From an uncultured Candidatus Peregrinibacteria bacterium (GTDB lineage Bacteria > Patescibacteriota > Gracilibacteria > Peribacterales > Peribacteraceae), in assembly GCA_903854335.1 (NCBI GenBank), contig CAINVY010000001.1, forward strand, positions 1-64,000: a DNA stretch of 64,000 bases. Direction: 5' to 3'. Below are positions 1-64,000 of the stretch, piece by piece. Each line of letters opens with the position of its first letter. Position 1 is the stretch's first letter. A program made the translations under genes and the position numbers. A model generated the notes under the pieces. That model was not told where the DNA came from, did not search any database, and worked only from the letters and a program-made list of their open reading frames with translations.

Positions 1-3000
1 GTCCCCTCCGTAGACTGCCGTAAGGGAGTGACTTCCCACACTGAGAGTGGAGATGCTGTACGTCGCTGTCGTCCCGCTGATTGCGGAGGTTCCGAGTGTC
101 GTCACTCCGTCTTTGAACGTCACCGTTCCCGTCGCCCCGCTTGTCACTGTGGCCGTGAGCGTGATGCTCCCGCCGTATGTTGATGGATTCGCGGAGGAAG
201 CGAGGGAAGTGGTAGAGGGTGAGGAGAACGACCAGTTTGTGTTATTTCCGCTATCGAGTGAATTGCTGCAGCTCGGATGACTTGCTGTGGCATTGGAATC
301 TGATACATCCGCCCAATTGATGGCGAATGTCCCCGTCGCATTCATGTTCCATTGATTGCCGGCACTGTCGGAGATGAGTTTGACTCGGTCGTTGGTGTTG
401 TTCCCTGCGAGCGTGAGCAAACCGGCGACGCCGTACGTCGATCCATGCGTGAAGCTGAAGATGGAGTTGGCGGAATTCACCGTCGCGTCCGTGAGGTTGA
501 GGTTGTAGTAATTCAGAGCTGCGATCGTGGCGGACGCGCCGGTGTATTTGATGGTGCCAGCGGTAGTATCCAATGCACCTTTGCCGTTCATCACAAGAGG
601 TGTGCCGGTGTTGCTGAGAGTGGCGGTGTAGGAGCCCGGGCTGAATGTGGAGGTGTAGCTTGCGTTTACCGGTCCGATGGAGAGGAGATTTGAAATAGTT
701 GTGTTTCCGCCGAGCGTAAATGTGCGGTTGGCGCTCAGTGCTGCCGATCCAATTTGCAAGTTGTAGTAGGGGAGTGCACTGACCGTCGTCGCAGATGTGC
801 CGTTGGTGTAGCGCACCGTCGATCCGGAGTTCAGCGTTGTCGTGAAGTTGGAATAATTGGTGCTGAATGCGGTCGCATCGACGACCAGCGAGCCCGCGGC
901 AGTGAGCGTGGGACTTCCCGAGCCAATGACGTTGTAACCGGAAGGATTGAGGACGCCGGAGAGGACCGAGAGCGCATTGGAAACGGTAAGGTTTCCCGTC
1001 AAATCCATTTCATTGATATTGGAATTGAGCGTGAGATTGTTGAACGTCGTCACAGGCAAAAGCAACGAACTATAGCTGCTATTGGCGAGATATTCGAACG
1101 TGGAAGTTTCGGGAGTGAACGTCCCGGAGACGACGAACGGAACGTGTTGAGGCACGATCGTTTGGACAGGAATATTGCTCTGCACTAGTGCGTTATTTCC
1201 CAGTTGTCCGTATGCGTTGTATCCCCATGCGTAGACTTTTGATCCATCGGATCTCAGAGCGTTCGCAAAACCATTCCCTGCCGATACCTGCGACATGGGT
1301 CCGCCGTACGTTGTACTCTCTCCCAAGAAATGGCTGCCATCCGTAATGCCAGGTCCGTAGACTGCAACCGGAAGCATGCTCTTGTACGTCGTGTTATTTC
1401 CCAACTGACCGTAGGTACCTCCTCCCCAGGCATACACACGGGTGCCATCGGATTTAACGGCATAGGCGGATATATATCCCGCCGCGATTTGCGAGATGGG
1501 TCCTCCATATGTTCCTCCTTCTCCAAAGAAGTGACTGCCGTCGACGATGCCAATACCGTAGACCTGGATCGGGATATTGCTCTGTGTCGTGGAGAAATTT
1601 CCCAATTGGCTGTTATCGTTATTTCCCCAAGAATAGACTCTGGACCCATCGGACTTGAGGGCATATCCGGCACCGTTTCCTCCTGCCGCGATTTGCGAAA
1701 TAGGTCCGCCGTACGATCCTCCTTCTCCCAGGAAGTGACTGCCGTTCGTGATGCTCAGTCCGTACACCTGAACGGGAATATGACTTTCAGTGGTCGAGTT
1801 GATACCCAATTGCCCGTAACCGTTATATCCCCACGCATACACGCGAGATCCGTCGGACTTGAGGGCATAGGAGTATTGGTATCCCGCCGCGATCTGCGAG
1901 ATGGGTCCGCCGTACGATCCTCCTTCTCCAAAGAAGTGACTCCCATCTGTGACTCCCAGACCGTAGACCTGGACCGGAATGTTGCTCTGCGTCGTTGAAT
2001 TATTTCCCAGCTGTCCGTACCCGTTGTACCCCCATGCGTACACTCTGGAGCCGTCGGATTTAAGGGCAAAGGCATCATAATATCCTCCTGCTGAGATCTG
2101 CGACATCGGTCCGCCGTATGTTCCTCCTTCTCCGAGGAAGTGACTGCCATTCGTAATGCCAAGTCCGTAGACTTGTATGGGGATGTTGCTCTGTGCTGTT
2201 GAATTATTTCCCAGCTGGCCGTTGGCGTTGTACCCCCACGCATATACACGAGATCCGTCGGATTTGAGTGCATACGAGGAATACATTCCCGCAGCAATCT
2301 GAGAGATGGGTCCGCCATACGCTCCTCCTTCTCCCAGGAAGTGGCTGCCATCCGTAACACCAAGTCCGTAGACCGGTGAAGGAGTCGTGGTTATGCCTGT
2401 CGTGTTGTTTCCTAACTGTCCATAAGCATTGTAGCCCCAAGCATAAACGCGGGAGCCGTCGGACTTGAGGGCGAGGGTAAAATATCCATTGGGGCTGGTC
2501 ACAATTTGGCTAATATCGCTGAGGGACGATGTCGTCGTATTGGGTGTGTCGTTTGTTTGAACGGGGACTCTGCTTAGCGCTATCGCGTTATTTCCCAGCT
2601 GACCGTAGGCGTTTTCTCCCCATGCATACAAACGGCTTCCATCGGACTTGATGGCATAGACAGAGTGGATGCCTGCCGTGATTTGTGAAATGGGTCCGCC
2701 ATACGCTCCTCCTTCTCCCAGGAAGTGGCTGCCATCCGTGCTCCCCACTGAGCAGACTACGCTTGGGTAGTGCAACTCTGCGGCAAGGCGATCTCCCAAC
2801 TGGCCATAGGTGTCATCTCCCCACGAATAGACTCTCGTCCCGTCAGCTTTAAGGGCATACGCGTTTCGGTATCCCGCTGCGATCTGCGAAATGGGTCCGC
2901 CGTATGCTCCTCCTTCTCCGAGGAAGTGACTGCCATTCGTGATCCCCACTCCATACACTTGCAAGGGAATACTGCTTGCTGCAGACAAGGCATTTCCCAG

Positions 3001-6000
3001 GTTCCCGTAGTTGTTCTGACCCCACGCGTACACACGGGAGCCATCGGATTTGACCGCATATGCAGTGTAGTTTCCCGCTGCGATCTGCAAAATTGGTCCA
3101 CCGTATGCTCCTCCTTCTCCCAGGAAGTGACTTCCATCCGTGATCCCGAGTCCGTACACCTGGATGGGGATGTTGCTTTTCGTGTTTGAATTATTTCCAA
3201 GTTGTCCGCTGCTGTTATCTCCCCACGCATACATGCGAGATCCGTCGGATTTGAGTGCGAACGCGCCGGAATATCCTGCGGTAATCTGCGAGATCGGTCC
3301 GCCGTACGATCCTCCTTCTCCCAGGAAGTGGCTGCCATCCGTGATACCCAGTCCGTACACAGTTACTGGAATATTGCTCTGTGGTGTCAAATAATTATTT
3401 CCCAGCTGTCCGCTGGTATTTAATCCCCACGCATACTCGCGGGACCCGTCGGACTTGAGGGCGTAAGCATTCATACCTCCTGCAGTAATGCGAGAAATGG
3501 GTCCGCCATACGCTCCTCCTTCACCCAGGAAGTGGCTGCCGTTCGTGATGCCAACGCCGTAGACTTGAATGGGGATGAGGCTTGATGTCGTCGTATTATT
3601 TCCGAGTTCGCCGTAATCGTTATTTCCCCATGCGTAGACTCTCGACCCGTCGGACTTGAGTGCGTAGCCGGCCATGTAGCCCGCTGCGATCTGCGAAATG
3701 GGTCCGCCGTATGCTCCTCCTTCTCCCAGGAAGTGACTTCCATCCGTGATGCCCAGTCCGTACACGGGAGTGGGAACTAAGCTCTGGTTCGTGGAGTTAT
3801 TGCCTAACGTGTTTTGTCCCCATGCGTAGACTCTCGACCCGTCGGACTTGAGTGCGTAGGTAAATAATCCGTTGGAATTGGAGACGACTTGCGAGATGTC
3901 ATTCAGCATATTTGTTCCCCAGCTCAAGTCCCATGTCCCCGTGCCTGCCTTGAGTGTCTGGTTCGTTGCAATCGTGAGCGTATGCAGTGCGGTGATTTTG
4001 TAGGAGCCTGTCTTCGTGGTTGTCTGGGCAGTGCCACCGTCTCCGAATATGAGGTTATTGAACGTCCAATCGCTTGCGCTCCCGCCGAAATTTCCGGTGC
4101 CGGACAGGGTGAAAGTGCCACCCGTAAGATTGATCGTTCCTCCTCCCGATACGGTTCCGCCCTGAACGGACAAACTGTAACCGCCCGCGAGCGTCCCCGA
4201 TGTGACGGTGAGGTTTCCCGCTACCGTCGTGATCCCCTCCAGTGTATTCGTAAAGGCATCATTAATAGTGAGGTTGTAGAACGTGGTTCCTTTGATCGTT
4301 TGATTCTGCGTGCCGGCGTACGTCACCGTGTTGCCGTTGGCTGATGCCGTGAGTGTCGGTGAAATCGATGTGCCCGCATAACTCAACGTTGCATTCGCTC
4401 CCTGGATCCACGTTCCCGTGCCGGTAGTGAGGCTCGCAACGCTTGCGGAACCATTATTCGTTATGCTGGTTCCGCCGGCGATCGTGATGCTCGCTGTGGC
4501 GGTAAGGCTTACTTCGTTATTAATGGCGACGTTCATGTTGGAGCCGACCGTTGTCATGCTCGCGATGGAGATGCTGGTATCCATGGTTGCCGTTCCCGCT
4601 CCGGAGTTGCCATCGAAGACGACGCTGTCGCCCGCGATGGGTGCGTACGATGCACTCGCTCCACCGCCGGTGGACGCGGCCCAGTGCGTGGCAGCATCCG
4701 ACCAGACTCCCGTTCCTCCCACCCAGTAGCGCGTGGATGCACCGTCATTTGCGAGTTGCCATGCTCTCTGCTCCGTGAAGCTCTCCTCCGCGGAGGAGAA
4801 TTGCAGGGGGCCGAGGAGGAAGTACTGCGGTGAGATATGAGGAGCGTCGTAGTCGTAGTGGATCTTCAGCGTGTCGCCCGTTTTCCAATTACCCGCCCAC
4901 GTGAGCGTCGTGCCCGTTTCACTCTTGTGTGTTTCGAAGCCGGAAGGGGAGACATTGCTCAGCAAGAAGCCGACGGGAATCTGCTCGGTGATCTCTCCTG
5001 AGAACGTGCGGTTAAACTGCACTATTGCATCCATCGGTGAAGGAGCGAACGGCCAGAGGCGCGTCGCGGCGGTGCGTGTGATGACGATCGACGGATCGTT
5101 TTCCACGGAAATCTTCGAAGTCATTTGTCGCGTTCCGTTCGTCGTGACGGCCTGAAGTGTCAGCGTATAGGTGCCGGATTCAGCTGCAGTAAAGAATGCG
5201 CGGAAGTCGGGGGATATGAGTCCTGCGATCTTCTTTCCGCACGTTCCCGTGGTTTCGATGGATTGATCCGAAGTCTTGAGGGAGGAGACGTTCCCGCTTG
5301 GAGATGTGACGGTCAGCGTCAGATCCGCGTCGCATACGATTCCTCCGTGATCATCGAGCACGCCCAAATCCAGATTCACTTGATCTCCCGTTGTGTAGAC
5401 GTCTTGATTCGCATTCATCGCGAGGACGCCCCAGGCGAAGTCCTGCGTCTTCGTCGTCACTTCCCCGGTGAGAGGATTGGTGACGGTTACCTCTAGTGTG
5501 TAGAGGCCGGGAGTAAATCTGCGGTCAGGATCGAGCACGAGCTCCACCGATCCCACGGCGAAATGGTATTTGGGGGAGAAGGTGTGGCCGTTTGCATCCT
5601 TAAGGGTGACGGTCATGAGCGGGGCGGACGCATCAACTGCGCCGCTGCCCGTTTCCTTCAACGCCTGCGCCAATTGCAGCTTGGCGGACGCATCGTCCTG
5701 CACCGCCTGCGTGACGTCGTTCTCCATAGTAGAAGGAAGCGACATGCCGGATCCCGTGTCCATTCCAAGCCTCGCATCGACGATTTGTGTCATCAGGGCG
5801 TCTTTCACGTCGTTGGTCAGGTTGGCATCGAGTGCGGCGGAGACGGCAGGCGTATCCATGATTTGTCCAGCTGCCTTCGCCTGGCCTGCGTCATCGCTGA
5901 GCATGTCCGTAATGTGCGTTTCCACCCGTTGTTCCAGACGGTCGGTCTGCGGCGTGTCTTTGGCGACGGCATCGAGGACGGCGGGATCCTGGGAGACGGT

Positions 6001-6636
6001 GCTGGCGATGTCCGACTTGTTGTCATCGAGAACCGAGGCGAGTGCCGCTTGTCTCACGTCGCTTGGATCCGTGATCACGGAGAAAATTTTCGCGAGTGCT
6101 TTGTCGGCTTTGAGATGTCCGTCGGAATCGAGCACACCGGTTCCCGTCACTCCCTCCGTGGTGAGGATGAAGGACGGAAGAGTGTTCGCATCGAAGGTGT
6201 CGCTCTTCGGAGTGAGGAGGAGATCTTTCGCGTCCGAAAGTTGCGAACCATCCGATGAGATCGATGCTCCGGACTCCGACAAATTTAAACTTCCCGTCCC
6301 ACTCACCGACGATGACGAAACTGTGGCGATTGAGGAACTGGTTTCAGTCTCGGTCGGGAACATCGCCAGCGGCGATACATCACCCGCGGATGAAGCCGAC
6401 ATCGAGAGAGAAGACGCGGCGTCCGCGAGTGCTCCGGACTCCGAGAGAATGATACTGCTCTGCTCGAGTGTCGCATCGTTTTCTGAGATCGTCGTACCCG
6501 ACCCGATCGAGGGGAGTTCATCGTCGAGAAGATCCGCGAGAAATCCTTTCCCCGTGATGACAGCGCTGACTCCGACGAGCATCACAAACATTGTCAGGAG
6601 CGTGAGGTGCCTGTGGGGGAGTGCGTTAGGTTTCAC
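1..6636 (-). CDS. Giant exported RCC1-repeat surface protein (3' end outside window)
   Basis: The frame is open from a GTG at 6636 to the window edge, giving at least 2212 residues. An N-terminal hydrophobic segment (about residues 9-30) looks like a signal peptide or anchor. It is followed by an Asp/Ser/Thr-rich region and beta-rich segments, including the motif RYWVGGTGVWSD near residue 637. Residues about 910-1815 hold some 14 RCC1-type units of about 67 residues, each with a core like YALKSDGSRVYAWG and GQLGNN, most followed by GSHFLGEGG and YGGPISQIAAG. More beta-rich sequence follows, and the visible end (about 2140-2212) resembles a bacterial Ig-like Big_3_5 domain ending SLTAVYGGD. 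RCC1 repeats usually form beta-propellers used for protein binding, so a surface adhesin or recognition protein is inferred. No strong Shine-Dalgarno is seen. No ATG lies between the upstream in-frame stop and this GTG. The first in-frame ATG, 15 codons further in, would fall inside the hydrophobic segment. Confidence 0.85.
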   Translation of the reverse strand, partial: MKPNALPHRHLTLLTMFVMLVGVSAVITGKGFLADLLDDELPSIGSGTTISENDATLEQSSIILSESGALADAASSLSMSASSAGDVSPLAMFPTETETSSSIATVSSSSVSGTGSLNLSESGASISSDGSQLSDAKDLLLTPKSDTFDANTLPSFILTTEGVTGTGVLDSDGHLKADKALAKIFSVITDPSDVRQAALASVLDDNKSDIASTVSQDPAVLDAVAKDTPQTDRLEQRVETHITDMLSDDAGQAKAAGQIMDTPAVSAALDANLTNDVKDALMTQIVDARLGMDTGSGMSLPSTMENDVTQAVQDDASAKLQLAQALKETGSGAVDASAPLMTVTLKDANGHTFSPKYHFAVGSVELVLDPDRRFTPGLYTLEVTVTNPLTGEVTTKTQDFAWGVLAMNANQDVYTTGDQVNLDLGVLDDHGGIVCDADLTLTVTSPSGNVSSLKTSDQSIETTGTCGKKIAGLISPDFRAFFTAAESGTYTLTLQAVTTNGTRQMTSKISVENDPSIVITRTAATRLWPFAPSPMDAIVQFNRTFSGEITEQIPVGFLLSNVSPSGFETHKSETGTTLTWAGNWKTGDTLKIHYDYDAPHISPQYFLLGPLQFSSAEESFTEQRAWQLANDGASTRYWVGGTGVWSDAATHWAASTGGGASASYAPIAGDSVVFDGNSGAGTATMDTSISIASMTTVGSNMNVAINNEVSLTATASITIAGGTSITNNGSASVASLTTGTGTWIQGANATLSYAGTSISPTLTASANGNTVTYAGTQNQTIKGTTFYNLTINDAFTNTLEGITTVAGNLTVTSGTLAGGYSLSVQGGTVSGGGTINLTGGTFTLSGTGNFGGSASDWTFNNLIFGDGGTAQTTTKTGSYKITALHTLTIATNQTLKAGTGTWDLSWGTNMLNDISQVVSNSNGLFTYALKSDGSRVYAWGQNTLGNNSTNQSLVPTPVYGLGITDGSHFLGEGGAYGGPISQIAAGYMAGYALKSDGSRVYAWGNNDYGELGNNTTTSSLIPIQVYGVGITNGSHFLGEGGAYGGPISRITAGGMNAYALKSDGSREYAWGLNTSGQLGNNYLTPQSNIPVTVYGLGITDGSHFLGEGGSYGGPISQITAGYSGAFALKSDGSRMYAWGDNSSGQLGNNSNTKSNIPIQVYGLGITDGSHFLGEGGAYGGPILQIAAGNYTAYAVKSDGSRVYAWGQNNYGNLGNALSAASSIPLQVYGVGITNGSHFLGEGGAYGGPISQIAAGYRNAYALKADGTRVYSWGDDTYGQLGDRLAAELHYPSVVCSVGSTDGSHFLGEGGAYGGPISQITAGIHSVYAIKSDGSRLYAWGENAYGQLGNNAIALSRVPVQTNDTPNTTTSSLSDISQIVTSPNGYFTLALKSDGSRVYAWGYNAYGQLGNNTTGITTTPSPVYGLGVTDGSHFLGEGGAYGGPISQIAAGMYSSYALKSDGSRVYAWGYNANGQLGNNSTAQSNIPIQVYGLGITNGSHFLGEGGTYGGPMSQISAGGYYDAFALKSDGSRVYAWGYNGYGQLGNNSTTQSNIPVQVYGLGVTDGSHFFGEGGSYGGPISQIAAGYQYSYALKSDGSRVYAWGYNGYGQLGINSTTESHIPVQVYGLSITNGSHFLGEGGSYGGPISQIAAGGNGAGYALKSDGSRVYSWGNNDNSQLGNFSTTQSNIPIQVYGIGIVDGSHFFGEGGTYGGPISQIAAGYISAYAVKSDGTRVYAWGGGTYGQLGNNTTYKSMLPVAVYGPGITDGSHFLGESTTYGGPMSQVSAGNGFANALRSDGSKVYAWGYNAYGQLGNNALVQSNIPVQTIVPQHVPFVVSGTFTPETSTFEYLANSSYSSLLLPVTTFNNLTLNSNINEMDLTGNLTVSNALSVLSGVLNPSGYNVIGSGSPTLTAAGSLVVDATAFSTNYSNFTTTLNSGSTVRYTNGTSATTVSALPYYNLQIGSAALSANRTFTLGGNTTISNLLSIGPVNASYTSTFSPGSYTATLSNTGTPLVMNGKGALDTTAGTIKYTGASATIAALNYYNLNLTDATVNSANSIFSFTHGSTYGVAGLLTLAGNNTNDRVKLISDSAGNQWNMNATGTFAINWADVSDSNATASHPSCSNSLDSGNNTNWSFSSPSTTSLASSANPSTYGGSITLTATVTSGATGTVTFKDGVTTLGTSAISGTTATYSISTLSVGSHSLTAVYGGD

Positions 6637-6660
6637 AATGTGTATTTGATTTTTCCGAAT

Positions 6661-6669
6661 ATCTTACCA
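6661..6669 (-). promoter_or_regulatory. Extended -10 promoter of the giant RCC1 gene
   Basis: On the minus strand the sequence reads TGGTAAGAT, an extended -10 (TGn plus TAAGAT), 24 nt upstream of the GTG start. The same element with its flank recurs before the small ORF starting at 8135. No clear -35 box is seen. Confidence 0.5.
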
Positions 6670-6874
6670 TAAATATCGGAGTTATAGCAGTCTCATGGCT
6701 GCCCCACGCAATAATATGTGAAGTATTGCAAGTATCTGCATTTGTCTCAATACAATCAAAATTTCACGACTATGAAGCAATGAGAAAATTTGCAAAGAAT
6801 GTTTTGAAATATAATTTTATATTTCGAGAGTCGATGTGTAGGATTCCGTCTCAAAACTTGTTCAAATGTGACAC

Positions 6875-6902
6875 TTGACAATTATAAATAGTAATGTAAA
6901 TT
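6875..6902 (+). promoter_or_regulatory. Promoter of the orphan gene starting at 6935
   Basis: A perfect TTGACA at 6875-6880 and TAAATT at 6897-6902 are separated by 16 nt. This predicts a leader of about 25 nt. The TTG of the -35 is in frame with the gene but is unlikely to be the start. The surrounding 6637-6934 gap is AT-rich and otherwise holds only the divergent promoter of the giant gene. Confidence 0.5.
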
Positions 6903-6934
6903 GTAAATCACTTTTCTCTCATCCCAAGCTCACT

Positions 6935-7981
6935 ATGTTGCTCAAAGGTCCTCTCAAGTTTGCATCTCAAGGTTCGCATCGCGAAAGATTTTCTCGCATA
7001 TCTTCGGATACTTTACCGCCGCTTGGCAGCCCAGTTTCTACGCACATTCTTTCACACAGAGTCGATGCACAGACGGCTCTCGAACAGAGAAGCTGGCAAG
7101 CTATTGAAAGCAAAAAATTCGGTTGGAGAAATGATTATATTTCTATGATGAAAACGTATAAAGATTTTGGTTTGTTCGAGGAAGGAAAAGCGGAGTTGCT
7201 TGCGAGTGCGAATACGTCCGAATCGACAACGGTTTCTCTGACACGTGCAGAGATGTTGGCACATGCTCCCACGTTCGAAGATGTTTTGAATGCGCTTGTT
7301 TCCTGTCCCGAATTGGGAGCGAAGATCAAGCAAGGATTCACGAGATTGTTTCCAGTATTCGGTTTGAATTCGATGTCGTATTTTGAAGCGATGGGCAATG
7401 CTCTTCGCTTGCATCGTGATGCGGGTACGTTGAGCATTGAAGATGGGGAAGCGACGAATTTTGACGAAAGAGAGCCTCTCGCTTTTAGTCAGGATTCCGA
7501 TTACTTGGGACGCTCAACGTCTTACCACCCGCAACGGTATGAGGCAGGTTATGGCGTATCGACTGCCGAGATGATGAAGGCGTCAAAGTTTCCGGGTTGG
7601 GAGGTGTTTCTTCTTCAGGATTTCGTGGATCGCTCCGAGGAGAATAGCCTCTCGGGAGCGCGAGATGATATTGATGCTTCCACGCCTACGCAGTTCCTGG
7701 CTCGTCTCCAGCTCGCACAAGCCAAAGGGAAAAATGCCCTTGAACAGGGGATGACGTCTCAGACGGCTTTGGCGCTCTTTCTTGATCACATCGTGAAAAC
7801 AGGAGGAGTGGTGCCGAACCAGCGCATCGCTTGCATTGGCTCATACATTCCTGATGCAGATAAGGTGCCGGTTTTGACATGGAGTGATATCAGCAAGCAG
7901 GTGCTTATGACCACCATTGATCCTCGGATATCCGCACAGGGCAGCGATTGCGATATGCCGACTGTGGTGAAAGTGCTTTGA
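6935..7981 (+). CDS. Hypothetical protein, unrecognised family (348 aa)
   Basis: I do not recognise this protein. It starts at the ATG at 6935 because an in-frame TTG 60 nt upstream is part of a likely -35 box. The product is predicted soluble, with no signal peptide or membrane segment, and is mixed alpha/beta with many charged residues. A helical central part contains SMMKTYKDFGLFEEGKAE. The C-terminal part contains GGVVPNQRIACIGSYIP, followed by a short Cys-Asp region (GSDCDMP). Base composition is more AT-rich than the flanking metabolic genes, as for the orphan at 48904, which suggests a faster evolving or acquired gene. It stands alone, convergent with the small ORF at 7989-8135. Confidence 0.6.
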   Translation: MLLKGPLKFASQGSHRERFSRISSDTLPPLGSPVSTHILSHRVDAQTALEQRSWQAIESKKFGWRNDYISMMKTYKDFGLFEEGKAELLASANTSESTTVSLTRAEMLAHAPTFEDVLNALVSCPELGAKIKQGFTRLFPVFGLNSMSYFEAMGNALRLHRDAGTLSIEDGEATNFDEREPLAFSQDSDYLGRSTSYHPQRYEAGYGVSTAEMMKASKFPGWEVFLLQDFVDRSEENSLSGARDDIDASTPTQFLARLQLAQAKGKNALEQGMTSQTALALFLDHIVKTGGVVPNQRIACIGSYIPDADKVPVLTWSDISKQVLMTTIDPRISAQGSDCDMPTVVKVL

Positions 7982-7988
7982 TTCTTTC

Positions 7989-8135
7989 TCAGGAGATGTC
8001 GCTTGCTCCGCCATGCTGGTGTATGTCTTGGCGGACACAAATGACTCGAGGCCGGGGTAATATCACAAACAGAAGCAGCATCATGACGATGACTTCCAGC
8101 AGCACGATTCTTTTTGATTTTGGCGTGAGAGGCAT
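7989..8135 (-). CDS. Small single-pass membrane protein (48 aa)
   Basis: This short frame begins MPLTPKSKRIVLLEVIVM and has one hydrophobic helix (about residues 9-27) between a basic N-terminus and an Arg-rich stretch, so an N-in/C-out single-pass peptide is plausible. The support is an extended -10 (TGGTAAAAT) 18 nt upstream that matches, with flanking bases, the promoter of the giant gene at 6636. It ends 8 nt from the stop of the convergent orphan gene. No family is recognised. It could be a chance ORF. Confidence 0.4.
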   Translation of the reverse strand: MPLTPKSKRIVLLEVIVMMLLLFVILPRPRVICVRQDIHQHGGASDIS

Positions 8136-8153
8136 GTTGAAATAAATCTGGAT

Positions 8154-8162
8154 ATTTTACCA
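8154..8162 (-). promoter_or_regulatory. Extended -10 promoter of the 48-residue ORF
   Basis: The minus strand reads TGGTAAAAT, 18 nt upstream of the ATG at 8135. A ten-base flank (TACCATAAAT on the plus strand) is shared with the promoter at 6661-6669. Confidence 0.4.
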
Positions 8163-8247
8163 TAAATTACAACTTTATGTAAGTGTCAAAGACTGCGAAA
8201 TTCTTTAGCAGAACTAACTTGTGAGCTCTTTGGATATAGGGAGTGGG

Positions 8248-8313
8248 TCTGCTACGTAAGCTTCGCAGACCTAGGATTAATTTGAGAAGATTCTGCGTAG
8301 ATCGCGTAGCAGA
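8248..8313 (-). terminator. Inverted repeat downstream of tRNA-Ser
   Basis: TCTGCTACG at 8248-8256 and CGTAGCAGA at 8305-8313 form a perfect 9-bp inverted repeat immediately 3' of the tRNA on the minus strand. An alternative inner pairing, GTCTGC with GCAGAC, begins at 8247. There is no long U-tract, so it may be a processing structure rather than an intrinsic terminator. Confidence 0.35.
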
Positions 8314-8314
8314 A

Positions 8315-8404
8315 TGGCGGTGGGAGTGGGATTCGAACCCACGAGACCCGTGAGGGTCTGACGGATTTCAAGTCCGTTGCCTTAAACCGCTCGGCCATCC
8401 CACC
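8315..8404 (-). tRNA. tRNA-Ser (anticodon UGA)
   Basis: The minus strand forms a class II tRNA. The acceptor stem is GGTGGGA/TCCCACC, the anticodon loop is CTTGAAA with anticodon TGA, and there is a long variable arm (ACCCTCACGGGT). The T-loop is GTTCGAATC, and G73 is followed by an encoded CCA (8315-8317). The arm layout fits serine. It decodes UCA and probably other UCN codons. Confidence 0.95.
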
Positions 8405-8448
8405 GTGGTCATTGTACAGGGGGAGGGGATCTTTGCGAAGGCGGAGAA

Positions 8449-10740
8449 TCAGTCCCTGAGCATCTCCTGCAGTTGCTCATTTGTGGGAAGCTCGTCGACG
8501 GGGCACGTGCGCTTGCGCCACAGATCGCGCAGGTGCTTGAGTCTGCCGCTTTCCGTGAGGAGGCTATCGATGAACGGTTGAACGCTCTGCCTAAATCGAC
8601 TCTTCTTGACGTTGGTCGCGAGGGACGCGATGGCGGTGACGAAGGCGTCTTCTCCGCCGGATACTTCTGCGCGCAGCTCGTCGAGAACGGCTTCCGCGAT
8701 ACTGTCCGAGTCGAGTCCTGCGAGGAATTTCAGATCTTCCGCCGGTCCCGACGGGAAGTAGTGGTTGACGCCGAGGCGGCGGATCGAGCAGGGGATTTGG
8801 AAATCCGCGATGATGTCCGCCACTTGCGAAGCGAGTCCTCCCTCCGAGCTGTGATCTTCCGCGATGATGAGATGCGTGGTCTCCAGCGCCGCCTGCAAGA
8901 CGGTTGCGGCATCGAGAGGGCGCACGCACGAGACATTGAGCACGCGAATGGAAACTTTTTCCTCCGAGAGGAGTCTCTCCGCGGCTTTCACCGCATCATG
9001 AACGGCGATGCCGGTGGCCAAGATCGTTGCGCGGTCGGTGTCATCGTCTTTTCCCCGTACAAGATCAATCTGTCCGTCGAAGACGTAGTCCTCTCCGTAG
9101 AGAATCTCTCCGGAGGGCGATTTGAGTTGCTCGTGGCCGGTGCGTGCGAAGAAAACGAATGCGCTGTCGTGCCCCTCGCTCACGAGTGTCAGCCCTGCTT
9201 CCGCTGCTGCCGCCGCTTGGTTTGAGTCCGCGGGCATCCAGATGTGCGTGTGGTCGAAAGGAATATTCAGGTAGTGACGTTCCTGATGCGTTTCGCCGTC
9301 TTCGCCCACAGAGAGTCCTACGTGCGTGCAATCGTGGAAGACAGAGCAGGGGACATGCGCGCTGTTGATGTCGATCAAGCGCGCGTTCGCTCGTGCTTCG
9401 TTGGTGCCGAACGCGGCGAACGTGTAGGTGATGGGAAGGAGTCCTGCCTGTCGCAGGCCTGCGGCCATCATGTACATGTTCGCTTCCGCCGCACCGCAAT
9501 TGATGACGCGGTGTGGGAATTCCTTCTCCACCTCATCGAATCCTCCCGACCCTGCGAGATCGCCGTGCAGGACGATGATGCGCGGATCGGTCTTCATCGC
9601 TTCCTTGATCGAGGTGGCACCGAAATCCCTGCGCGCTGCGCCCTTCTTGCCCGTGACGATGCGCTTGCCGAGCTTCGGAGGCGCGAGCACCTCGGAGGCG
9701 GGGAGCGCTCCTTTGAACTGCTGCGCGAGAATCTTTCGATGTGGTTCGTAGCGGGTGACGACGTCGGCGAGAGGCGGGAGCTTCTTCAATTCCATCTCCG
9801 CAGCTTCGTCTTTCATCGGCGCGCCGTGGAACTCCGGAGAACCCGCGTTGGCGGCCTTCTCCATCGTTTCGATGCCGTATCCCATCGTGGTGTAGTAGCA
9901 GACGAAGATTGGCTTTCCCTTGCCGACAAATGAGTCCGCGATGTCGAGCGCGGCTTCCACTTGAGCGGGGTCGTTGCCGTTCTGTACTTCGATCACTTGC
10001 CATCCCATCGCCTGGAAGATCGCAGCGATATCGGAGGCGACAACATTCGACGGAATGCCGGAGAGTTGCACGTCGTTGATGTCTCCGTGCACGACGAGGG
10101 AATCCACTTTCAATTTGCTTGCGAGACGCACCGCTTCCAGAATCTGTCCTTCCTCCGCGTCACCGTCACCAATGAGCACGTCGGTGATTCCTTTTTGATG
10201 TAGCATGTGCCAACCGAGCGCGTGGCCGAGACCGTTCGACACGCCTTTGCCAAGAGGTCCGCAGCCAAACGGAATGTCGCCGACGCCGGCTTCGGCGTGT
10301 CCGGGCAAACCGCTCACGGTGCGGAAACAATCGATGATTGCCTGGGGAGAGGCGAGCCTCGGATCTTTCTCGCCGTGTCCTCCCAGAAACTGTAAACCGT
10401 AGGCGAGCAGCGAGAGATGTCCGGCACTCATACGAAGCGCGGCATCGACCTTGGGATCGCGACGTCGGAGCAGTGCATAGCTGAAGGTGAATGCGGAGAG
10501 CGGACCGCCGGGATGTCCGGACTTATGCTTGCGCGGCGCCTCTATGACGAGGTACTTCATGATCGTGTGCGCGAGGTCGTAGGCTTCCGTCTCATCTTTC
10601 GTGAGTTTCTTCGCTTCCTCGGGGCCGATCCAAATACGCGCAGACTGAGATTCTGCACTCAGAATCCGTTGCACGGAGAGAGGAACGGTCTGCGGATCTT
10701 TACCGATGAGCGTTGAGGGGTCGGGTCGGGAGCGCGTCAT
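8449..10740 (-). CDS. tkt: Transketolase
   Basis: This thiamine-diphosphate enzyme moves two-carbon units between sugar phosphates in the pentose phosphate pathway. The N-terminal cofactor domain has GHPGGPLS, GPLGKGVSNGLG and the TPP motif GDGDAEEG followed about 25 residues on by HGDINDVQLSG. The pyrimidine domain has GAAEANMYMMAAGL with the catalytic Glu and SVGEDGETHQ. A C-terminal transketolase domain includes VLNVSCVRPLD. At 763 residues it is longer than the usual 650-670, mainly through an N-terminal extension. The start at 10740 was chosen because longer frames run into the divergent transaldolase. A TACACT lies 9 nt upstream. It is divergent from tal and next to gnd, forming a pentose phosphate group. 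Confidence 0.9.
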   Translation of the reverse strand: MTRSRPDPSTLIGKDPQTVPLSVQRILSAESQSARIWIGPEEAKKLTKDETEAYDLAHTIMKYLVIEAPRKHKSGHPGGPLSAFTFSYALLRRRDPKVDAALRMSAGHLSLLAYGLQFLGGHGEKDPRLASPQAIIDCFRTVSGLPGHAEAGVGDIPFGCGPLGKGVSNGLGHALGWHMLHQKGITDVLIGDGDAEEGQILEAVRLASKLKVDSLVVHGDINDVQLSGIPSNVVASDIAAIFQAMGWQVIEVQNGNDPAQVEAALDIADSFVGKGKPIFVCYYTTMGYGIETMEKAANAGSPEFHGAPMKDEAAEMELKKLPPLADVVTRYEPHRKILAQQFKGALPASEVLAPPKLGKRIVTGKKGAARRDFGATSIKEAMKTDPRIIVLHGDLAGSGGFDEVEKEFPHRVINCGAAEANMYMMAAGLRQAGLLPITYTFAAFGTNEARANARLIDINSAHVPCSVFHDCTHVGLSVGEDGETHQERHYLNIPFDHTHIWMPADSNQAAAAAEAGLTLVSEGHDSAFVFFARTGHEQLKSPSGEILYGEDYVFDGQIDLVRGKDDDTDRATILATGIAVHDAVKAAERLLSEEKVSIRVLNVSCVRPLDAATVLQAALETTHLIIAEDHSSEGGLASQVADIIADFQIPCSIRRLGVNHYFPSGPAEDLKFLAGLDSDSIAEAVLDELRAEVSGGEDAFVTAIASLATNVKKSRFRQSVQPFIDSLLTESGRLKHLRDLWRKRTCPVDELPTNEQLQEMLRD

Positions 10741-10807
10741 ATGGAGAGAAGTGTAGTGGATATGGTACGAAAAAACATGCATACTGAACACGCATTTTCC
10801 TTTTCTC

Positions 10808-11449
10808 ATGAAGCTCTTCCTCGATACCGCCAACGTCGAACACGTCAGGGAAATCGCCGCGTGGGGCGTGCTCGATGGCGTCACCACCAATCCGAGCCTC
10901 GTTGCCAAAGAGGGCAAAGAATTTAAGGCGACGGTTTTGGCGATGTGCGAGCTGGTGCCGTGCGTGAGCGCGCAGGTGACGGCGGTGGATGCTCCCGGAA
11001 TGATCACGCAGGGAGAGGAGTACGCAGCCTGGCACAAGCACATCGTGGTGAAGGTGCCGATGACGGTTGAGGGGCTCAAAGCCCTGACGTATTTCAAGAA
11101 GAAGGGGATCAAGACGAATACGACGCTCGTTTTTTCCGTTTCTCAGGCGCTGCTTGCGGCGAAGGCTGGCGCATCCATGATCAGCCCCTTCGTCGGTCGG
11201 CTTGATGATGCAGGGGAGAATGGCATGGGTCTTATCGCGAAGATTATGGAGGCGTGGTCACACTATGATTTCCAAACCGAAGTTCTTGTGGCTTCGACGC
11301 GTCATCCGGAGCATATAGAGGAGGCGGCACGGCTCGGTGCGCACATTGCGACGATTCCTTATGAAGTGTTTCTGAAGTTGCCGAAGCATCCTCTCACGGA
11401 TGCGGGTCTGAAGAAATTTCTCGAGGATTGGGAGAAAGTGAAGAAGTAA
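10808..11449 (+). CDS. tal: Transaldolase / fructose-6-phosphate aldolase-like (TalC type)
   Basis: This is a 213-residue class I aldolase of the small transaldolase family, which moves a dihydroxyacetone unit between sugar phosphates. It begins MKLFLDTANVEHV, with the family Asp, then GVTTNPSL. The Schiff-base lysine lies in HIVVKVPMT. TNTTLVFS and the phosphate-binding region SPFVGRLDD follow, and ASTRHPEH comes later. Length fits TalC/FSA rather than the longer TalB. It cannot be assigned to transaldolase or F6P aldolase by eye. It lies between divergent tkt and downstream gnd (21-nt gap), which favours transaldolase. Confidence 0.87.
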   Translation: MKLFLDTANVEHVREIAAWGVLDGVTTNPSLVAKEGKEFKATVLAMCELVPCVSAQVTAVDAPGMITQGEEYAAWHKHIVVKVPMTVEGLKALTYFKKKGIKTNTTLVFSVSQALLAAKAGASMISPFVGRLDDAGENGMGLIAKIMEAWSHYDFQTEVLVASTRHPEHIEEAARLGAHIATIPYEVFLKLPKHPLTDAGLKKFLEDWEKVKK

Positions 11450-11458
11450 AAGGTGAGG

Positions 11459-11464
11459 TATACT
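11459..11464 (+). promoter_or_regulatory. -10 box of gnd, 6 nt before its ATG
   Basis: TATACT at 11459-11464 ends 6 nt before the ATG at 11471, so initiation would fall at or beside the start codon. This favours the ATG at 11471 over an in-frame alternative at 11453 that contains the box. Confidence 0.5.
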
Positions 11465-11470
11465 GCAGGC

Positions 11471-12871
11471 ATGAAGAATACACTCGGCGTCATCGGCCTC
11501 GGAACGATGGGAGCGAATATCGCACGGAATGCGGCTCGAAACGGAGCTAAGGTTTCGGTATTCAACCGAACCTCGGAAAAGCTAGATGCCTTCCTTGCCG
11601 CGCACGGGGAGGAGGGAATGTTCGTCGGATGCACATCGCTTCGAGCCCTCTGCGAAGCGCTTCCCGCCCCTCGTGCCATTCTTCTCATGGTGAGTGCGGG
11701 AGATGCCGTGGATGTGTTGATAGAGGAATTGCTGCCGTTGCTCGATAGCGGCGATATCCTCATCGATGGCGGGAACAGCCACTACCGCGATACGCAGCGT
11801 CGTTGTGAACGACTTGAGAGATCAGGCATCCGTTTCGTTGGGATGGGCATTAGCGGAGGAGAGAAGGGTGCGTTGCTTGGTCCCAGCATGATGCCGGGCG
11901 GAAACGAAAATGCCGTGCAGGAAATCCTTCCGCTCTTTTCTTCCATGGCGGCAGACGACGGAGAAGGCAAGCCGTGCATCGCATACATGGGTGCGGGGGG
12001 AGCGGGGCACTTCGTGAAGATGGTACATAACGGTATCGAGTACGGTGTGATGCAATTGATCGCCGAGGCGTACGCAATTCTGAAGCGCACTGGAATGGGA
12101 TCCGAGGAGATCGCACGAACGTTCGCAGCGTGGACGAATGGCGATTTGGCGAGTTATCTCATGGAGATTACGGGCAAGGTACTCGCACACAAAGACACGG
12201 ATACGGGAGATGTTCTCGTTGAACTGATCAAGGATCAGGCTGCGCAGAAGGGGACGGGGAGATGGACAGTGGAATCCGCCCTGCACTACGGTGTACCGAT
12301 TCCCACCATCACGGCTTCCGTGGAAGCGCGAGCGCTCTCCGCGCGGAAGGATGAGCGTTCCCAGAGGAGCAAGATCTTCCCCGAGGCGCTCCTCGGAGAT
12401 GCTGGTTCTATTGCGGACATAGACCAGGTGCGCATTGCACTTGAAGTCGCAACCCTCTCGACGTACTCGCAAGGATTTGAACTGCTTCGCATTGCCGGTT
12501 CCGCAGAGAAGTGGAATTTTCCCCTCGCCGAAATTTCCCGTATTTGGCGCGGAGGGTGCATCATCCGGTCACCGTTGCTTGAAGTTATCCAGAAGGCGTA
12601 CGAAGGATCTCCCTCAGAAATGAAGCGTCACAAGCAGAGGATCCTCGACCGGTTCGCCGGTTTGAGGCAGCAGGCGTGGAGGGCCGTTGCGGCCTACGCC
12701 ATTGGGCAGGGCGTCGCGATTCCGGCGTTCGCTTCATCGCTTGCGTACTACGATTCCATTCGGTCGGAGCGTCTTCCACAAAATCTTATCGCGGCACAGC
12801 GCGACTTCTTCGGTGCACACGGGTACGAACGCCTCGATAAACCCGGCGTGTTTCACACGCAGTGGGAGTGA
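11471..12871 (+). CDS. gnd: 6-phosphogluconate dehydrogenase (decarboxylating)
   Basis: It oxidises 6-phosphogluconate to ribulose-5-phosphate and CO2, with NADP as the usual cofactor. It opens with the Rossmann motif GVIGLGTMGANIARNAARNG. Substrate-site motifs follow: GISGGEKGALLGPSMMPGG, then GHFVKMVHNGIEYG with the catalytic Lys and the HNGIEYG loop, and QKGTGRWT. The C-terminus has AQRDFFGAHGYER and ends in FHTQW, as in full-length enzymes. The 466 residues match the family. The start is fixed by the -10 box 6 nt upstream. No zwf gene lies in the window, so the source of 6-phosphogluconate is unknown. Confidence 0.95.
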   Translation: MKNTLGVIGLGTMGANIARNAARNGAKVSVFNRTSEKLDAFLAAHGEEGMFVGCTSLRALCEALPAPRAILLMVSAGDAVDVLIEELLPLLDSGDILIDGGNSHYRDTQRRCERLERSGIRFVGMGISGGEKGALLGPSMMPGGNENAVQEILPLFSSMAADDGEGKPCIAYMGAGGAGHFVKMVHNGIEYGVMQLIAEAYAILKRTGMGSEEIARTFAAWTNGDLASYLMEITGKVLAHKDTDTGDVLVELIKDQAAQKGTGRWTVESALHYGVPIPTITASVEARALSARKDERSQRSKIFPEALLGDAGSIADIDQVRIALEVATLSTYSQGFELLRIAGSAEKWNFPLAEISRIWRGGCIIRSPLLEVIQKAYEGSPSEMKRHKQRILDRFAGLRQQAWRAVAAYAIGQGVAIPAFASSLAYYDSIRSERLPQNLIAAQRDFFGAHGYERLDKPGVFHTQWE

Positions 12872-12932
12872 AACAGTGAGTACGCCGAAGAGAAGGGGAG
12901 TGAGAACGCTCCTTCTTTCCGGAAGTGGGGAA

Positions 12933-13325
12933 TTACGCGATGGGGGTTTCCTCGGGGATGACCGGAGTTGCGGAGCCGGAGCCGGAGCTGCTCAAGCCGA
13001 CGACGAGGAGCACGACTGCGAGGACGATATGCAGGATCGTGTCCGGCGTGTTCACGGTCGTGACGTAGAGGTTTCCCTTGTTGATCCAACCGATCACGGC
13101 GATCACGGCGTAGATGATTCCGAAAGAAACGAGGTAGATCTTCGCGTAGGCGTACTCTGTGGCGACGGCCCAGATACCGAGCAAGCCGACGATGAGCGTG
13201 AAGAGACTGAGGACGGTGTCCATGCGAAGCGTCAGGAGAGCGGGTTGCCAAACCAATCCCGCAAATCCCGCGAGAGTCAGGAGCGCACCCACGATCCAGG
13301 TGAGCGGTTTCACGGAAGAAGTCAT
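12933..13325 (-). CDS. Small four-helix membrane protein (DUF4383-like)
   Basis: This 130-residue protein has four predicted membrane helices (about residues 9-28, 37-56, 63-83 and 98-116) and a short polar tail (SSSGSGSATPVIPEE). The last helix begins TVNTPDTILHIVLAVV, resembling the N-x-x-D-x-x-LH signature I associate with DUF4383. Function is unknown. It is convergent with gnd and has its own extended -10 (TGGTATACT, minus strand, 13370-13378). Confidence 0.65.
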   Translation of the reverse strand: MTSSVKPLTWIVGALLTLAGFAGLVWQPALLTLRMDTVLSLFTLIVGLLGIWAVATEYAYAKIYLVSFGIIYAVIAVIGWINKGNLYVTTVNTPDTILHIVLAVVLLVVGLSSSGSGSATPVIPEETPIA

Positions 13326-13369
13326 GAGGGAGAGGGGAAGAGGGTAGGAATTAAGGAAGAGTATACCAC

Positions 13370-13378
13370 GCTCGCAAA
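13370..13378 (-). promoter_or_regulatory. Extended -10 promoter of the DUF4383-like gene
   Basis: The minus strand reads TGGTATACT, a TGn extended -10, about 44 nt upstream of the ATG at 13325. No good -35 is seen. Confidence 0.4.
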
Positions 13379-13430
13379 GCAGAGCGGGACCGAGGGCCCT
13401 TTGTGTTTTTCTTGAGCGACTTCTCAGGCC

Positions 13431-14207
13431 TCAGACGACGATGCGCACGTAGCTTTCGATGCGGGCTTCACCGAGGTATTTCTCAATCGTCTGATTCGCA
13501 TCCTTCACGAAGGGTTGCTTCATCAACGCATTCTCCTCGCGGAATTTCTTCTCCTTGCCGAACATGATCTTCTCGAGGATGGCTTCGGGCTTGTTCTCGC
13601 TCTTCAATTGCTCCTTCCAAATCTCACGCTCCTTCTCGAGGATATCCTGGGGCACATCATCGGGGTGCACGTAGGCGGGATTCATCGCGGCGGCGTGCAT
13701 GGCGACATCCTTCGCTTTCTCCGTCTCGCCGGGCACGTCGAGACCGATGATCACCGCGATCTTGCGATTGCTGTGTACGTAGCTTCCGATGGTGGGAGCT
13801 GCGATCTCCTGCATGTCGCCGAGCGAAATATTCTCTCCGAGCTTCTGCACGGCTTCGGGCATAGCGGCTTCCGCTGCTTTTTTGGTCGCATCCTCTCCCT
13901 GCTCAAGCAGTGTGGCGGAGAGCGACTGGCCGAGCGTCGTGAACGCATCGTTGCGTGCGACGAAATCGGTCTCGCACTTGAGGGAGACCAGAGCGGCCTT
14001 TCCTTCTTTCTGCGAAATGAACAGCGCACCTTCGTGTTGTGAGCGATCAGCTTTCTTTACGGCCTGAGCGATGCCGCGCTTGCGGAGGATCTCAATGGCT
14101 TTGTCCATATCGCCCTGCGCTTCTTCCAGCGCTTCTTTGCAGGCGAGCATGGGAACGCCGGTACGGGCGCGGAGATTGGAAACATCGGAAGCGGAGACAG
14201 GGGACAT
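13431..14207 (-). CDS. tsf: Elongation factor Ts
   Basis: EF-Ts recycles EF-Tu by exchanging GDP for GTP. The N-terminal UBA-like domain reads VSNLRARTGVPMLACKEAL then GDMDKAIEILRKRG. The core signature CETDFVARND follows (about residues 75-85), and the dimerisation region continues to the end, ending ARIESYVRIVV. The 258 residues fit the short bacterial form. The start at 14207 (MSPVSASDV) is chosen because longer frames run into unrelated low-complexity sequence. It lies 46 nt downstream of rpsB in the usual rpsB-tsf order. Confidence 0.95.
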   Translation of the reverse strand: MSPVSASDVSNLRARTGVPMLACKEALEEAQGDMDKAIEILRKRGIAQAVKKADRSQHEGALFISQKEGKAALVSLKCETDFVARNDAFTTLGQSLSATLLEQGEDATKKAAEAAMPEAVQKLGENISLGDMQEIAAPTIGSYVHSNRKIAVIIGLDVPGETEKAKDVAMHAAAMNPAYVHPDDVPQDILEKEREIWKEQLKSENKPEAILEKIMFGKEKKFREENALMKQPFVKDANQTIEKYLGEARIESYVRIVV

Positions 14208-14253
14208 AGGAAAGTGGGAAGTGAGAAGTGAACAGTGATAAGTGATGAAGTGA

Positions 14254-15021
14254 TCAGGCTTGTTTCTCGCGGAGTTCGGCGGCGAGTGGTGAGACGGCGG
14301 GGATGGGGGAATCTTCATCATCACCCCCTTCTTTGTCGTTGCGATTCTTCGCATCGGCGAGTTCGGATTCGATCGTTTGGAGGATGAGAGCGACGGATTT
14401 CACCGCGTCGTCGTTGGCGGGAACGAAGGAGGTGAAGTGATCGGGATCGGCATTGGAGTCGCAGAGTCCGAAGAGCGGCACCTTGAGTTTCGCCGCTTCG
14501 AGGACCGCGACGCGATCGCGGATGGCATCGAGGACGAAGACGGCGTCGGGGATGCCCGTCATGCGGGAGACGCCCGAAAGTGCGGTGTCGAGCTTCGCGA
14601 GTTTCTTGCGCAGCTGCACCTGCTCCTTCTTCGTGTACTTCTCCACCTCTCCGGTCTGGAAAGATTTCTGAAGATCGAGGTAGTACTTCAGACGGCGGCG
14701 GATCGTCGACCAGTTCGTGAGAAGGCCGGGAATCCATTTCTTCGTCACCATCGGCTGATTGAGAACGGAGGCGAGATGTTCGATGAAGGGGATGGATTGC
14801 TGCTTCGTGGAGACGAAGAGAATTGTCTTTCCTTCCGTTTGGAGCTTCTTCAGAGCGTTGCACACTTCCGTCAGATGCGTGCGGGTCTGCTCAAGCTCGA
14901 AGATGTGAATGCCCTTGCGCACGCCGTACAGGTACGGCGCCATCTTGGGATTCCACTTCTCTTTGCGGTGACCGAAGTGACAGGCGGAAGCGAGAAGTTC
15001 CTTTTCTGTAGGAATAGCCAT
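14254..15021 (-). CDS. rpsB: 30S ribosomal protein S2
   Basis: S2 binds late in 30S assembly near the platform. Motifs include HFGHRKEKWNPKMAPYLYG, then ILFVSTKQQS, WIPGLLTNW, a Lys-rich coiled segment (YTKKEQVQLRKKLAKL), and PDAVFVLDA. SNADPDHFTSFVPANDDAVKS and an acidic tail follow. The length of 255 is typical. It is the first gene of rpsB-tsf and is preceded by a leader of about 150 nt with an inverted repeat. Confidence 0.97.
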   Translation of the reverse strand: MAIPTEKELLASACHFGHRKEKWNPKMAPYLYGVRKGIHIFELEQTRTHLTEVCNALKKLQTEGKTILFVSTKQQSIPFIEHLASVLNQPMVTKKWIPGLLTNWSTIRRRLKYYLDLQKSFQTGEVEKYTKKEQVQLRKKLAKLDTALSGVSRMTGIPDAVFVLDAIRDRVAVLEAAKLKVPLFGLCDSNADPDHFTSFVPANDDAVKSVALILQTIESELADAKNRNDKEGGDDEDSPIPAVSPLAAELREKQA

Positions 15022-15107
15022 GGGAAATGGGAGGAAGAGGGAAGAAAGAAGCGGTGGAAAAAATCCTTGAGCCTTTCAACCTCTTCTCGCATAGTGCGGA
15101 GGATTCA

Positions 15108-15137
15108 GTTGCCACTCTGTCTAGAAACGGAGGCAAC
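15108..15137 (-). promoter_or_regulatory. Hairpin in the rpsB leader
   Basis: Within the predicted rpsB 5' leader, GTTGCC (15108-15113) and GGCAAC (15132-15137) form a 6-bp stem around an 18-nt loop. S2 is known to repress its own operon through leader RNA in other bacteria. Whether this structure does so is inference. Confidence 0.3.
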
Positions 15138-15172
15138 CGCCAGGACCGCGGCGATCAGTCGAAAGTGAAGTG

Positions 15173-15202
15173 AATGTATCAGGAATCGTAGCTATTGCGC
15201 AA
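15173..15202 (-). promoter_or_regulatory. Promoter of rpsB-tsf
   Basis: On the minus strand a TTGCGC -35 (15197-15202) and a TACATT -10 (15173-15178) are 18 nt apart. They give a leader of about 145 nt before the rpsB start, longer than at most genes in the window. Confidence 0.45.
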
Positions 15203-15207
15203 GCCAT

Positions 15208-16611
15208 TCAAGCCTTTTTCGAGAGACGCATCAGGAGTTCGTCGATGGAAAGGCGCTCCTGCTTAAGCGTGTCTCTGTCTCGAATGGTGACGGTATCTCG
15301 CTCTCCCTGCTTCTCGTCTTCGCCGATTGTGCCGAAGTCGACGGTAACGGCTCTCGGCGTGCCGATTTCGTCCTGTCTGCGGTAGCGCTTTCCGATGGAA
15401 CCCGTGACGTCAAAATTGCAGACGAGATCCGTTTCTTGAATAACTCTCTTATACAGCTCTTGTGCCTTACCGATGAGCTGTTCTTTTTTCGAAAGCGGAA
15501 GAATTGCGAGGTCGTAGGGGGCGAGACGGGGATCGAGTTTCATCACTGTTCTCGTTTCGCCGTTCTCCAGTGGCTCTTCTTCGTAGGCTTCGAGGAGGAA
15601 GGTGAGGACGCTACGGTCGCAACCGAAACTCGGCTCGACGACGTAGGGCAAAAACTTCTTCTTCGGATCGTCGGGATCCGTGAACTTCATATCCTGACCG
15701 GAGAAGATCTCGTGTTGCTTCAGATCGTAGTCGGCTCTGTTCGCGAGCCCGAAGAGTTCGCCCCATCCCCACGGGAAGAGGTACTCGATGTCCAGGGTGC
15801 GGCTGGAGTAGTGCGAGAGTTCGTCCTTCTCGTGTTCGCGGACGCGCAGTCTCTCCTTCGAAATGCCGAAACTGAGAAACCACTGCCACACGGCATCCTT
15901 CCACTGTTCGAAGTGCTCCGCTTCCGTGCCCGGTTCCACGAAGTACTCGATCTCCATCTGCTCGAATTCGCGTGTGCGGAACGTGAAGTTACCGGGCGTG
16001 ATCTCGTTGCGAAATGCCTTCCCGATCTGTCCGACGCCAAAGGGGAGGCGCAGGCGCATTGTGTCCACGATGTTCTTGAAATTCACGAAGATACCCTGTG
16101 CGGTTTCGGGACGTAGATAAATCTCGTTCCCTTTTCCCTCCACGACTCCCTGCTGCGTTTTGAACATGAGGTTGAAGCGTTTTGCTTCGGTCCATGCAAC
16201 CTTGCCGCATTTCGGGCAGGGGATGTTCTCAGAAATAAGCATCGGTTGCACTTGCTCGATCTTCAGGGCGGCGGCCGCTTCGATGCCGATCTTTTCCTCA
16301 AGGAGCTTATCGCCGCGGACGCGTTCCTTGCAGTTCTTGCAATCGACAAGAGGGTCGGCGAAGTTCCCGACGTGTCCGCTCGCTTCCCAGACCTTCGCAT
16401 TCATGAGGATCGAAGCGTCCAGCCCTACCATATCCTGGCGTTTATGAACGAAGGTATCCCACCATGAGCGCTTCAGGCGATTCTTCAGCTCCGCGCCGAG
16501 CGGCCCGTAATCCCATGTATTCGCCAAGCCCCCGTAGATTTCCGAGCCGGGGAAAATGAATCCGCGACGCTTACAGAGAGAAACGAGTTGATCGAGTGTT
16601 TTGGCAGGCAT
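15208..16611 (-). CDS. glyS: Glycyl-tRNA synthetase (dimeric, eukaryote/archaea-like type)
   Basis: This class II synthetase charges tRNA-Gly. It begins MPAKTLDQLVSLCKRRGFIF, then GLANTWDYGPLGAELKN. A four-Cys zinc element is visible as CKNCKERV and CPKCGKVAW. Class II motif 2 lies around GKAFRNEITP and FRTREFEQMEIEYF. The C-terminal anticodon domain has LAPYDLAILPL. At 467 residues it is the single-chain alpha2 form, not the alpha/beta GlyQ+GlyS form. The start at 16611 is supported by a GATAGT -10-like box 9 nt upstream. An in-frame ATG at 16638 lies upstream of that box. It is divergent from the PrsW-like gene. Confidence 0.93.
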   Translation of the reverse strand: MPAKTLDQLVSLCKRRGFIFPGSEIYGGLANTWDYGPLGAELKNRLKRSWWDTFVHKRQDMVGLDASILMNAKVWEASGHVGNFADPLVDCKNCKERVRGDKLLEEKIGIEAAAALKIEQVQPMLISENIPCPKCGKVAWTEAKRFNLMFKTQQGVVEGKGNEIYLRPETAQGIFVNFKNIVDTMRLRLPFGVGQIGKAFRNEITPGNFTFRTREFEQMEIEYFVEPGTEAEHFEQWKDAVWQWFLSFGISKERLRVREHEKDELSHYSSRTLDIEYLFPWGWGELFGLANRADYDLKQHEIFSGQDMKFTDPDDPKKKFLPYVVEPSFGCDRSVLTFLLEAYEEEPLENGETRTVMKLDPRLAPYDLAILPLSKKEQLIGKAQELYKRVIQETDLVCNFDVTGSIGKRYRRQDEIGTPRAVTVDFGTIGEDEKQGERDTVTIRDRDTLKQERLSIDELLMRLSKKA

Positions 16612-16620
16612 TGCGGCCAG

Positions 16621-16626
16621 ACTATC
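16621..16626 (-). promoter_or_regulatory. -10 box of glyS
   Basis: The minus strand reads GATAGT 9 nt before the ATG at 16611, consistent with a very short or absent leader. Confidence 0.35.
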
Positions 16627-16700
16627 AGGAGAAACCATGAACCGCCACTGCTGGCTAAAAACTATCTTGAACAGGTATTTCAAATCTTAGCAAACTATGT

Positions 16701-16706
16701 TATAAT
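16701..16706 (+). promoter_or_regulatory. Consensus -10 box of the PrsW-like gene
   Basis: A perfect TATAAT ends 13 nt before the ATG at 16720. The -35 region is weak. Confidence 0.5.
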
Positions 16707-16719
16707 AGGCGTAACAAAT

Positions 16720-18381
16720 ATGAAACACCGTCTCTTCCACAGCATCATCCTCGGAGCGCTTCTCTGGAGTATCGCTCCTCTCCTCGCGTTTGCGCAGGAT
16801 GCGGGGTCTTCCTCTCCTTATATAATGGAGGGAGCGGGAGGGTACGAACTCGTCGGATTGTTCTTGGCATTCCTCGCGCTCAGCGCGGTGCTGACGAAGG
16901 TGTGGATGGGCATCATCAACGTCTCGCTCATCGACGTGGAAAACCTCTCCTCTATTGAGCGTCGACATCCCTACCTCCCGTCGTTCGGCGTCATGATCGT
17001 TGCGATCCTTGGCACGGCGCTCCTGGTCTTGGTGTCCCTTGGAACAATGGGGGCGATTTCGCCTTTCGAGGGACCGGACGGACACATGCGCGCACTCGTC
17101 ATTTTGGGCGGTCTCGCGGCGATCATGGTGCTCCTCTCCATTTTGTGGAAAGGATCGAAGGAGTACATCTTCGCCTTCATCGTGGGAACAATGACGAGCT
17201 TCATCCTCATTACCTTCGTACGTTCTCTCATCGGTGCGGATGCGGCGCATGATCCTCTCGGGATGACGCTGGGCATCGTCGCGATCATTCTCGTATGGCG
17301 TTTCCTCTTCGGTCCGTGGGAAGCACACGTCAAAGCGACGGTGCTCGGAACGTTCGTCTTCTGGGTCGCCTTCCACTTCATCTTCCAAGAAGCACCGGAC
17401 GAGCGAACCGCGCACTTCATCGCCATCGCGTTCGCCGCCATTCCCGCGATCATCTGGTGCGCCCTCTTCCTCCCGTATCATAAGGAGCGGCTGAGCGTGG
17501 TCTTCCTCATGTTCTTCTCGGGAATGATTTCCACGGCTCCGATTCTCTTCTATGACACGCTTGTACGGCAGAAGATTGAAATGCAGTTCTTCATCTTCCG
17601 CATCGTTCCCCAGAGCTTTTCCGTGAGCGTGCAATCGACGGTCGGTGCCGGCGGCGACTCCGCTCTGAGCACCTCGCTTCTCTCGCTCTTCATTACGTTT
17701 ATCATCGTCGGACTCCTCGAAGAGTTCAGTAAGTACTGGGTCTTGAAGAGGAACGGGAAGCGCTATCTCACGAGCATTGACGATGCGATTCAGCTCGCGG
17801 TCATCGTGGCCATCGGTTTTGCCTTCGCGGAGAACATCACGAATACGGGGTACTTCCTGAGCTTTGTGAAGGAGTACTTGATGAGCGGTCAGAGCGTGGA
17901 TTGGGGCGGCTTCCTCGGCAATATCGCGGGACGTTCGATCCTCACGAGCATGGTGCACATCGTCTCCACGGGAACCTGCGGCTACTTCTTCGGTGTCACG
18001 ATGTTCGCCGATGCGGAAGCGCATCAGGGGCAGAAGAGACGCTACTACATTGCGGAAGCCATTCACTGGCTCTTCGGCATGGAGGAGTCGTCCGCGTTGC
18101 GCACGGAGATGCTCTGTCTCGGTATCGGATTCGCCACGCTGCTCCATGCGTTTAGCAACTTCCTCGTCACGCTCCCGGACGAACTTCCGGGCAATCCGCA
18201 CACGCTCGGTGATCTCTTCAATGCGCCTGCCTCTTCGCCGTTGCACCTCGTCGCGCTGCTCCTCTTCCCATCGCTCCTCTACGTGGTGGGAGGATTCTGG
18301 ATGCTCACGAGTTTGATCTTGAGCAAGCGAAACATGGAAGAGCACCAACTCCCGGGTGAGATGCTTGTCTTGTCGAAGTGA
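16720..18381 (+). CDS. PrsW-family intramembrane metalloprotease
   Basis: This is a polytopic membrane protein of 553 residues with an N-terminal signal-like segment (LFHSIILGALLWSIAPLLAFA) and about 12 further hydrophobic helices. The PrsW (M82) motifs are present: LLEEFSKYW with Glu334-Glu335 and Lys338, FAFAENI with Glu371, MVHIVST with His413, and LLHAFSNF with His476. In Bacillus, PrsW cleaves an anti-sigma factor. Related proteins have other substrates, so the target here is unknown. It is longer than Bacillus PrsW (about 220 residues) because of extra helices before the protease core. ctpA follows 41 nt downstream, giving two membrane-associated proteases side by side. Confidence 0.8.
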   Translation: MKHRLFHSIILGALLWSIAPLLAFAQDAGSSSPYIMEGAGGYELVGLFLAFLALSAVLTKVWMGIINVSLIDVENLSSIERRHPYLPSFGVMIVAILGTALLVLVSLGTMGAISPFEGPDGHMRALVILGGLAAIMVLLSILWKGSKEYIFAFIVGTMTSFILITFVRSLIGADAAHDPLGMTLGIVAIILVWRFLFGPWEAHVKATVLGTFVFWVAFHFIFQEAPDERTAHFIAIAFAAIPAIIWCALFLPYHKERLSVVFLMFFSGMISTAPILFYDTLVRQKIEMQFFIFRIVPQSFSVSVQSTVGAGGDSALSTSLLSLFITFIIVGLLEEFSKYWVLKRNGKRYLTSIDDAIQLAVIVAIGFAFAENITNTGYFLSFVKEYLMSGQSVDWGGFLGNIAGRSILTSMVHIVSTGTCGYFFGVTMFADAEAHQGQKRRYYIAEAIHWLFGMEESSALRTEMLCLGIGFATLLHAFSNFLVTLPDELPGNPHTLGDLFNAPASSPLHLVALLLFPSLLYVVGGFWMLTSLILSKRNMEEHQLPGEMLVLSK

Positions 18382-18416
18382 GATGCTAGGATGCGAATAT
18401 CCTATTCGCTTCTCAC
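18378..18416 (+). other. Nested hairpin between the PrsW-like gene and ctpA
   Basis: GCGAATA (18393-18399) and TATTCGC (18403-18409) form a perfect 7-bp stem with a 3-nt loop. An outer GTGAGA/TCTCAC pair (18378-18383, 18411-18416) encloses it. It covers the PrsW-like stop codon and ends 6 nt before the ctpA ATG. There is no U-tract, so control of ctpA translation or mRNA stability is more likely than termination. Confidence 0.4.
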
Positions 18417-18422
18417 ATTCGT

Positions 18423-20066
18423 ATGACGCTTCCCACATCAATTTTTTCTCGTGACAGCAAACGTCGTGCCGGGCGTACGTCGATCGGGGTTGTCCTCTCG
18501 TTCGCTCTCCTCGGATCATGCGTGAGCGGTGCTCTCGCTGCTGATGTGACGACGGTGAGTCGCGGGGATTTTCTTCGAGCTGCCATCAGCGCGATCCATT
18601 TGCCGCTTCTGAAGACCGGTGATCTTCCCTACACGGGAGTGTCCTCCGCTCTGTTGCCGTATGTTCGCACGGCGGATGCTCAACATGCTCTGACGCCGTT
18701 CGTGTCGGGGAACGCATTGCAATTGGATGTGCCGATTACGAGAGGGGAGGCCGCTGAGGTGATCACGGCTCTGGAGAATCTCCAGCCCGCTTCCGTAACG
18801 TCCGCGTACAGCGATGTCACGTCGGATGCGGGGAAGACGGCGGTGTCCGTGATGGGGGAGAAGCGATGGATGCGCGCGATGAATCCAACGACATTTGGTT
18901 TTACCTTAAAGCTGCGTCCTCTCGAAGAGAGAGTGATCATGGATAAGCTCGCGAAAGATGCATCCGTCACGATTCTTGCACCTGTTCCTTCGTCGGTTAC
19001 CGTTCACGTCGGAAGTACCGATAGTGTCTCTATTCCGAAACAGGATCTGCTGCAGTCGGTCTGGAATCTTCTGCACACGCAGTATCTTTACAGAAGTCGT
19101 ATGAACGATGATGAAGCGGGTTTCCGCGCGGCTCAAGGACTCGTGGACAGCTTGAATGATCCCTACACGGTCTTCATGCCTCCCGCCTCCTCGAAGGATT
19201 TCCAGACGCAGCTTCAGGGTGAGGTGACGGGCATCGGTGCGCAGGTGGAGGAGAAGAATAACATTCTCACCATCGTGGCACCGCTGCCGGGCTCTCCCGC
19301 CGAGAAGGCGGGGTTGCAAGCCGGCGATCAGATTCTCTCCGTGAACGGGAGGTCTCTGGATGGACTCTCGTATGAGGAATCGGTGAATTTGGTTCGAGGA
19401 CCGAAAGGCTCCACTGCGCTCCTGCACATCAGTCGCAACGGCGCGGAACTCGACGTGACTGTCGTCCGTGATACGGTGAAGATCACGGAGCTCGAATGGA
19501 AGATGAACGGATCCGTTGCAGTCGTCTCCCTCCATCAGTTTGGCGAGACATCGCAGGCGAACTTCCGCAGTGAAATGGTGAAGGTTGCCGCCCAAAATCC
19601 GCACGGCATCATCCTCGATCTCCGTAATAATCCGGGTGGTCTTCTCGATGCAGCCGGCATCGTCGTGGGGACGTTCCTTCCGGATGAGTCGGTTTTCGTG
19701 AAGATCGATACGGGCACGGGGGGCACCATCGAGCAGGATGTGACAAGCGGGTCGCCGGTCTTCGATACGTCGATTCCGCTCGTGGTCTTGGTGAATAAGG
19801 GATCCGCAAGCGCTTCGGAGATCGTCGCGGGCGCCCTGCAGGATACCGGTCGAGCGCAGATCATCGGCGAGACGACGTTTGGCAAGGGGACGGTGCAGCA
19901 GGTCCTGAACTTCAACGACGGGTCGAGCCTCAAGATGACGATTGCGGAGTGGAAGACGCCGAAGGGTCGCAAGATTAACGGCATCGGCGTGACGCCCGAC
20001 ATCGCGGTTCCCGCGGTCGCGGGCCAAGACGCTCCGATGCTTCGCGCGCTCAGTTTGCTTCGTTGA
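18423..20066 (+). CDS. ctpA: C-terminal processing protease (S41) with N-terminal SLH-like region
   Basis: This exported serine protease has a signal peptide (about residues 22-40, ending ALAAD). Residues about 42-180 resemble degenerate S-layer-homology repeats (VSRGDFLRAAISAI and PITRGEAAEVITAL). A PDZ domain follows (GIGAQVEEKNNILTIV and GSPAEKAGLQAGDQILSVNG). The S41 catalytic core has GIILDLRNNPGG, the nucleophile Ser463 in KGSASASEI, and Lys488 in TFGKGTVQQ, matching the Ser-Lys dyad spacing of Prc/CtpA. It would trim secreted or lipoprotein substrates, perhaps murein hydrolases. The dedA gene follows after 3 nt, so they are likely co-transcribed. Confidence 0.9.
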   Translation: MTLPTSIFSRDSKRRAGRTSIGVVLSFALLGSCVSGALAADVTTVSRGDFLRAAISAIHLPLLKTGDLPYTGVSSALLPYVRTADAQHALTPFVSGNALQLDVPITRGEAAEVITALENLQPASVTSAYSDVTSDAGKTAVSVMGEKRWMRAMNPTTFGFTLKLRPLEERVIMDKLAKDASVTILAPVPSSVTVHVGSTDSVSIPKQDLLQSVWNLLHTQYLYRSRMNDDEAGFRAAQGLVDSLNDPYTVFMPPASSKDFQTQLQGEVTGIGAQVEEKNNILTIVAPLPGSPAEKAGLQAGDQILSVNGRSLDGLSYEESVNLVRGPKGSTALLHISRNGAELDVTVVRDTVKITELEWKMNGSVAVVSLHQFGETSQANFRSEMVKVAAQNPHGIILDLRNNPGGLLDAAGIVVGTFLPDESVFVKIDTGTGGTIEQDVTSGSPVFDTSIPLVVLVNKGSASASEIVAGALQDTGRAQIIGETTFGKGTVQQVLNFNDGSSLKMTIAEWKTPKGRKINGIGVTPDIAVPAVAGQDAPMLRALSLLR

Positions 20067-20069
20067 GTC

Positions 20070-20702
20070 ATGGGAGTACTGCGCACATCGATCGATCTCT
20101 TCCTGCATATCGATGTGCATCTGCAGGCCGTGATCGCGCGGTTCGGACCGCTGACCTACGCGTTGCTCTTTCTTATCATCTTCTGCGAGACCGGCCTCGT
20201 CGTGCTGCCGTTCCTCCCGGGTGACTCCCTGCTGTTCGCGGCGGGAGCATTCGCGGCCAGGGGGTCGTTTTCCATTGGGATGCTGATTCCCCTCATCATT
20301 GCGGCTGCCGTTTGCGGCGATTCTACGAATTACGTGATTGGCGCATTCGTGGGTCCGCATTTCTTCCTTCGATGGAAATTGCTCAAGCAGCAGCATCTCG
20401 ATCGTGCGCACGCCTTCTTCGAGAAGTACGGTCGCAAGGCGCAGATTCTCGCGCGCTTCATGCCGATCATCCGCACGATCGCCCCCTTCACGGCCGGCAT
20501 CGCGCGCATGACATACCCGCGTTTCCTCGCAAATAGCATTTTGGGGGGCGTGCTCTGGGTGTCGCTCTTCACGCTTGCCGGATACTTCTTCGGAAACATC
20601 CCCGCAGTCGAGCACAACTTCTCCCTCGTCATCCTCGCGGTGATCATCCTCTCAATCCTCCCTGCAGTAGTGGAGTACGCGCGGCATCGGGGGAGGGGAT
20701 GA
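20070..20702 (+). CDS. DedA-family membrane protein
   Basis: This 210-residue polytopic protein of the DedA/VTT family acts in lipid-carrier or phospholipid flipping and membrane homeostasis in other bacteria. Family motifs are clear: FCETGLVVLPFLPGDSLLF, where the Glu and the PGD are typical, a re-entrant region with GDSTNYVIGAFVG, and ARFMPIIRTIAPFTAG with the conserved Arg-Pro. Hydrophobic segments flank these, and the tail is basic (EYARHRGRG). It starts 3 nt after the ctpA stop. A role in undecaprenyl-phosphate recycling would suit the wall-active neighbours but is inference. Confidence 0.88.
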   Translation: MGVLRTSIDLFLHIDVHLQAVIARFGPLTYALLFLIIFCETGLVVLPFLPGDSLLFAAGAFAARGSFSIGMLIPLIIAAAVCGDSTNYVIGAFVGPHFFLRWKLLKQQHLDRAHAFFEKYGRKAQILARFMPIIRTIAPFTAGIARMTYPRFLANSILGGVLWVSLFTLAGYFFGNIPAVEHNFSLVILAVIILSILPAVVEYARHRGRG

Positions 20703-20741
20703 GGAGGATTCAGAAGAATCCTCGGTATCCTCAATTTTTGA

Positions 20742-22178
<1,437 letters not shown>

Positions 22179-22194
22179 TTTTCTTCTACGTCTC

Positions 22195-22626
22195 ATGCTT
22201 CACCTCGAACTCATCACCCCCGATCGCGTCTTGTTCCAAGGCGACATCGACTCGGTCTCGATTCCCACTCCCGACGGGGAAATCACGGTGCTGCCGCATC
22301 ACATTCCGCTCATCTCTATCGTGAAGCCGGGATCGATCCTGATGCGCACGGGCAAGGAGGAGCAGTTCTTCTCGGTCTCGCGCGGCGTCGTCGAGGTGAA
22401 CGGCACGTCACTCAGGATTCTTGCGGATACGGCGGAGCGGGTCGATGAGCTGGAGGAGGCGGCCATCGCGAAGGCGAAGGAGAGCGCCGAGAAGCTCATG
22501 CAGGAGAAGCGGGAGGACCGCGAAGGGTTTGCCGAAGCCACGGCGATCCTGGATCGGGAATTGGCGCGTCTCCAGACGATTCGACGCCATCGCTCGCGCA
22601 CGCGCACCCCGCATACGGGAGTGTAA
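22195..22626 (+). CDS. atpC: F1 ATP synthase subunit epsilon
   Basis: This central-stalk subunit begins MLHLELITPDRVLFQGDIDS, followed by PTPDGEITVLPHHIPLIS and GVVEVNGTSLRILADTAER, the beta-sandwich domain. The helical C-terminal part is longer and more charged than usual and ends in an Arg-rich tail (RRHRSRTRTPH). The 143 residues fit. The ATG at 22195 starts the family sequence; an upstream in-frame ATG would overlap atpD. Confidence 0.93.
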   Translation: MLHLELITPDRVLFQGDIDSVSIPTPDGEITVLPHHIPLISIVKPGSILMRTGKEEQFFSVSRGVVEVNGTSLRILADTAERVDELEEAAIAKAKESAEKLMQEKREDREGFAEATAILDRELARLQTIRRHRSRTRTPHTGV

Positions 22627-22639
22627 GAGCATTCTCTGC

Positions 22640-22645
22640 TACCAT
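22640..22645 (+). promoter_or_regulatory. -10 box 6 nt before the atpZ-like gene
   Basis: TCTGCTACCAT carries an extended -10 (TGC plus TACCAT) ending 6 nt before the ATG at 22652. It could be an internal promoter of the atp locus. Confidence 0.35.
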
Positions 22646-22651
22646 CGTCCC

Positions 22652-22921
22652 ATGCCATCGCAGCCCCTTCCTCCTGAGGAATCGAAGAAGCAGATGAATA
22701 CCGGACTCGGATCCGCCCTTTGGCTTGCGGTGCAGCTCGTGTGGGACATGGGCTGGATCATCGCGATTCCGGCCGTCGTCCTGGGATTTGGCGGTGCGTA
22801 CCTGGATAAGCGCGCCCATACCGCTCCGCTCTTCATTCTGCTCGGCCTTGCCCTTGCCATCTCCGTCTCTTCCTTCGTCATCGCGCGGCAGATGAAGGCC
22901 ATCATCAAGAGGAGGTTTTGA
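22652..22921 (+). CDS. AtpZ/AtpI-like ATP synthase accessory membrane protein
   Basis: This 89-residue protein has two membrane helices (about residues 27-48 and 57-77). They are separated by GGAYLDKRAHTAP, which matches the G-x-x-LD-...-P pattern of the AtpZ/AtpQ group. It lies between atpC and atpB, where N-type ATPase loci carry atpQ and canonical loci carry atpI. AtpI/AtpZ proteins assist assembly or cation supply of the membrane sector. Assignment between AtpI, AtpZ and AtpQ is not certain. Confidence 0.7.
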   Translation: MPSQPLPPEESKKQMNTGLGSALWLAVQLVWDMGWIIAIPAVVLGFGGAYLDKRAHTAPLFILLGLALAISVSSFVIARQMKAIIKRRF

Positions 22922-22930
22922 GGTCACCCA

Positions 22931-22958
22931 TTGTCGAAACGGAATTTTCCATTAGAAT
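22931..22958 (+). promoter_or_regulatory. Possible internal promoter before atpB
   Basis: TTGTCG (22931-22936) and TAGAAT (22953-22958) are 16 nt apart, with the -10 ending 9 nt before the atpB ATG. Confidence 0.35.
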
Positions 22959-22967
22959 CTCCCCGCT

Positions 22968-23759
22968 ATGGCAGCCATCGAAGCACCTACACTGGCCTCC
23001 GAAGTCATTGCGCATATCGGATCGTTCGAAGTGCGCAACACGCTCCTCATGGCGTGGATCGCGATGGCAGTCCTCTTCGTCGTTTCCTTCCTCACCTGGC
23101 GCACGAAGTACAAGGAAATCCCGGGTCGCTTCCAAACATTCATGGAAATGATCGTCGAGGGATTCTTTGATTTCTGGGATTCGATCATCGACGATCGCGA
23201 GCAGACGCGCAAAATCTATCCGCTCGTCACGTCGATCTTCATCTTCCTCGTCGTTGCCAACTGGATGGGCATTCTTCCTGGTGTGGGGAGCATTCTCGTG
23301 CGGGTGCATACGGATGGGCACACGTCCATGATTCCGCTGCTGCGTTCGATGAATGCCGATGTGAACATGACGCTCGCCTTCGCCCTCATGTCCATCATCG
23401 CCACGCAAGTCTTCGGTATTGCGGCGCTCGGCGTCGCCCCGTACATGGGGAAGTTCCTCATCGCGCCGTGGAAGGATCCGATCGGATGTTTCGTCGGATT
23501 ACTCGAAATCGTTGCGGAGTTCGCGAAGATCATCTCCTTCACCTTCCGTCTTTTCGGCAATATTTTTGCGGGGGAGGTGCTCATTGTCGTCATCTCGTTC
23601 CTCGTGCCGTACATCGCGCCGATCCCGTTCCTCGGTCTCGAAATCTTCGTCGGATTCATTCAGGCACTCGTCTTCTCCATGCTCACGGCCGTCTTCATCA
23701 AGATGGCGACGATGATGCACGGAGGACACGAGGAAGGACATGAGATGGCGCATGCGTGA
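22968..23759 (+). CDS. atpB: Fo ATP synthase subunit a
   Basis: This is the stator membrane subunit holding the ion half-channels. Five to six helices are visible over 263 residues. The essential Arg lies in SFTFRLFGNIFAGE, followed by the helix with GLEIFVGFIQALVFSMLTAVF. An Asn-Trp-Met-Gly helix (VVANWMGILPGVG) lies in the second membrane segment. The C-terminus is His-rich (MMHGGHEEGHEMAHA), which might bind metal but could simply be a polar tail. Confidence 0.95.
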   Translation: MAAIEAPTLASEVIAHIGSFEVRNTLLMAWIAMAVLFVVSFLTWRTKYKEIPGRFQTFMEMIVEGFFDFWDSIIDDREQTRKIYPLVTSIFIFLVVANWMGILPGVGSILVRVHTDGHTSMIPLLRSMNADVNMTLAFALMSIIATQVFGIAALGVAPYMGKFLIAPWKDPIGCFVGLLEIVAEFAKIISFTFRLFGNIFAGEVLIVVISFLVPYIAPIPFLGLEIFVGFIQALVFSMLTAVFIKMATMMHGGHEEGHEMAHA

Positions 23760-23847
23760 TGGATATACCACTTCGTCGTCGGCTGTATTTGTCGACCCAT
23801 GCCACTTCCAGGGCGATCCGACCCTTTTCAATTGCATCAAACCACCC

Positions 23848-24169
<322 letters not shown>

Positions 24170-24197
24170 GGCGGCAATTTGCGTTTGGCTACTTGCG

Positions 24198-24217
24198 ATT
24201 GGCTTAAGAAGGCCAAT
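24198..24217 (+). other. Hairpin between atpE and atpF
   Basis: ATTGGC (24198-24203) and GCCAAT (24212-24217) form a 6-bp stem just after the atpE stop in a 106-nt gap. It may stabilise the atpE message or reduce read-through. There is no U-tract. Confidence 0.35.
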
Positions 24218-24275
24218 AGCTGGTAGCTAACAGCAAGGTGCTTCGTTCTCTCTTCGCGTTCATCCCTCTCCTTCC

Positions 24276-24782
24276 ATGGAACTCCTTACGCAACTCGGAA
24301 TCAATTGGCAGCTTCTGATAGCGCAGATCGTGAACTTCGGCATCGTCGTCGCGGTCCTCACGTATCTCGTCTACAAACCGCTTCTCAGCACGATTGATGC
24401 GCGGCGCGAGCGCACACGCAAATCGGTGGAGGATGCGAAGAAGATCGAGTCGCAGAAGAGAGATATGGAGGTGTTCCGTGTCGAGCAAATGAAGAAGATC
24501 GACGCCGAGTGCGGCGCGTTTCTCGATCAGGCCAAGAAAGATGCGGAGGCCACGAAAGAGCAGATCCTCACGCTCGCCCAGAAGGAAGCGGATCGTCTGC
24601 TGACGAAGGGGGAGGAGCGGCTCGCAGAAGAGCGCTCTCGCGTGTTCTCGGAGGTGCAGAACGATCTGTCCACAATTATCGTGCGTCTTACGGAGAAGAT
24701 TCTCGTCAAAGAATTCACGCCCGAGGATCAGAAGAAATGGATCGGCGATATTCAGAAAGAGCTTCCCTCTCTCCTTCGATGA
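24276..24782 (+). CDS. atpF: Fo ATP synthase subunit b
   Basis: This peripheral-stalk subunit has one N-terminal membrane helix (INWQLLIAQIVNFGIVVAVL, about residues 10-30). The family motif YLVYKPLLSTIDARRER follows, then a long charged coiled coil to residue 168. It ends in the ATGA overlap with atpH. Confidence 0.94.
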   Translation: MELLTQLGINWQLLIAQIVNFGIVVAVLTYLVYKPLLSTIDARRERTRKSVEDAKKIESQKRDMEVFRVEQMKKIDAECGAFLDQAKKDAEATKEQILTLAQKEADRLLTKGEERLAEERSRVFSEVQNDLSTIIVRLTEKILVKEFTPEDQKKWIGDIQKELPSLLR

Positions 24783-25195
24783 AGCCGACGCCGCAGATCA
24801 TCGCCCGCGCTCTCATCGAGACGTGTCAGACGCTTCCGGAATCCGATATTGCTGCTGCGGTCGATGCGGCGATTCATTTGCTCTTCGAAAACGGGCTCAG
24901 CAAGGATGTGCGCTCGTTCTCGCGCACGGTGAAGGATGTCTTCGAGAGAGAGTTCTCTGTCGCCGAGGCGACGCTGCTCACGACGAGCGGCGATGCTTCC
25001 GGATCCGAGGGTTCGATCGTCGAGGCACTCGAGAAGACGCTCGGGAAGCATGTTGATCTCAACGTTTCCAAAGATGCGTCGTTGCTCGGAGGTGCGCTCC
25101 TGCACGTCGGTGACGAACGCTTCGATGCCACGCTTCGTGGCGCGCTTCAGAAATTACAACAGCATCTCTCAGCGGGACATCCCGTTGTCTCCTAA
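24779..25195 (+). CDS. atpH: F1 ATP synthase subunit delta (short form)
   Basis: This stalk subunit joins F1 to subunit b. The gene begins in an ATGA overlap with the atpF stop, implying translational coupling. The product is 138 residues, shorter than the typical 170-180. The C-terminal signature region DASLLGGALLHVGDERFD is present, followed by LRGALQKLQQHL. The N-terminal helical domain is reduced. Identity rests on that signature and on position between atpF and atpA. Confidence 0.85.
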   Translation: MKPTPQIIARALIETCQTLPESDIAAAVDAAIHLLFENGLSKDVRSFSRTVKDVFEREFSVAEATLLTTSGDASGSEGSIVEALEKTLGKHVDLNVSKDASLLGGALLHVGDERFDATLRGALQKLQQHLSAGHPVVS

Positions 25196-25216
25196 ATTAC
25201 TCTTCCCTTCTCTCGT

Positions 25217-26743
25217 ATGACGCTTAGCAAGACACTCCTCAAGACGCTCGAAGAACGCATCGATTCGTACAAGCACGACGTGACGCACGAACACGTCGGA
25301 ACCGTCGTGGAAGTGGGTGACGGGATTGCGAAGATCCACGGACTCTCGCGCATCGGTGCGGCCGAAATGATCGACTTCGGAAACGGCGTCTACGGCAGCG
25401 CGCTCAACCTCGGAGAGGACACGGTCGGGGCGATCGTCCTCGGGGACTACAGCAAGATCAAGGAAGGAGACACGGTGAAGGCGACGGGGCAGATCCTCTC
25501 CACGCCGGTCGGCGAGGAGTTGATCGGACGCGTCGTTTCTCCGTTGGGCGTGGCGAAGGATGGGGGTCCGGCCATCCGTTCTACGACACTCTATCCGATC
25601 GAGAAGATTGCACCGCGCGTCATTGAGCGCAAGTCCGTCACGACGCCGTTGCAGACCGGCATCAAGGCTGTCGATTCCATGATTCCCATCGGCCGCGGCC
25701 AGCGCGAGCTTATCATCGGCGATCGTCAGACGGGAAAGACGGCGATCGTCATCGATGCCATCATCAACCAGAAGGAGACGCAGAAGACGGATCGTCCCGT
25801 CATCTGTATCTACGTTGCGATCGGGCAGAAGGAATCGAAGGTCGCCAAGATCGTCGATCTGCTCCGCAAGAACGGCGCGATGGAGTACACGATCGTCGTG
25901 TCGGCCGGCGCATCGGAGCCCGCCTCTCTCTCCTACATCGCCCCCTTCGCGGGATGCGCCATGGGAGAGTACTTCGTCGATCAGGGCAAAGATGTCCTCT
26001 GTATCTACGACGACCTCAGCAAGCACGCATGGGCGTACCGCCAAGTGTCGCTCCTTCTCCGCCGTCCCCCCGGACGCGAGGCGTACCCGGGCGATGTCTT
26101 CTATCTCCACTCTCGACTCCTCGAGCGCGCGGTCTGTATGGATGACAAGTTTGGCGGTGGCTCCCTCACGGCGCTTCCGATCATCGAGACGCAAGCCGGC
26201 GACGTCGCGGCGTACATCCCCACGAACGTCATCTCGATCACCGACGGTCAGATCTTTCTCGAGTCCGATCTCTTCTACAAAGGCATTCGCCCCGCGCTCA
26301 ACGTCGGTATTTCCGTCTCGCGTGTGGGAAGTGCAGCGCAGCGGAAATCCATGAAGAAGGTTGCCGGGAAACTTCGTCTCGACCTCGCGCAGTATCGTGA
26401 ACTTGCCGTCTTCGCGCAGTTCGGATCCGATCTCGATGCCTCCACCAAAGCGCAGCTCGAGCGCGGCGCACGCCTCACGGAAATTCTGAAGCAGGGCCAG
26501 TATGAGCCGAAATCCGTGGGCGATCAGGTCGCAATCATCTACGCGGGCGTCAACGGATACCTCGACGATATTCCCGTCACGCAAGTGCGCGACTTCGAGA
26601 AGGCGTTCACGGAATTCCTCCGTGCCAAGCACTACGATCTTCTCGAGAAGTTGGCGATGGAGATTTCCAAGGAGAGCGAGGAGACGCTCCAGAGATTGAT
26701 TGAGAGCTTCAAAAAGGACAAAGGCTACGTCGTTTCCAAGTAA
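25217..26743 (+). CDS. atpA: F1 ATP synthase subunit alpha
   Basis: This non-catalytic nucleotide-binding subunit has 508 residues. The N-terminal beta-barrel includes [20 protein letters not shown]. Walker A is [11 protein letters not shown] (about residues 170-180). [12 protein letters not shown], the [11 protein letters not shown] region and [20 protein letters not shown] follow, then [24 protein letters not shown] and the C-terminal helices complete it. It is 21 nt after atpH and 8 nt before atpG. Confidence 0.98.
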
Positions 26744-26751
26744 GGATTTCC

Positions 26752-27675
26752 ATGGCCAAAAGTCTCCGCGATCTCCGGCGAAAAATGAAGGCGATCAAGT
26801 CCACGCGACAGGTGACGAAAGCGATGGAGCTCGTGGCCGCGTCCAAGATGCGCCGTGCCGTGCAGAATGCCGAAACACTTCGCGCCTACGCGCAGACGGC
26901 CTGGAATATCTTGCAGCGTATCGCCGGTTCCCAGTCCGCCGAGCACCCCTTTCTCGCGGAGAGGCCGGTGGCCAAAGTGCTCGCGATTCTCTTCAGCTCT
27001 GATCGCGGTTTCTGCGGGAGTCTCAATGCGCAGATGTTTGGCGCAGCGATGAAGTACATCGACGGACTGAAGCAGATCAAGACGTTTGAGAAAGTGGATT
27101 TCGTCGTGGCGGGCAAGAAGGGCCAGCAGTTTTTGGTTCGTGCGAAGCAGAATGTGATCGCCGCCTTTCCGGCGCTCAGCAATCATCCCGCATTCCCCGA
27201 TGTCCTCCCCATCGCTCGCATGGCGACGGACGGATTCCTCAATGGAGACTACGATCACATCGTTCTCCTCTATCCGGATTTCATTTCCGCGCTGCGTCAA
27301 GAGCCCTGCATTCGCGTGCTTCTCCCATTCTCGCGTACGGAGCTGCGTTCGATGATCGACCGATTGCGATTGCGCAAGACCGCTGCGACGGAAGTGGAGA
27401 AGGAAGAGGAGGCGGTGCTGGAGTACACCTTCGAGCCTTCTCCCGAGGAAGTTTTCCGCACCATTCTTCCCAAGCTTACGGAGATGCAGGTGTATCAGGG
27501 CGTCCTGGAAGCCGCTGCCTCCGAGCACTCCGCTCGCATGCTTGCGATGCGCAATGCCACCGAGAATGCCACCGAGATCCTCGATGATCTCACGCTGACC
27601 TACAACCAAACGCGTCAGGCCGGCATCACCGCCGAGCTTTCGGAACTCTCCGCGGCTGCTGCGGCGTTGGGATGA
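26752..27675 (+). CDS. atpG: F1 ATP synthase subunit gamma
   Basis: This is the rotating central shaft. The N-terminal helix reads AKSLRDLRRKMKAIKSTRQV then TKAMELVAASKMRRA. The middle has LFSSDRGFCGSLN. The C-terminal helix has EHSARMLAMRNATENATEI and LTLTYNQTRQAGITAELSE, all classic. The 307 residues are normal. It is the last gene of the locus and convergent with the orphan pair at 27678-28281. Confidence 0.97.
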   Translation: MAKSLRDLRRKMKAIKSTRQVTKAMELVAASKMRRAVQNAETLRAYAQTAWNILQRIAGSQSAEHPFLAERPVAKVLAILFSSDRGFCGSLNAQMFGAAMKYIDGLKQIKTFEKVDFVVAGKKGQQFLVRAKQNVIAAFPALSNHPAFPDVLPIARMATDGFLNGDYDHIVLLYPDFISALRQEPCIRVLLPFSRTELRSMIDRLRLRKTAATEVEKEEEAVLEYTFEPSPEEVFRTILPKLTEMQVYQGVLEAAASEHSARMLAMRNATENATEILDDLTLTYNQTRQAGITAELSELSAAAAALG

Positions 27676-27677
27676 GC

Positions 27678-27980
27678 TTATTGTGACTCAGTCATCGAAT
27701 TTTCAAGCTCTCGAATGGCATGACGTACCGCTCGAAGATACTCGATCTCCTCACGCAGCTCCTTCGTTTCCAGCTGATTGGGAATGAGATGTTTCCTGAT
27801 GAGGCAGCGTTGCAGATAGTCACCTATCATACGTTGTGTTCTGGGAATGCCGCATCTTGATAATGTAGAAGAAATTCTGATGGCCGTTTCTGCGATTTCA
27901 TATGAAATCACTTCTCCTTCGGTGACATTCATCCAATATTTGGCGATAAGTTTGCCAAAGGAGGGGACATCGATTTCCAT
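27678..27980 (-). CDS. Hypothetical protein (100 aa), second gene of a pair
   Basis: I do not recognise this protein. It is predicted soluble and mostly helical. A central segment GIPRTQRMIGDYLQRCLIRK is followed by a charged C-terminal helix (ETKELREEIEYLRAVRHAIR) that could form a short coiled coil. It starts 4 nt after the upstream gene and ends 2 nt from the atpG stop, so the two orphans probably share one mRNA and interact. Confidence 0.55.
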   Translation of the reverse strand: MEIDVPSFGKLIAKYWMNVTEGEVISYEIAETAIRISSTLSRCGIPRTQRMIGDYLQRCLIRKHLIPNQLETKELREEIEYLRAVRHAIRELENSMTESQ

Positions 27981-27984
27981 AGTG

Positions 27985-28281
27985 CTAGTTCAGGGGTGCA
28001 AGGATACAGAGGACCGAAGTTGATACTGTCTGCAACAATCGCTTGAGCGTAATCCAATGTTCTTCGCCCGGGTCGCCACTACATATATCGCAAGCGAACA
28101 TGCACTCTTCGATTTGCTCCTTCAGGCTGCGTCTGGTTGCTGTAATGCCTTCGTTGGCGGTTTTGTCTGCCGTGCTCGATGCCAGTGTCTCAAGATGATC
28201 TTCCGGAATGGGTAGATCGGGATACTGTACTTGGAAATACAATCTGGCGATGGTCGATATGGAGGTGGCGTCGAAACTCAC
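27985..28281 (-). CDS. Hypothetical protein (98 aa), first gene of a pair
   Basis: I do not recognise this protein. The start chosen is the GTG at 28281 (MSFDATSIST), because an extended -10 (TGGTATAGT) ends 7 nt upstream and covers a longer in-frame GTG at 28290. It is helical and acidic, with a cysteine pair in ECMFACDICSGDPGEEHW. It forms a two-gene unit with the next orphan (4-nt gap). A toxin-antitoxin unit was considered, but no known motif was found. Confidence 0.5.
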   Translation of the reverse strand: MSFDATSISTIARLYFQVQYPDLPIPEDHLETLASSTADKTANEGITATRRSLKEQIEECMFACDICSGDPGEEHWITLKRLLQTVSTSVLCILAPLN

Positions 28282-28288
28282 AAGTAGC

Positions 28289-28315
28289 ACTATACCACAA
28301 AAACAATCAAGTCAA
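28289..28315 (-). promoter_or_regulatory. Promoter of the orphan pair
   Basis: The minus strand has TTGACT (28310-28315) and the extended -10 TGGTATAGT, whose TATAGT spans 28289-28294, with a 15-nt spacer. The -10 ends 7 nt before the GTG at 28281. Confidence 0.45.
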
Positions 28316-28344
28316 CGATCATGTGGAGTGGAAAAATCACCTCC

Positions 28345-28560
28345 TCACATGTTGCTGTAGAACTGCTTCTTGCGGTTCTGTGTGCGGTATTCCTCGCGCT
28401 TCAGGGCACGGATGCGCTGGAGGCGGCGCGTGAGCGTCTTGCGGCGGATGGACCGCTCGCGAAGTAGCTTCAGGATGCCGGACTTCTGCACTTGCTTCTT
28501 GAAGCGCTGCTGAAGGCGGTCGGAGGATTCGTCGCCGTTCTTGTGTGCATGAATGGCCAT
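28345..28560 (-). CDS. rpsU: 30S ribosomal protein S21
   Basis: This small basic protein (71 residues) has the S21 pattern: SSDRLQQRFKKQVQKSGIL, then KLLRERSIRRK, and a basic tail with REEYRTQNRKK. S21 helps the 30S subunit engage mRNA at initiation. The start MAIHAHKNG at 28560 has a promoter whose -10 ends 10 nt upstream. The gene is divergent from gyrB. If many mRNAs here are leaderless, the role of S21 in start selection is of interest. Confidence 0.85.
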   Translation of the reverse strand: MAIHAHKNGDESSDRLQQRFKKQVQKSGILKLLRERSIRRKTLTRRLQRIRALKREEYRTQNRKKQFYSNM

Positions 28561-28570
28561 GAGCTGGAAG

Positions 28571-28599
28571 AGAGTAGAGGAAGGCAATAATCGAAGCAA
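28571..28599 (-). promoter_or_regulatory. Promoter of rpsU
   Basis: The minus strand has TTGCTT (28594-28599) and TACTCT (28571-28576), 17 nt apart, with the -10 ending 10 nt before the ATG. Confidence 0.45.
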
Positions 28600-28744
28600 G
28601 AGGACATGTGTTGAGTTCTCCGTGGAGAGATTTTCATCGCGGATATCGAAGAGAAAGATCACGCGGAAAAATGCAAGATGAATCCAAAGAATGAGCAAAT
28701 TTTTAGTTCAATTATTATCTCATAGGAATGCGCAGTAGCAAGTA

Positions 28745-31412
<2,668 letters not shown>

Positions 31413-32083
31413 GCGCGTAGATCGCACCCATCTTTGCGAAGCCGTCGCTGCGCATTCTGCGCGCCGAGGAGAAGACGTGGAATGAGCGGGAGAATTTCAC
31501 TTTGCCGACGGTGTGCAGACGCCGTGCGAGGTTTGTATCCTCTCCGTAGAAGGCAATTGAGGTATCGAAACCACCAATGGCTTGAAGTGCTTCCCTGCGT
31601 GCGACGAAGTTGCCCCCCGTGACCGCGAAGCCGACAATGGAAGCCGTGACTGGCGCAACGCCGTACCAGAAGAAGCGTGTGAGAGCGTGTTGGACGCGCG
31701 TCATCTCCTCGCGTCGATAGGCGTAGGGGCCGCTGAGACAGATGAGGTCGGGGTCTGCGGAAAATTCTCGCAGGAGCATCTGAGTCCAGTGGGGCGGAAT
31801 CTGGCTGTCGGCGTCCACGTATGCGAGCAAATCTCCCTTGGCTTCCTTGAAGCCGCGTTGCCTTGCGAAGAGTAAGCCTTTGCGGTCTTCGCGAACGACT
31901 CTGACTCCGGGATATGCACTCGCAATCTCCGCCGTGCGGTCGGTCGAGGCGTTGTCGATGACGATGATTTCCTGGAACGTCTCGGGATAGTGTCGCGTGC
32001 AACTGTCGAGACAGTGCGCGATGTAGTTCTCTTCATTGTGAGCCGGGATGATGAGTGAGATCGTTAATTTCGACACAGGGAGC

Positions 32084-32112
32084 AGTGTACCCAATTTGTC
32101 GGGTTTTGTCAG
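32084..32112 (-). promoter_or_regulatory. Promoter of the GT2 gene
   Basis: The minus strand has CTGACA (32107-32112), a 17-nt spacer and TACACT (32084-32089), ending 7 nt before the GTG at 32076. This predicts a leaderless message and decides the start. Confidence 0.5.
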
Positions 32113-32189
32113 GGGAAAACCCGTCCGGAAAACTCTCCTTACGTACGAGTGCAAAACATGGTTAACTAGCGCAAATAGCTTCTTCATGC

Positions 32190-33374
32190 ATGAAAATCGC
32201 ACTCTTCTCGGATACATTCTTTCCCGAAATTAACGGCATCTCCACGTGCATTGCGAGTGTGTCGCAGGAATTGGGAAGGCGCGGACATGAGGTGAAAATC
32301 TTTACGTATGACTGGCCTTCGCTTCCGGAGATCTCGTGGGCACCTCAGAACGTTTCCGTCATGCGCGTGCCGTCTATCTCTCTCATGCCCAATACGCCTT
32401 TCCGTATGACGTGGCGGTACGGGAAACTCTGGTCTGCGGTCAGAGATTTTCATCCAGACGTTCTGCACTTTCATACTCCGGTTGCAATTGGGATCTTTTG
32501 TATCGTGTATGCCAAGCGAACGCACACACCGCTTTTGGGAACGCTTCATACCTATCTCTCGAAGCAGAACTCGGACGTTTTGCACATTGCGACGCGCAGA
32601 AAATTTCTTCTGCCATTCATGCGGGCAGTGAGCTTGAAATGCAATCGCTGGATCTTTGATGCGTGCGATGTGCGGCTCGCGCCTTCGCGCTTGCTTATTG
32701 AAGAGCTCGTATCGGGCGGACTGAGCAAGGAAATTTCTTTTCTTCCCAATCCTGCGCCGCCTGCGACGAACTCGTCGCAAGTTTCTTCGACGCAGCAGGT
32801 GAAGGAGCGCTACAAGCTTTCGGATCACGTGATCCTCCATGTCGGGCGACTCTCTCCGGAGAAGAAAGTGGGTGCGCTCATTCGCGCGTTTAAACTTGTT
32901 GCCGACAAGCGACACGATGTGACGCTGCTCATTGTCGGGGATGGTTCGGCGCGCGCCGATCTGGAACGTCTCGTTTCTGACGAGGGACTCCATGGACGTG
33001 TCGTCTTTACGGGATTTATAAAGCCAGATGCGCTGATGCAGTCCGGCCTCCTCGCCGCAAGCGACCTTTTCGCGACGACGAGCACGATGGAGAATCAACC
33101 GATGGCTGTGCTGGAGGCGATGAGTGCGGGCTTGCCGATCGTGGGGGTGCGCGCGGGAGGACTCACGGAGCTCATCACGAATAACGGACTCCTCGTCGTT
33201 CCCGACGACATCGATGCCATGGCGTCTGCTCTCTCAGGCGTATTGGAGAGTGATGCGGAGCGCAGTCGCATGGCGGAGTGTTCGCGAGAGAATGCAAAGC
33301 AGTACAGTGTAGAAAGCATCTGCAACAGACTTCTTGATTACTATGAACGGGTGATGGAAGAAAAGAAGAAGTGA
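32190..33374 (+). CDS. Family 4 glycosyltransferase
   Basis: This GT-B retaining glycosyltransferase has 394 residues. The N-terminal domain starts MKIALFSDTFFPEINGIST, with the Gly-rich acceptor loop. The C-terminal domain has HVGRLSPEKKVGALIRAF, then LLIVGDGSARADLE. The nucleotide-sugar motif is STMENQPMAVLEAMSAGLP, corresponding to the E-x7-E signature, then VGVRAGGLTELI. Relatives make diacylglycerol glycolipids or mannosides. The specificity here cannot be told. It is divergent from the GT2 gene. Confidence 0.88.
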   Translation: MKIALFSDTFFPEINGISTCIASVSQELGRRGHEVKIFTYDWPSLPEISWAPQNVSVMRVPSISLMPNTPFRMTWRYGKLWSAVRDFHPDVLHFHTPVAIGIFCIVYAKRTHTPLLGTLHTYLSKQNSDVLHIATRRKFLLPFMRAVSLKCNRWIFDACDVRLAPSRLLIEELVSGGLSKEISFLPNPAPPATNSSQVSSTQQVKERYKLSDHVILHVGRLSPEKKVGALIRAFKLVADKRHDVTLLIVGDGSARADLERLVSDEGLHGRVVFTGFIKPDALMQSGLLAASDLFATTSTMENQPMAVLEAMSAGLPIVGVRAGGLTELITNNGLLVVPDDIDAMASALSGVLESDAERSRMAECSRENAKQYSVESICNRLLDYYERVMEEKKK

Positions 33375-33430
33375 AAATTTTTCACCTATCTTTCTCAGGC
33401 TCGACAAAGAAAGAGAAAAAGAAAATACGT

Positions 33431-33570
33431 GTGTCACCCTGAGGGATTTCGCGAAGCGAAATCGTCACGAAGCCACGGCGTTCGAGAACGCCGTGGCGAA
33501 GGGCGACACGCGAAAACCCGCAACGTGATGGTTCGTGACGCTCCGTGCGCGGAGCTCCTCACCATGACAC
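33431..33570 (+). repeat. REP/MITE-like palindromic element
   Basis: Imperfect terminal inverted repeats (GTGTCACCCTGAGG at 33431-33444 and CCTCACCATGACAC at 33557-33570) bound three hairpins. These are GATTTCGC/GCGAAATC (33445-33463), a perfect 12-bp stem with a 2-nt loop (33472-33497), and GCTCCG/CGGAGC (33540-33555). An inner pair GTGTC...GACAC (33431-33509) encloses the first two. It lies in the 485-nt gap between two convergent genes. No transposase is present. Confidence 0.55.
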
Positions 33571-33721
33571 GTTGCTACGTGGCGCGCGACCATGAAGGTT
33601 GTTCTATATTTCCTTTCACAGAAACAATACACACCTACATAGCCGGAGCGCGCAACACGGGGTGGAATAGTTTTTCAGAGGAAACATTCTACGAAGCATT
33701 GTTGCGCGAGCACTTTCTTTC

Positions 33722-33754
33722 CGCCTTTCTTTCTTGCCCTGAGAAAGAAAGGCG
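33722..33754. terminator. Long perfect inverted repeat between convergent genes
   Basis: CGCCTTTCTTTC (33722-33733) and GAAAGAAAGGCG (33743-33754) form a 12-bp stem with a 9-nt loop. The right arm recurs nearby (about 33815-33826), and similar AAAGAAAGG-rich stretches fill 33700-33850. It may act as a bidirectional terminator for the GT4 gene and hisS, though a U-tract is lacking. The rest of the 33375-33859 gap shows nothing coding. Confidence 0.4.
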
Positions 33755-33859
33755 AAACACTTCGTCTTGATAAAGAAGGACGAAAGATTCAGGCAATGAA
33801 GATGTTGTTCAGAGAAAGAAAGGCGATATCCGTCGTCTTGAGAAAGAAGGAGAAGAGCC

Positions 33860-35203
33860 TCACTCCTCCATCTGCCCCATCTGATCTCGAATCTCGTACG
33901 TGTCGAGGTTCTTCTCGCCGAGGAGGCGAATGACTTCGGGGATCGCTTGCTCGTAGGGAATCTGCTTCTGTTTCCCGGCCTGCATGTCCTTGAGAATGAT
34001 CGTGCCGTCCTTCACTTCCAGCTTCCCGAGCAGCAGCGTATAGCGCGATTGGAATTTGTCCGCGAGGCGCATCTGACTCTTGAGGCTCGCCTCGCCAAGC
34101 GCTCCGACCGTGTGGATACCCTTCTCCCGCAGCTGCGATACGAGTGTGAGACATTTCTTCTTCGCTTCCGGACCGAGTTGCGCGACGAACACATCCACTT
34201 GGTCCTTATTCGGAACGCGGACGCCTGCTTCCTTCATGTGCCAGATCATGCGTTCGATGCCTCCCGCGAATCCTACGCCGGGAGTCGGCTTTCCGCCGAG
34301 GATTTCGATCAATCCGTCATAACGTCCTCCTCCACCCACGGCATTCTGCGAGCCGGTGCTTTGATCCCAGAATTCGAAGACCGTCTGTCCGTAGTAGTCG
34401 AGCCCGCGCACGAGGCGGGGATTCTCGTTGAAGGGAATCCCAAGCTCCGTGAGGTATTCGAGGAGCGTGTCGTGAAACTGCTTGCTCTCCTCGCTGAGGA
34501 ACTGCGTGAAGAGGGGAGCGGTCTTGAGGAGGATTTGCGTGTCTTCATTCTTGGAATCGAGAAGGCGAAGTGGATTGGCCAGCAGTCGCCCGCGATCTTC
34601 CTCCGGAAGCCGTCCCTCTTTGCCGATGAAAAAATCTTTCAGCGCCTCGATGTACGCCTTCCTATTCTCAGATGTCCCGATGTTGTTGATTTGCAATGAC
34701 AGACGATCGGAGATGCGCAGATCCTTGAAAATGTTCCACGTCACTTGGATGAGCTGCGCGTCGAGGCTGGGATCTTTGAGACCGATGACCTCGAGATCGA
34801 ATTGGTGGAATTGTCGGTAGCGTCCCTTCTGAGGACGATCGTGGCGGAAGCACGGGCCGATGGCGTAGAGCTCGACGGGCTGCGGAAGCTGCTGCATGCC
34901 GTACTCAACGTAGGCTCGGCAGATTCCCGCGGTGAATTCCGGCCGCAGCGCAAACTCCGTGTCATTTGCGTCGCTCTCCTTTTTGCCCGAGACGCGGAAG
35001 AGCTCCTTCTCCACGATGTCCGTGTGCTCGCCGATACCGCGCTCGAAGATCCTGCGGTCCTCGAAGATCGGGGGATCGATGCGTCTGTAGCCGGCTTGTC
35101 TGGCACGGTGACGCACGGACTTCTTGATGTACGTCATGTACTGCTGATCGTCGGGGAGGACGTCATGCGTACCTTTGGGAGTGCGGAACATTAGGTTGGA
35201 CAT
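33860..35203 (-). CDS. hisS: Histidyl-tRNA synthetase
   Basis: This class II synthetase charges tRNA-His. It begins MSNLMFRTPKGTHDVLPDD. Motif 1 surrounds YRRIDPPIFEDRRIFERGIG, and motif 2 includes GPCFRHDRPQKGRYRQFHQF. The HisRS signatures follow: LVRGLDYYGQTVFEFW and GGGGRYDGLIEILGG. Motif 3 is PGVGFAGGIERM. The C-terminal anticodon domain follows, ending in an acidic tail. The 447 residues are standard. Its cognate tRNA-His gene lies 2.8 kb away at 38035-38112. Confidence 0.96.
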   Translation of the reverse strand: MSNLMFRTPKGTHDVLPDDQQYMTYIKKSVRHRARQAGYRRIDPPIFEDRRIFERGIGEHTDIVEKELFRVSGKKESDANDTEFALRPEFTAGICRAYVEYGMQQLPQPVELYAIGPCFRHDRPQKGRYRQFHQFDLEVIGLKDPSLDAQLIQVTWNIFKDLRISDRLSLQINNIGTSENRKAYIEALKDFFIGKEGRLPEEDRGRLLANPLRLLDSKNEDTQILLKTAPLFTQFLSEESKQFHDTLLEYLTELGIPFNENPRLVRGLDYYGQTVFEFWDQSTGSQNAVGGGGRYDGLIEILGGKPTPGVGFAGGIERMIWHMKEAGVRVPNKDQVDVFVAQLGPEAKKKCLTLVSQLREKGIHTVGALGEASLKSQMRLADKFQSRYTLLLGKLEVKDGTIILKDMQAGKQKQIPYEQAIPEVIRLLGEKNLDTYEIRDQMGQMEE

Positions 35204-35455
35204 AGTTTGATGCGAGAAATCCGTTTACGGGAAAGGCTATCATTCTTGGCATGGAGAGACAAGACTCACGCGATTTTTCGAAGTGAAAGTATGAGAATGA
35301 AAAATCTTCCGTTGAAAAATCTCTTGGTTGACATCATTCGTGTTGGTTATTGATGCGGTACTTAGAAGGAAGCCGACGACATCTTGTCGGAGCTTGAATA
35401 TTCAAGAATTGCCTGTAATCAAGCGCAGCATGAAGAATCCGTTCACCTTCTAAAC

Positions 35456-35483
35456 TTGACCAAAATGCGGAAAAGTCTAAAAT
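35456..35483 (+). promoter_or_regulatory. Promoter of fucI
   Basis: TTGACC (35456-35461), a 16-nt spacer and TAAAAT (35478-35483) predict initiation near 35490. The upstream part of the 35204-35596 gap holds a short stem (CCGAC/GTCGG) but nothing coding that I can support. Confidence 0.45.
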
Positions 35484-35489
35484 TATACT

Positions 35490-35596
35490 TACCATAGCTA
35501 ACCCTGTGGGTCGCTGAGAAAGTCTTTTGCGACCTGCAGATTGGTATCTGTGGGTTCGTGAGAGACGATCTTTTGCATCACCGAAAAAACAACAAC
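35490..35596 (+). promoter_or_regulatory. Structured fucI leader with a tandem repeat
   Basis: The predicted 107-nt leader contains two imperfect copies of one element, at 35504-35534 and 35548-35579. Both run CTGTGGGT, then TGAGA, then TCTTTTGC. The first copy closes a GGTCGC/GCGACC stem. In the second, a weaker TCGT/ACGA stem replaces it. Most genes in the window have almost no leader, so a tandem cis-regulatory RNA or repressor site is plausible. No known riboswitch class is recognised. Confidence 0.4.
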
Positions 35597-37354
35597 ATGA
35601 AATCAAACAACATATTCACACGTCCCATGTTTGGGAACTGGCCCGCTGTCGGGATCATTCCCACATTCGACGGTCGTTTACGGAAGCCTGAACAAATCGA
35701 AATCGCGGTTCGTATGGCGCAAGCCGTCGCAACCTTGATAGCGAACTCTTGCTTCAATCCCGACGGCTCACCCGTACGGTGCGTCGTCTCCGCTCCGGTA
35801 GGAGGAACGGCCGAGCTTTTCGAAGCTCGCCAACTCTTCCGCCGCGAGAATGTCGGCAGCGTCCTGCAAGTGTCCCCGTACTGGTGTTACACCGCTGAAG
35901 TTCTGTTCAGTGATCCTGAGATCCCCTTGGCCATCATCGGGTTCAACGGCACCGAACGCCCTGGTGCGGTTTTCTCGGCCGCGGCGATGTCTCACTGCTT
36001 GGACCAAGGTATCCGTGCCTTCCTCATCTACGGGAAGCACGTCCAACCCTTGGATCAGGTGGGGGAACTCGCTTCCGACGTTGCCGAAAAAATCCTGCAC
36101 TTCGTTCGCGTCGCCTCAGTGGTCGCGAACATCAAGGGGCGTAACTACCTCTCCATCGGAGCTTGCTCCATGGGGATCAATGGATCGGTTCCGTCACCTG
36201 ATACGTTCCGCAAGTTTGGCATGGGATTCCAGTTTTGCGACATGAGTGAAGTCGCAGGACGGATGAAGTCGGGGCTCTACAACCCCGATGAACTTCGCAT
36301 GGCCATCGCATGGGCGGAGGCCAACTGTCAGATGGGTTTCGATCCCAACACTCCGCTAAGCCCCCACGACACGTCCAGCATTCTGTGCGACAGCGTCAAG
36401 ATGGCACTGATCGTGCAGGACATGATGCGGGGCAACCCGTCGTTGCCGAACATTGAGAAGAGCCTTGGCTTCAACGCCATCCTTGCGGGCTTCCAAGGCC
36501 AGCGCAATTGGACCGACTACTATCCCAACGGCGACTTCATGGAAACCATCCTGAATACGTCTTGGGACTGGAACGGTGTTCGTTGCCCATTCATCGTCGC
36601 CACCGAGAACGACGCGCTGAATGGGGCTGGGATGCTCTTCGGATATCTCCTCACCCATTCTGCGCAGGTCTTCGCGGATCTTCGCACCTACTGGTCACTC
36701 GAAGCGGTCGCTGCGGCCGCCGGTGGGTATCAGTTGGAGGGTGTGGCTCAAAATGGACTGCTCCACAACATCAACTCCGGACCAGCCGCACTAGACGGAA
36801 CCGGCATGCAGATGGCGGACGGGAAACCCACAATGAAAGCGTGGTGGGACGTCACCGACATAGATGTCGTTGCCTGCATGAGGGCGACGACATTCCATCC
36901 CGCAGACAACATCTACTTCCCCGGTGGCGGACTTTCCACAAGGTTCGCTACCCGAGGCGGTATGCCAGTCACGGCCATTCGTATTCTCAGAGAGGAGGAC
37001 GGGCAACTTGTCCTCCACGCTGTCGAATGCGAAACCGTTTCGTTGCCGGAAAATGTGCACAATGCCCTCGACACGAGGACTAACCCCACATGGCCCACTA
37101 CGTGGGTGGCGCCTCTCAGGGTTGATCCTTATGACGTCATGAATCACTGGGGCTCCAATCACGATGTGCTCGTGCCCGGCCATCGCGCAGGTGAATTTAT
37201 CTCGCTCGCGGCCCTTACGGGCATGTCGATCGGCATGACCAACGTGCCGGTTCAAGAGCAACTTCTGCCCATCCAGTGGGCGATTCACGGCAGCGGCCAC
37301 TCGACGTTCAACGAAATTGCGCGTCGAATGGGGCCGCTCTACCGCGGTCGTTGA
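35597..37354 (+). CDS. fucI: L-fucose isomerase family protein
   Basis: This 585-residue ketol isomerase interconverts L-fucose and L-fuculose, and often also D-arabinose and D-ribulose. Metal ligands align with those I recall for E. coli FucI. Glu337 lies in the ATENDALNG motif and Asp361 in FADLRTYWS, at the same numbers as in E. coli. A His at 529 (VPGHRAG) is one off the E. coli position. Other family motifs are IGACSMGINGS and NHWGSNHDV. The start at 35597 begins the family sequence after the leader. The gene is isolated, with its own promoter, leader and strong terminator, and no fuculokinase or aldolase lies nearby. Its role here is unclear. Lateral acquisition is an inference. Confidence 0.88.
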   Translation: MKSNNIFTRPMFGNWPAVGIIPTFDGRLRKPEQIEIAVRMAQAVATLIANSCFNPDGSPVRCVVSAPVGGTAELFEARQLFRRENVGSVLQVSPYWCYTAEVLFSDPEIPLAIIGFNGTERPGAVFSAAAMSHCLDQGIRAFLIYGKHVQPLDQVGELASDVAEKILHFVRVASVVANIKGRNYLSIGACSMGINGSVPSPDTFRKFGMGFQFCDMSEVAGRMKSGLYNPDELRMAIAWAEANCQMGFDPNTPLSPHDTSSILCDSVKMALIVQDMMRGNPSLPNIEKSLGFNAILAGFQGQRNWTDYYPNGDFMETILNTSWDWNGVRCPFIVATENDALNGAGMLFGYLLTHSAQVFADLRTYWSLEAVAAAAGGYQLEGVAQNGLLHNINSGPAALDGTGMQMADGKPTMKAWWDVTDIDVVACMRATTFHPADNIYFPGGGLSTRFATRGGMPVTAIRILREEDGQLVLHAVECETVSLPENVHNALDTRTNPTWPTTWVAPLRVDPYDVMNHWGSNHDVLVPGHRAGEFISLAALTGMSIGMTNVPVQEQLLPIQWAIHGSGHSTFNEIARRMGPLYRGR

Positions 37355-37389
37355 TATAAACAAAAGCGATATCACATCGTCTCTCACTG

Positions 37390-37426
37390 CACCCCTCTCA
37401 GCTTCGGCTAGGAGGGGTGTTTGTTT
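37390..37426 (+). terminator. Intrinsic terminator of fucI
   Basis: A 13-bp stem (one mismatch, one wobble) closed by a TTCG tetraloop begins CACCCCTC and ends GAGGGGTG. It is followed by TTTGTTT at 37420-37426, 35 nt after the fucI stop. Confidence 0.85.
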
Positions 37427-37482
37427 ATAGATCGAAAATGTATCGCGCATCAGAGTATGCTTCGAAGTCTCAGAAATGTTTG

Positions 37483-38126
<644 letters not shown>

Positions 38127-38156
38127 TAATGGTAATTGCGCGTCTGTGCCAGAGAC

Positions 38157-40454
38157 TTATAGCGCGGGAGGGACGGGCGGTGCGGTTTTCTCTTCCGGCG
38201 GTTTCTTCTCCGGGGAAATGCCCTGTGCCTCCACGACGAAAATGACCTGATCATCCTTCTTCTCTTCCGCTGCTGGGTTGGAAACGCTCATATCCGGCGC
38301 TGGAGAGGAGCTGATCGGAGAGGGGAGTGCGGTGGGCTCAGTGGGTGCGGGAAGTTCCAACTCCGGCTCTTGCACTATGGATGCAATAACTTCAGTTTCT
38401 TTGGTTGCAGGTGCAGGTTCCGCAATGGCTTGTTCCAGTTCAAGCTTCCTCTTCTTGAGATTTTGACGATAACGAAGGCGCTTGGCGCGTTTCCTTTCGC
38501 GTTCACGTTCTTCTCTTGCGAGCGCAGCATCGTCGGTCGGTTGATCCGTCGTCGTCTCTTCGATGGGTGCGGGAAATTCCACTGCAGGGGCGGGCGGAGG
38601 AGGAGGGGAGACAGGTTCAATCGGAGGCGCGACGACTTCGGGCTCTTCCACCACTGGTGTCGCTGCGGTCTGTTGCGGCTCGGAAGACGGAGGCTCAAGA
38701 GGAGCTTGCGGGGGCTGTGGAGAGGAAGCGGACTGCGGTGCAGGTACCACTTCTTGTATTGGTTCGGGAACGATCGGTGTTGGAGGAACAGTCTCATCTG
38801 ATTTCTGTTGTACGGTGGGGGGTTCGGATTGCTGCTGCGGCACGGACGCAAGCCATGGTGGGAGTGATTCGCCACGTTTATCTTCAGGCTCAGGAGAAGG
38901 AGTAGGAGCGGCGGAGACAGGCACGTTCGTCACCACCTGAGGTCGATCTTCGGGTGTTTCGGATTTTTCGAGTCCCTTGCGCAACCAGGCCGGAGCATGT
39001 TCGACATCGATCGCTCCATCGGGTGGCGCGACGGGATGTTGAGGAACCGTTGCTTCGGGGGCGGAAGGTTTCTCTTCCGGCAGTTCTTCTTCCTCGGCAT
39101 CTTGCACATCCGGTCGACGAATCTGCATCGGTGCGGGAACGTCGATCACGGAGCGGCTCTTCTCATCTTGATTCTTCACGATCTGTGATTCTGCTCGCTC
39201 GAGGTGCTCCTGCAGTCCGCCTGTGAAGCTGAGGAGCTTCCGCACGACCCACACCGCAGCGACGAGGACGGCGAGAATGACCAGGATCCAGAATGTGACG
39301 ATTAGGATCGGCCAGATCAACGATGTCGATGCGGTTGCAGTCTTCGTTTTCGAAGAGGAATGGGACGAGGCGAGTGCGGACGATGAATGATCAGATACGG
39401 AGGAAGAAGATGAGGTTGCCTGGGTCGTGATGACTTGAATGGTGAAGCTCTGTCGCGCGGTGCCGATGGGACGGCCTGTCGTGAGGTCGGTCATGTCCAC
39501 CTCCACGACGTACGTTCCGCTCTGGAGGAACGTATGATGCGGCTTCTCAAGGAGACTGCGCGATCCATCGCCGAAATCCCAGCGGTAGAAGACGGGGGCA
39601 GTGGAAATGACGGGAGCAGCGGTGAGCGAAAACTGGAGCGACCCGTCGGAAGAGGCCGTCGCATTGATCATTCCGTGATACGAACCCGAAGAGGTTTGCG
39701 GTCCCGCTGCGGAAGTCCGGATCGTGAAGTCCTGCTGTAACGTCGTACCGTCATGGAGGGATGCTACGGCGTGGACCTGCATGCCGTCCGTCGGGGAAAC
39801 GAACCAGACGTAGAGCGGCAGCTCATCCGTCCGGAAGTACGTGTTCGCAGAGAGGGACACCGTCGATCCCGTTGCGTTGGGAGTCGTTGGTGTCTGTACG
39901 GTGAGATCCAAAGAAGTGGTATCGGTACGAAGAGGAGTGAACCTCACGACATGCAAATTGTCGGGGAGCGCCAGAGTTCCCATCGTATCGCTTGGATCCG
40001 TGGAGAGGAGCGGCAGCAACGTACCGGTTGATTCCTGAGTCACAGCTCCGCTATCGGATCCCGCGATGAGCGGGCGTTGTTTCACGTCAAACAGAATGGT
40101 GCGATGACTCGCGTTGCTTCCGTCGCTTGATTGCACGGATGCATCGAGTCGGTAGGATCCCGCGTCGGTGAGCCGTGCGCGGAAAATGGGATCGCGCGTC
40201 GCCCCGACGAACATCCGATCTTTCGAAAGCACCCAGGAGTACTGCGGCGAAGGATCCGTGTTCGCAGTGACGAGTTCCAAGGTGTCACCGGCGTACACGG
40301 AAAACGATTCTGTCGGCGTCGTATCGGTCGGATCCGTTTGCGCGAGCACAGATCCGTGGAACAACTGTCGCGACCCCAGCGTCAATGCCACGACGGCAAT
40401 CGCGATGAGGATCGCGTGCGTGCGTACCCGATGTTGGTGCGGCATGCGTGTCAT
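38157..40454 (-). CDS. Exported PKD-domain protein with Pro/Glu-rich cytoplasmic tail
   Basis: This 765-residue protein has a signal sequence (about residues 13-38, AILIAIAVVALTLGSRQLF). An extracellular part of about 330 residues with Ig/PKD-like beta domains follows. One PKD core is clear: FYRWDFGDGSRSLL then HHTFLQSGTYVVEVDMTD. A Ser-rich linker and a membrane helix (SLIWPILIVTFWILVILAVL, about 380-405) come next. The long C-terminal region is Pro/Glu/Ala-rich and largely disordered, with a basic coiled stretch (REERERERKRAKRLRYR). It is 5 nt downstream of the pilin-like gene, so the two form an operon. A surface or secretion-associated role is inferred. Confidence 0.72.
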   Translation of the reverse strand: MTRMPHQHRVRTHAILIAIAVVALTLGSRQLFHGSVLAQTDPTDTTPTESFSVYAGDTLELVTANTDPSPQYSWVLSKDRMFVGATRDPIFRARLTDAGSYRLDASVQSSDGSNASHRTILFDVKQRPLIAGSDSGAVTQESTGTLLPLLSTDPSDTMGTLALPDNLHVVRFTPLRTDTTSLDLTVQTPTTPNATGSTVSLSANTYFRTDELPLYVWFVSPTDGMQVHAVASLHDGTTLQQDFTIRTSAAGPQTSSGSYHGMINATASSDGSLQFSLTAAPVISTAPVFYRWDFGDGSRSLLEKPHHTFLQSGTYVVEVDMTDLTTGRPIGTARQSFTIQVITTQATSSSSSVSDHSSSALASSHSSSKTKTATASTSLIWPILIVTFWILVILAVLVAAVWVVRKLLSFTGGLQEHLERAESQIVKNQDEKSRSVIDVPAPMQIRRPDVQDAEEEELPEEKPSAPEATVPQHPVAPPDGAIDVEHAPAWLRKGLEKSETPEDRPQVVTNVPVSAAPTPSPEPEDKRGESLPPWLASVPQQQSEPPTVQQKSDETVPPTPIVPEPIQEVVPAPQSASSPQPPQAPLEPPSSEPQQTAATPVVEEPEVVAPPIEPVSPPPPPAPAVEFPAPIEETTTDQPTDDAALAREERERERKRAKRLRYRQNLKKRKLELEQAIAEPAPATKETEVIASIVQEPELELPAPTEPTALPSPISSSPAPDMSVSNPAAEEKKDDQVIFVVEAQGISPEKKPPEEKTAPPVPPAL

Positions 40455-40459
40455 TGCAA

Positions 40460-40846
40460 TCAGCGAGAGAAGATATCGACGACGATCATGACGATGATGC
40501 GAGACAGAATGACCACGATCAATCCTATGACAGCGTAGAGAATCGATTTCTGCGCCGTATTCTTTTGCTCTTCATTGCCTTGCGAGATGATGAGGCGGAT
40601 GCCGGCAATGATGATGACAATGACGGCAGCGAGTGAGACGAAGCCGAGGATGAAGTTGATGATGGCAATGACGAGCGAGAACGCATCGAGATGCGAAGGT
40701 CCGCCGACCATGCCCGCCCAATTAATACCCCCGAACAGGCCCGGCCCCGTGAATGCGCTGTCCTCCGCGCTTGTCAGCTGCGGAAGGAAGAGCGGCAGTG
40801 CCGCAAAGAGGAACGATCGAAACAGGAGAGAGAGCTTCCGCGTCAT
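40460..40846 (-). CDS. TrbC/VirB2-like pilin-family membrane protein
   Basis: This 128-residue protein has a signal peptide (LLFRSFLFAALPLFLPQLTSA) and two membrane helices. The first is FILGFVSLAAVIVIIIAGIR. A loop SQGNEEQKNTAQKS leads to the second, ILYAVIGLIVVILSRIIVMI. The helix-loop-helix with NEE-x-K-x-AK/Q-x-x-I-x-YA-x-IG is the common layout of type IV secretion pilin-like proteins in CPR genomes. It is the first gene of a unit with the PKD protein. No VirB4 or VirB6 gene is adjacent. Confidence 0.75.
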   Translation of the reverse strand: MTRKLSLLFRSFLFAALPLFLPQLTSAEDSAFTGPGLFGGINWAGMVGGPSHLDAFSLVIAIINFILGFVSLAAVIVIIIAGIRLIISQGNEEQKNTAQKSILYAVIGLIVVILSRIIVMIVVDIFSR

Positions 40847-40913
40847 GATGGGAGAAGGTCAAGTGTGTTTGTCGCTATCTATGATAGCATAAAACCCGTT
40901 TCCTTGCCATCCC

Positions 40914-41909
40914 ATGCGACCGCGCTCTCCACGGGAAATTCTCACACCTTCGGGCCTTTCTGCCTTCCTCTGTACAGATCTCACCAATATTCGGTATCTC
41001 ACCGGGGTGGTCGTCAGCAGCGGGATGGTTCTCGTTACCGGGAAGCGCATCATGCTTTTCGTCGACGGTCGCTACCGCTTCGAAGTGGAGCATCTCGTAC
41101 TGCCGGGCATTGCGGTTCGCGACATTGCTGATCTGCCGCGCATCATGCAGGCGGAGAAGACCTGCGGATTTGAAGCGGAGCACGTCAGCGTCGGTGAGCG
41201 ATCAGCGTGGAAGAAGATTTTTTCCGCGACGAAATTCGTTCCCACCTCGGGGATCATCGAGGAATTTCGGCGGAGCAAGAGCGATCAGGAGCTGCGATTA
41301 ATGCAGCGGGCGCATCGCATGACGAAAGAACTTCTCCGTCGCGTGCCTGCGGCGCTTCGCAAGGGCGTGACGGAAGAGAAGCTCGCCAGACAATTCGGCA
41401 TTTGGGCGTTGGAGCTCGGCGCCGATGGGCTCGCATTTCCTCCTATCGTTGCGTTTGGCACGCACACCGGTATTCCGCATCATGTATCGGGGCCGCGTTC
41501 GCTCAAGAAGGGGCATCTGGTGCAGGTGGATGTGGGCGTGAAGTATCGAGGTTACTGTAGCGATCTCTCACGTGTGTTTTTCACGGCTGCGCCGACGCCG
41601 CTCCAGAAGCGAGTCTTCGAGACACTGCTGCGCGTTCAAGACGAGGTCATCAAGGAGGCGAAGCCCGGAGTCACCAATCGAGCGCTCGATCGCAGGGCCC
41701 GCACCATCCTCGCAAAGGAAGGATTGGAGGAGGCGTTCTCTCATGCGCTCGGGCATGGGCTGGGACTGGATATCCACGAGGGTGTCGTGCTTTCACAGAA
41801 GCGCAGGGAGATGAAGCTCTTGAAGAACGAAGTGGTGACCGTCGAGCCCGGCGTGTACTTCCCCGGAAAATTTGGCATGCGCATAGAGGATCAGATGTTT
41901 CTGTCTTAG
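40914..41909 (+). CDS. M24 metallopeptidase (Xaa-Pro aminopeptidase/dipeptidase type)
   Basis: This 331-residue pita-bread peptidase probably cleaves Xaa-Pro bonds. The N-terminal creatinase-like domain includes LTNIRYLTGVVVSSGM. All five metal ligands are visible in order: Asp in VQVDVGVKYRG, Asp in CSDLSRVFF, His in HALGHGLGLDIHE, Glu in VTVEPGVYFPG and Glu in MRIEDQM. It ends shortly after the last ligand, shorter than PepP but close to PepQ-like forms of CPR and archaea. It is divergent from the pilin-like gene. Confidence 0.9.
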   Translation: MRPRSPREILTPSGLSAFLCTDLTNIRYLTGVVVSSGMVLVTGKRIMLFVDGRYRFEVEHLVLPGIAVRDIADLPRIMQAEKTCGFEAEHVSVGERSAWKKIFSATKFVPTSGIIEEFRRSKSDQELRLMQRAHRMTKELLRRVPAALRKGVTEEKLARQFGIWALELGADGLAFPPIVAFGTHTGIPHHVSGPRSLKKGHLVQVDVGVKYRGYCSDLSRVFFTAAPTPLQKRVFETLLRVQDEVIKEAKPGVTNRALDRRARTILAKEGLEEAFSHALGHGLGLDIHEGVVLSQKRREMKLLKNEVVTVEPGVYFPGKFGMRIEDQMFLS

Positions 41910-41935
41910 GGGTGGCAGAAAACGAAATTCTCTGC

Positions 41936-41941
41936 TACAAT
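41936..41941 (+). promoter_or_regulatory. Extended -10 before the 3D/PG-binding gene
   Basis: TCTGCTACAAT holds an extended -10 (TGC plus TACAAT), ending 8 nt before the ATG at 41950. Confidence 0.5.
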
Positions 41942-41949
41942 GAACGGAA

Positions 41950-43320
41950 ATGCACATCACTCACCGCATCACAACGTTCGTGCTCTTTGCAGCACTCCTC
42001 GCGCCCGCCTATGCGGACAGTGCTCTCACGGATGCGGCGAAGTCGCGTTCTCAGGACTTTGTCGTTACCGCGTACTACTCGCCGCTTCCCAATCAGTGCT
42101 GCTACGTCACCGGTTCCTACGCATCGGATATCGCTCTTAACGGGAACGGGACGAACGGTGCCAATGGTGCGGAAGTGCATCTCGGTATGGCTGCGGCTCC
42201 CGCTTCCTATCCGTTCGGAACACGGATTTCCATTCCGGGCATCGGCATCGTGACGGTGCAGGACCGCGGCTCCGCGATTCGCACACAGACGGGAGCGGAT
42301 CGTCTCGATATTTGGATGGGGTCGGGAGAAGAGGGTCTCGCGCGAGCGCTCTCCTGGGGGCAGAGGCGCGTGACCGGAACTGTCTATCCGCTCGGGGGCA
42401 GTCAGCCGGCGGAACGTGTCGATCTCTCCGGTGTCGCATCTGCGCTCAGTGTGCTCAAGCCTTACGCAGCGAAGCAGACCGATTTGCTGACGCTTCGACC
42501 GAAGAGTGGTGATCGCGGTATGTCCGTCGAAATTTTGCAGGACACATTGCGGAGCATCGGCTACTTCCAGAGATCTTCTTCGGGGCTCTTCGGAGATCAA
42601 ACCAAGGAGGCACTGGGAAACTTTCTCAAGGACTATGCTCTCTCAGAGCCTTCGGACAGCGTGACGGACACGACGGCGGCCTACTTGGTAGCGGCGTTGG
42701 ATCGCAAGGACAGCATCTCTCCGATTACGACGAACGTCTCGAAGGGCAGTGATCCATCCGCGGTGCGAAGCGCACAGAGGACGCTTCGTTATCTGGGATT
42801 TTACCGCGGTCGAACCGACGGAAATTACGATCAGAACCTGCATGATGCCATCCTCGCGTTTCAAATTTCCTCGAATGTTCTCACATCGTCCGGCCAGAGC
42901 GGTGCCGGCATCATCGGACCTAAAACGCGGCTTGCCATAGGGCTGAAGTGGAATCAGAAGCTTGTCAAAGAAAACGCGGCAGGCGTCCTCGTGGTCGAAC
43001 GGATTCGTCAGCTCTTGATCGCGAAAGGATATGAGATCGACACCTTCCTCTCGAAGGGGGATAGCGGCTCTCAGGTGAGAGTCCTTCAGTCGCTGCTCGC
43101 GCAGAGGGGATACCTGGATCGAAGTCGCGTGACCGGATTCTTCGGCGCCGAGACGGAGAGCGCAGTGATCGCGTATCAGATGCATGCGGGTCTCATCAAA
43201 AATCAGCGTGAATCTGGAGCGGGATACGTCGGACCCGGGACGAGGAAGCAGCTGGTGTCGGAGGAGAGCTCGAAGCTCTACGATCTCGTGCGCAGTCAGG
43301 GGTGGAAGTCGGTTCTCTAA
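41950..43320 (+). CDS. Secreted 3D-domain protein with three peptidoglycan-binding repeats
   Basis: A signal peptide ends near AYADS (residue 23). Residues about 36-140 form a 3D/double-psi-barrel domain: VTAYYSPLPNQCC, FGTRISIPGIGIVTVQDRGS, and DRLDIWMGSGEEGLARALSWG. The Asp residues that name the 3D domain (DRG, DRLDIW) are present, as in MltA and Stp/RpfB-like lytic enzymes. Three PG_binding_1-type repeats follow, at about 170-235 (GDRGMSVEILQDTLRSIGYF), 265-335 (SAVRSAQRTLRYLGFYRG) and 375-440 (GSQVRVLQSLLAQRGYLDR). A murein-cleaving transglycosylase is inferred. A rlpA-like gene follows. Confidence 0.85.
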   Translation: MHITHRITTFVLFAALLAPAYADSALTDAAKSRSQDFVVTAYYSPLPNQCCYVTGSYASDIALNGNGTNGANGAEVHLGMAAAPASYPFGTRISIPGIGIVTVQDRGSAIRTQTGADRLDIWMGSGEEGLARALSWGQRRVTGTVYPLGGSQPAERVDLSGVASALSVLKPYAAKQTDLLTLRPKSGDRGMSVEILQDTLRSIGYFQRSSSGLFGDQTKEALGNFLKDYALSEPSDSVTDTTAAYLVAALDRKDSISPITTNVSKGSDPSAVRSAQRTLRYLGFYRGRTDGNYDQNLHDAILAFQISSNVLTSSGQSGAGIIGPKTRLAIGLKWNQKLVKENAAGVLVVERIRQLLIAKGYEIDTFLSKGDSGSQVRVLQSLLAQRGYLDRSRVTGFFGAETESAVIAYQMHAGLIKNQRESGAGYVGPGTRKQLVSEESSKLYDLVRSQGWKSVL

Positions 43321-43420
43321 GAAAAATTCTTCAGAATCAGTTCGTTGACAGAGCGTCTTTTTCATTCTGCGGCGGGCTTACAAGGCTTGCAATTCGTGGA
43401 ACTTTCACGAGAATCAACCA

Positions 43421-44482
43421 ATGCGCAAAATGATTTCCCTCCTTTGCGGAGCGTCCGTCTTTCTCTCCGCCATCACGCCGACACTCGCGGCCGATACCAT
43501 TTCTCGTCGCGACGGATTCCTCCTGATTTGGTCGAGTATCGAGCGGCAGTTGTATCCTTGTAATGAGGCGTTTTCGGATGTTTCAAAGGGAGAGAAGGGG
43601 TACGCCGAGATCTCATATGCGAAGTGCCGCGGCATCATCGACGAGGCTCCCACCTTCAGGTCGACAGCTCCGCTCAATCTGGAAGACGCATTACTCTGGC
43701 TTTTTCGGTCTCGCAGTGTGGAGGGGAAAGATTGGAAAACCATGCCGCAGACGAGTGATTTCCCTTCTCTCCTTACGCGCTATCCGATCGCCTCTTCAGA
43801 TCCAAAAGTTTTGAAGAATACGTTTCTCTCTCAGGATCAGTTGTTTGGGCTCATGCGACATCTCGATCGGTTGCTTTCGACGGAGCCGCACCAAGTGAGT
43901 TTGTACGGAGAGGAATTTCAGGGGGCGGGAACGGCTTCGGGTGAGAAGTTCGACATGTACGCGTTTACCGCGGCGCACAAGACGTTTCCGCTGGACACGC
44001 TGGTGAAGGTGACCAATATTCAAAACAGCAAGAGCGTTATCGTGCGCATCAATGATCGGGGACCCTACGTGAAGGGGCGGGATATGGATTTGAGCGTGGC
44101 TTCGTTCGAGTCGATTGCGGACAGATCCGCAGGAGTCATACAGGCCACCTTTCAACGACTTGGAGCGGCATCCATTGTCGGCCCCTGCACGCGTCTCAAC
44201 GTCTTTCAGACGCGCATCGTGCCTGGTGTTCGATTACTTCCGGGCATTTCCCAATCCTTCGCGCTCGGGGGAGAGATCACGCTTCGGTCCTCCGCCTCCT
44301 TCGTCGTGCGATCGGTGCGCTACCCCGACGGCTTCACGGCGTCGGTCGAAAATTGGATCCTCCCGGGAGAGACATACCAATTCAAACCTTCGGTGACGGG
44401 CACGTATCTCTTCCGTATCGGGTCGATTGATGGTCGCGAGCGCTCTCTGAGTACGGATGTGGTGCAATGCCCCGCTTCCTGA
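43421..44482 (+). CDS. rlpA: RlpA-like septal ring lytic transglycosylase
   Basis: This exported protein of 353 residues has a signal peptide (SLLCGASVFLSAITPTLAA). Residues about 24-140 are an SLH-like or helical region (ISRRDGFLLIWSSIERQLYP). The RlpA double-psi beta-barrel at about 150-250 is clear: SLYGEEFQGAGTASGEKFDM, FTAAHKTFPLDTLVKVTN, SVIVRINDRGPYVKGRDMDL. The His and Asp of the DPBB active site are both present. RlpA enzymes cleave naked glycan strands at the septum. A beta-rich tail replaces the SPOR domain of proteobacterial RlpA. It sits between the 3D/PGB gene and the TraG-like ATPase. Confidence 0.88.
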   Translation: MRKMISLLCGASVFLSAITPTLAADTISRRDGFLLIWSSIERQLYPCNEAFSDVSKGEKGYAEISYAKCRGIIDEAPTFRSTAPLNLEDALLWLFRSRSVEGKDWKTMPQTSDFPSLLTRYPIASSDPKVLKNTFLSQDQLFGLMRHLDRLLSTEPHQVSLYGEEFQGAGTASGEKFDMYAFTAAHKTFPLDTLVKVTNIQNSKSVIVRINDRGPYVKGRDMDLSVASFESIADRSAGVIQATFQRLGAASIVGPCTRLNVFQTRIVPGVRLLPGISQSFALGGEITLRSSASFVVRSVRYPDGFTASVENWILPGETYQFKPSVTGTYLFRIGSIDGRERSLSTDVVQCPAS

Positions 44483-44566
44483 CGCCGGTGCCCTAATTCT
44501 GGTTTCTGCTTCAAAATTCACCATGAAAGCAGACCACCTTTTCTTCTACCTGACCTCTCGAATTTG

Positions 44567-44575
44567 TGCTATAAT
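44567..44575 (+). promoter_or_regulatory. Extended -10 promoter of the TraG-like gene
   Basis: TGCTATAAT is a perfect extended -10 consensus, 26 nt before the ATG at 44602. Confidence 0.55.
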
Positions 44576-44601
44576 ATGCAGAATTCTCTATTGTAATACT
44601 A

Positions 44602-47286
44602 ATGGTCGGATTTCTGAGATTCTTCTTCTGGCCCATCCTCTGGATCCTCGTCTGGTTGCTCAGTGAGGTGGCCTTTCACGCAAATTTGTTCTGGATCGCA
44701 TGGGGGTGGTGGGTTTCCAATCCTTTGGGGAACACGGCCCTCATCATCGCGGCGTACTTCATGTGGAGGTACGCGGTGTTCTCTACGCGCTTCCTCTACG
44801 CACTGTGGATGGGCAAGCGACTCGTGTCGATGAAGGTTCTGCTCCCGCGCACGGACAGCAAAATTGATCAGGAGAAACGCACCGAGAAAGATTTTAAGGA
44901 GAAGGTCGCCATCATGGAGCAGCTCTACCGCGCACTGTGGGAGGTAAAGAGCCTCACGTTCTGGAGGTTTTTGCATTTTTGGATCTTCCGCTACGCGACG
45001 ATCAGCTTCGAGCTCTACGTGGAGAACGGCGAACTCATTTTCTACGTGTTGGCACAGAAGAGTCTCATTTCCATCGTGGAGAAGCAGATCACGTCTTTCT
45101 ATCCCGATGCAGAAGTCTCGCTGCAATTGACGCCGGAGATTTGGAAGAAGGGGAGCAAGCTCGTCGGGTACAACATGATAACGAAGAGAAAATTCTTCTA
45201 CCCGATTCGTTTTTACGAGGAGATGCAGGATGACCCTCTCAACGATGTCGGCAACGTTCTTTCGAAGATGGAAGCGAACGAAACGGCGTGTGTGCAAGTG
45301 CTGATCACGCCGGTGTTCTCCGATCGCTGGGCGAAGAAGACCGAGAAATTTGCGAGCAGCAAATTCAAGGGGAAGGAGGACAGTTGGCTTTCTCACATAC
45401 CCATCCTTTCGACGTTGATCGAGATTCTCGGAGGCATTGCGACGGGAACGGAGGGATCGACGTTCGCGCCCGGGGCCTCACATGGCGATTCGTTTGTGCG
45501 TATGATCCAGCCCGAGGAGGAGCTTTACAAGCGCATGGGACAGAAGGCGGGCATGAGTGGGTTCCATTCGACCGTGCGTGTTTTTGCATCGTCGAACACG
45601 TGGGAGAAAGCAATCGATCTTTCGAACAACATTGAAGTCGCTTTCAATGTCTACAAGGACGTCTACGGCAATTGGTTCCAGGGACGACGCATTTTCTTCG
45701 ATTTCTTCCCGCTTATCTTCAACGCGCCGATGATGCATTACTTGTGGAAGAATCGCATCAACGGATTCTGGCACAAGACGGACCTCTTCACGGAGAAGGA
45801 ACTTGCGAGCCTCTATCATTTTCCGGACAGCCGTTACAACAAGATTCCGATCATCCAGTGGATTACGTACAAGGTGCTGCCTCCTCCCCCGAACGCTCCC
45901 GACGACGGCATCGTCATCGGCGTGAACCGGTACCGTGCCGGGGAGAAGATGATCCGATTTCTCGACACTGATCGCACACGTCATCAGTACATCATCGGGA
46001 AATCCGGTTGCGGAAAATCCGCGCTTTTGAATTATCAGGCGCGGCAGGACATCGCGCGCGGGGCAGGGCTCTGCGTCGTCGATCCCCACGGCGATCTCAT
46101 CGAGGACGTGCTTGCGCACATTCCCAAGGAGCGTGCGAGGGATGTCATCCTCTTTAACCCTGCGGACACGGAACGTCCGATGGGATTGAACCTCCTTGAG
46201 GCCAAAACCGACGAGGAGAAGGATCGCGCCTCTCTGGATGCGATGGAGATCTTCATTAAGCTCTTCGGCAACGAGATCTTCGGTCCGCGTTTGCAGCACT
46301 ACTTCCGCAACGGTTGTCTCACGCTCATGGACGATGAGGATGAGGGGGCGACGCTCATCGACGTGCCGCGCCTCTTTGTCGACGACGAGTTCCAGCGTTA
46401 CAAACTGAGCAAATGCCGCAACGTCGTGGTGCGCAGTTTCTGGGAGCACGAAATGGTGAAGACGGGCGCAAGGGAGAAGGAGGAAATGATCCCGTACTTT
46501 TCGGCGAAGTTCGGACCGTTCATCACCAATACGACGATGCGCAACATCATTGGACAGCCCAAGAGCGCCTTCGATATACGTGCCATCATGGATCAGGGGA
46601 AGATTCTTCTCGTGAACCTCTCGAAAGGAAGAATCGGCGACATCAATGCGCAGCTCCTCGGACTTATCTTCGTGAACAAGGTGAACATGTGTGCCCTCTC
46701 TCGCGCCGACATGGCGGAGAAAGAGCGACGCCGCTTCTACCTCTACGTCGACGAATTTCAGAACTTCATTACCGACGCCTTCGCGACGATCCTCTCCGAG
46801 GCGCGCAAGTACGAGCTCGCACTCATCATGGCGCACCAGTACATCGGACAGCTCGTCGGAAAGACCGCCGAGTACGAGCAGGCGAATACCAAAATGCGTG
46901 ACGCCGTCTTCGGTAACGTTGGCACGATCCTGAGCTTCAAGATCGGCGCGGAGGACGCGGAGTACATGGCGAAGGAAATGGCGCCCGTGCTCAGTGAGCA
47001 GGATGTCATCGGGATTCCGAACTTCCACTGCTACGTGAAGCTCAACATCAACAACACCACGTCGCGCCCCTTCTCGATGGCGACCATCTGGGACGAATCC
47101 GACCGCAACGACAAGCTTGCCGGGCTCATCAAGGAATACAGTCGGATGAAGTACGGGCGCAAGAAGATTTTCGTTGATCAGGAGATCGAGGATCGCATCG
47201 GCATCGGGCATAGCGCGCCGGAGCAGACGCCAACTCCGACCGAAACACCGCCATCGACACCGGCGGTACAGCCACTTTCGGCTTAA
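44602..47286 (+). CDS. TraG/VirD4-like conjugative transfer ATPase
   Basis: This 894-residue protein has two N-terminal membrane helices (about residues 5-28 and 35-58). A cytoplasmic domain of about 390 residues follows that is typical of CPR homologues and lacks a firm family for me. The RecA-like motor has Walker A IIGKSGCGKSALLN (about 464-477) and VVDPHGDLIEDVL. Walker B is YLYVDEFQNF with Asp717-Glu718, and the sensor region is LALIMAHQYIGQL. The tail is Pro/Thr-rich. Homologues couple DNA or protein substrates to type IV secretion or DNA uptake machines. VirB4 and relaxase genes are not seen, so direction and substrate are unknown. Confidence 0.85.
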   Translation: MVGFLRFFFWPILWILVWLLSEVAFHANLFWIAWGWWVSNPLGNTALIIAAYFMWRYAVFSTRFLYALWMGKRLVSMKVLLPRTDSKIDQEKRTEKDFKEKVAIMEQLYRALWEVKSLTFWRFLHFWIFRYATISFELYVENGELIFYVLAQKSLISIVEKQITSFYPDAEVSLQLTPEIWKKGSKLVGYNMITKRKFFYPIRFYEEMQDDPLNDVGNVLSKMEANETACVQVLITPVFSDRWAKKTEKFASSKFKGKEDSWLSHIPILSTLIEILGGIATGTEGSTFAPGASHGDSFVRMIQPEEELYKRMGQKAGMSGFHSTVRVFASSNTWEKAIDLSNNIEVAFNVYKDVYGNWFQGRRIFFDFFPLIFNAPMMHYLWKNRINGFWHKTDLFTEKELASLYHFPDSRYNKIPIIQWITYKVLPPPPNAPDDGIVIGVNRYRAGEKMIRFLDTDRTRHQYIIGKSGCGKSALLNYQARQDIARGAGLCVVDPHGDLIEDVLAHIPKERARDVILFNPADTERPMGLNLLEAKTDEEKDRASLDAMEIFIKLFGNEIFGPRLQHYFRNGCLTLMDDEDEGATLIDVPRLFVDDEFQRYKLSKCRNVVVRSFWEHEMVKTGAREKEEMIPYFSAKFGPFITNTTMRNIIGQPKSAFDIRAIMDQGKILLVNLSKGRIGDINAQLLGLIFVNKVNMCALSRADMAEKERRRFYLYVDEFQNFITDAFATILSEARKYELALIMAHQYIGQLVGKTAEYEQANTKMRDAVFGNVGTILSFKIGAEDAEYMAKEMAPVLSEQDVIGIPNFHCYVKLNINNTTSRPFSMATIWDESDRNDKLAGLIKEYSRMKYGRKKIFVDQEIEDRIGIGHSAPEQTPTPTETPPSTPAVQPLSA

Positions 47287-47300
47287 GAGGAGCGGATAGG

Positions 47301-47329
47301 TTTTCATCGCGCACCGATTCCCGTATGAT
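47301..47329 (+). promoter_or_regulatory. Promoter of the YbaB gene
   Basis: TTTTCA (47301-47306), a 17-nt spacer and TATGAT (47324-47329) end 6 nt before the ATG at 47336. Confidence 0.5.
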
Positions 47330-47335
47330 CTTGCC

Positions 47336-47626
47336 ATGGTCTCATTCTCTCAAGCCAAAGACATGTTCCGCCTCCAGCGCGAGGCGAAGAAAGTGAAGAA
47401 GGAACTGAGGAACGTGCACGTCGAAGCGGAAGCATCGGGCGTGAAGGTGGTAGTGAACGCCGAGATGGAAGTGATTTCCATCGAGATTGCCGAAAGCGTT
47501 GCAGTTGCATCCGTTCCCTCGCTCATGAAAGACGCGCTCAACAGGGCGCTGAAGAAGGCGCAGGTCGTCTCTGCCGAGAAGATGCAGGGCATCATGGGGG
47601 AGATGGGAATGCCGACGGGAGGGTAG
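47336..47626 (+). CDS. YbaB/EbfC-family nucleoid-associated protein
   Basis: This 96-residue DNA-binding protein has a charged N-terminal helix (RLQREAKKVKKELRNVHVEA), then beta strands VKVVVNAEMEVISIEI. A C-terminal helix follows (SLMKDALNRALKKAQVVSAE) and a Met/Gly-rich end (MQGIMGEMGMPTGG), all typical of YbaB dimers. In many bacteria recR follows, but here mltG does. Confidence 0.9.
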   Translation: MVSFSQAKDMFRLQREAKKVKKELRNVHVEAEASGVKVVVNAEMEVISIEIAESVAVASVPSLMKDALNRALKKAQVVSAEKMQGIMGEMGMPTGG

Positions 47627-47652
47627 GACGGAGGGATGAGGACTGAAGACTT

Positions 47653-47724
47653 AGGACGTAGGATTGTTGGATGCAAAGATTTTTGAAATATGAGCTGTCC
47701 TCTACGTCCTTTGTCCTACGTCCT
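47653..47724 (+). other. Inverted repeat between ybaB and mltG
   Basis: AGGACGTAGGA (47653-47663) and TCCTACGTCCT (47714-47724) are perfectly complementary over 11 bp with a 50-nt loop. Further GAGGAC/GTCCTC copies flank them. A large cruciform or stem-loop could form just upstream of the mltG promoter. Confidence 0.45.
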
Positions 47725-47732
47725 CTGTCCTC

Positions 47733-47738
47733 TATCAT
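47733..47738 (+). promoter_or_regulatory. -10 box of mltG
   Basis: TATCAT ends 6 nt before the ATG at 47745. A weak TTGTCC lies 16 nt upstream. Confidence 0.45.
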
Positions 47739-47744
47739 GACTCC

Positions 47745-48758
47745 ATGCGCAAACGTACATGGGTGGTGATCGTCATTTTCGTCCTTCTCGGGATGTACTT
47801 CTGGTACCGCCACGAACTCTCTCCTGCAAACGGCGGGAATGATGTTCGCTCGATTGTCACGATTCCCTCCGGCTCGTCGGTTTCCTCCATCGCGCAGCTT
47901 CTCTCCAAGCAGGGCCTCATCCGTTCGCCGTTCTTCTTCTCCTGGTTCGTGCGTTTGCATAGTGACCAGTCGCGCCTCCTCGCGGGGACGTACGTGCTGT
48001 ACCCGTCACTTTCGACGCCGGAGGTGGTGAATATTCTCATGGGATCGCACGCGCCGGAAATGACGGTGACGATTCCCGAAGGATTCACGGTGAAAGACAT
48101 CGATGCGCTCCTCGCGGCTAAGGGACTCTCCGCGAGCGGCGATCTTCTCCACTGTGCGCAGACGTGCGATTTCCAAACGTTCATGTTTCTGCCGAGGCAG
48201 GGGAAGGATGCGGCGGAGCGTGGCGGCATGCTCGAGGGTTATCTTTTTCCCGATACGTACTTCGTGACGAGGGAGCAGTTCTTTTCCAAGTTCTTTGTGG
48301 AGCGGCTCCTCGGTGTCTTCCGACAGCGCGTGTCGGTCGGACTTGCGAAAGACATTGCTGCATCCGGCCATTCGCTCTCGGACATCGTCACGATGGCGTC
48401 TCTGGTGGAGGCGGAGACGAGGACGGATGCTGAGCGTCCGATCGTTGCCGGAATTCTCTGGAAGCGGTATGAAAAACACATGAGTCTCGGTGTGGATGCT
48501 TCCGTTCGCTACATTCTCGGGAAGAAATCCGCTTCTCTCACCGAGTCGGATCTCTCGATCGACTCTCCCTATAATCTCCGAAAATTCAGGGGACTTCCTC
48601 CGGGCCCGATTTCCAATCCCGGTCTCTCGAGCATCGAGGCCGCGCTGCATCCGCAGGCTTCCCCGTACTTCTACTACCTGCACGATGCGAACGGCCAAAT
48701 TCACTATGCCGTGACGAATGACGACCAGAATGTGAATAGAGAGCGTTTTCTTCCTTGA
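47745..48758 (+). CDS. mltG: Endolytic murein transglycosylase MltG
   Basis: This membrane-anchored enzyme cuts nascent glycan strands and ends their elongation. A single N-terminal helix (TWVVIVIFVLLGMYFWY) is followed by a LysM-like region (IPSGSSVSSIAQLLSKQGLI). The YceG/MltG core has GMLEGYLFPDTYFV, then IVTMASLVEAETRTD with the catalytic Glu. SPYNLRKFRGLPPGPISNPG and the YFYYLHDANGQIHYA ending follow. The 337 residues are normal. It lies in the same 10-kb stretch as other wall enzymes. Confidence 0.94.
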   Translation: MRKRTWVVIVIFVLLGMYFWYRHELSPANGGNDVRSIVTIPSGSSVSSIAQLLSKQGLIRSPFFFSWFVRLHSDQSRLLAGTYVLYPSLSTPEVVNILMGSHAPEMTVTIPEGFTVKDIDALLAAKGLSASGDLLHCAQTCDFQTFMFLPRQGKDAAERGGMLEGYLFPDTYFVTREQFFSKFFVERLLGVFRQRVSVGLAKDIAASGHSLSDIVTMASLVEAETRTDAERPIVAGILWKRYEKHMSLGVDASVRYILGKKSASLTESDLSIDSPYNLRKFRGLPPGPISNPGLSSIEAALHPQASPYFYYLHDANGQIHYAVTNDDQNVNRERFLP

Positions 48759-48846
48759 TTATGATATTGTTGGTTTGAAGGTAGCGCTAATAGTGAATTT
48801 CACAAAATACATAGCCAAAATGCTTTTATATGAACATTACGAGTAC

Positions 48847-48874
48847 TTGCATTTATACCTAAATATACTATAAT
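48847..48874 (+). promoter_or_regulatory. Promoter of the orphan gene at 48904
   Basis: TTGCAT (48847-48852), a 16-nt spacer and a perfect TATAAT (48869-48874) predict a leader of about 23 nt. The surrounding gap is strongly AT-rich. Confidence 0.55.
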
Positions 48875-48903
48875 GTGATAAATATTTCCTACCCAATACA
48901 GAT

Positions 48904-50082
48904 ATGTCAGATCTCGGTCATCGAATGGTTGTCCGCAGCAGGAGACATGTAACACATGATAGAGGACCCAAAAAACTTGATTATGATGCTTCTCCTGAAA
49001 TGCAAGAAGTGCTTTCGCGTAAGAGTGTTATTTCGAAGGTTGCATCGGGAGTGAGTGGCAGCATTAGGCATCTCCTGGGTATCTTGAAAGGGCCTCCTCA
49101 GATTGAGAGTCCTTGTAATCCTGACACAGCGAGAGAAATTATCGAAAAAGGTGGAGGCAGGTTTTACGGAGTGGAGTCCTTGGCTCCGATGGGTCTCGTC
49201 GCACCGGCAAAGCTTCCTCCTCTCCCATCTCGGCAAGAGATTGAGACGTATGCAGCACAGGGATTTGACCTAAGACTCATTGTGGCCCAGAGGCCGGATC
49301 GTTCTGCCAGTACTCCTGCGTCGATGGATCTTGATCTCAGAAAACAGGTTGATCTTCTGAAAGAAAGCGATGTATCACCCGACGGGGTTCCGTCGAATAT
49401 GGGTCAACCATATTATGCAGGTGAAAATGCAAATGGAATTGTCTATATAGATTACGATCAAACGAAATATCGTGGTAAGTATGATAAGGATGTCTCAACT
49501 CCTTTTCAAAATTCACAGATATCGACGTGTTGGGCATTTACATCCGGAGTAAAGTCGCCTGCTAACAAAGATCTCCATAAGAGTTTTGTGCCAGGAACTG
49601 CTGGAGGTTATGTTGGGCTCTATCCCCAGATGGAAAGTTTGTACTTGTATTTCAAGAATGTTCTCTACAAAGACAAGCCTCTCCCCGAAGAGATACGCGT
49701 TGCTTGTGACGAGTTTGCCAACGCTACGATGCGAGGATATAGCCCGATTAGAAATGGAACGGAAAAACAGGTTGTTTCTGCGATTTCCAAACTTCAGATA
49801 TCTCAATTCAGCCCCAATCTTCCAGAGGCGATATATATGATCGCTCAGACCTTCTTCAACAGTTCTTTGGAAGAAAGGAAGAAGCTTCTGGATTCAAACG
49901 ATAAATACAACCCAGTATGTATTCCGGCTATTCAAACCCGCACGAAGCAAGATAGCACCTCCTTCCTCGCGGTCAGCAATATGACGCACAAAGGCATAGG
50001 TATGTTTACCACTGATGCATTCAAACAGATGCCGGAAGTAGGTATCCCCCTGATCAAAAGGGTATCTGCAGAAGAAGTCTAA
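48904..50082 (+). CDS. Hypothetical protein, unrecognised (392 aa)
   Basis: I do not recognise this protein. It has no signal peptide or membrane segment. The N-terminal 60 residues are basic, and a Pro-rich linker follows (APAKLPPLPSRQEIE). The central part has GIVYIDYDQTKYRGKYDKD, then a Cys in QISTCWAFTSG. The C-terminal half is helical (ESLYLYFKNVLYKDKPLPEE). Base composition is more AT-rich than its neighbours. CWAF recalls the papain active-site segment, but no matching His/Asn region was found. It has its own promoter and a strong terminator, so it is monocistronic. Confidence 0.6.
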   Translation: MSDLGHRMVVRSRRHVTHDRGPKKLDYDASPEMQEVLSRKSVISKVASGVSGSIRHLLGILKGPPQIESPCNPDTAREIIEKGGGRFYGVESLAPMGLVAPAKLPPLPSRQEIETYAAQGFDLRLIVAQRPDRSASTPASMDLDLRKQVDLLKESDVSPDGVPSNMGQPYYAGENANGIVYIDYDQTKYRGKYDKDVSTPFQNSQISTCWAFTSGVKSPANKDLHKSFVPGTAGGYVGLYPQMESLYLYFKNVLYKDKPLPEEIRVACDEFANATMRGYSPIRNGTEKQVVSAISKLQISQFSPNLPEAIYMIAQTFFNSSLEERKKLLDSNDKYNPVCIPAIQTRTKQDSTSFLAVSNMTHKGIGMFTTDAFKQMPEVGIPLIKRVSAEEV

Positions 50083-50105
50083 GCAGTATCCTTAAAACCT
50101 CGAAA

Positions 50106-50136
50106 AGCGGAGTGGAAGATCCACTTCGCTTTTTTT
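50106..50136 (+). terminator. Intrinsic terminator
   Basis: An 11-bp stem with one G-U pair (AGCGGAGTGGA/TCCACTTCGCT) and a 3-nt loop runs into seven T residues, 23 nt after the stop of the orphan gene. Confidence 0.9.
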
Positions 50137-50208
50137 GAAGACGAAAACTCCGTCGGGAGCTTTTCTGTAGGGGAAAGGCATCCACTGGTGGAAAAGGTCG
50201 ATCTCTGC

Positions 50209-50214
50209 TATACT
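50209..50214 (+). promoter_or_regulatory. Extended -10 before the small secreted protein gene
   Basis: CTCTGCTATACT holds TGC plus TATACT, ending 6 nt before the ATG at 50221. Confidence 0.5.
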
Positions 50215-50220
50215 TCTTCG

Positions 50221-50568
50221 ATGCGCCTTCTCTCTCTTCTTGGCATCGTCGGGTACATCGCCCTCGGGCTTCTCGTGCCCAAAGCCGGTGCGCTTCCCTT
50301 GCGCGAGTCGCCCGATGTCGTTTCCACGGAAGTGGCGACGAACCGCACGCTTCTGAATGCCGTGGAGAGCGCGGCGGTCGCGGGCAGGGAAGGGGATTGC
50401 GCGTCGCTCTCTCCGATCGCTCTCTACCAGGGTTCTCCGTCCCTCGACGACTGGCGCACGCTCTGCACCGCATTCGTCCGACGCGATGCACAAAACTGCG
50501 CAAACATTTCTGCTATGCTTCATCCCGATCTGCGCGGTTTTTGTTTCGCTTCTTTCTCTCATTCCTAA
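50221..50568 (+). CDS. Small secreted four-cysteine protein (115 aa)
   Basis: A signal peptide (LLSLLGIVGYIALGLLVPKAGA) precedes a mature part of about 90 residues. This has four cysteines (GDCASL, TLCTAF, NCANIS, GFCFAS) that could form two disulphides outside the cell. No family is recognised. The start at 50221 is fixed by the -10 box; an in-frame ATG at 50188 lies upstream of it. It ends 5 nt before the LOG-family gene, so they are probably co-transcribed. Confidence 0.6.
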   Translation: MRLLSLLGIVGYIALGLLVPKAGALPLRESPDVVSTEVATNRTLLNAVESAAVAGREGDCASLSPIALYQGSPSLDDWRTLCTAFVRRDAQNCANISAMLHPDLRGFCFASFSHS

Positions 50569-50573
50569 ATCGT

Positions 50574-51191
50574 ATGTCGCACCTTCATCGACTCAAGATC
50601 GGCGTCATGGGTTCCGCAAGCGGTCCCCAGATGGAAGATCCCGTCGCTCGTGAAAAGGCGTGGGCGCTCGGCCAGGAAATTGCGAAGCGCGGTTATATCT
50701 TTATCAACGGCGCGTGCCCGGGCTTGCCCAATGATGCCCTGCTCGGCGCGCAGGACAGCGGAGGTTTTTCGATCGGGATCTCGCCGGCTTTTTCGGAGCA
50801 TCAACATATCAACGAGTACCAATCGCCGCACACGCATGAGATTATCATCTACACGGGATTGGGATTCATGGAGCGCGACATCATCAATATCCGCTCGGCG
50901 GACGGCATCGTGCTCATCGGCGGCGGCATCGGCACGCTCAATGAATTCACCATTGCGTACGACGAAGGAAGACCGATTGGCGTCCTCACGAATTCGGGGG
51001 GCATCAGCAATGACATCGAACATATCGTCGTGGATCTCTGCAAGCGCGAGATGCCGCCAAACCTCGTCATGGATGATGATCCGGTGAAGCTGCTCGACAA
51101 GCTCGAGGCTGCGATCTCCGCTTATCCGTTGCCGGTTCTGCAAGACGGAAGGGTCAGAGACGCGAAGCCGACGAACAAGGTACGGGGCTGA
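50574..51191 (+). CDS. LOG-family (lysine decarboxylase-like) Rossmann protein
   Basis: This 205-residue Rossmann-fold protein starts with LKIGVMGSASGPQMEDP and has GYIFINGACPGLPNDALLGA. The LOG signature is present as LIGGGIGTLNEFTIAYDEGR (PGGxGTxxE type, here GGGIGTLNE). Many LOG proteins are cytokinin-type nucleotide phosphoribohydrolases, and others are of unknown function. Its subgroup resembles TIGR00725-like proteins. It lies downstream of the small secreted protein gene and convergent with der. Confidence 0.78.
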   Translation: MSHLHRLKIGVMGSASGPQMEDPVAREKAWALGQEIAKRGYIFINGACPGLPNDALLGAQDSGGFSIGISPAFSEHQHINEYQSPHTHEIIIYTGLGFMERDIINIRSADGIVLIGGGIGTLNEFTIAYDEGRPIGVLTNSGGISNDIEHIVVDLCKREMPPNLVMDDDPVKLLDKLEAAISAYPLPVLQDGRVRDAKPTNKVRG

Positions 51192-51194
51192 GAG

Positions 51195-52553
51195 TTAATC
51201 CAATGTTTTGTCGCGCGGCCCTTTCGTAATCCAGCGAATGGGTGTGCCGGTGAATTCGAAGACCTCACGGATGCGATTACTGAGGTATCGCAGTTGGCTC
51301 ACGCGGACATGCACGGGGTTCTTCACGAAGAGAATGAATGTCGGCGGGGGATCTTTGCCCTGCGTGATGAACTTCGTGGTGAGAATTTCGCCGAGCGGCT
51401 TGCCTCCCACACTGTCGCGCAGCCACGTCTGGAGCTCCTTGGTGGAGAGGCGACGGTGCCGATTGCGATGCGCCATGGAAATGAGGTCGAAGATCTTCGG
51501 GAGTTTCTCCCGCGTGAGTGCGGAGCACAGGAGCACGGGGGCGTACCGGCAGAAAAGGAATGCGTCGCGGAATTCTTCGAGGCGTTGCTCGCGGTCTTCT
51601 GCGGAGAGGAGGTCGCTCTTGTTGAGGAGGAGGATCAGTCCTTTCCCGGCTTCGTCCGAGAGTCCGGCGATATGCTTGTCCTGCTTGCTCGGGGGCTCGG
51701 AAGCGTCGAGGACGAGCACGACGACGTCCGCGTCTTCAATCGCGCGCAGCGTTCGGACGTACGCGAAGAACTCGATCTCCTCGGCTTTGTGACCGCGCTT
51801 CTTCAATCCCGCCGTATCCACGAAGATAAACTCGTCGCCCTCTCTGCGGATGGTCGTGTCCGTGATGTCGCGTGTCGTACCCGGAACGTCGGAGACGAGG
51901 CGCGGCGAGCTCAAGCGTTGCGTGTCGGACATCAGCGCGTTGATGAGCGAGCTCTTGCCCACGTTCGGTTTGCCGATGACAGCGATGCGCGGTACGGCCG
52001 CCGCGTCGCGCTTCTCCTGCTTGCCGAAGTGCATGCTCTTCAGATGTCGTTCGATCAATTCTTCCACGTCGGAGGTCCCTTGGTTATTGAGGGCGCTCAC
52101 CGTGATCGTTTCGTCTCCGATGCCCAGCTCCGCGGCGGTCAGAAGCGCGTTCTCCTCGACCTTCTTGTTATCGCACTTCGTGAGGACGAGGACGATCGGC
52201 GCGTGCTTGCGGTGCGCCTTGCGCAGGATGTGCGCGATCTCGCGGTCGCTCTTCGTCAGATCTTCCTTCCCGTTGAGCGTGAAGAGGATGAGGTCTGCCG
52301 ATTCGATCGCGAGGAGCGACTGCGCGTGCACGTCCGCTTCGAAGTCCTTGTCCAAGGTTCCGCCGCCCATGCCTCCCGTGTCGAGCAGCAGGTAATCGCA
52401 GTCGTCGCCTTCGATCTTGCCCGCGATGTGATCGCGCGTCGTTCCCGGAATATCGCTCACGATCGCGATGCGACGCCGAAGCATGCTGTTGAAGAGCGTC
52501 GATTTGCCCGTATTGGGCCTGCCGATAATGGCGACCATGGGAAGGTGTGCCAC
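51195..52553 (-). CDS. der: GTPase Der (EngA)
   Basis: Two tandem GTPase domains act in 50S ribosome assembly. The first has G1 IGRPNTGKSTLFN, G3 DTGGMGG and G4 LTKCDNKK. The second has G1 IGKPNVGKSSLINAL, G3 DTAGLKKRG and G4 LLNKSDLL. The C-terminal KH-like domain has ILFVKNPVHVRVSQLRYLSN. The start taken is the GTG at 52553 because a TATACT box ends 6 nt upstream. A longer frame from 52577 would include the promoter, and an internal ATG at 52538 is also possible. With the GTG the product is 452 residues. It is divergent from leuS. Confidence 0.94.
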   Translation of the reverse strand: MAHLPMVAIIGRPNTGKSTLFNSMLRRRIAIVSDIPGTTRDHIAGKIEGDDCDYLLLDTGGMGGGTLDKDFEADVHAQSLLAIESADLILFTLNGKEDLTKSDREIAHILRKAHRKHAPIVLVLTKCDNKKVEENALLTAAELGIGDETITVSALNNQGTSDVEELIERHLKSMHFGKQEKRDAAAVPRIAVIGKPNVGKSSLINALMSDTQRLSSPRLVSDVPGTTRDITDTTIRREGDEFIFVDTAGLKKRGHKAEEIEFFAYVRTLRAIEDADVVVLVLDASEPPSKQDKHIAGLSDEAGKGLILLLNKSDLLSAEDREQRLEEFRDAFLFCRYAPVLLCSALTREKLPKIFDLISMAHRNRHRRLSTKELQTWLRDSVGGKPLGEILTTKFITQGKDPPPTFILFVKNPVHVRVSQLRYLSNRIREVFEFTGTPIRWITKGPRDKTLD

Positions 52554-52559
52554 GGGGGG

Positions 52560-52565
52560 AGTATA
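52560..52565 (-). promoter_or_regulatory. -10 box of der
   Basis: The minus strand reads TATACT, then six C residues, then the GTG at 52553. It decides the start and predicts a leaderless message. Confidence 0.5.
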
Positions 52566-52581
52566 CGTGTTTCCCAATGAT

Positions 52582-52611
52582 TTGTATGCCAGAAGCGAAA
52601 AACGCTATAGT
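52582..52611 (+). promoter_or_regulatory. Promoter of leuS
   Basis: TTGTAT (52582-52587), an 18-nt spacer and TATAGT (52606-52611) end 6 nt before the ATG at 52618. Confidence 0.5.
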
Positions 52612-52617
52612 TCTTCC

Positions 52618-55032
52618 ATGGAGAAACGTCCCTACGATCCGATTGCATCCGAAGCGAAGTGGCGCAGCGCCTGGGCGAAGGCCGGCGCGTACACCGTGAA
52701 TTTGAAGAAGGCGAAGCATCCGTACTACGGTCTCGTGATGTTTCCCTACCCCTCCGGCGACAAATTGCACGTCGGTCACTGGTACAACTTTGCTCCCGCC
52801 GACAGCTACTTCCGCTACCAGCGCATGCAGGGCAAGGACGTGTTCACGCCGATGGGCTTCGACGCGTTCGGTCTTCCCGCCGAGAACTACGCGATCAAGA
52901 CGGGCATCCATCCCGACATCTCCACGAAGAAGAATGTCGCGACGATGATCGAGCAGCTCACGCGCATGGGGTGTATGTATGACTGGGAGAAGATGGTGCA
53001 TACCTCCAGCAGTGAGTACTACCGCTGGACGCAGTGGCTCTTTCTCCAGATGTTCGGCCACGGTCTCGCGTACAAGAAGAAGGGGATGGTCAACTGGTGC
53101 CCGAGTTGCCAGACGGTGCTCGCCAATGAGCAGGTGAAGGAAGGGAAATGTGACCGCTGCGGGACGGACGTGGTGCAGAAGCCGCTTGAGCAATGGTTCT
53201 GGAAGATCACGCAGTACGCGCAACGCTTGCTCGATGGCCTCAAAGATTTGGAATGGCCGAGCAAAACGAAACTCATGCAGGAGCATTGGATCGGGCGGAG
53301 TGAGGGCGCAGAAGTAATCTTTGATGTGGCGCATAAGGATCTCACCATTCCCGTTTTCACGACGCGTGTGGATACGATATTCAGCGCGGCTTTTGTGGTG
53401 TTGGCTCCTGATCATCCGCTCGTGGAGCAATTGACGGAGGAACACCATCGAGGTTCAGTGCATGCCTACATTGAGGACATGAAGAAGAAGACGGAATTTG
53501 AGCGTACGGACTTGAGCAAGGAGAAGACGGGAGTTCCGCTTGGCTCGTTTGCGGTAAATCCAGCCAACGGGAAGAAAATTCCGATTTGGATCGGGGATTT
53601 CGTCCTTGCCCACTATGGGCATGGAGCGGTGTTTGGCGATGCGCATGACGATCGAGATTTCATTTTTGCGAAGCGTTACAACATTCTTTTGACTACCACG
53701 ATCAAACCGGATGATGGACGCGATGATGGGAAAATTCGCGCGCTGGAAGAGTGCTTCACTGGAGACGGCATACTCTACGACTCCGAACATTTCAGCGGGC
53801 TTACGTCGACGGAAGCGCGAAAAAAAATTACCGCTTGGTTGGAGGGAAAAGGGAAGGGGAGACAGGTTGTTCAATATCGTCTCAAGGATTGGCTGGTCTC
53901 TCGTCAGCGCTACTGGGGTGCGCCGATCCCCGTCGTCTACGATCCGAAGGGTTTGCCGCATCCGATTCCTGAGAAGCACTTGCCGTGGCTGTTACCGACG
54001 GATGTGGAGTTCAAGCCCACTGGCAAGTCGCCGCTCACGGAGAGCAAGGAGTTCATCGAACGCACGGAGAAAATCTTCGGCAAGGGATGGCGACCGGAGT
54101 TCGACACGATGGACACGTTTGTCTGCTCAAGCTTCTACGAACTTCGCTACCTCATGGAGGGCAACAAGAAGTCATTCGTCGATCGCAAGCTCGAAGCGAA
54201 GTGGATGCCGGTCTCGATGTACATCGGCGGACCGGAGCACGCGACGATGCATCTCATCTACGCCAGATTCGTGATGATGGCATTGAAGGAATTTGGCTTC
54301 GTAGAGAACGAAGAACCGTTCAAAAGATTAGTTCATCAAGGATTGATTACGAACGGAGGCGCGAAGATGAGCAAGAGCAAAGGCAATGTGGTGAGCCCCG
54401 ATTCCTTCGTCGCGCGTCATGGCTCCGATGTCTTCCGCATGTATCTGATGTTCATGGGACCGTTCACCGACGGAGGAGATTGGAGTGACACGGGCATCAA
54501 AGGCATCGATCGTTTCGTGCAGCGGGTGTGGGACATGCTGATGTCGAAATCAGCGAAGGGTGTCACGGAGGACAAGGCGACGCTCACTCTGATCCACGGC
54601 ACCATCAAGCGTGTCACCGAAAGCATTGCGGGCTTCCGCTTCAATACGGCAATCGCCGCGCTCATGGAATTTTTGAATGGGATTGAGAAGCGCGAATCCA
54701 TTTCCTTGGAAACGGCGAAGACATTTACGATGCTCCTCGCACCGCTCGCCCCCCATCTTTCCGAAGAACTCTGGGAGCACCTCGGAGGAAAGGGATTCGT
54801 GATGGATCAGATATGGCCCGTCTTCGATGCCGAGCATCTCAAGTCGGACACGATGACGATCGTGGTGCAGGTGAATGGCAAGCTGCGCGCGAGTATCGAG
54901 GTGGCGTCGGACGCGGAGGAGGCGGCTATCATCGCGCAGGCGAAGGAAGAAGAGAACGTGAAGAAGTTTCTGACGGAGCCGATTCGAAAAGAGATTTACG
55001 TGAAGGGGAGGCTCGTGAGCTTCGTGGTGTGA
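52618..55032 (+). CDS. leuS: Leucyl-tRNA synthetase
   Basis: This class I synthetase charges tRNA-Leu. The HIGH-type motif lies in PYPSGDKLHVGHWYNF, followed by FDAFGLPAENYAI. A four-Cys zinc element is seen as WCPSCQTVLANEQ and CDRCGTDVV. The CP1 editing domain has FTTRVDTIFSAAFVVLAP and YGHGAVFGDAHDDRDF. A synthetase-core segment around YRLKDWLVSRQRYWGAPIP follows. The KMSKS motif is present as KMSKSKGNVVSPD. The anticodon domain and a C-terminal EVASDAEEAAIIAQA complete the 804 residues, a normal bacterial length. Confidence 0.97.
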   Translation: MEKRPYDPIASEAKWRSAWAKAGAYTVNLKKAKHPYYGLVMFPYPSGDKLHVGHWYNFAPADSYFRYQRMQGKDVFTPMGFDAFGLPAENYAIKTGIHPDISTKKNVATMIEQLTRMGCMYDWEKMVHTSSSEYYRWTQWLFLQMFGHGLAYKKKGMVNWCPSCQTVLANEQVKEGKCDRCGTDVVQKPLEQWFWKITQYAQRLLDGLKDLEWPSKTKLMQEHWIGRSEGAEVIFDVAHKDLTIPVFTTRVDTIFSAAFVVLAPDHPLVEQLTEEHHRGSVHAYIEDMKKKTEFERTDLSKEKTGVPLGSFAVNPANGKKIPIWIGDFVLAHYGHGAVFGDAHDDRDFIFAKRYNILLTTTIKPDDGRDDGKIRALEECFTGDGILYDSEHFSGLTSTEARKKITAWLEGKGKGRQVVQYRLKDWLVSRQRYWGAPIPVVYDPKGLPHPIPEKHLPWLLPTDVEFKPTGKSPLTESKEFIERTEKIFGKGWRPEFDTMDTFVCSSFYELRYLMEGNKKSFVDRKLEAKWMPVSMYIGGPEHATMHLIYARFVMMALKEFGFVENEEPFKRLVHQGLITNGGAKMSKSKGNVVSPDSFVARHGSDVFRMYLMFMGPFTDGGDWSDTGIKGIDRFVQRVWDMLMSKSAKGVTEDKATLTLIHGTIKRVTESIAGFRFNTAIAALMEFLNGIEKRESISLETAKTFTMLLAPLAPHLSEELWEHLGGKGFVMDQIWPVFDAEHLKSDTMTIVVQVNGKLRASIEVASDAEEAAIIAQAKEEENVKKFLTEPIRKEIYVKGRLVSFVV

Positions 55033-55039
55033 TCTCTCC

Positions 55040-55067
55040 TTGAGATTTTGGAATCATCATTTACGAT
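55040..55067 (+). promoter_or_regulatory. Promoter of the M23-like gene
   Basis: TTGAGA (55040-55045), a 16-nt spacer and TACGAT (55062-55067) end 6 nt before the ATG at 55074. Confidence 0.5.
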
Positions 55068-55073
55068 TATCCC

Positions 55074-55622
55074 ATGCACGATGAGGAATTCCGGTGCGCT
55101 CTTCCCTTCGATGCCTCCAGGCATCCTATAGAGATCGTCCAAGGAAGGCACGGGCCGTACAGCCATTTTGCCGAACGGCAACCTCCCTTCAAGGATTTGA
55201 GCTATGCGATTGATTTTCGACTTCCTGTTGGCGCCTCCATCCTTGCAGTGTGTCGCGGAAGAGTCCGAACTATCTTGGACGTGAGCACCTCTTGCTACAG
55301 GGGAATGGATCGGAGGGAGGCGAGTGAAGCATGGCCGAATTTGGTCGTCGTTGATTGCGGAGGGGAAATTTTGGATGCCTATATCCACCTTCTCAGGGGA
55401 TCCGTTCGCGTTCAGGTGGGGCAATGTATTGAGGAGGGGCAGCTCCTGGGGCAGGTTGGAGACAGCGGATGGGTGGGGCCGATCAGCACGCATCTGCATT
55501 TTCAACGCTACTCCTACGGGACTCAGAGTCGTCGATTGCAGATGCAAACACTCCCGATTTCCTTTCGTGATTACGACGGACCTCTGGAGCACCAGGATCT
55601 GCTAGTCTGTGCTCATGTCTAA
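55074..55622 (+). CDS. M23 (LytM-like) family protein without signal peptide
   Basis: This 182-residue beta-rich protein matches the M23 fold. LSYAIDFRLPVGASILAV carries the zinc-binding Asp. AYIHLLRGSVRVQVGQCIEE is followed by GQLLGQVGDSGWVGPISTHLHFQ with the H-x-H motif. The His that usually precedes the Asp by three residues is Tyr in SYAID, so one ligand may be missing or come from HGPYSHF upstream. It has no signal peptide, unusual for a murein endopeptidase, so it could be inactive or act inside the cell. Its 3' end overlaps the methyltransferase gene by 8 nt. Confidence 0.72.
   Translation: MHDEEFRCALPFDASRHPIEIVQGRHGPYSHFAERQPPFKDLSYAIDFRLPVGASILAVCRGRVRTILDVSTSCYRGMDRREASEAWPNLVVVDCGGEILDAYIHLLRGSVRVQVGQCIEEGQLLGQVGDSGWVGPISTHLHFQRYSYGTQSRRLQMQTLPISFRDYDGPLEHQDLLVCAHV
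55603..55608 (+). promoter_or_regulatory. -10 box of the NSUN-type gene
   Basis: TGCTAGTCT gives an extended -10 (TGC plus TAGTCT), ending 6 nt before the ATG at 55615. It lies inside the end of the M23-like gene. Confidence 0.4.
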
Positions 55623-57045
55623 GCCTTTTCCGTCTTCCTTCGCCGCATTCGATCGTTACGGTGTCGTTACTGATTTGGAAGCGCTCAAGAACGCGAGTCT
55701 GCTGCCGCTTCGCAAGAGCAAACGGGTGAATCTGCTCAAGGGATCAACTGAGGATTTTCTGCTCTGGGCGAAGGAAAGGGAATGGACTGCAGAGCAAATT
55801 CCATGGTGCAGCGAGGGATACTACATTGATCGGGAGGACCGTGAGACGGCGCTTGGGAAAGATTTGCTGCACCTTCTAGGCTTTACCTACATGCAGGAGG
55901 CGGCCAGCATGATGCCTGTTGCACTCCTTGATCCTCATCCCGGTGAAACCATTCTCGACATGAGTGCGGCGCCCGGGAGCAAGACGACGCAGATCGCTTC
56001 CATGATGCAGGGGAGGGGAGTCATCATTGCCAATGACGTGCAGGAGAAGCGCCTCTGGACACTCAAGAATTCTCTCCACCGTAGCGGCGTCACCAACGCG
56101 ATCGTGACGAAGAAAGTCGGACAGTGGTTCGCGCGAAACATGACGGAGCGGTTCGATCGCGTGCTCTGCGACGCCCCCTGTACCGCGCAGGGAACGGTGC
56201 GCAAGGATTCGGATGCGCTCACATACTGCTCGAGTGAAAACATCGGCAAAATGGCGAAGTTGCAGCGCGAGCTTCTCGAAGCGGCCATCGATGCGGCGAA
56301 GGTGGGCGGCATCATCGTGTATTCCACATGCACCCTAACGTGGGAGGAGAACGAAGAAGTCATCGCTTCTATATTGAATAAATATAGTGATCAGCTGGAA
56401 CCCCTTGAAACAGGGCTGAATTCGATACTGGGTGCTGCAATGAACGACTCGATATCCGTTCAGAAGTATCTTGGATTTTCGCGACAATTTCCCGCATTTC
56501 GTCTTTGGCCGCAGACGTATGACACGGAGGGATTCTTCGCCGCGGTACTTCGAAAGGTGAGGCCGACCCGCGCCAGGGAGCATCGAGAGGCGGTGAGATT
56601 TATCGAAGATCGTCTTCCTCGCTCGCGCCAGGCATCTATGGAAAAAGAGATCGCGGCTCTGTACGGCTCGTCGTTCCTCTTGCCCGATGATCGTCTGTTC
56701 TCACTCAATGATCGCTTGGTCCTCTCGACGGAGGAAGTGGCGGACTTTTCACTCCCTGTCAAAAACTATGCTCTGGGGATCCCTTTCGGGAAACGACTGG
56801 ATGAATCGCGGGTGCGCCTCGACCACGACCTCGCCACGCTTCGCGGCCATCTCGCCACCTCGCAGTTTCTGGATATCTCCGCAGACCAACTTCAAGCTCT
56901 CCTGGATGGTAAAGACACGACGTGCGAAGCGCACCTGCGAGGAGACGTACTGCTTCGATATAAAGAAAGAACCGCGGGGTTCGGCCTCGCGAAGGACGGA
57001 CATCTGAAGAATAGATTGCCTCGCTGGTTGGTCATGAAATCTTAG
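55615..57045 (+). CDS. RNA cytosine-C5 methyltransferase (NSUN/RsmF-like)
   Basis: This SAM-dependent enzyme of the NOL1/NOP2/Sun family methylates cytosine in rRNA or tRNA. The N-terminal region has KRVNLLKGSTEDFLLWAK. Motif I is LDMSAAPGSKTTQIASMMQ. Catalytic cysteines lie in LCDAPCTAQGTV (motif IV) and YSTCTLTWEENEEV (motif VI). A C-terminal PUA-like region of about 150 residues (from about residue 325) resembles the RsmF tail. The start MSKPFPSSF at 55615 is preferred over a GTG 6 nt upstream because of the -10 box. The 476 residues fit RsmF-type enzymes. The target site is not known. Confidence 0.88.
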   Translation: MSKPFPSSFAAFDRYGVVTDLEALKNASLLPLRKSKRVNLLKGSTEDFLLWAKEREWTAEQIPWCSEGYYIDREDRETALGKDLLHLLGFTYMQEAASMMPVALLDPHPGETILDMSAAPGSKTTQIASMMQGRGVIIANDVQEKRLWTLKNSLHRSGVTNAIVTKKVGQWFARNMTERFDRVLCDAPCTAQGTVRKDSDALTYCSSENIGKMAKLQRELLEAAIDAAKVGGIIVYSTCTLTWEENEEVIASILNKYSDQLEPLETGLNSILGAAMNDSISVQKYLGFSRQFPAFRLWPQTYDTEGFFAAVLRKVRPTRAREHREAVRFIEDRLPRSRQASMEKEIAALYGSSFLLPDDRLFSLNDRLVLSTEEVADFSLPVKNYALGIPFGKRLDESRVRLDHDLATLRGHLATSQFLDISADQLQALLDGKDTTCEAHLRGDVLLRYKERTAGFGLAKDGHLKNRLPRWLVMKS

Positions 57046-57064
57046 CAGTGATAACGACGGATTA

Positions 57065-57093
57065 TTGACAATAATCAAATAGTATGCTATTAA
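57065..57093 (+). promoter_or_regulatory. Promoter of the first CheD-like paralogue
   Basis: A perfect TTGACA (57065-57070), a 17-nt spacer and extended TGC plus TATTAA (57088-57093) end 7 nt before the ATG at 57101. It matches the promoter of the second paralogue. Confidence 0.55.
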
Positions 57094-57100
57094 TATATTA

Positions 57101-57796
57101 ATGCCTCCATCTAGGACAGCACAGGATATTGGGATTCGGTTGGTCGAAACCGATATTTCCCCCAACGCGAAGGAGATATTGGGAGAGGGAGATCTCCAGA
57201 ACATTCGTTTTTCTGGTACCTATTCTCTCTCTGACTGCAACGCTCTTGATAAATACACCCTCGACTGTCAGCGTTGTATTGCCACGATACTGACCGGCAC
57301 AGATAAAAGCGGGCAACAAGTATCGGAGCTCGCGCACATCTCTCCATACATTTTTAACGGACCGCGAGATTCCTTTCGGGAAGCGTATACAACTATCCTT
57401 CGGAATTTTCGAAAGAACACGGTCGAGGGTACGAGAACTGTTGGCTTGGCGGGTGGTACGTTTATCCGTGAGCCGATGGGAAAAAATGCTGCCGATGAAT
57501 ACCGGAAGATGGTACATCTTATTGGGTCAATGACCGGTGATCTGCTTGAAACAGTGACGAGAGTACTGACGGGGCCAAAGTTGAAAAGAGGAGGTCTCAC
57601 TCACCTGTATTGTTCTACACAACAGAGATTTGCTTGTGTTTTGCAAACTCCACAGCAGACAACTGTGGCCCATGCGGGCTTCGATTATTGGGATTTGCCT
57701 GAGGAGGAGGAGCGCTGGAAACAGGATCTCCTAGTGAATATTGCAGAAGCTTCCATTGGCTCCGAAGCAACTCCATGCATAATACATCGCACCTGA
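57101..57796 (+). CDS. CheD-like (putative amidase) protein, paralogue 1
   Basis: This 231-residue soluble protein has a neighbouring paralogue at 57913-58650. It begins RTAQDIGIRLVE and contains KYTLDCQRCIATILTGTD. His79 follows in SELAHISP. A helix (FREAYTTILRNFRKN) leads to TRTVGLAGGTF and GKNAADEYRKMVHLIGSM. The order Thr53-x5-Cys59, then His about 20 residues on, HI-x-P, then R-T ... AGG and G-x-N matches the layout I recall for the glutamine deamidase CheD (Thr-Cys-His, KIAGGANMF). In CheD the Cys-to-His spacing is 17. No chemotaxis gene is visible. CheD kinship is a motif-based inference, and substrate and function are unknown. Confidence 0.5.
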   Translation: MPPSRTAQDIGIRLVETDISPNAKEILGEGDLQNIRFSGTYSLSDCNALDKYTLDCQRCIATILTGTDKSGQQVSELAHISPYIFNGPRDSFREAYTTILRNFRKNTVEGTRTVGLAGGTFIREPMGKNAADEYRKMVHLIGSMTGDLLETVTRVLTGPKLKRGGLTHLYCSTQQRFACVLQTPQQTTVAHAGFDYWDLPEEEERWKQDLLVNIAEASIGSEATPCIIHRT

Positions 57797-57877
57797 AGTG
57801 AGATGAACCACTGACAGCTTCGTGGATTTTTCGCGGTGGCTAGCGATGAAATCGTAAACGCAAGTTGAGACGATAGC

Positions 57878-57906
57878 TTGACCACAAAGATAAAGAATGT
57901 TATTAA
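57878..57906 (+). promoter_or_regulatory. Promoter of the second CheD-like paralogue
   Basis: TTGACC (57878-57883), a 17-nt spacer and extended TGT plus TATTAA (57901-57906) end 6 nt before the ATG at 57913. Confidence 0.55.
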
Positions 57907-57912
57907 ATATGT

Positions 57913-58650
57913 ATGTCTTCCAAAAAGACAGCAGAGGATATTCAGATTCGGTTGGTCGAAGCCGAGAAGCCCTGCAAGGCGAAGCAGGTATTTGGAGAAG
58001 AGGATTGGCATTTCATTCGCCGACCCAGAAGATCCAATAGCGCTTCGCATTCATCTTGTGACAATCTCAACAAAATTACTCTGAACTGTCAGTGTTGCGT
58101 TGCGCAGATACTGACCGGCACAGATAAATGCGGGCAACATGTATCTCAACTTTGGCATATCGATCCTCGCGTTGTCTACGGCGCATCTTCGTTTTTCAAG
58201 AGAGTTTATCGATCAAATCTTCGTGATTTTAGGTCGAAAACGGTTAGTGGGACGAGAACGGCCGGATTGGCGGGCGGTCTCTATCTTCTCAAATCGCTTT
58301 GTTGGAGAAAAGCTGACAAGGAATACCGAGATATGGTGAATCTCGTCGGATCGCTGACGGGCGAAGTGCTCAATATTGTGACGAGAGTGTTGACGGGTCC
58401 AAAAGTCAGTGGAGATGGATTTACGCATGTGTACTTCGAGACAAAACAAAGAATGGCTCATGTATTGCAATCCCTTCAGCCAACGGCTGTGGCGCATCAG
58501 GGGTTTTCCTATTTGGATTTACCCGAAGAGGAGGAGAGGTGGAACCAGGATTACAATGTAAATTCGAAGCGATGGATGGATACCTTGTGGAAACAATACG
58601 TGGATGGCGAAATAGACTACGACCATATGATCAAAAAAATCCGCGAGTAG
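57913..58650 (+). CDS. CheD-like (putative amidase) protein, paralogue 2
   Basis: This 245-residue paralogue of the preceding gene shares KTAEDIQIRLVE, then KITLNCQCCVAQILTGTDK. WHIDP with His82 follows, then GTRTAGLAGGLY, NLVGSLTGEVLNIVTRVLTGP and DLPEEEERW. The proposed active residues Thr56, Cys62 and His82 keep exactly the spacing seen in paralogue 1. The C-terminus is longer and charged (QYVDGEIDYDHMIKKIRE). Its stop abuts an ATG at 58651, with the probable dnaG start at 58669. The call carries the same uncertainty as paralogue 1. Confidence 0.5.
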   Translation: MSSKKTAEDIQIRLVEAEKPCKAKQVFGEEDWHFIRRPRRSNSASHSSCDNLNKITLNCQCCVAQILTGTDKCGQHVSQLWHIDPRVVYGASSFFKRVYRSNLRDFRSKTVSGTRTAGLAGGLYLLKSLCWRKADKEYRDMVNLVGSLTGEVLNIVTRVLTGPKVSGDGFTHVYFETKQRMAHVLQSLQPTAVAHQGFSYLDLPEEEERWNQDYNVNSKRWMDTLWKQYVDGEIDYDHMIKKIRE

Positions 58651-58653
58651 ATG

Positions 58654-58659
58654 TATACT
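58654..58659 (+). promoter_or_regulatory. -10 box of dnaG
   Basis: TATACT ends 9 nt before the ATG at 58669 and lies inside the alternative frame starting at 58651. Confidence 0.45.
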
Positions 58660-58668
58660 GCCCTCCTC

Positions 58669-60417
58669 ATGGATGCGGTCACCGACATCAAAGCGCGCCT
58701 CCCGATCGAAGATCTCGTCGGGCAGTACTGTGCGCTTCAGAAGAAGGGGCGCAATTTCGTCGCGCTCTGTCCTTTTCATAAGGACTCGCATCCGAGCTTT
58801 CTCGTGTCGCCGGACAAGGGCATCGCGTACTGCTTCGCGTGCCAGAGCGGCGGTGACATCTTCAGCTTCTATCAGAAGATTGAGGGTGTGGATTTCCGAC
58901 AGGCGCTGAAGGATCTCGGGGAGAAAACGGGCGTGAAAATCGAAGACACGCCGCACGCGCCGGCGCTCAAGAAGGATGAGAAGGAGCGACTACGCGAGTG
59001 CTTGGAAGTGGCGTGCCTCTTCTTCCATCAGCGGCTCGCATCCGCGACGAGTATTCTCAAGTATCTTTCGGATCGCGCCGTCACCCCTGAGCAGATCGAG
59101 CAATTCCAGATCGGATTCGCGCCCGATTCCTTTACGGAAACTTACGAGCATCTTCTGAAGCAGGGATTCTCGCGCAAGGAAATCCTGGCGGCGGGGATGG
59201 GCGTGCAGCGAGAGCTCAAAGAGGAGCGCATTTACGACAGGTTCCGCAATCGTTTGATGTTTCCGATTCACGATCTTCACGGTGCGATTGTCGGATTCGG
59301 CGGACGCACGATGGGGGATGACGATGCGAAGTACATCAATTCCTCCGATGGGGTGCTCTATCACAAATCTTCTCTGCTCTTCGGGATGCACTTCGCCAAG
59401 GAGGCCATTCGCGAGAAGAAGACGGCGTTGCTCGTCGAGGGATACTTCGATGTCCTCGCGTGTCACAGTGTGGGGGCGCACCACGCGGTCGCGACGAGCG
59501 GCACGGCACTGACCGTGGATCACGTGAAGATCTTGAAGCGGTGCACGGATACGGTGTGTCTTTGTTTGGACAGCGATCGTGCTGGGAAAGAGGCTGCGGA
59601 ACGCGCATTTCTCCTCTTGTCTGCGGGCGGGCTTAACGTCCGATCGATTCAATTGCCGAAGAAAGATGCGAGCGAACTTCTCTCCGAGCAGCCGCAGCTG
59701 CTGCGATCTCTCCTCGATGATGGCGGTATGCCGTACCTCGATTGCGTTCTGGAGGAGATGCGCACGACAGATCTCAGTGATTCGCAAGTGAAGAGGCAGG
59801 CACTACAGCGCCTCCTCACTCTCCTCTCGGTGTTGCCGTTCGCCGTAGAGCGCGACGCGTGTTTGAGCAAGGCAGCGGGCGTACTCTCCACGACAGAGAC
59901 GGCACTGAAGGAAGATCTTTCTCGCGTGTCCCTTGAGCCGCGCATCAGCCCCGTTGCTCCCAAGCCGGAGGCATTGTCCTCGGCATTCGCATTTTCGAAA
60001 TTGGAAATTGCTCTCTGCCTCTTCCTCCTCTATCCCAAATTGCATTCCCTCCTCGCCGAGCTCATCGCGCCCGTCGACGGGTTCGCGCTGCGACTCTTTA
60101 CGGCGATTAAAGAGCTTCCCGAAGGCTCTTCCATGGATATTCTCGATCGACTCACGCTCAGTGCCGAGGATCGGGAGCGCACATCTATCCTCATGCTCTT
60201 TGGTGAGGAGCACGGATTCACCGAGTGGTCGGATTCGCTGGCGATTCGCGAGATCCGCCGCAACTGCCATCGCGCCAACCAGGATGCGCTCAATGCGAAG
60301 ATGCAGGAGATCACGACAAAGCTGCGCATCGCTCAAACGGCAAACGACATCGCGGGCGAGGTGATGCTGAAAAATCAGTTCGAACAAGTCCGTCGCCTCA
60401 TGAAAATCGCACATTGA
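58669..60417 (+). CDS. dnaG: DNA primase
   Basis: It makes RNA primers for replication. The N-terminal CHC2 zinc finger has CPFHKDSHPSFLVSPDK and AYCFACQSGGDIFSFY. The catalytic core has DRFRNRLMFPIHDLHGAIVG and FGGRTMG. The Toprim motifs are LVEGYFDVLA and LCLDSDRAGKEAA. The C-terminal helicase-binding region is present but divergent. The 582 residues are normal. The start at 58669 (MDAVTDIKARLP) is preferred because a TATACT lies just before it. dnaG followed by rpoD is a common arrangement. Confidence 0.95.
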   Translation: MDAVTDIKARLPIEDLVGQYCALQKKGRNFVALCPFHKDSHPSFLVSPDKGIAYCFACQSGGDIFSFYQKIEGVDFRQALKDLGEKTGVKIEDTPHAPALKKDEKERLRECLEVACLFFHQRLASATSILKYLSDRAVTPEQIEQFQIGFAPDSFTETYEHLLKQGFSRKEILAAGMGVQRELKEERIYDRFRNRLMFPIHDLHGAIVGFGGRTMGDDDAKYINSSDGVLYHKSSLLFGMHFAKEAIREKKTALLVEGYFDVLACHSVGAHHAVATSGTALTVDHVKILKRCTDTVCLCLDSDRAGKEAAERAFLLLSAGGLNVRSIQLPKKDASELLSEQPQLLRSLLDDGGMPYLDCVLEEMRTTDLSDSQVKRQALQRLLTLLSVLPFAVERDACLSKAAGVLSTTETALKEDLSRVSLEPRISPVAPKPEALSSAFAFSKLEIALCLFLLYPKLHSLLAELIAPVDGFALRLFTAIKELPEGSSMDILDRLTLSAEDRERTSILMLFGEEHGFTEWSDSLAIREIRRNCHRANQDALNAKMQEITTKLRIAQTANDIAGEVMLKNQFEQVRRLMKIAH

Positions 60418-60560
60418 CATATTCTCAGGAGAGTATTGGACAAGCACTATCGGCAACGCGTAAAATCACGCGTTCGTTCAATTCCATTCGCCCTTTCCCA
60501 AAACGGTTTCTTTCTCTACCCTAGGATGGATATTCGGTAGTTCCCCGCACGCGTTTTCCT

Positions 60561-62039
60561 ATGGCTTCTCATCCACGAAAGTTCATCGCACAACCGACCG
60601 AAGAAGATCTCAATCGTTTTCCTGACAAGGTCAGGCACCTCATCAAGAAGGGGCGTGAGCAGCGCTACGTCACGCACCAAGAGATCATCGCGGCCGTTCC
60701 GAACGCCGAAGAGGATGTCGACATGCTCGATGAGATCTACACGTTGCTCGTGGATCTCGGTATTCAGGTGATCGATGTCAAAGATGCGCTCATTTGGGAA
60801 AAGCGCGGTAAAGCGTCGTCGGAGGAAGAAGTGCCAGCGGAGAAGGAAGAGACGGATGTCGTACAGGAGGAGACGACGGTGGAGACGGGGGAGGAAGATG
60901 TCGAGGGAAGCGATGACGAGAAGGTGGAAGTGCTCGGAGACGAAGTGGATGACGATGCGATGAAGATGGTGGCGCTCGCGGGCATCGCCGTGGATTCCGA
61001 CAAAGATTTGTCCGAGGACGAGCGCAAGAAACGTCGTCGTGAGCGGGAGATCGACCTCCTGGAAATCTCGAACGATTCCGTACGCATGTACCTCTCGGAG
61101 ATCGGGCGCGTGCCGCTCATCGATGGGAGGAAGGAGGTGGAACTCGCCCGACGCATTCGCAAGGGCGATGCCTCCGCCAAGCAACAGCTTGCGGAAGCCA
61201 ACCTTCGCCTCGTCGTCTCGATCGCCAAGAAGTACATCGGCCGTGGTCTCTCCTTCCTGGATCTCATCCAAGAGGGGAATATCGGTCTTTTCCGTGCCGT
61301 CGAAAAGTTCGATCCGGAGCGCGGATTTAAATTTTCTACATATGCCACCTGGTGGATTCGTCAGGCGATCACGCGTGCCATTGCGGACCAGGCCCGCACA
61401 ATTCGCATTCCCGTGCACATGGTCGAGACGATCAACAAGCTTACGCACACGCAGCGCCGTCTTGTGCAGGAGCTCGGTCGCGAGCCAACGCTTGAAGAGC
61501 TCGCCGTCGAGATGGAGATGGACATCAAGAAGGTCGCGCACATCCAGAAGATTTCCCAGGATATCATTTCCCTGGAGTCGCCGGTCGGCAGCGAGGAGGA
61601 TTCCAAGCTCGGAGACTTTATCGAAGACGAAGAGGCCGTGAACCCGTTCGAGGCGACTAACAGGCAATTGCGCAAGGAGAACGTCCATGCGATGTTGGAG
61701 TTCCTCACGCCTCGCGAGCGCAAGATCATTGAAATGCGTTTCGGGCTTCGGGATGGCATCGGCCACACGCTCGAAGAAGTGGGGAGGGAATTCGGCGTCA
61801 CACGCGAGCGCATCCGTCAGATCGAGGCCAAAGTCCTCCAGAAGATGCGCGACCATCCCCGCTCTCTCACGATCCGCGAACATGGCGGCGTTCCCAAGCG
61901 CATCGGCTTCTCGCAGGTGCATGCCTTCACGTCGGGTGTTCCTTGTCCCAGCTGCAGGACCGGTTCGCTTGTGGAAGTCATCAAGGAAGGCGAGAGGATC
62001 GAGAAATGTGACCATTGCGCCAAGGAGTTCCGAGAGTGA
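60561..62039 (+). CDS. rpoD: Primary sigma factor RpoD with C-terminal zinc ribbon
   Basis: This 492-residue sigma-70 has a region 1.1-like N-terminus ([20 protein letters not shown]) and an acidic linker. Region 1.2 is [16 protein letters not shown]. Region 2 has [20 protein letters not shown]. Region 3.0 is [13 protein letters not shown] with the His and Glu that read an extended -10. Region 4.2 is [20 protein letters not shown]. After region 4 there is an extra tail of about 60 residues with CPSC (Cys462, Cys465) and CDHC (Cys483, Cys486), a zinc ribbon not expected in a housekeeping sigma factor. It lies 143 nt after dnaG. Confidence 0.93.
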
Positions 62040-62066
62040 ACGCCCGCTTCGAAATGAGAGATCTGC

Positions 62067-62072
62067 TACCAT
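62067..62072 (+). promoter_or_regulatory. Extended -10 before the UvrD-like gene
   Basis: ATCTGCTACCAT holds TGC plus TACCAT, ending 6 nt before the ATG at 62079. Confidence 0.5.
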
Positions 62073-62078
62073 TCTCCC

Positions 62079-64000
62079 ATGTCGCGAGCTTCGTCAAAAT
62101 CAGCAATATCTGGAGAACGTCAGCAAACGATGTTTGAGAGTGAGTTTGCGAAATTGAATCCCGAACAGCGCAGAGCGGTTGAAACGATTGAAGGTCCGGT
62201 GATGGTGATCGCGGGGCCGGGAACTGGAAAGACACAGACCGTGGCGATGCGGGTTGCGAATATTTTGAAGAAGACACAGGCGCGGCCTGGCAACATTCTC
62301 TGTCTTACGTTCTCCACGAGCGGGGCCACGGCGATGCGCGATCGGTTGCGGCAACTGATCGGCCCGGACGCATACGGCGTCACTATCTCGACGATCCACA
62401 AATTCTGCGCGGATATCATCGCCGATCATCCGGCGCTCTTCGACGAGTGGTCCGCGCTTAAGCAGATTTCGGATCTGGAGAAATTCCGAGAAATGAATAC
62501 AATAATAGATCAGTTCTTACCGCATCTGGCTCTGGTAAATCCGAAAAATCCCTATGGGAGAACGAAGGAGATTCTCGGGCGAATTAGCGATGTGAAGCGC
62601 GAGGGCAAGACGACGGAAGAGTTGCGCAGTGTCGCGGCGGAGTATGAACAGATCATGGCGAGTAAGAGCAAACCGGGGACGAAGGTGCACGAGCGAAATC
62701 TCTTAACGGCGAAAAAGTTTGCGGAGTTCGTCGAGCTTTTCGATCGCTATCAGACGATGCTGCAGCAGAAGGGACGTTTCGATTTCGATGACATGATTCT
62801 CTACGTCTCGCGAGCGCTTGAACGGGAGGAGTGGTTGCTTGCCGGGCTTCAAGAGCGTTTCCTCTACATCCTCGTGGATGAATTCCAGGACACCAACGGT
62901 GCGCAGTACCGCGTGATCGAGCTCCTTACGAAGGCCGTTTCGCCGGAAGATCGACCGAACCTCTTCGTTGTCGGTGACGATGATCAGGCGATCTATCGGT
63001 TTCAGGGGGCGAATCTCAAGAACATTCTCTCCTTTCACGAGCGCTTTCCTACGACCTCCGTCATTACCTTGCAGACGAGCTATCGGTCATCGCAGCCGAT
63101 TCTGGATGCCGCTTCCAAACTTATTTCTCACAATACCGAGCGCTTGGTTGGGAGAATTCCTGGGCTCGAGAAAACGATTAAGGCGCACACGAAGGAAGAG
63201 GGGAGTGTGCCGCTTCTCCTTCGTCCTCCCAGTGACGCGGCAGAGCCTTTTCTCATAGCGGACCTCGTGCAGGAGCGTCTTTCTGCCGGCATTGCTCCAC
63301 GCGACATCGGCATCTTGGTGCAGACGAACCGCGAGCTTCGACCGGTGTTCGATGTTCTTACAGGGAAGGGGATTTCGGTGCGATTGACGGGCAAGAACGA
63401 TTTGCTCACACATCCGCTCGTGCTTCAGGCCATCGCTGTTTTCCGCGCGATTGCCAAGCCTGAAGCGAGTGCGATTCTCGCCGATGCGCTCGGGGCGGAT
63501 TGTTTTTCTCTTGCCCCCAGTGATCTTGCGCATCTCTATCGCGTGCGACGTGAGCAGGAGAAGCCGCTCCTCGATGTGCTGTTTGCGTTGGATCAAAACG
63601 ATGCGCTCCTGGACGCCGTCCGGTGGAAGGATATGGAAGCGCTCCTGCGCGTGCGCGATCTCCTTCAGGATCTTCACGACAAAATCGGAACGAGGACGGT
63701 TTTGGAAACCGTTGATCGCGTGATGCGCGATGCGGGGCTGATTCCAGAGACCGGAACGATCCATCCCATTGATCTCGCCGCGCTCCAGGCGTTCTACGAT
63801 CGCGCTCGCGAGTGGACGAGCGAAGATCCCAGCATGATGTTTGCTTGTTTTCTCGCCGATATCGAGTTTTATGCGAATCCGGATTACGACATTCGCATGA
63901 GCTTCGATGCGCCGCATCTTGTGACGGATGGTGTGCAGCTCCTTACCGCGCACCAGAGCAAGGGGTTGGAATTTCACACGGTCATTCTCGCGAACTTCCG
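62079..64000 (+). CDS. UvrD/PcrA-type helicase (3' end outside window)
   Basis: This is an SF1A helicase truncated by the window edge after about 640 codons. Motifs in order are: Q motif LNPEQRRAVE, motif I VIAGPGTGKTQTVAMR, motif Ia LTFSTSGATAMRDRL, motif II LVDEFQDTNGAQYRVIE and motif III VGDDDQAIYRFQGA. Then come motif IV LQTSYRSSQPILDAA and motif V LLTAHQSKGLEFHTVIL. Ser and Gly replace the usual Asn-Ala in TFSTSGA. A RecB-like nuclease tail could follow outside the window, so the choice among UvrD, PcrA and AddA-like proteins is open. Confidence 0.88.
   Translation, partial: MSRASSKSAISGERQQTMFESEFAKLNPEQRRAVETIEGPVMVIAGPGTGKTQTVAMRVANILKKTQARPGNILCLTFSTSGATAMRDRLRQLIGPDAYGVTISTIHKFCADIIADHPALFDEWSALKQISDLEKFREMNTIIDQFLPHLALVNPKNPYGRTKEILGRISDVKREGKTTEELRSVAAEYEQIMASKSKPGTKVHERNLLTAKKFAEFVELFDRYQTMLQQKGRFDFDDMILYVSRALEREEWLLAGLQERFLYILVDEFQDTNGAQYRVIELLTKAVSPEDRPNLFVVGDDDQAIYRFQGANLKNILSFHERFPTTSVITLQTSYRSSQPILDAASKLISHNTERLVGRIPGLEKTIKAHTKEEGSVPLLLRPPSDAAEPFLIADLVQERLSAGIAPRDIGILVQTNRELRPVFDVLTGKGISVRLTGKNDLLTHPLVLQAIAVFRAIAKPEASAILADALGADCFSLAPSDLAHLYRVRREQEKPLLDVLFALDQNDALLDAVRWKDMEALLRVRDLLQDLHDKIGTRTVLETVDRVMRDAGLIPETGTIHPIDLAALQAFYDRAREWTSEDPSMMFACFLADIEFYANPDYDIRMSFDAPHLVTDGVQLLTAHQSKGLEFHTVILANF

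Follow-up and report, generated by a model that had tools for sequence, protein, structure and literature searches.

A tandem gene pair between rsmF and dnaG

In the window, by which we mean the entire 64,000-nucleotide stretch of DNA analyzed here from an uncultured Candidatus Peregrinibacteria bacterium, two adjacent genes lie between rsmF and dnaG (Table 1). Both open reading frames are intact, and the encoded proteins are 53% identical over 217 residues. These are the only copies of their family in the genome; they are sisters in the family tree (support 100/99), separated by a dN of 0.37 and a dS of 1.12. The preliminary description of this locus had reported Thr-x5-Cys, then a His 20 residues on in HI-x-P, and R-T ... 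AGG, and both reading frames indeed carry all three elements, the last of them within GTRT-x-GLAGG. Protein 1 has T53-x5-C59, H79 within HISP, and GTRTVGLAGG at residues 110-119; protein 2 has T56-x5-C62, H82 within HIDP, and GTRTAGLAGG. From these motifs we propose T53/C59/H79 and T56/C62/H82 as the candidate catalytic triads of proteins 1 and 2, respectively.

Table 1. Positions of the gene pair, its promoter-like elements and the inserted stretch within the window
Feature	Positions	Strand	Description
Inserted stretch	57046..58671		Between rsmF (55609-57045) and dnaG (about 58672-60417)
Promoter-like element, gene 1	57065..57093	+	TTGACA, 17 bases, TATTAA; ends about 7 bases before ATG; read by eye
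Gene 1	57101..57796	+	231 aa; putative cysteine amidohydrolase, CheD-like predicted fold
Promoter-like element, gene 2	57878..57906	+	TTGACC, 17 bases, TATTAA; ends about 6 bases before ATG; read by eye
Gene 2	57913..58650	+	245 aa; paralog of gene 1

A consensus scan missed both promoter-like elements because it requires the second hexamer to end in T. Since the elements end only 6-7 bases before the start codons, the transcripts are predicted to be near-leaderless.

The GC content of the insert is about 46-49%, compared with 55-57% in the flanking genes. We compared the rsmF-dnaG junction in seven relatives (G001, G002, G003, G129, G048, G039, and G007; loci L083-L087, L089, and L090). The gene order rsmF-dnaG-rpoD is kept in the relatives examined, with the available sequence of G002 covering the first two genes. 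In G002, the closest relative (dnaG 83% identical), the rsmF-dnaG gap is 83 bp; it measures 58-144 bp in G039, G007, and G048 and widens to 1.5-1.8 kb, filled with unrelated genes, in G001, G003, and G129. The genes found at the junction in these last three comprise a CPBP-like membrane protein, further membrane proteins, and a cation antiporter-like gene. The gene pair is thus accessory cargo carried by a variable slot; it was probably acquired first and duplicated afterward. Given such a slot, the neighbors are uninformative as to the target of the encoded proteins. The suggestion, drawn earlier from those neighbors, that the target might lie in translation or replication is therefore not borne out, as the slot is empty in G002 and holds unrelated genes in other relatives, and no neighbor recurs beside homologs elsewhere. 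Across 20 neighborhoods from other carriers of the family, no recurrent gene family pointed to a partner; shared neighbors mostly reflected synteny within one genus (G530, G672, and G784), and the rest were common housekeeping types.

Upstream of the pair, a small open reading frame at 55074-55622, in the leuS-rsmF interval, resembles an M23-type metallopeptidase domain (SYAIDF ... HLHF). It may represent a second insertion because leuS and rsmF nearly abut in G002.

A previously unnamed family of small genomes

The family to which the pair belongs was previously unnamed, and no Pfam, NCBIfam, PHROG, or PADLOC model recognizes it: scans with these libraries gave no match above chance for either protein. 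Searches of PDB sequences with family proteins returned chance matches only, and no relative was retrieved when genome and viral collections were scanned with seed patterns or when phage and plasmid records were searched by tblastn. Three other genomes of the same genus contain no member, and a survey of 288 genomes from the class turned up one distant relative (G217). A profile built from three sequences, the window pair and the G217 protein, retrieved further members across the phylum. With the extended profile, 14 of 397 genomes in the order of G530 proved to be carriers, and a further carrier (G564) lies outside that order. Carriers total 17, with genome sizes of 0.5-1.3 Mb, which would fit Patescibacteria, the phylum named in the preliminary description; the final alignment comprises 28 sequences from 16 of them, G968 being excluded for broken reading frames. 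Distribution is patchy, mostly at one copy per genome, with four or five copies in each of three genomes of a single genus. Weak matches at three loci (L006, L007, and L008) were rejected as members, the reading frames there being unrelated genes.

Conservation of the Cys and His among homologs had been set beforehand as a test of the proposed active site, and both residues are invariant in all 28 sequences. At Cys-6, 27 of the 28 have Ser or Thr; the exception is L064, with Ser at -7. Counting from Cys to His, the two window proteins have a spacing of 20 and the other aligned members one of 21-22. Invariant positions across the 28 rows are S84, K91, C99, G106, S116, H120, and G163 in the numbering of the distant member L018, corresponding to S44, K51, C59, G66, S75, H79, and G119 of protein 1. 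Of the two Gly residues in the AGG motif, the second never varies and the first hardly does. The family has a single invariant His; another, at position 17 of L018, lies in an N-terminal extension, occurs in 24 of 28 sequences, and is absent from the window pair.

Orthologs within one genus have dN/dS values of 0.07-0.29, two pairs lying at 0.07-0.09; together with the dN and dS of the window paralogs, these values indicate purifying selection. The family is real and selected, not an artefact.

Architecture varies among members. A second tandem pair, also sisters in the tree (support 86/88), occurs in G672 (L022:1450-3194), so tandem duplication seems to have occurred more than once. Three members carry an N-terminal hydrophobic domain with the pattern DLDHIPS...HIP (L025:1144-2238, L029:1132-2265, and L030:1237-2229). 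This domain has no Pfam match and is probably a two-helix membrane domain, so that these members appear to be membrane-anchored. Two divergent members bear long C-terminal extensions without a meaningful Pfam match (L062:1276-2748, 490 aa; L064:1255-2340, 361 aa). No obvious signal peptides were found in family proteins, which, the three apparently membrane-anchored homologs aside, are probably cytosolic.

Predicted fold and superfamily assignment

An AlphaFold model of protein 1, computed from a 21-row alignment, reached a pLDDT of 83.3 and a pTM of 0.81. When the model was compared with 350,542 PDB chains using Foldseek, the top match was CheD of Thermotoga maritima (2f9z_C; E 2.9e-4, probability 1.00, target TM 0.62, identity 15%), an alpha/beta sandwich, as the preliminary description had anticipated from motif layout. 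Human NTAN1 followed (E 0.025, probability 0.91; also E 0.033), then a YfiH-family protein (E 0.037); lower ranks held one more NTAN1 chain and otherwise unrelated, far weaker matches. The model of L018 was the more confident of the two (pLDDT 87.8, pTM 0.87) and matched the PDB weakly. A YfiH protein came first (E 0.086), and four more YfiH structures appeared among the best 50 matches (the five being 1rw0, 1xaf, 1z9t, 7f3v, and 1u05); CheD was absent from those 50. In the models, the Cys immediately precedes a run of two consecutive strands that we read as a hairpin, and the His, in the second strand, falls close to where that run ends, a predicted placement consistent with that expected for a Cys-His pair. 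In a separate search of a viral structure library, two giant-virus proteins (A0A7D3V927 and A0A5B8HVT9) matched the predicted fold with E values of 3.7e-4 and 8.3e-4.

The model of protein 1 shows an alpha-beta-beta sandwich, and the sequences supply the Cys followed by His, with Ser or Thr as the third residue. The proteins are thus very probably Cys-His-Ser/Thr hydrolases of the CNF1/YfiH-like cysteine-hydrolase superfamily, which also holds CheD and NTAN1. Because L018 matched the PDB weakly, the assignment rests mainly on protein 1 and the conserved triad.

This superfamily includes YfiH-type enzymes that act on small molecules, and YfiH has a second active-site His. An amidase resembling YfiH/PgeF (DUF152), with the same fold and a nonprotein substrate as in peptidoglycan-precursor editing, would account for the recurrence of YfiH among the matches of the more confident model and for the YfiH-family protein ranked fourth for protein 1. 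These matches are nevertheless weak (E 0.037 and above), no family protein matches the YfiH family in Pfam or otherwise by sequence, and the Ser/Thr at Cys-6 agrees instead with CheD and NTAN1. The YfiH active site holds a zinc ion (PMC7022378), and the second His of this site is not conserved in the family. The single invariant His therefore disfavors such a small-molecule role, which we regard as unlikely. The CNF1/BLF1-type proteins are Cys-His deamidases of the same superfamily (PMC8960835, PMC7022378); none matched by sequence or appeared among the listed fold matches, and their LSGC motif is absent from the family.

Relationship to CheD and NTAN1

The catalytic triad of CheD is Thr21/Cys27/His44 (PMC7022378). 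Its Ser/Thr-x5-Cys spacing of six is the same in the family, whereas its Cys-to-His spacing of 17 is 3-5 residues shorter than the 20-22 found here; the additional residues are consistent with a longer hairpin in the predicted structures. Compared with CheD proteins of the phylum, the landmarks are collinear, running S/T-x5-C, H, GG, and a second G(G/P). The GG follows the Cys by about 60-64 residues in the family and 66 in CheD, and the second G(G/P) lies about 40-44 further on; in protein 1, GG occupies 118-119 and GPK 158-160. The family differs in an extra C-terminal helix and lacks the motifs GSC, HxML, and GxxN, each invariant in the same-phylum CheDs compared. Hence, of the CheD-like layout first described, the G/N-containing helix holds less well than claimed, given that G-x-x-N is not conserved in the family, while the remaining motif arrangement stands.

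Could these proteins nonetheless be very divergent true CheDs that deamidate chemoreceptors? CheD is the best fold match of protein 1, but the CheD model PF03975 matched nothing in the window genome and none of 21 members, and the signatures just named are missing. Aligning the family with nine CheD sequences in hhalign gave a probability of 0.1%, which is not significant, and profile alignment against CheD gave a marginal Z of 1.4-2.9 over column shuffles, varying with gap costs. No chemoreceptor signaling domain was detected in the window genome; the absence of chemotaxis genes noted for the window therefore extends genome-wide for the CheD and chemoreceptor domains tested. Among carriers, 0 of 17 had a chemoreceptor domain over the cut-off, although two gave weak matches below it, compared with 5 of 5 control genomes encoding true CheD. 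It follows that the family works without chemoreceptors. The true-CheD reading is already contradicted, and we consider it exceedingly improbable.

Genuine CheD does occur in the phylum, in 10 of 145 genomes. One of these, G003, belongs to the genus of the window genome and encodes CheD about 4 kb from a chemoreceptor domain (G003:C1:181142-185507), so the group includes both members with chemosensory genes and members lacking them. A literature search, mostly outside subscription journals, retrieved no paper on CheD in Patescibacteria and none of relevance to stand-alone CheD-like proteins.

NTAN1, the N-terminal asparagine amidohydrolase, presents a second comparison. Its triad is Ser69/Cys75/His92, and the C75A and H92A variants lose activity (PMC7022378). 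The family shares its superfamily and Ser-to-Cys spacing, and NTAN1 (6a0f/6a0h) is the second-best structural match of protein 1. It differs in that NTAN1, a eukaryotic enzyme, carries an added C-terminal recognition region and separates Cys from His by 17 residues, such that the family retains Ser/Thr-x5-Cys and departs from Ser-x5-Cys-x16-His. An N-terminal asparagine or glutamine amidase feeding an N-degron pathway would fit the structural match (E 0.025, probability 0.91) and the Ser-x5-Cys pattern. However, the NTAN1 substrate-binding residues adjoining the Cys, Asp71, Thr73, and Thr74 (PMC7022378), have no conserved equivalents in the family. Moreover, ClpS, the bacterial N-degron adaptor, was found in 0 of 17 carriers, which disfavors an N-degron role and leaves this reading quite improbable.

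Proposed function and significance

Taken together, we lean modestly toward the view that the pair is a tandem duplicate from an accessory gene family, not previously modeled, of stand-alone Cys-His-Ser/Thr amidohydrolases whose likeliest activity is protein deamidation. If the superfamily assignment is granted, protein deamidation is a reasonably probable activity. By analogy with characterized relatives, the substrate would be a protein, probably one outside chemotaxis, with glutamine the most likely target residue and asparagine a possible one. In a mechanism modeled on CheD and NTAN1, Thr53 would orient His79, which would deprotonate Cys59. The resulting thiolate would attack the side-chain carboxamide (of Gln most likely, possibly Asn), ammonia would leave through a thioester intermediate, and water would release the acid, yielding Glu or Asp.

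A further alternative is an effector that is delivered into a host or prey cell and has its target protein there. Bacteria with such small genomes frequently live on other cells. An accessory gene would fit the uneven occurrence of the family, its repeated tandem duplication, and its copy number of up to five in a genome. Against it, no signal peptide or delivery domain is evident, no secretion gene recurs in the 20 neighborhoods, and two orthologous pairs are under strong purifying selection (dN/dS 0.07-0.09); we judge the effector role improbable. A broader deamidase reading, which we advance tentatively and hold at somewhat below even confidence, is that bacteria with tiny genomes possess a protein-deamidase family of their own, so far undescribed, which would have abandoned chemotaxis and would regulate, or attack, another protein.

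Whereas the fold and its catalytic logic were familiar beforehand, the family and its freedom from chemotaxis are new. To our knowledge, little is known of bacterial protein glutamine deamidation beyond chemotaxis and toxins. In a bacterial group whose accessory genes mostly lack an assigned function, a compact family that has a recognizable active site and no entry in the annotation libraries we searched offers a directly testable case. The predicted CheD fold occurs, in the carriers tested, where no receptors exist to edit. Should the family indeed be a deamidase lineage separated from chemotaxis, its presence in up to five copies and the apparent membrane anchoring of some members would suggest a private system of post-translational (Gln to Glu) signaling or a host-directed one.
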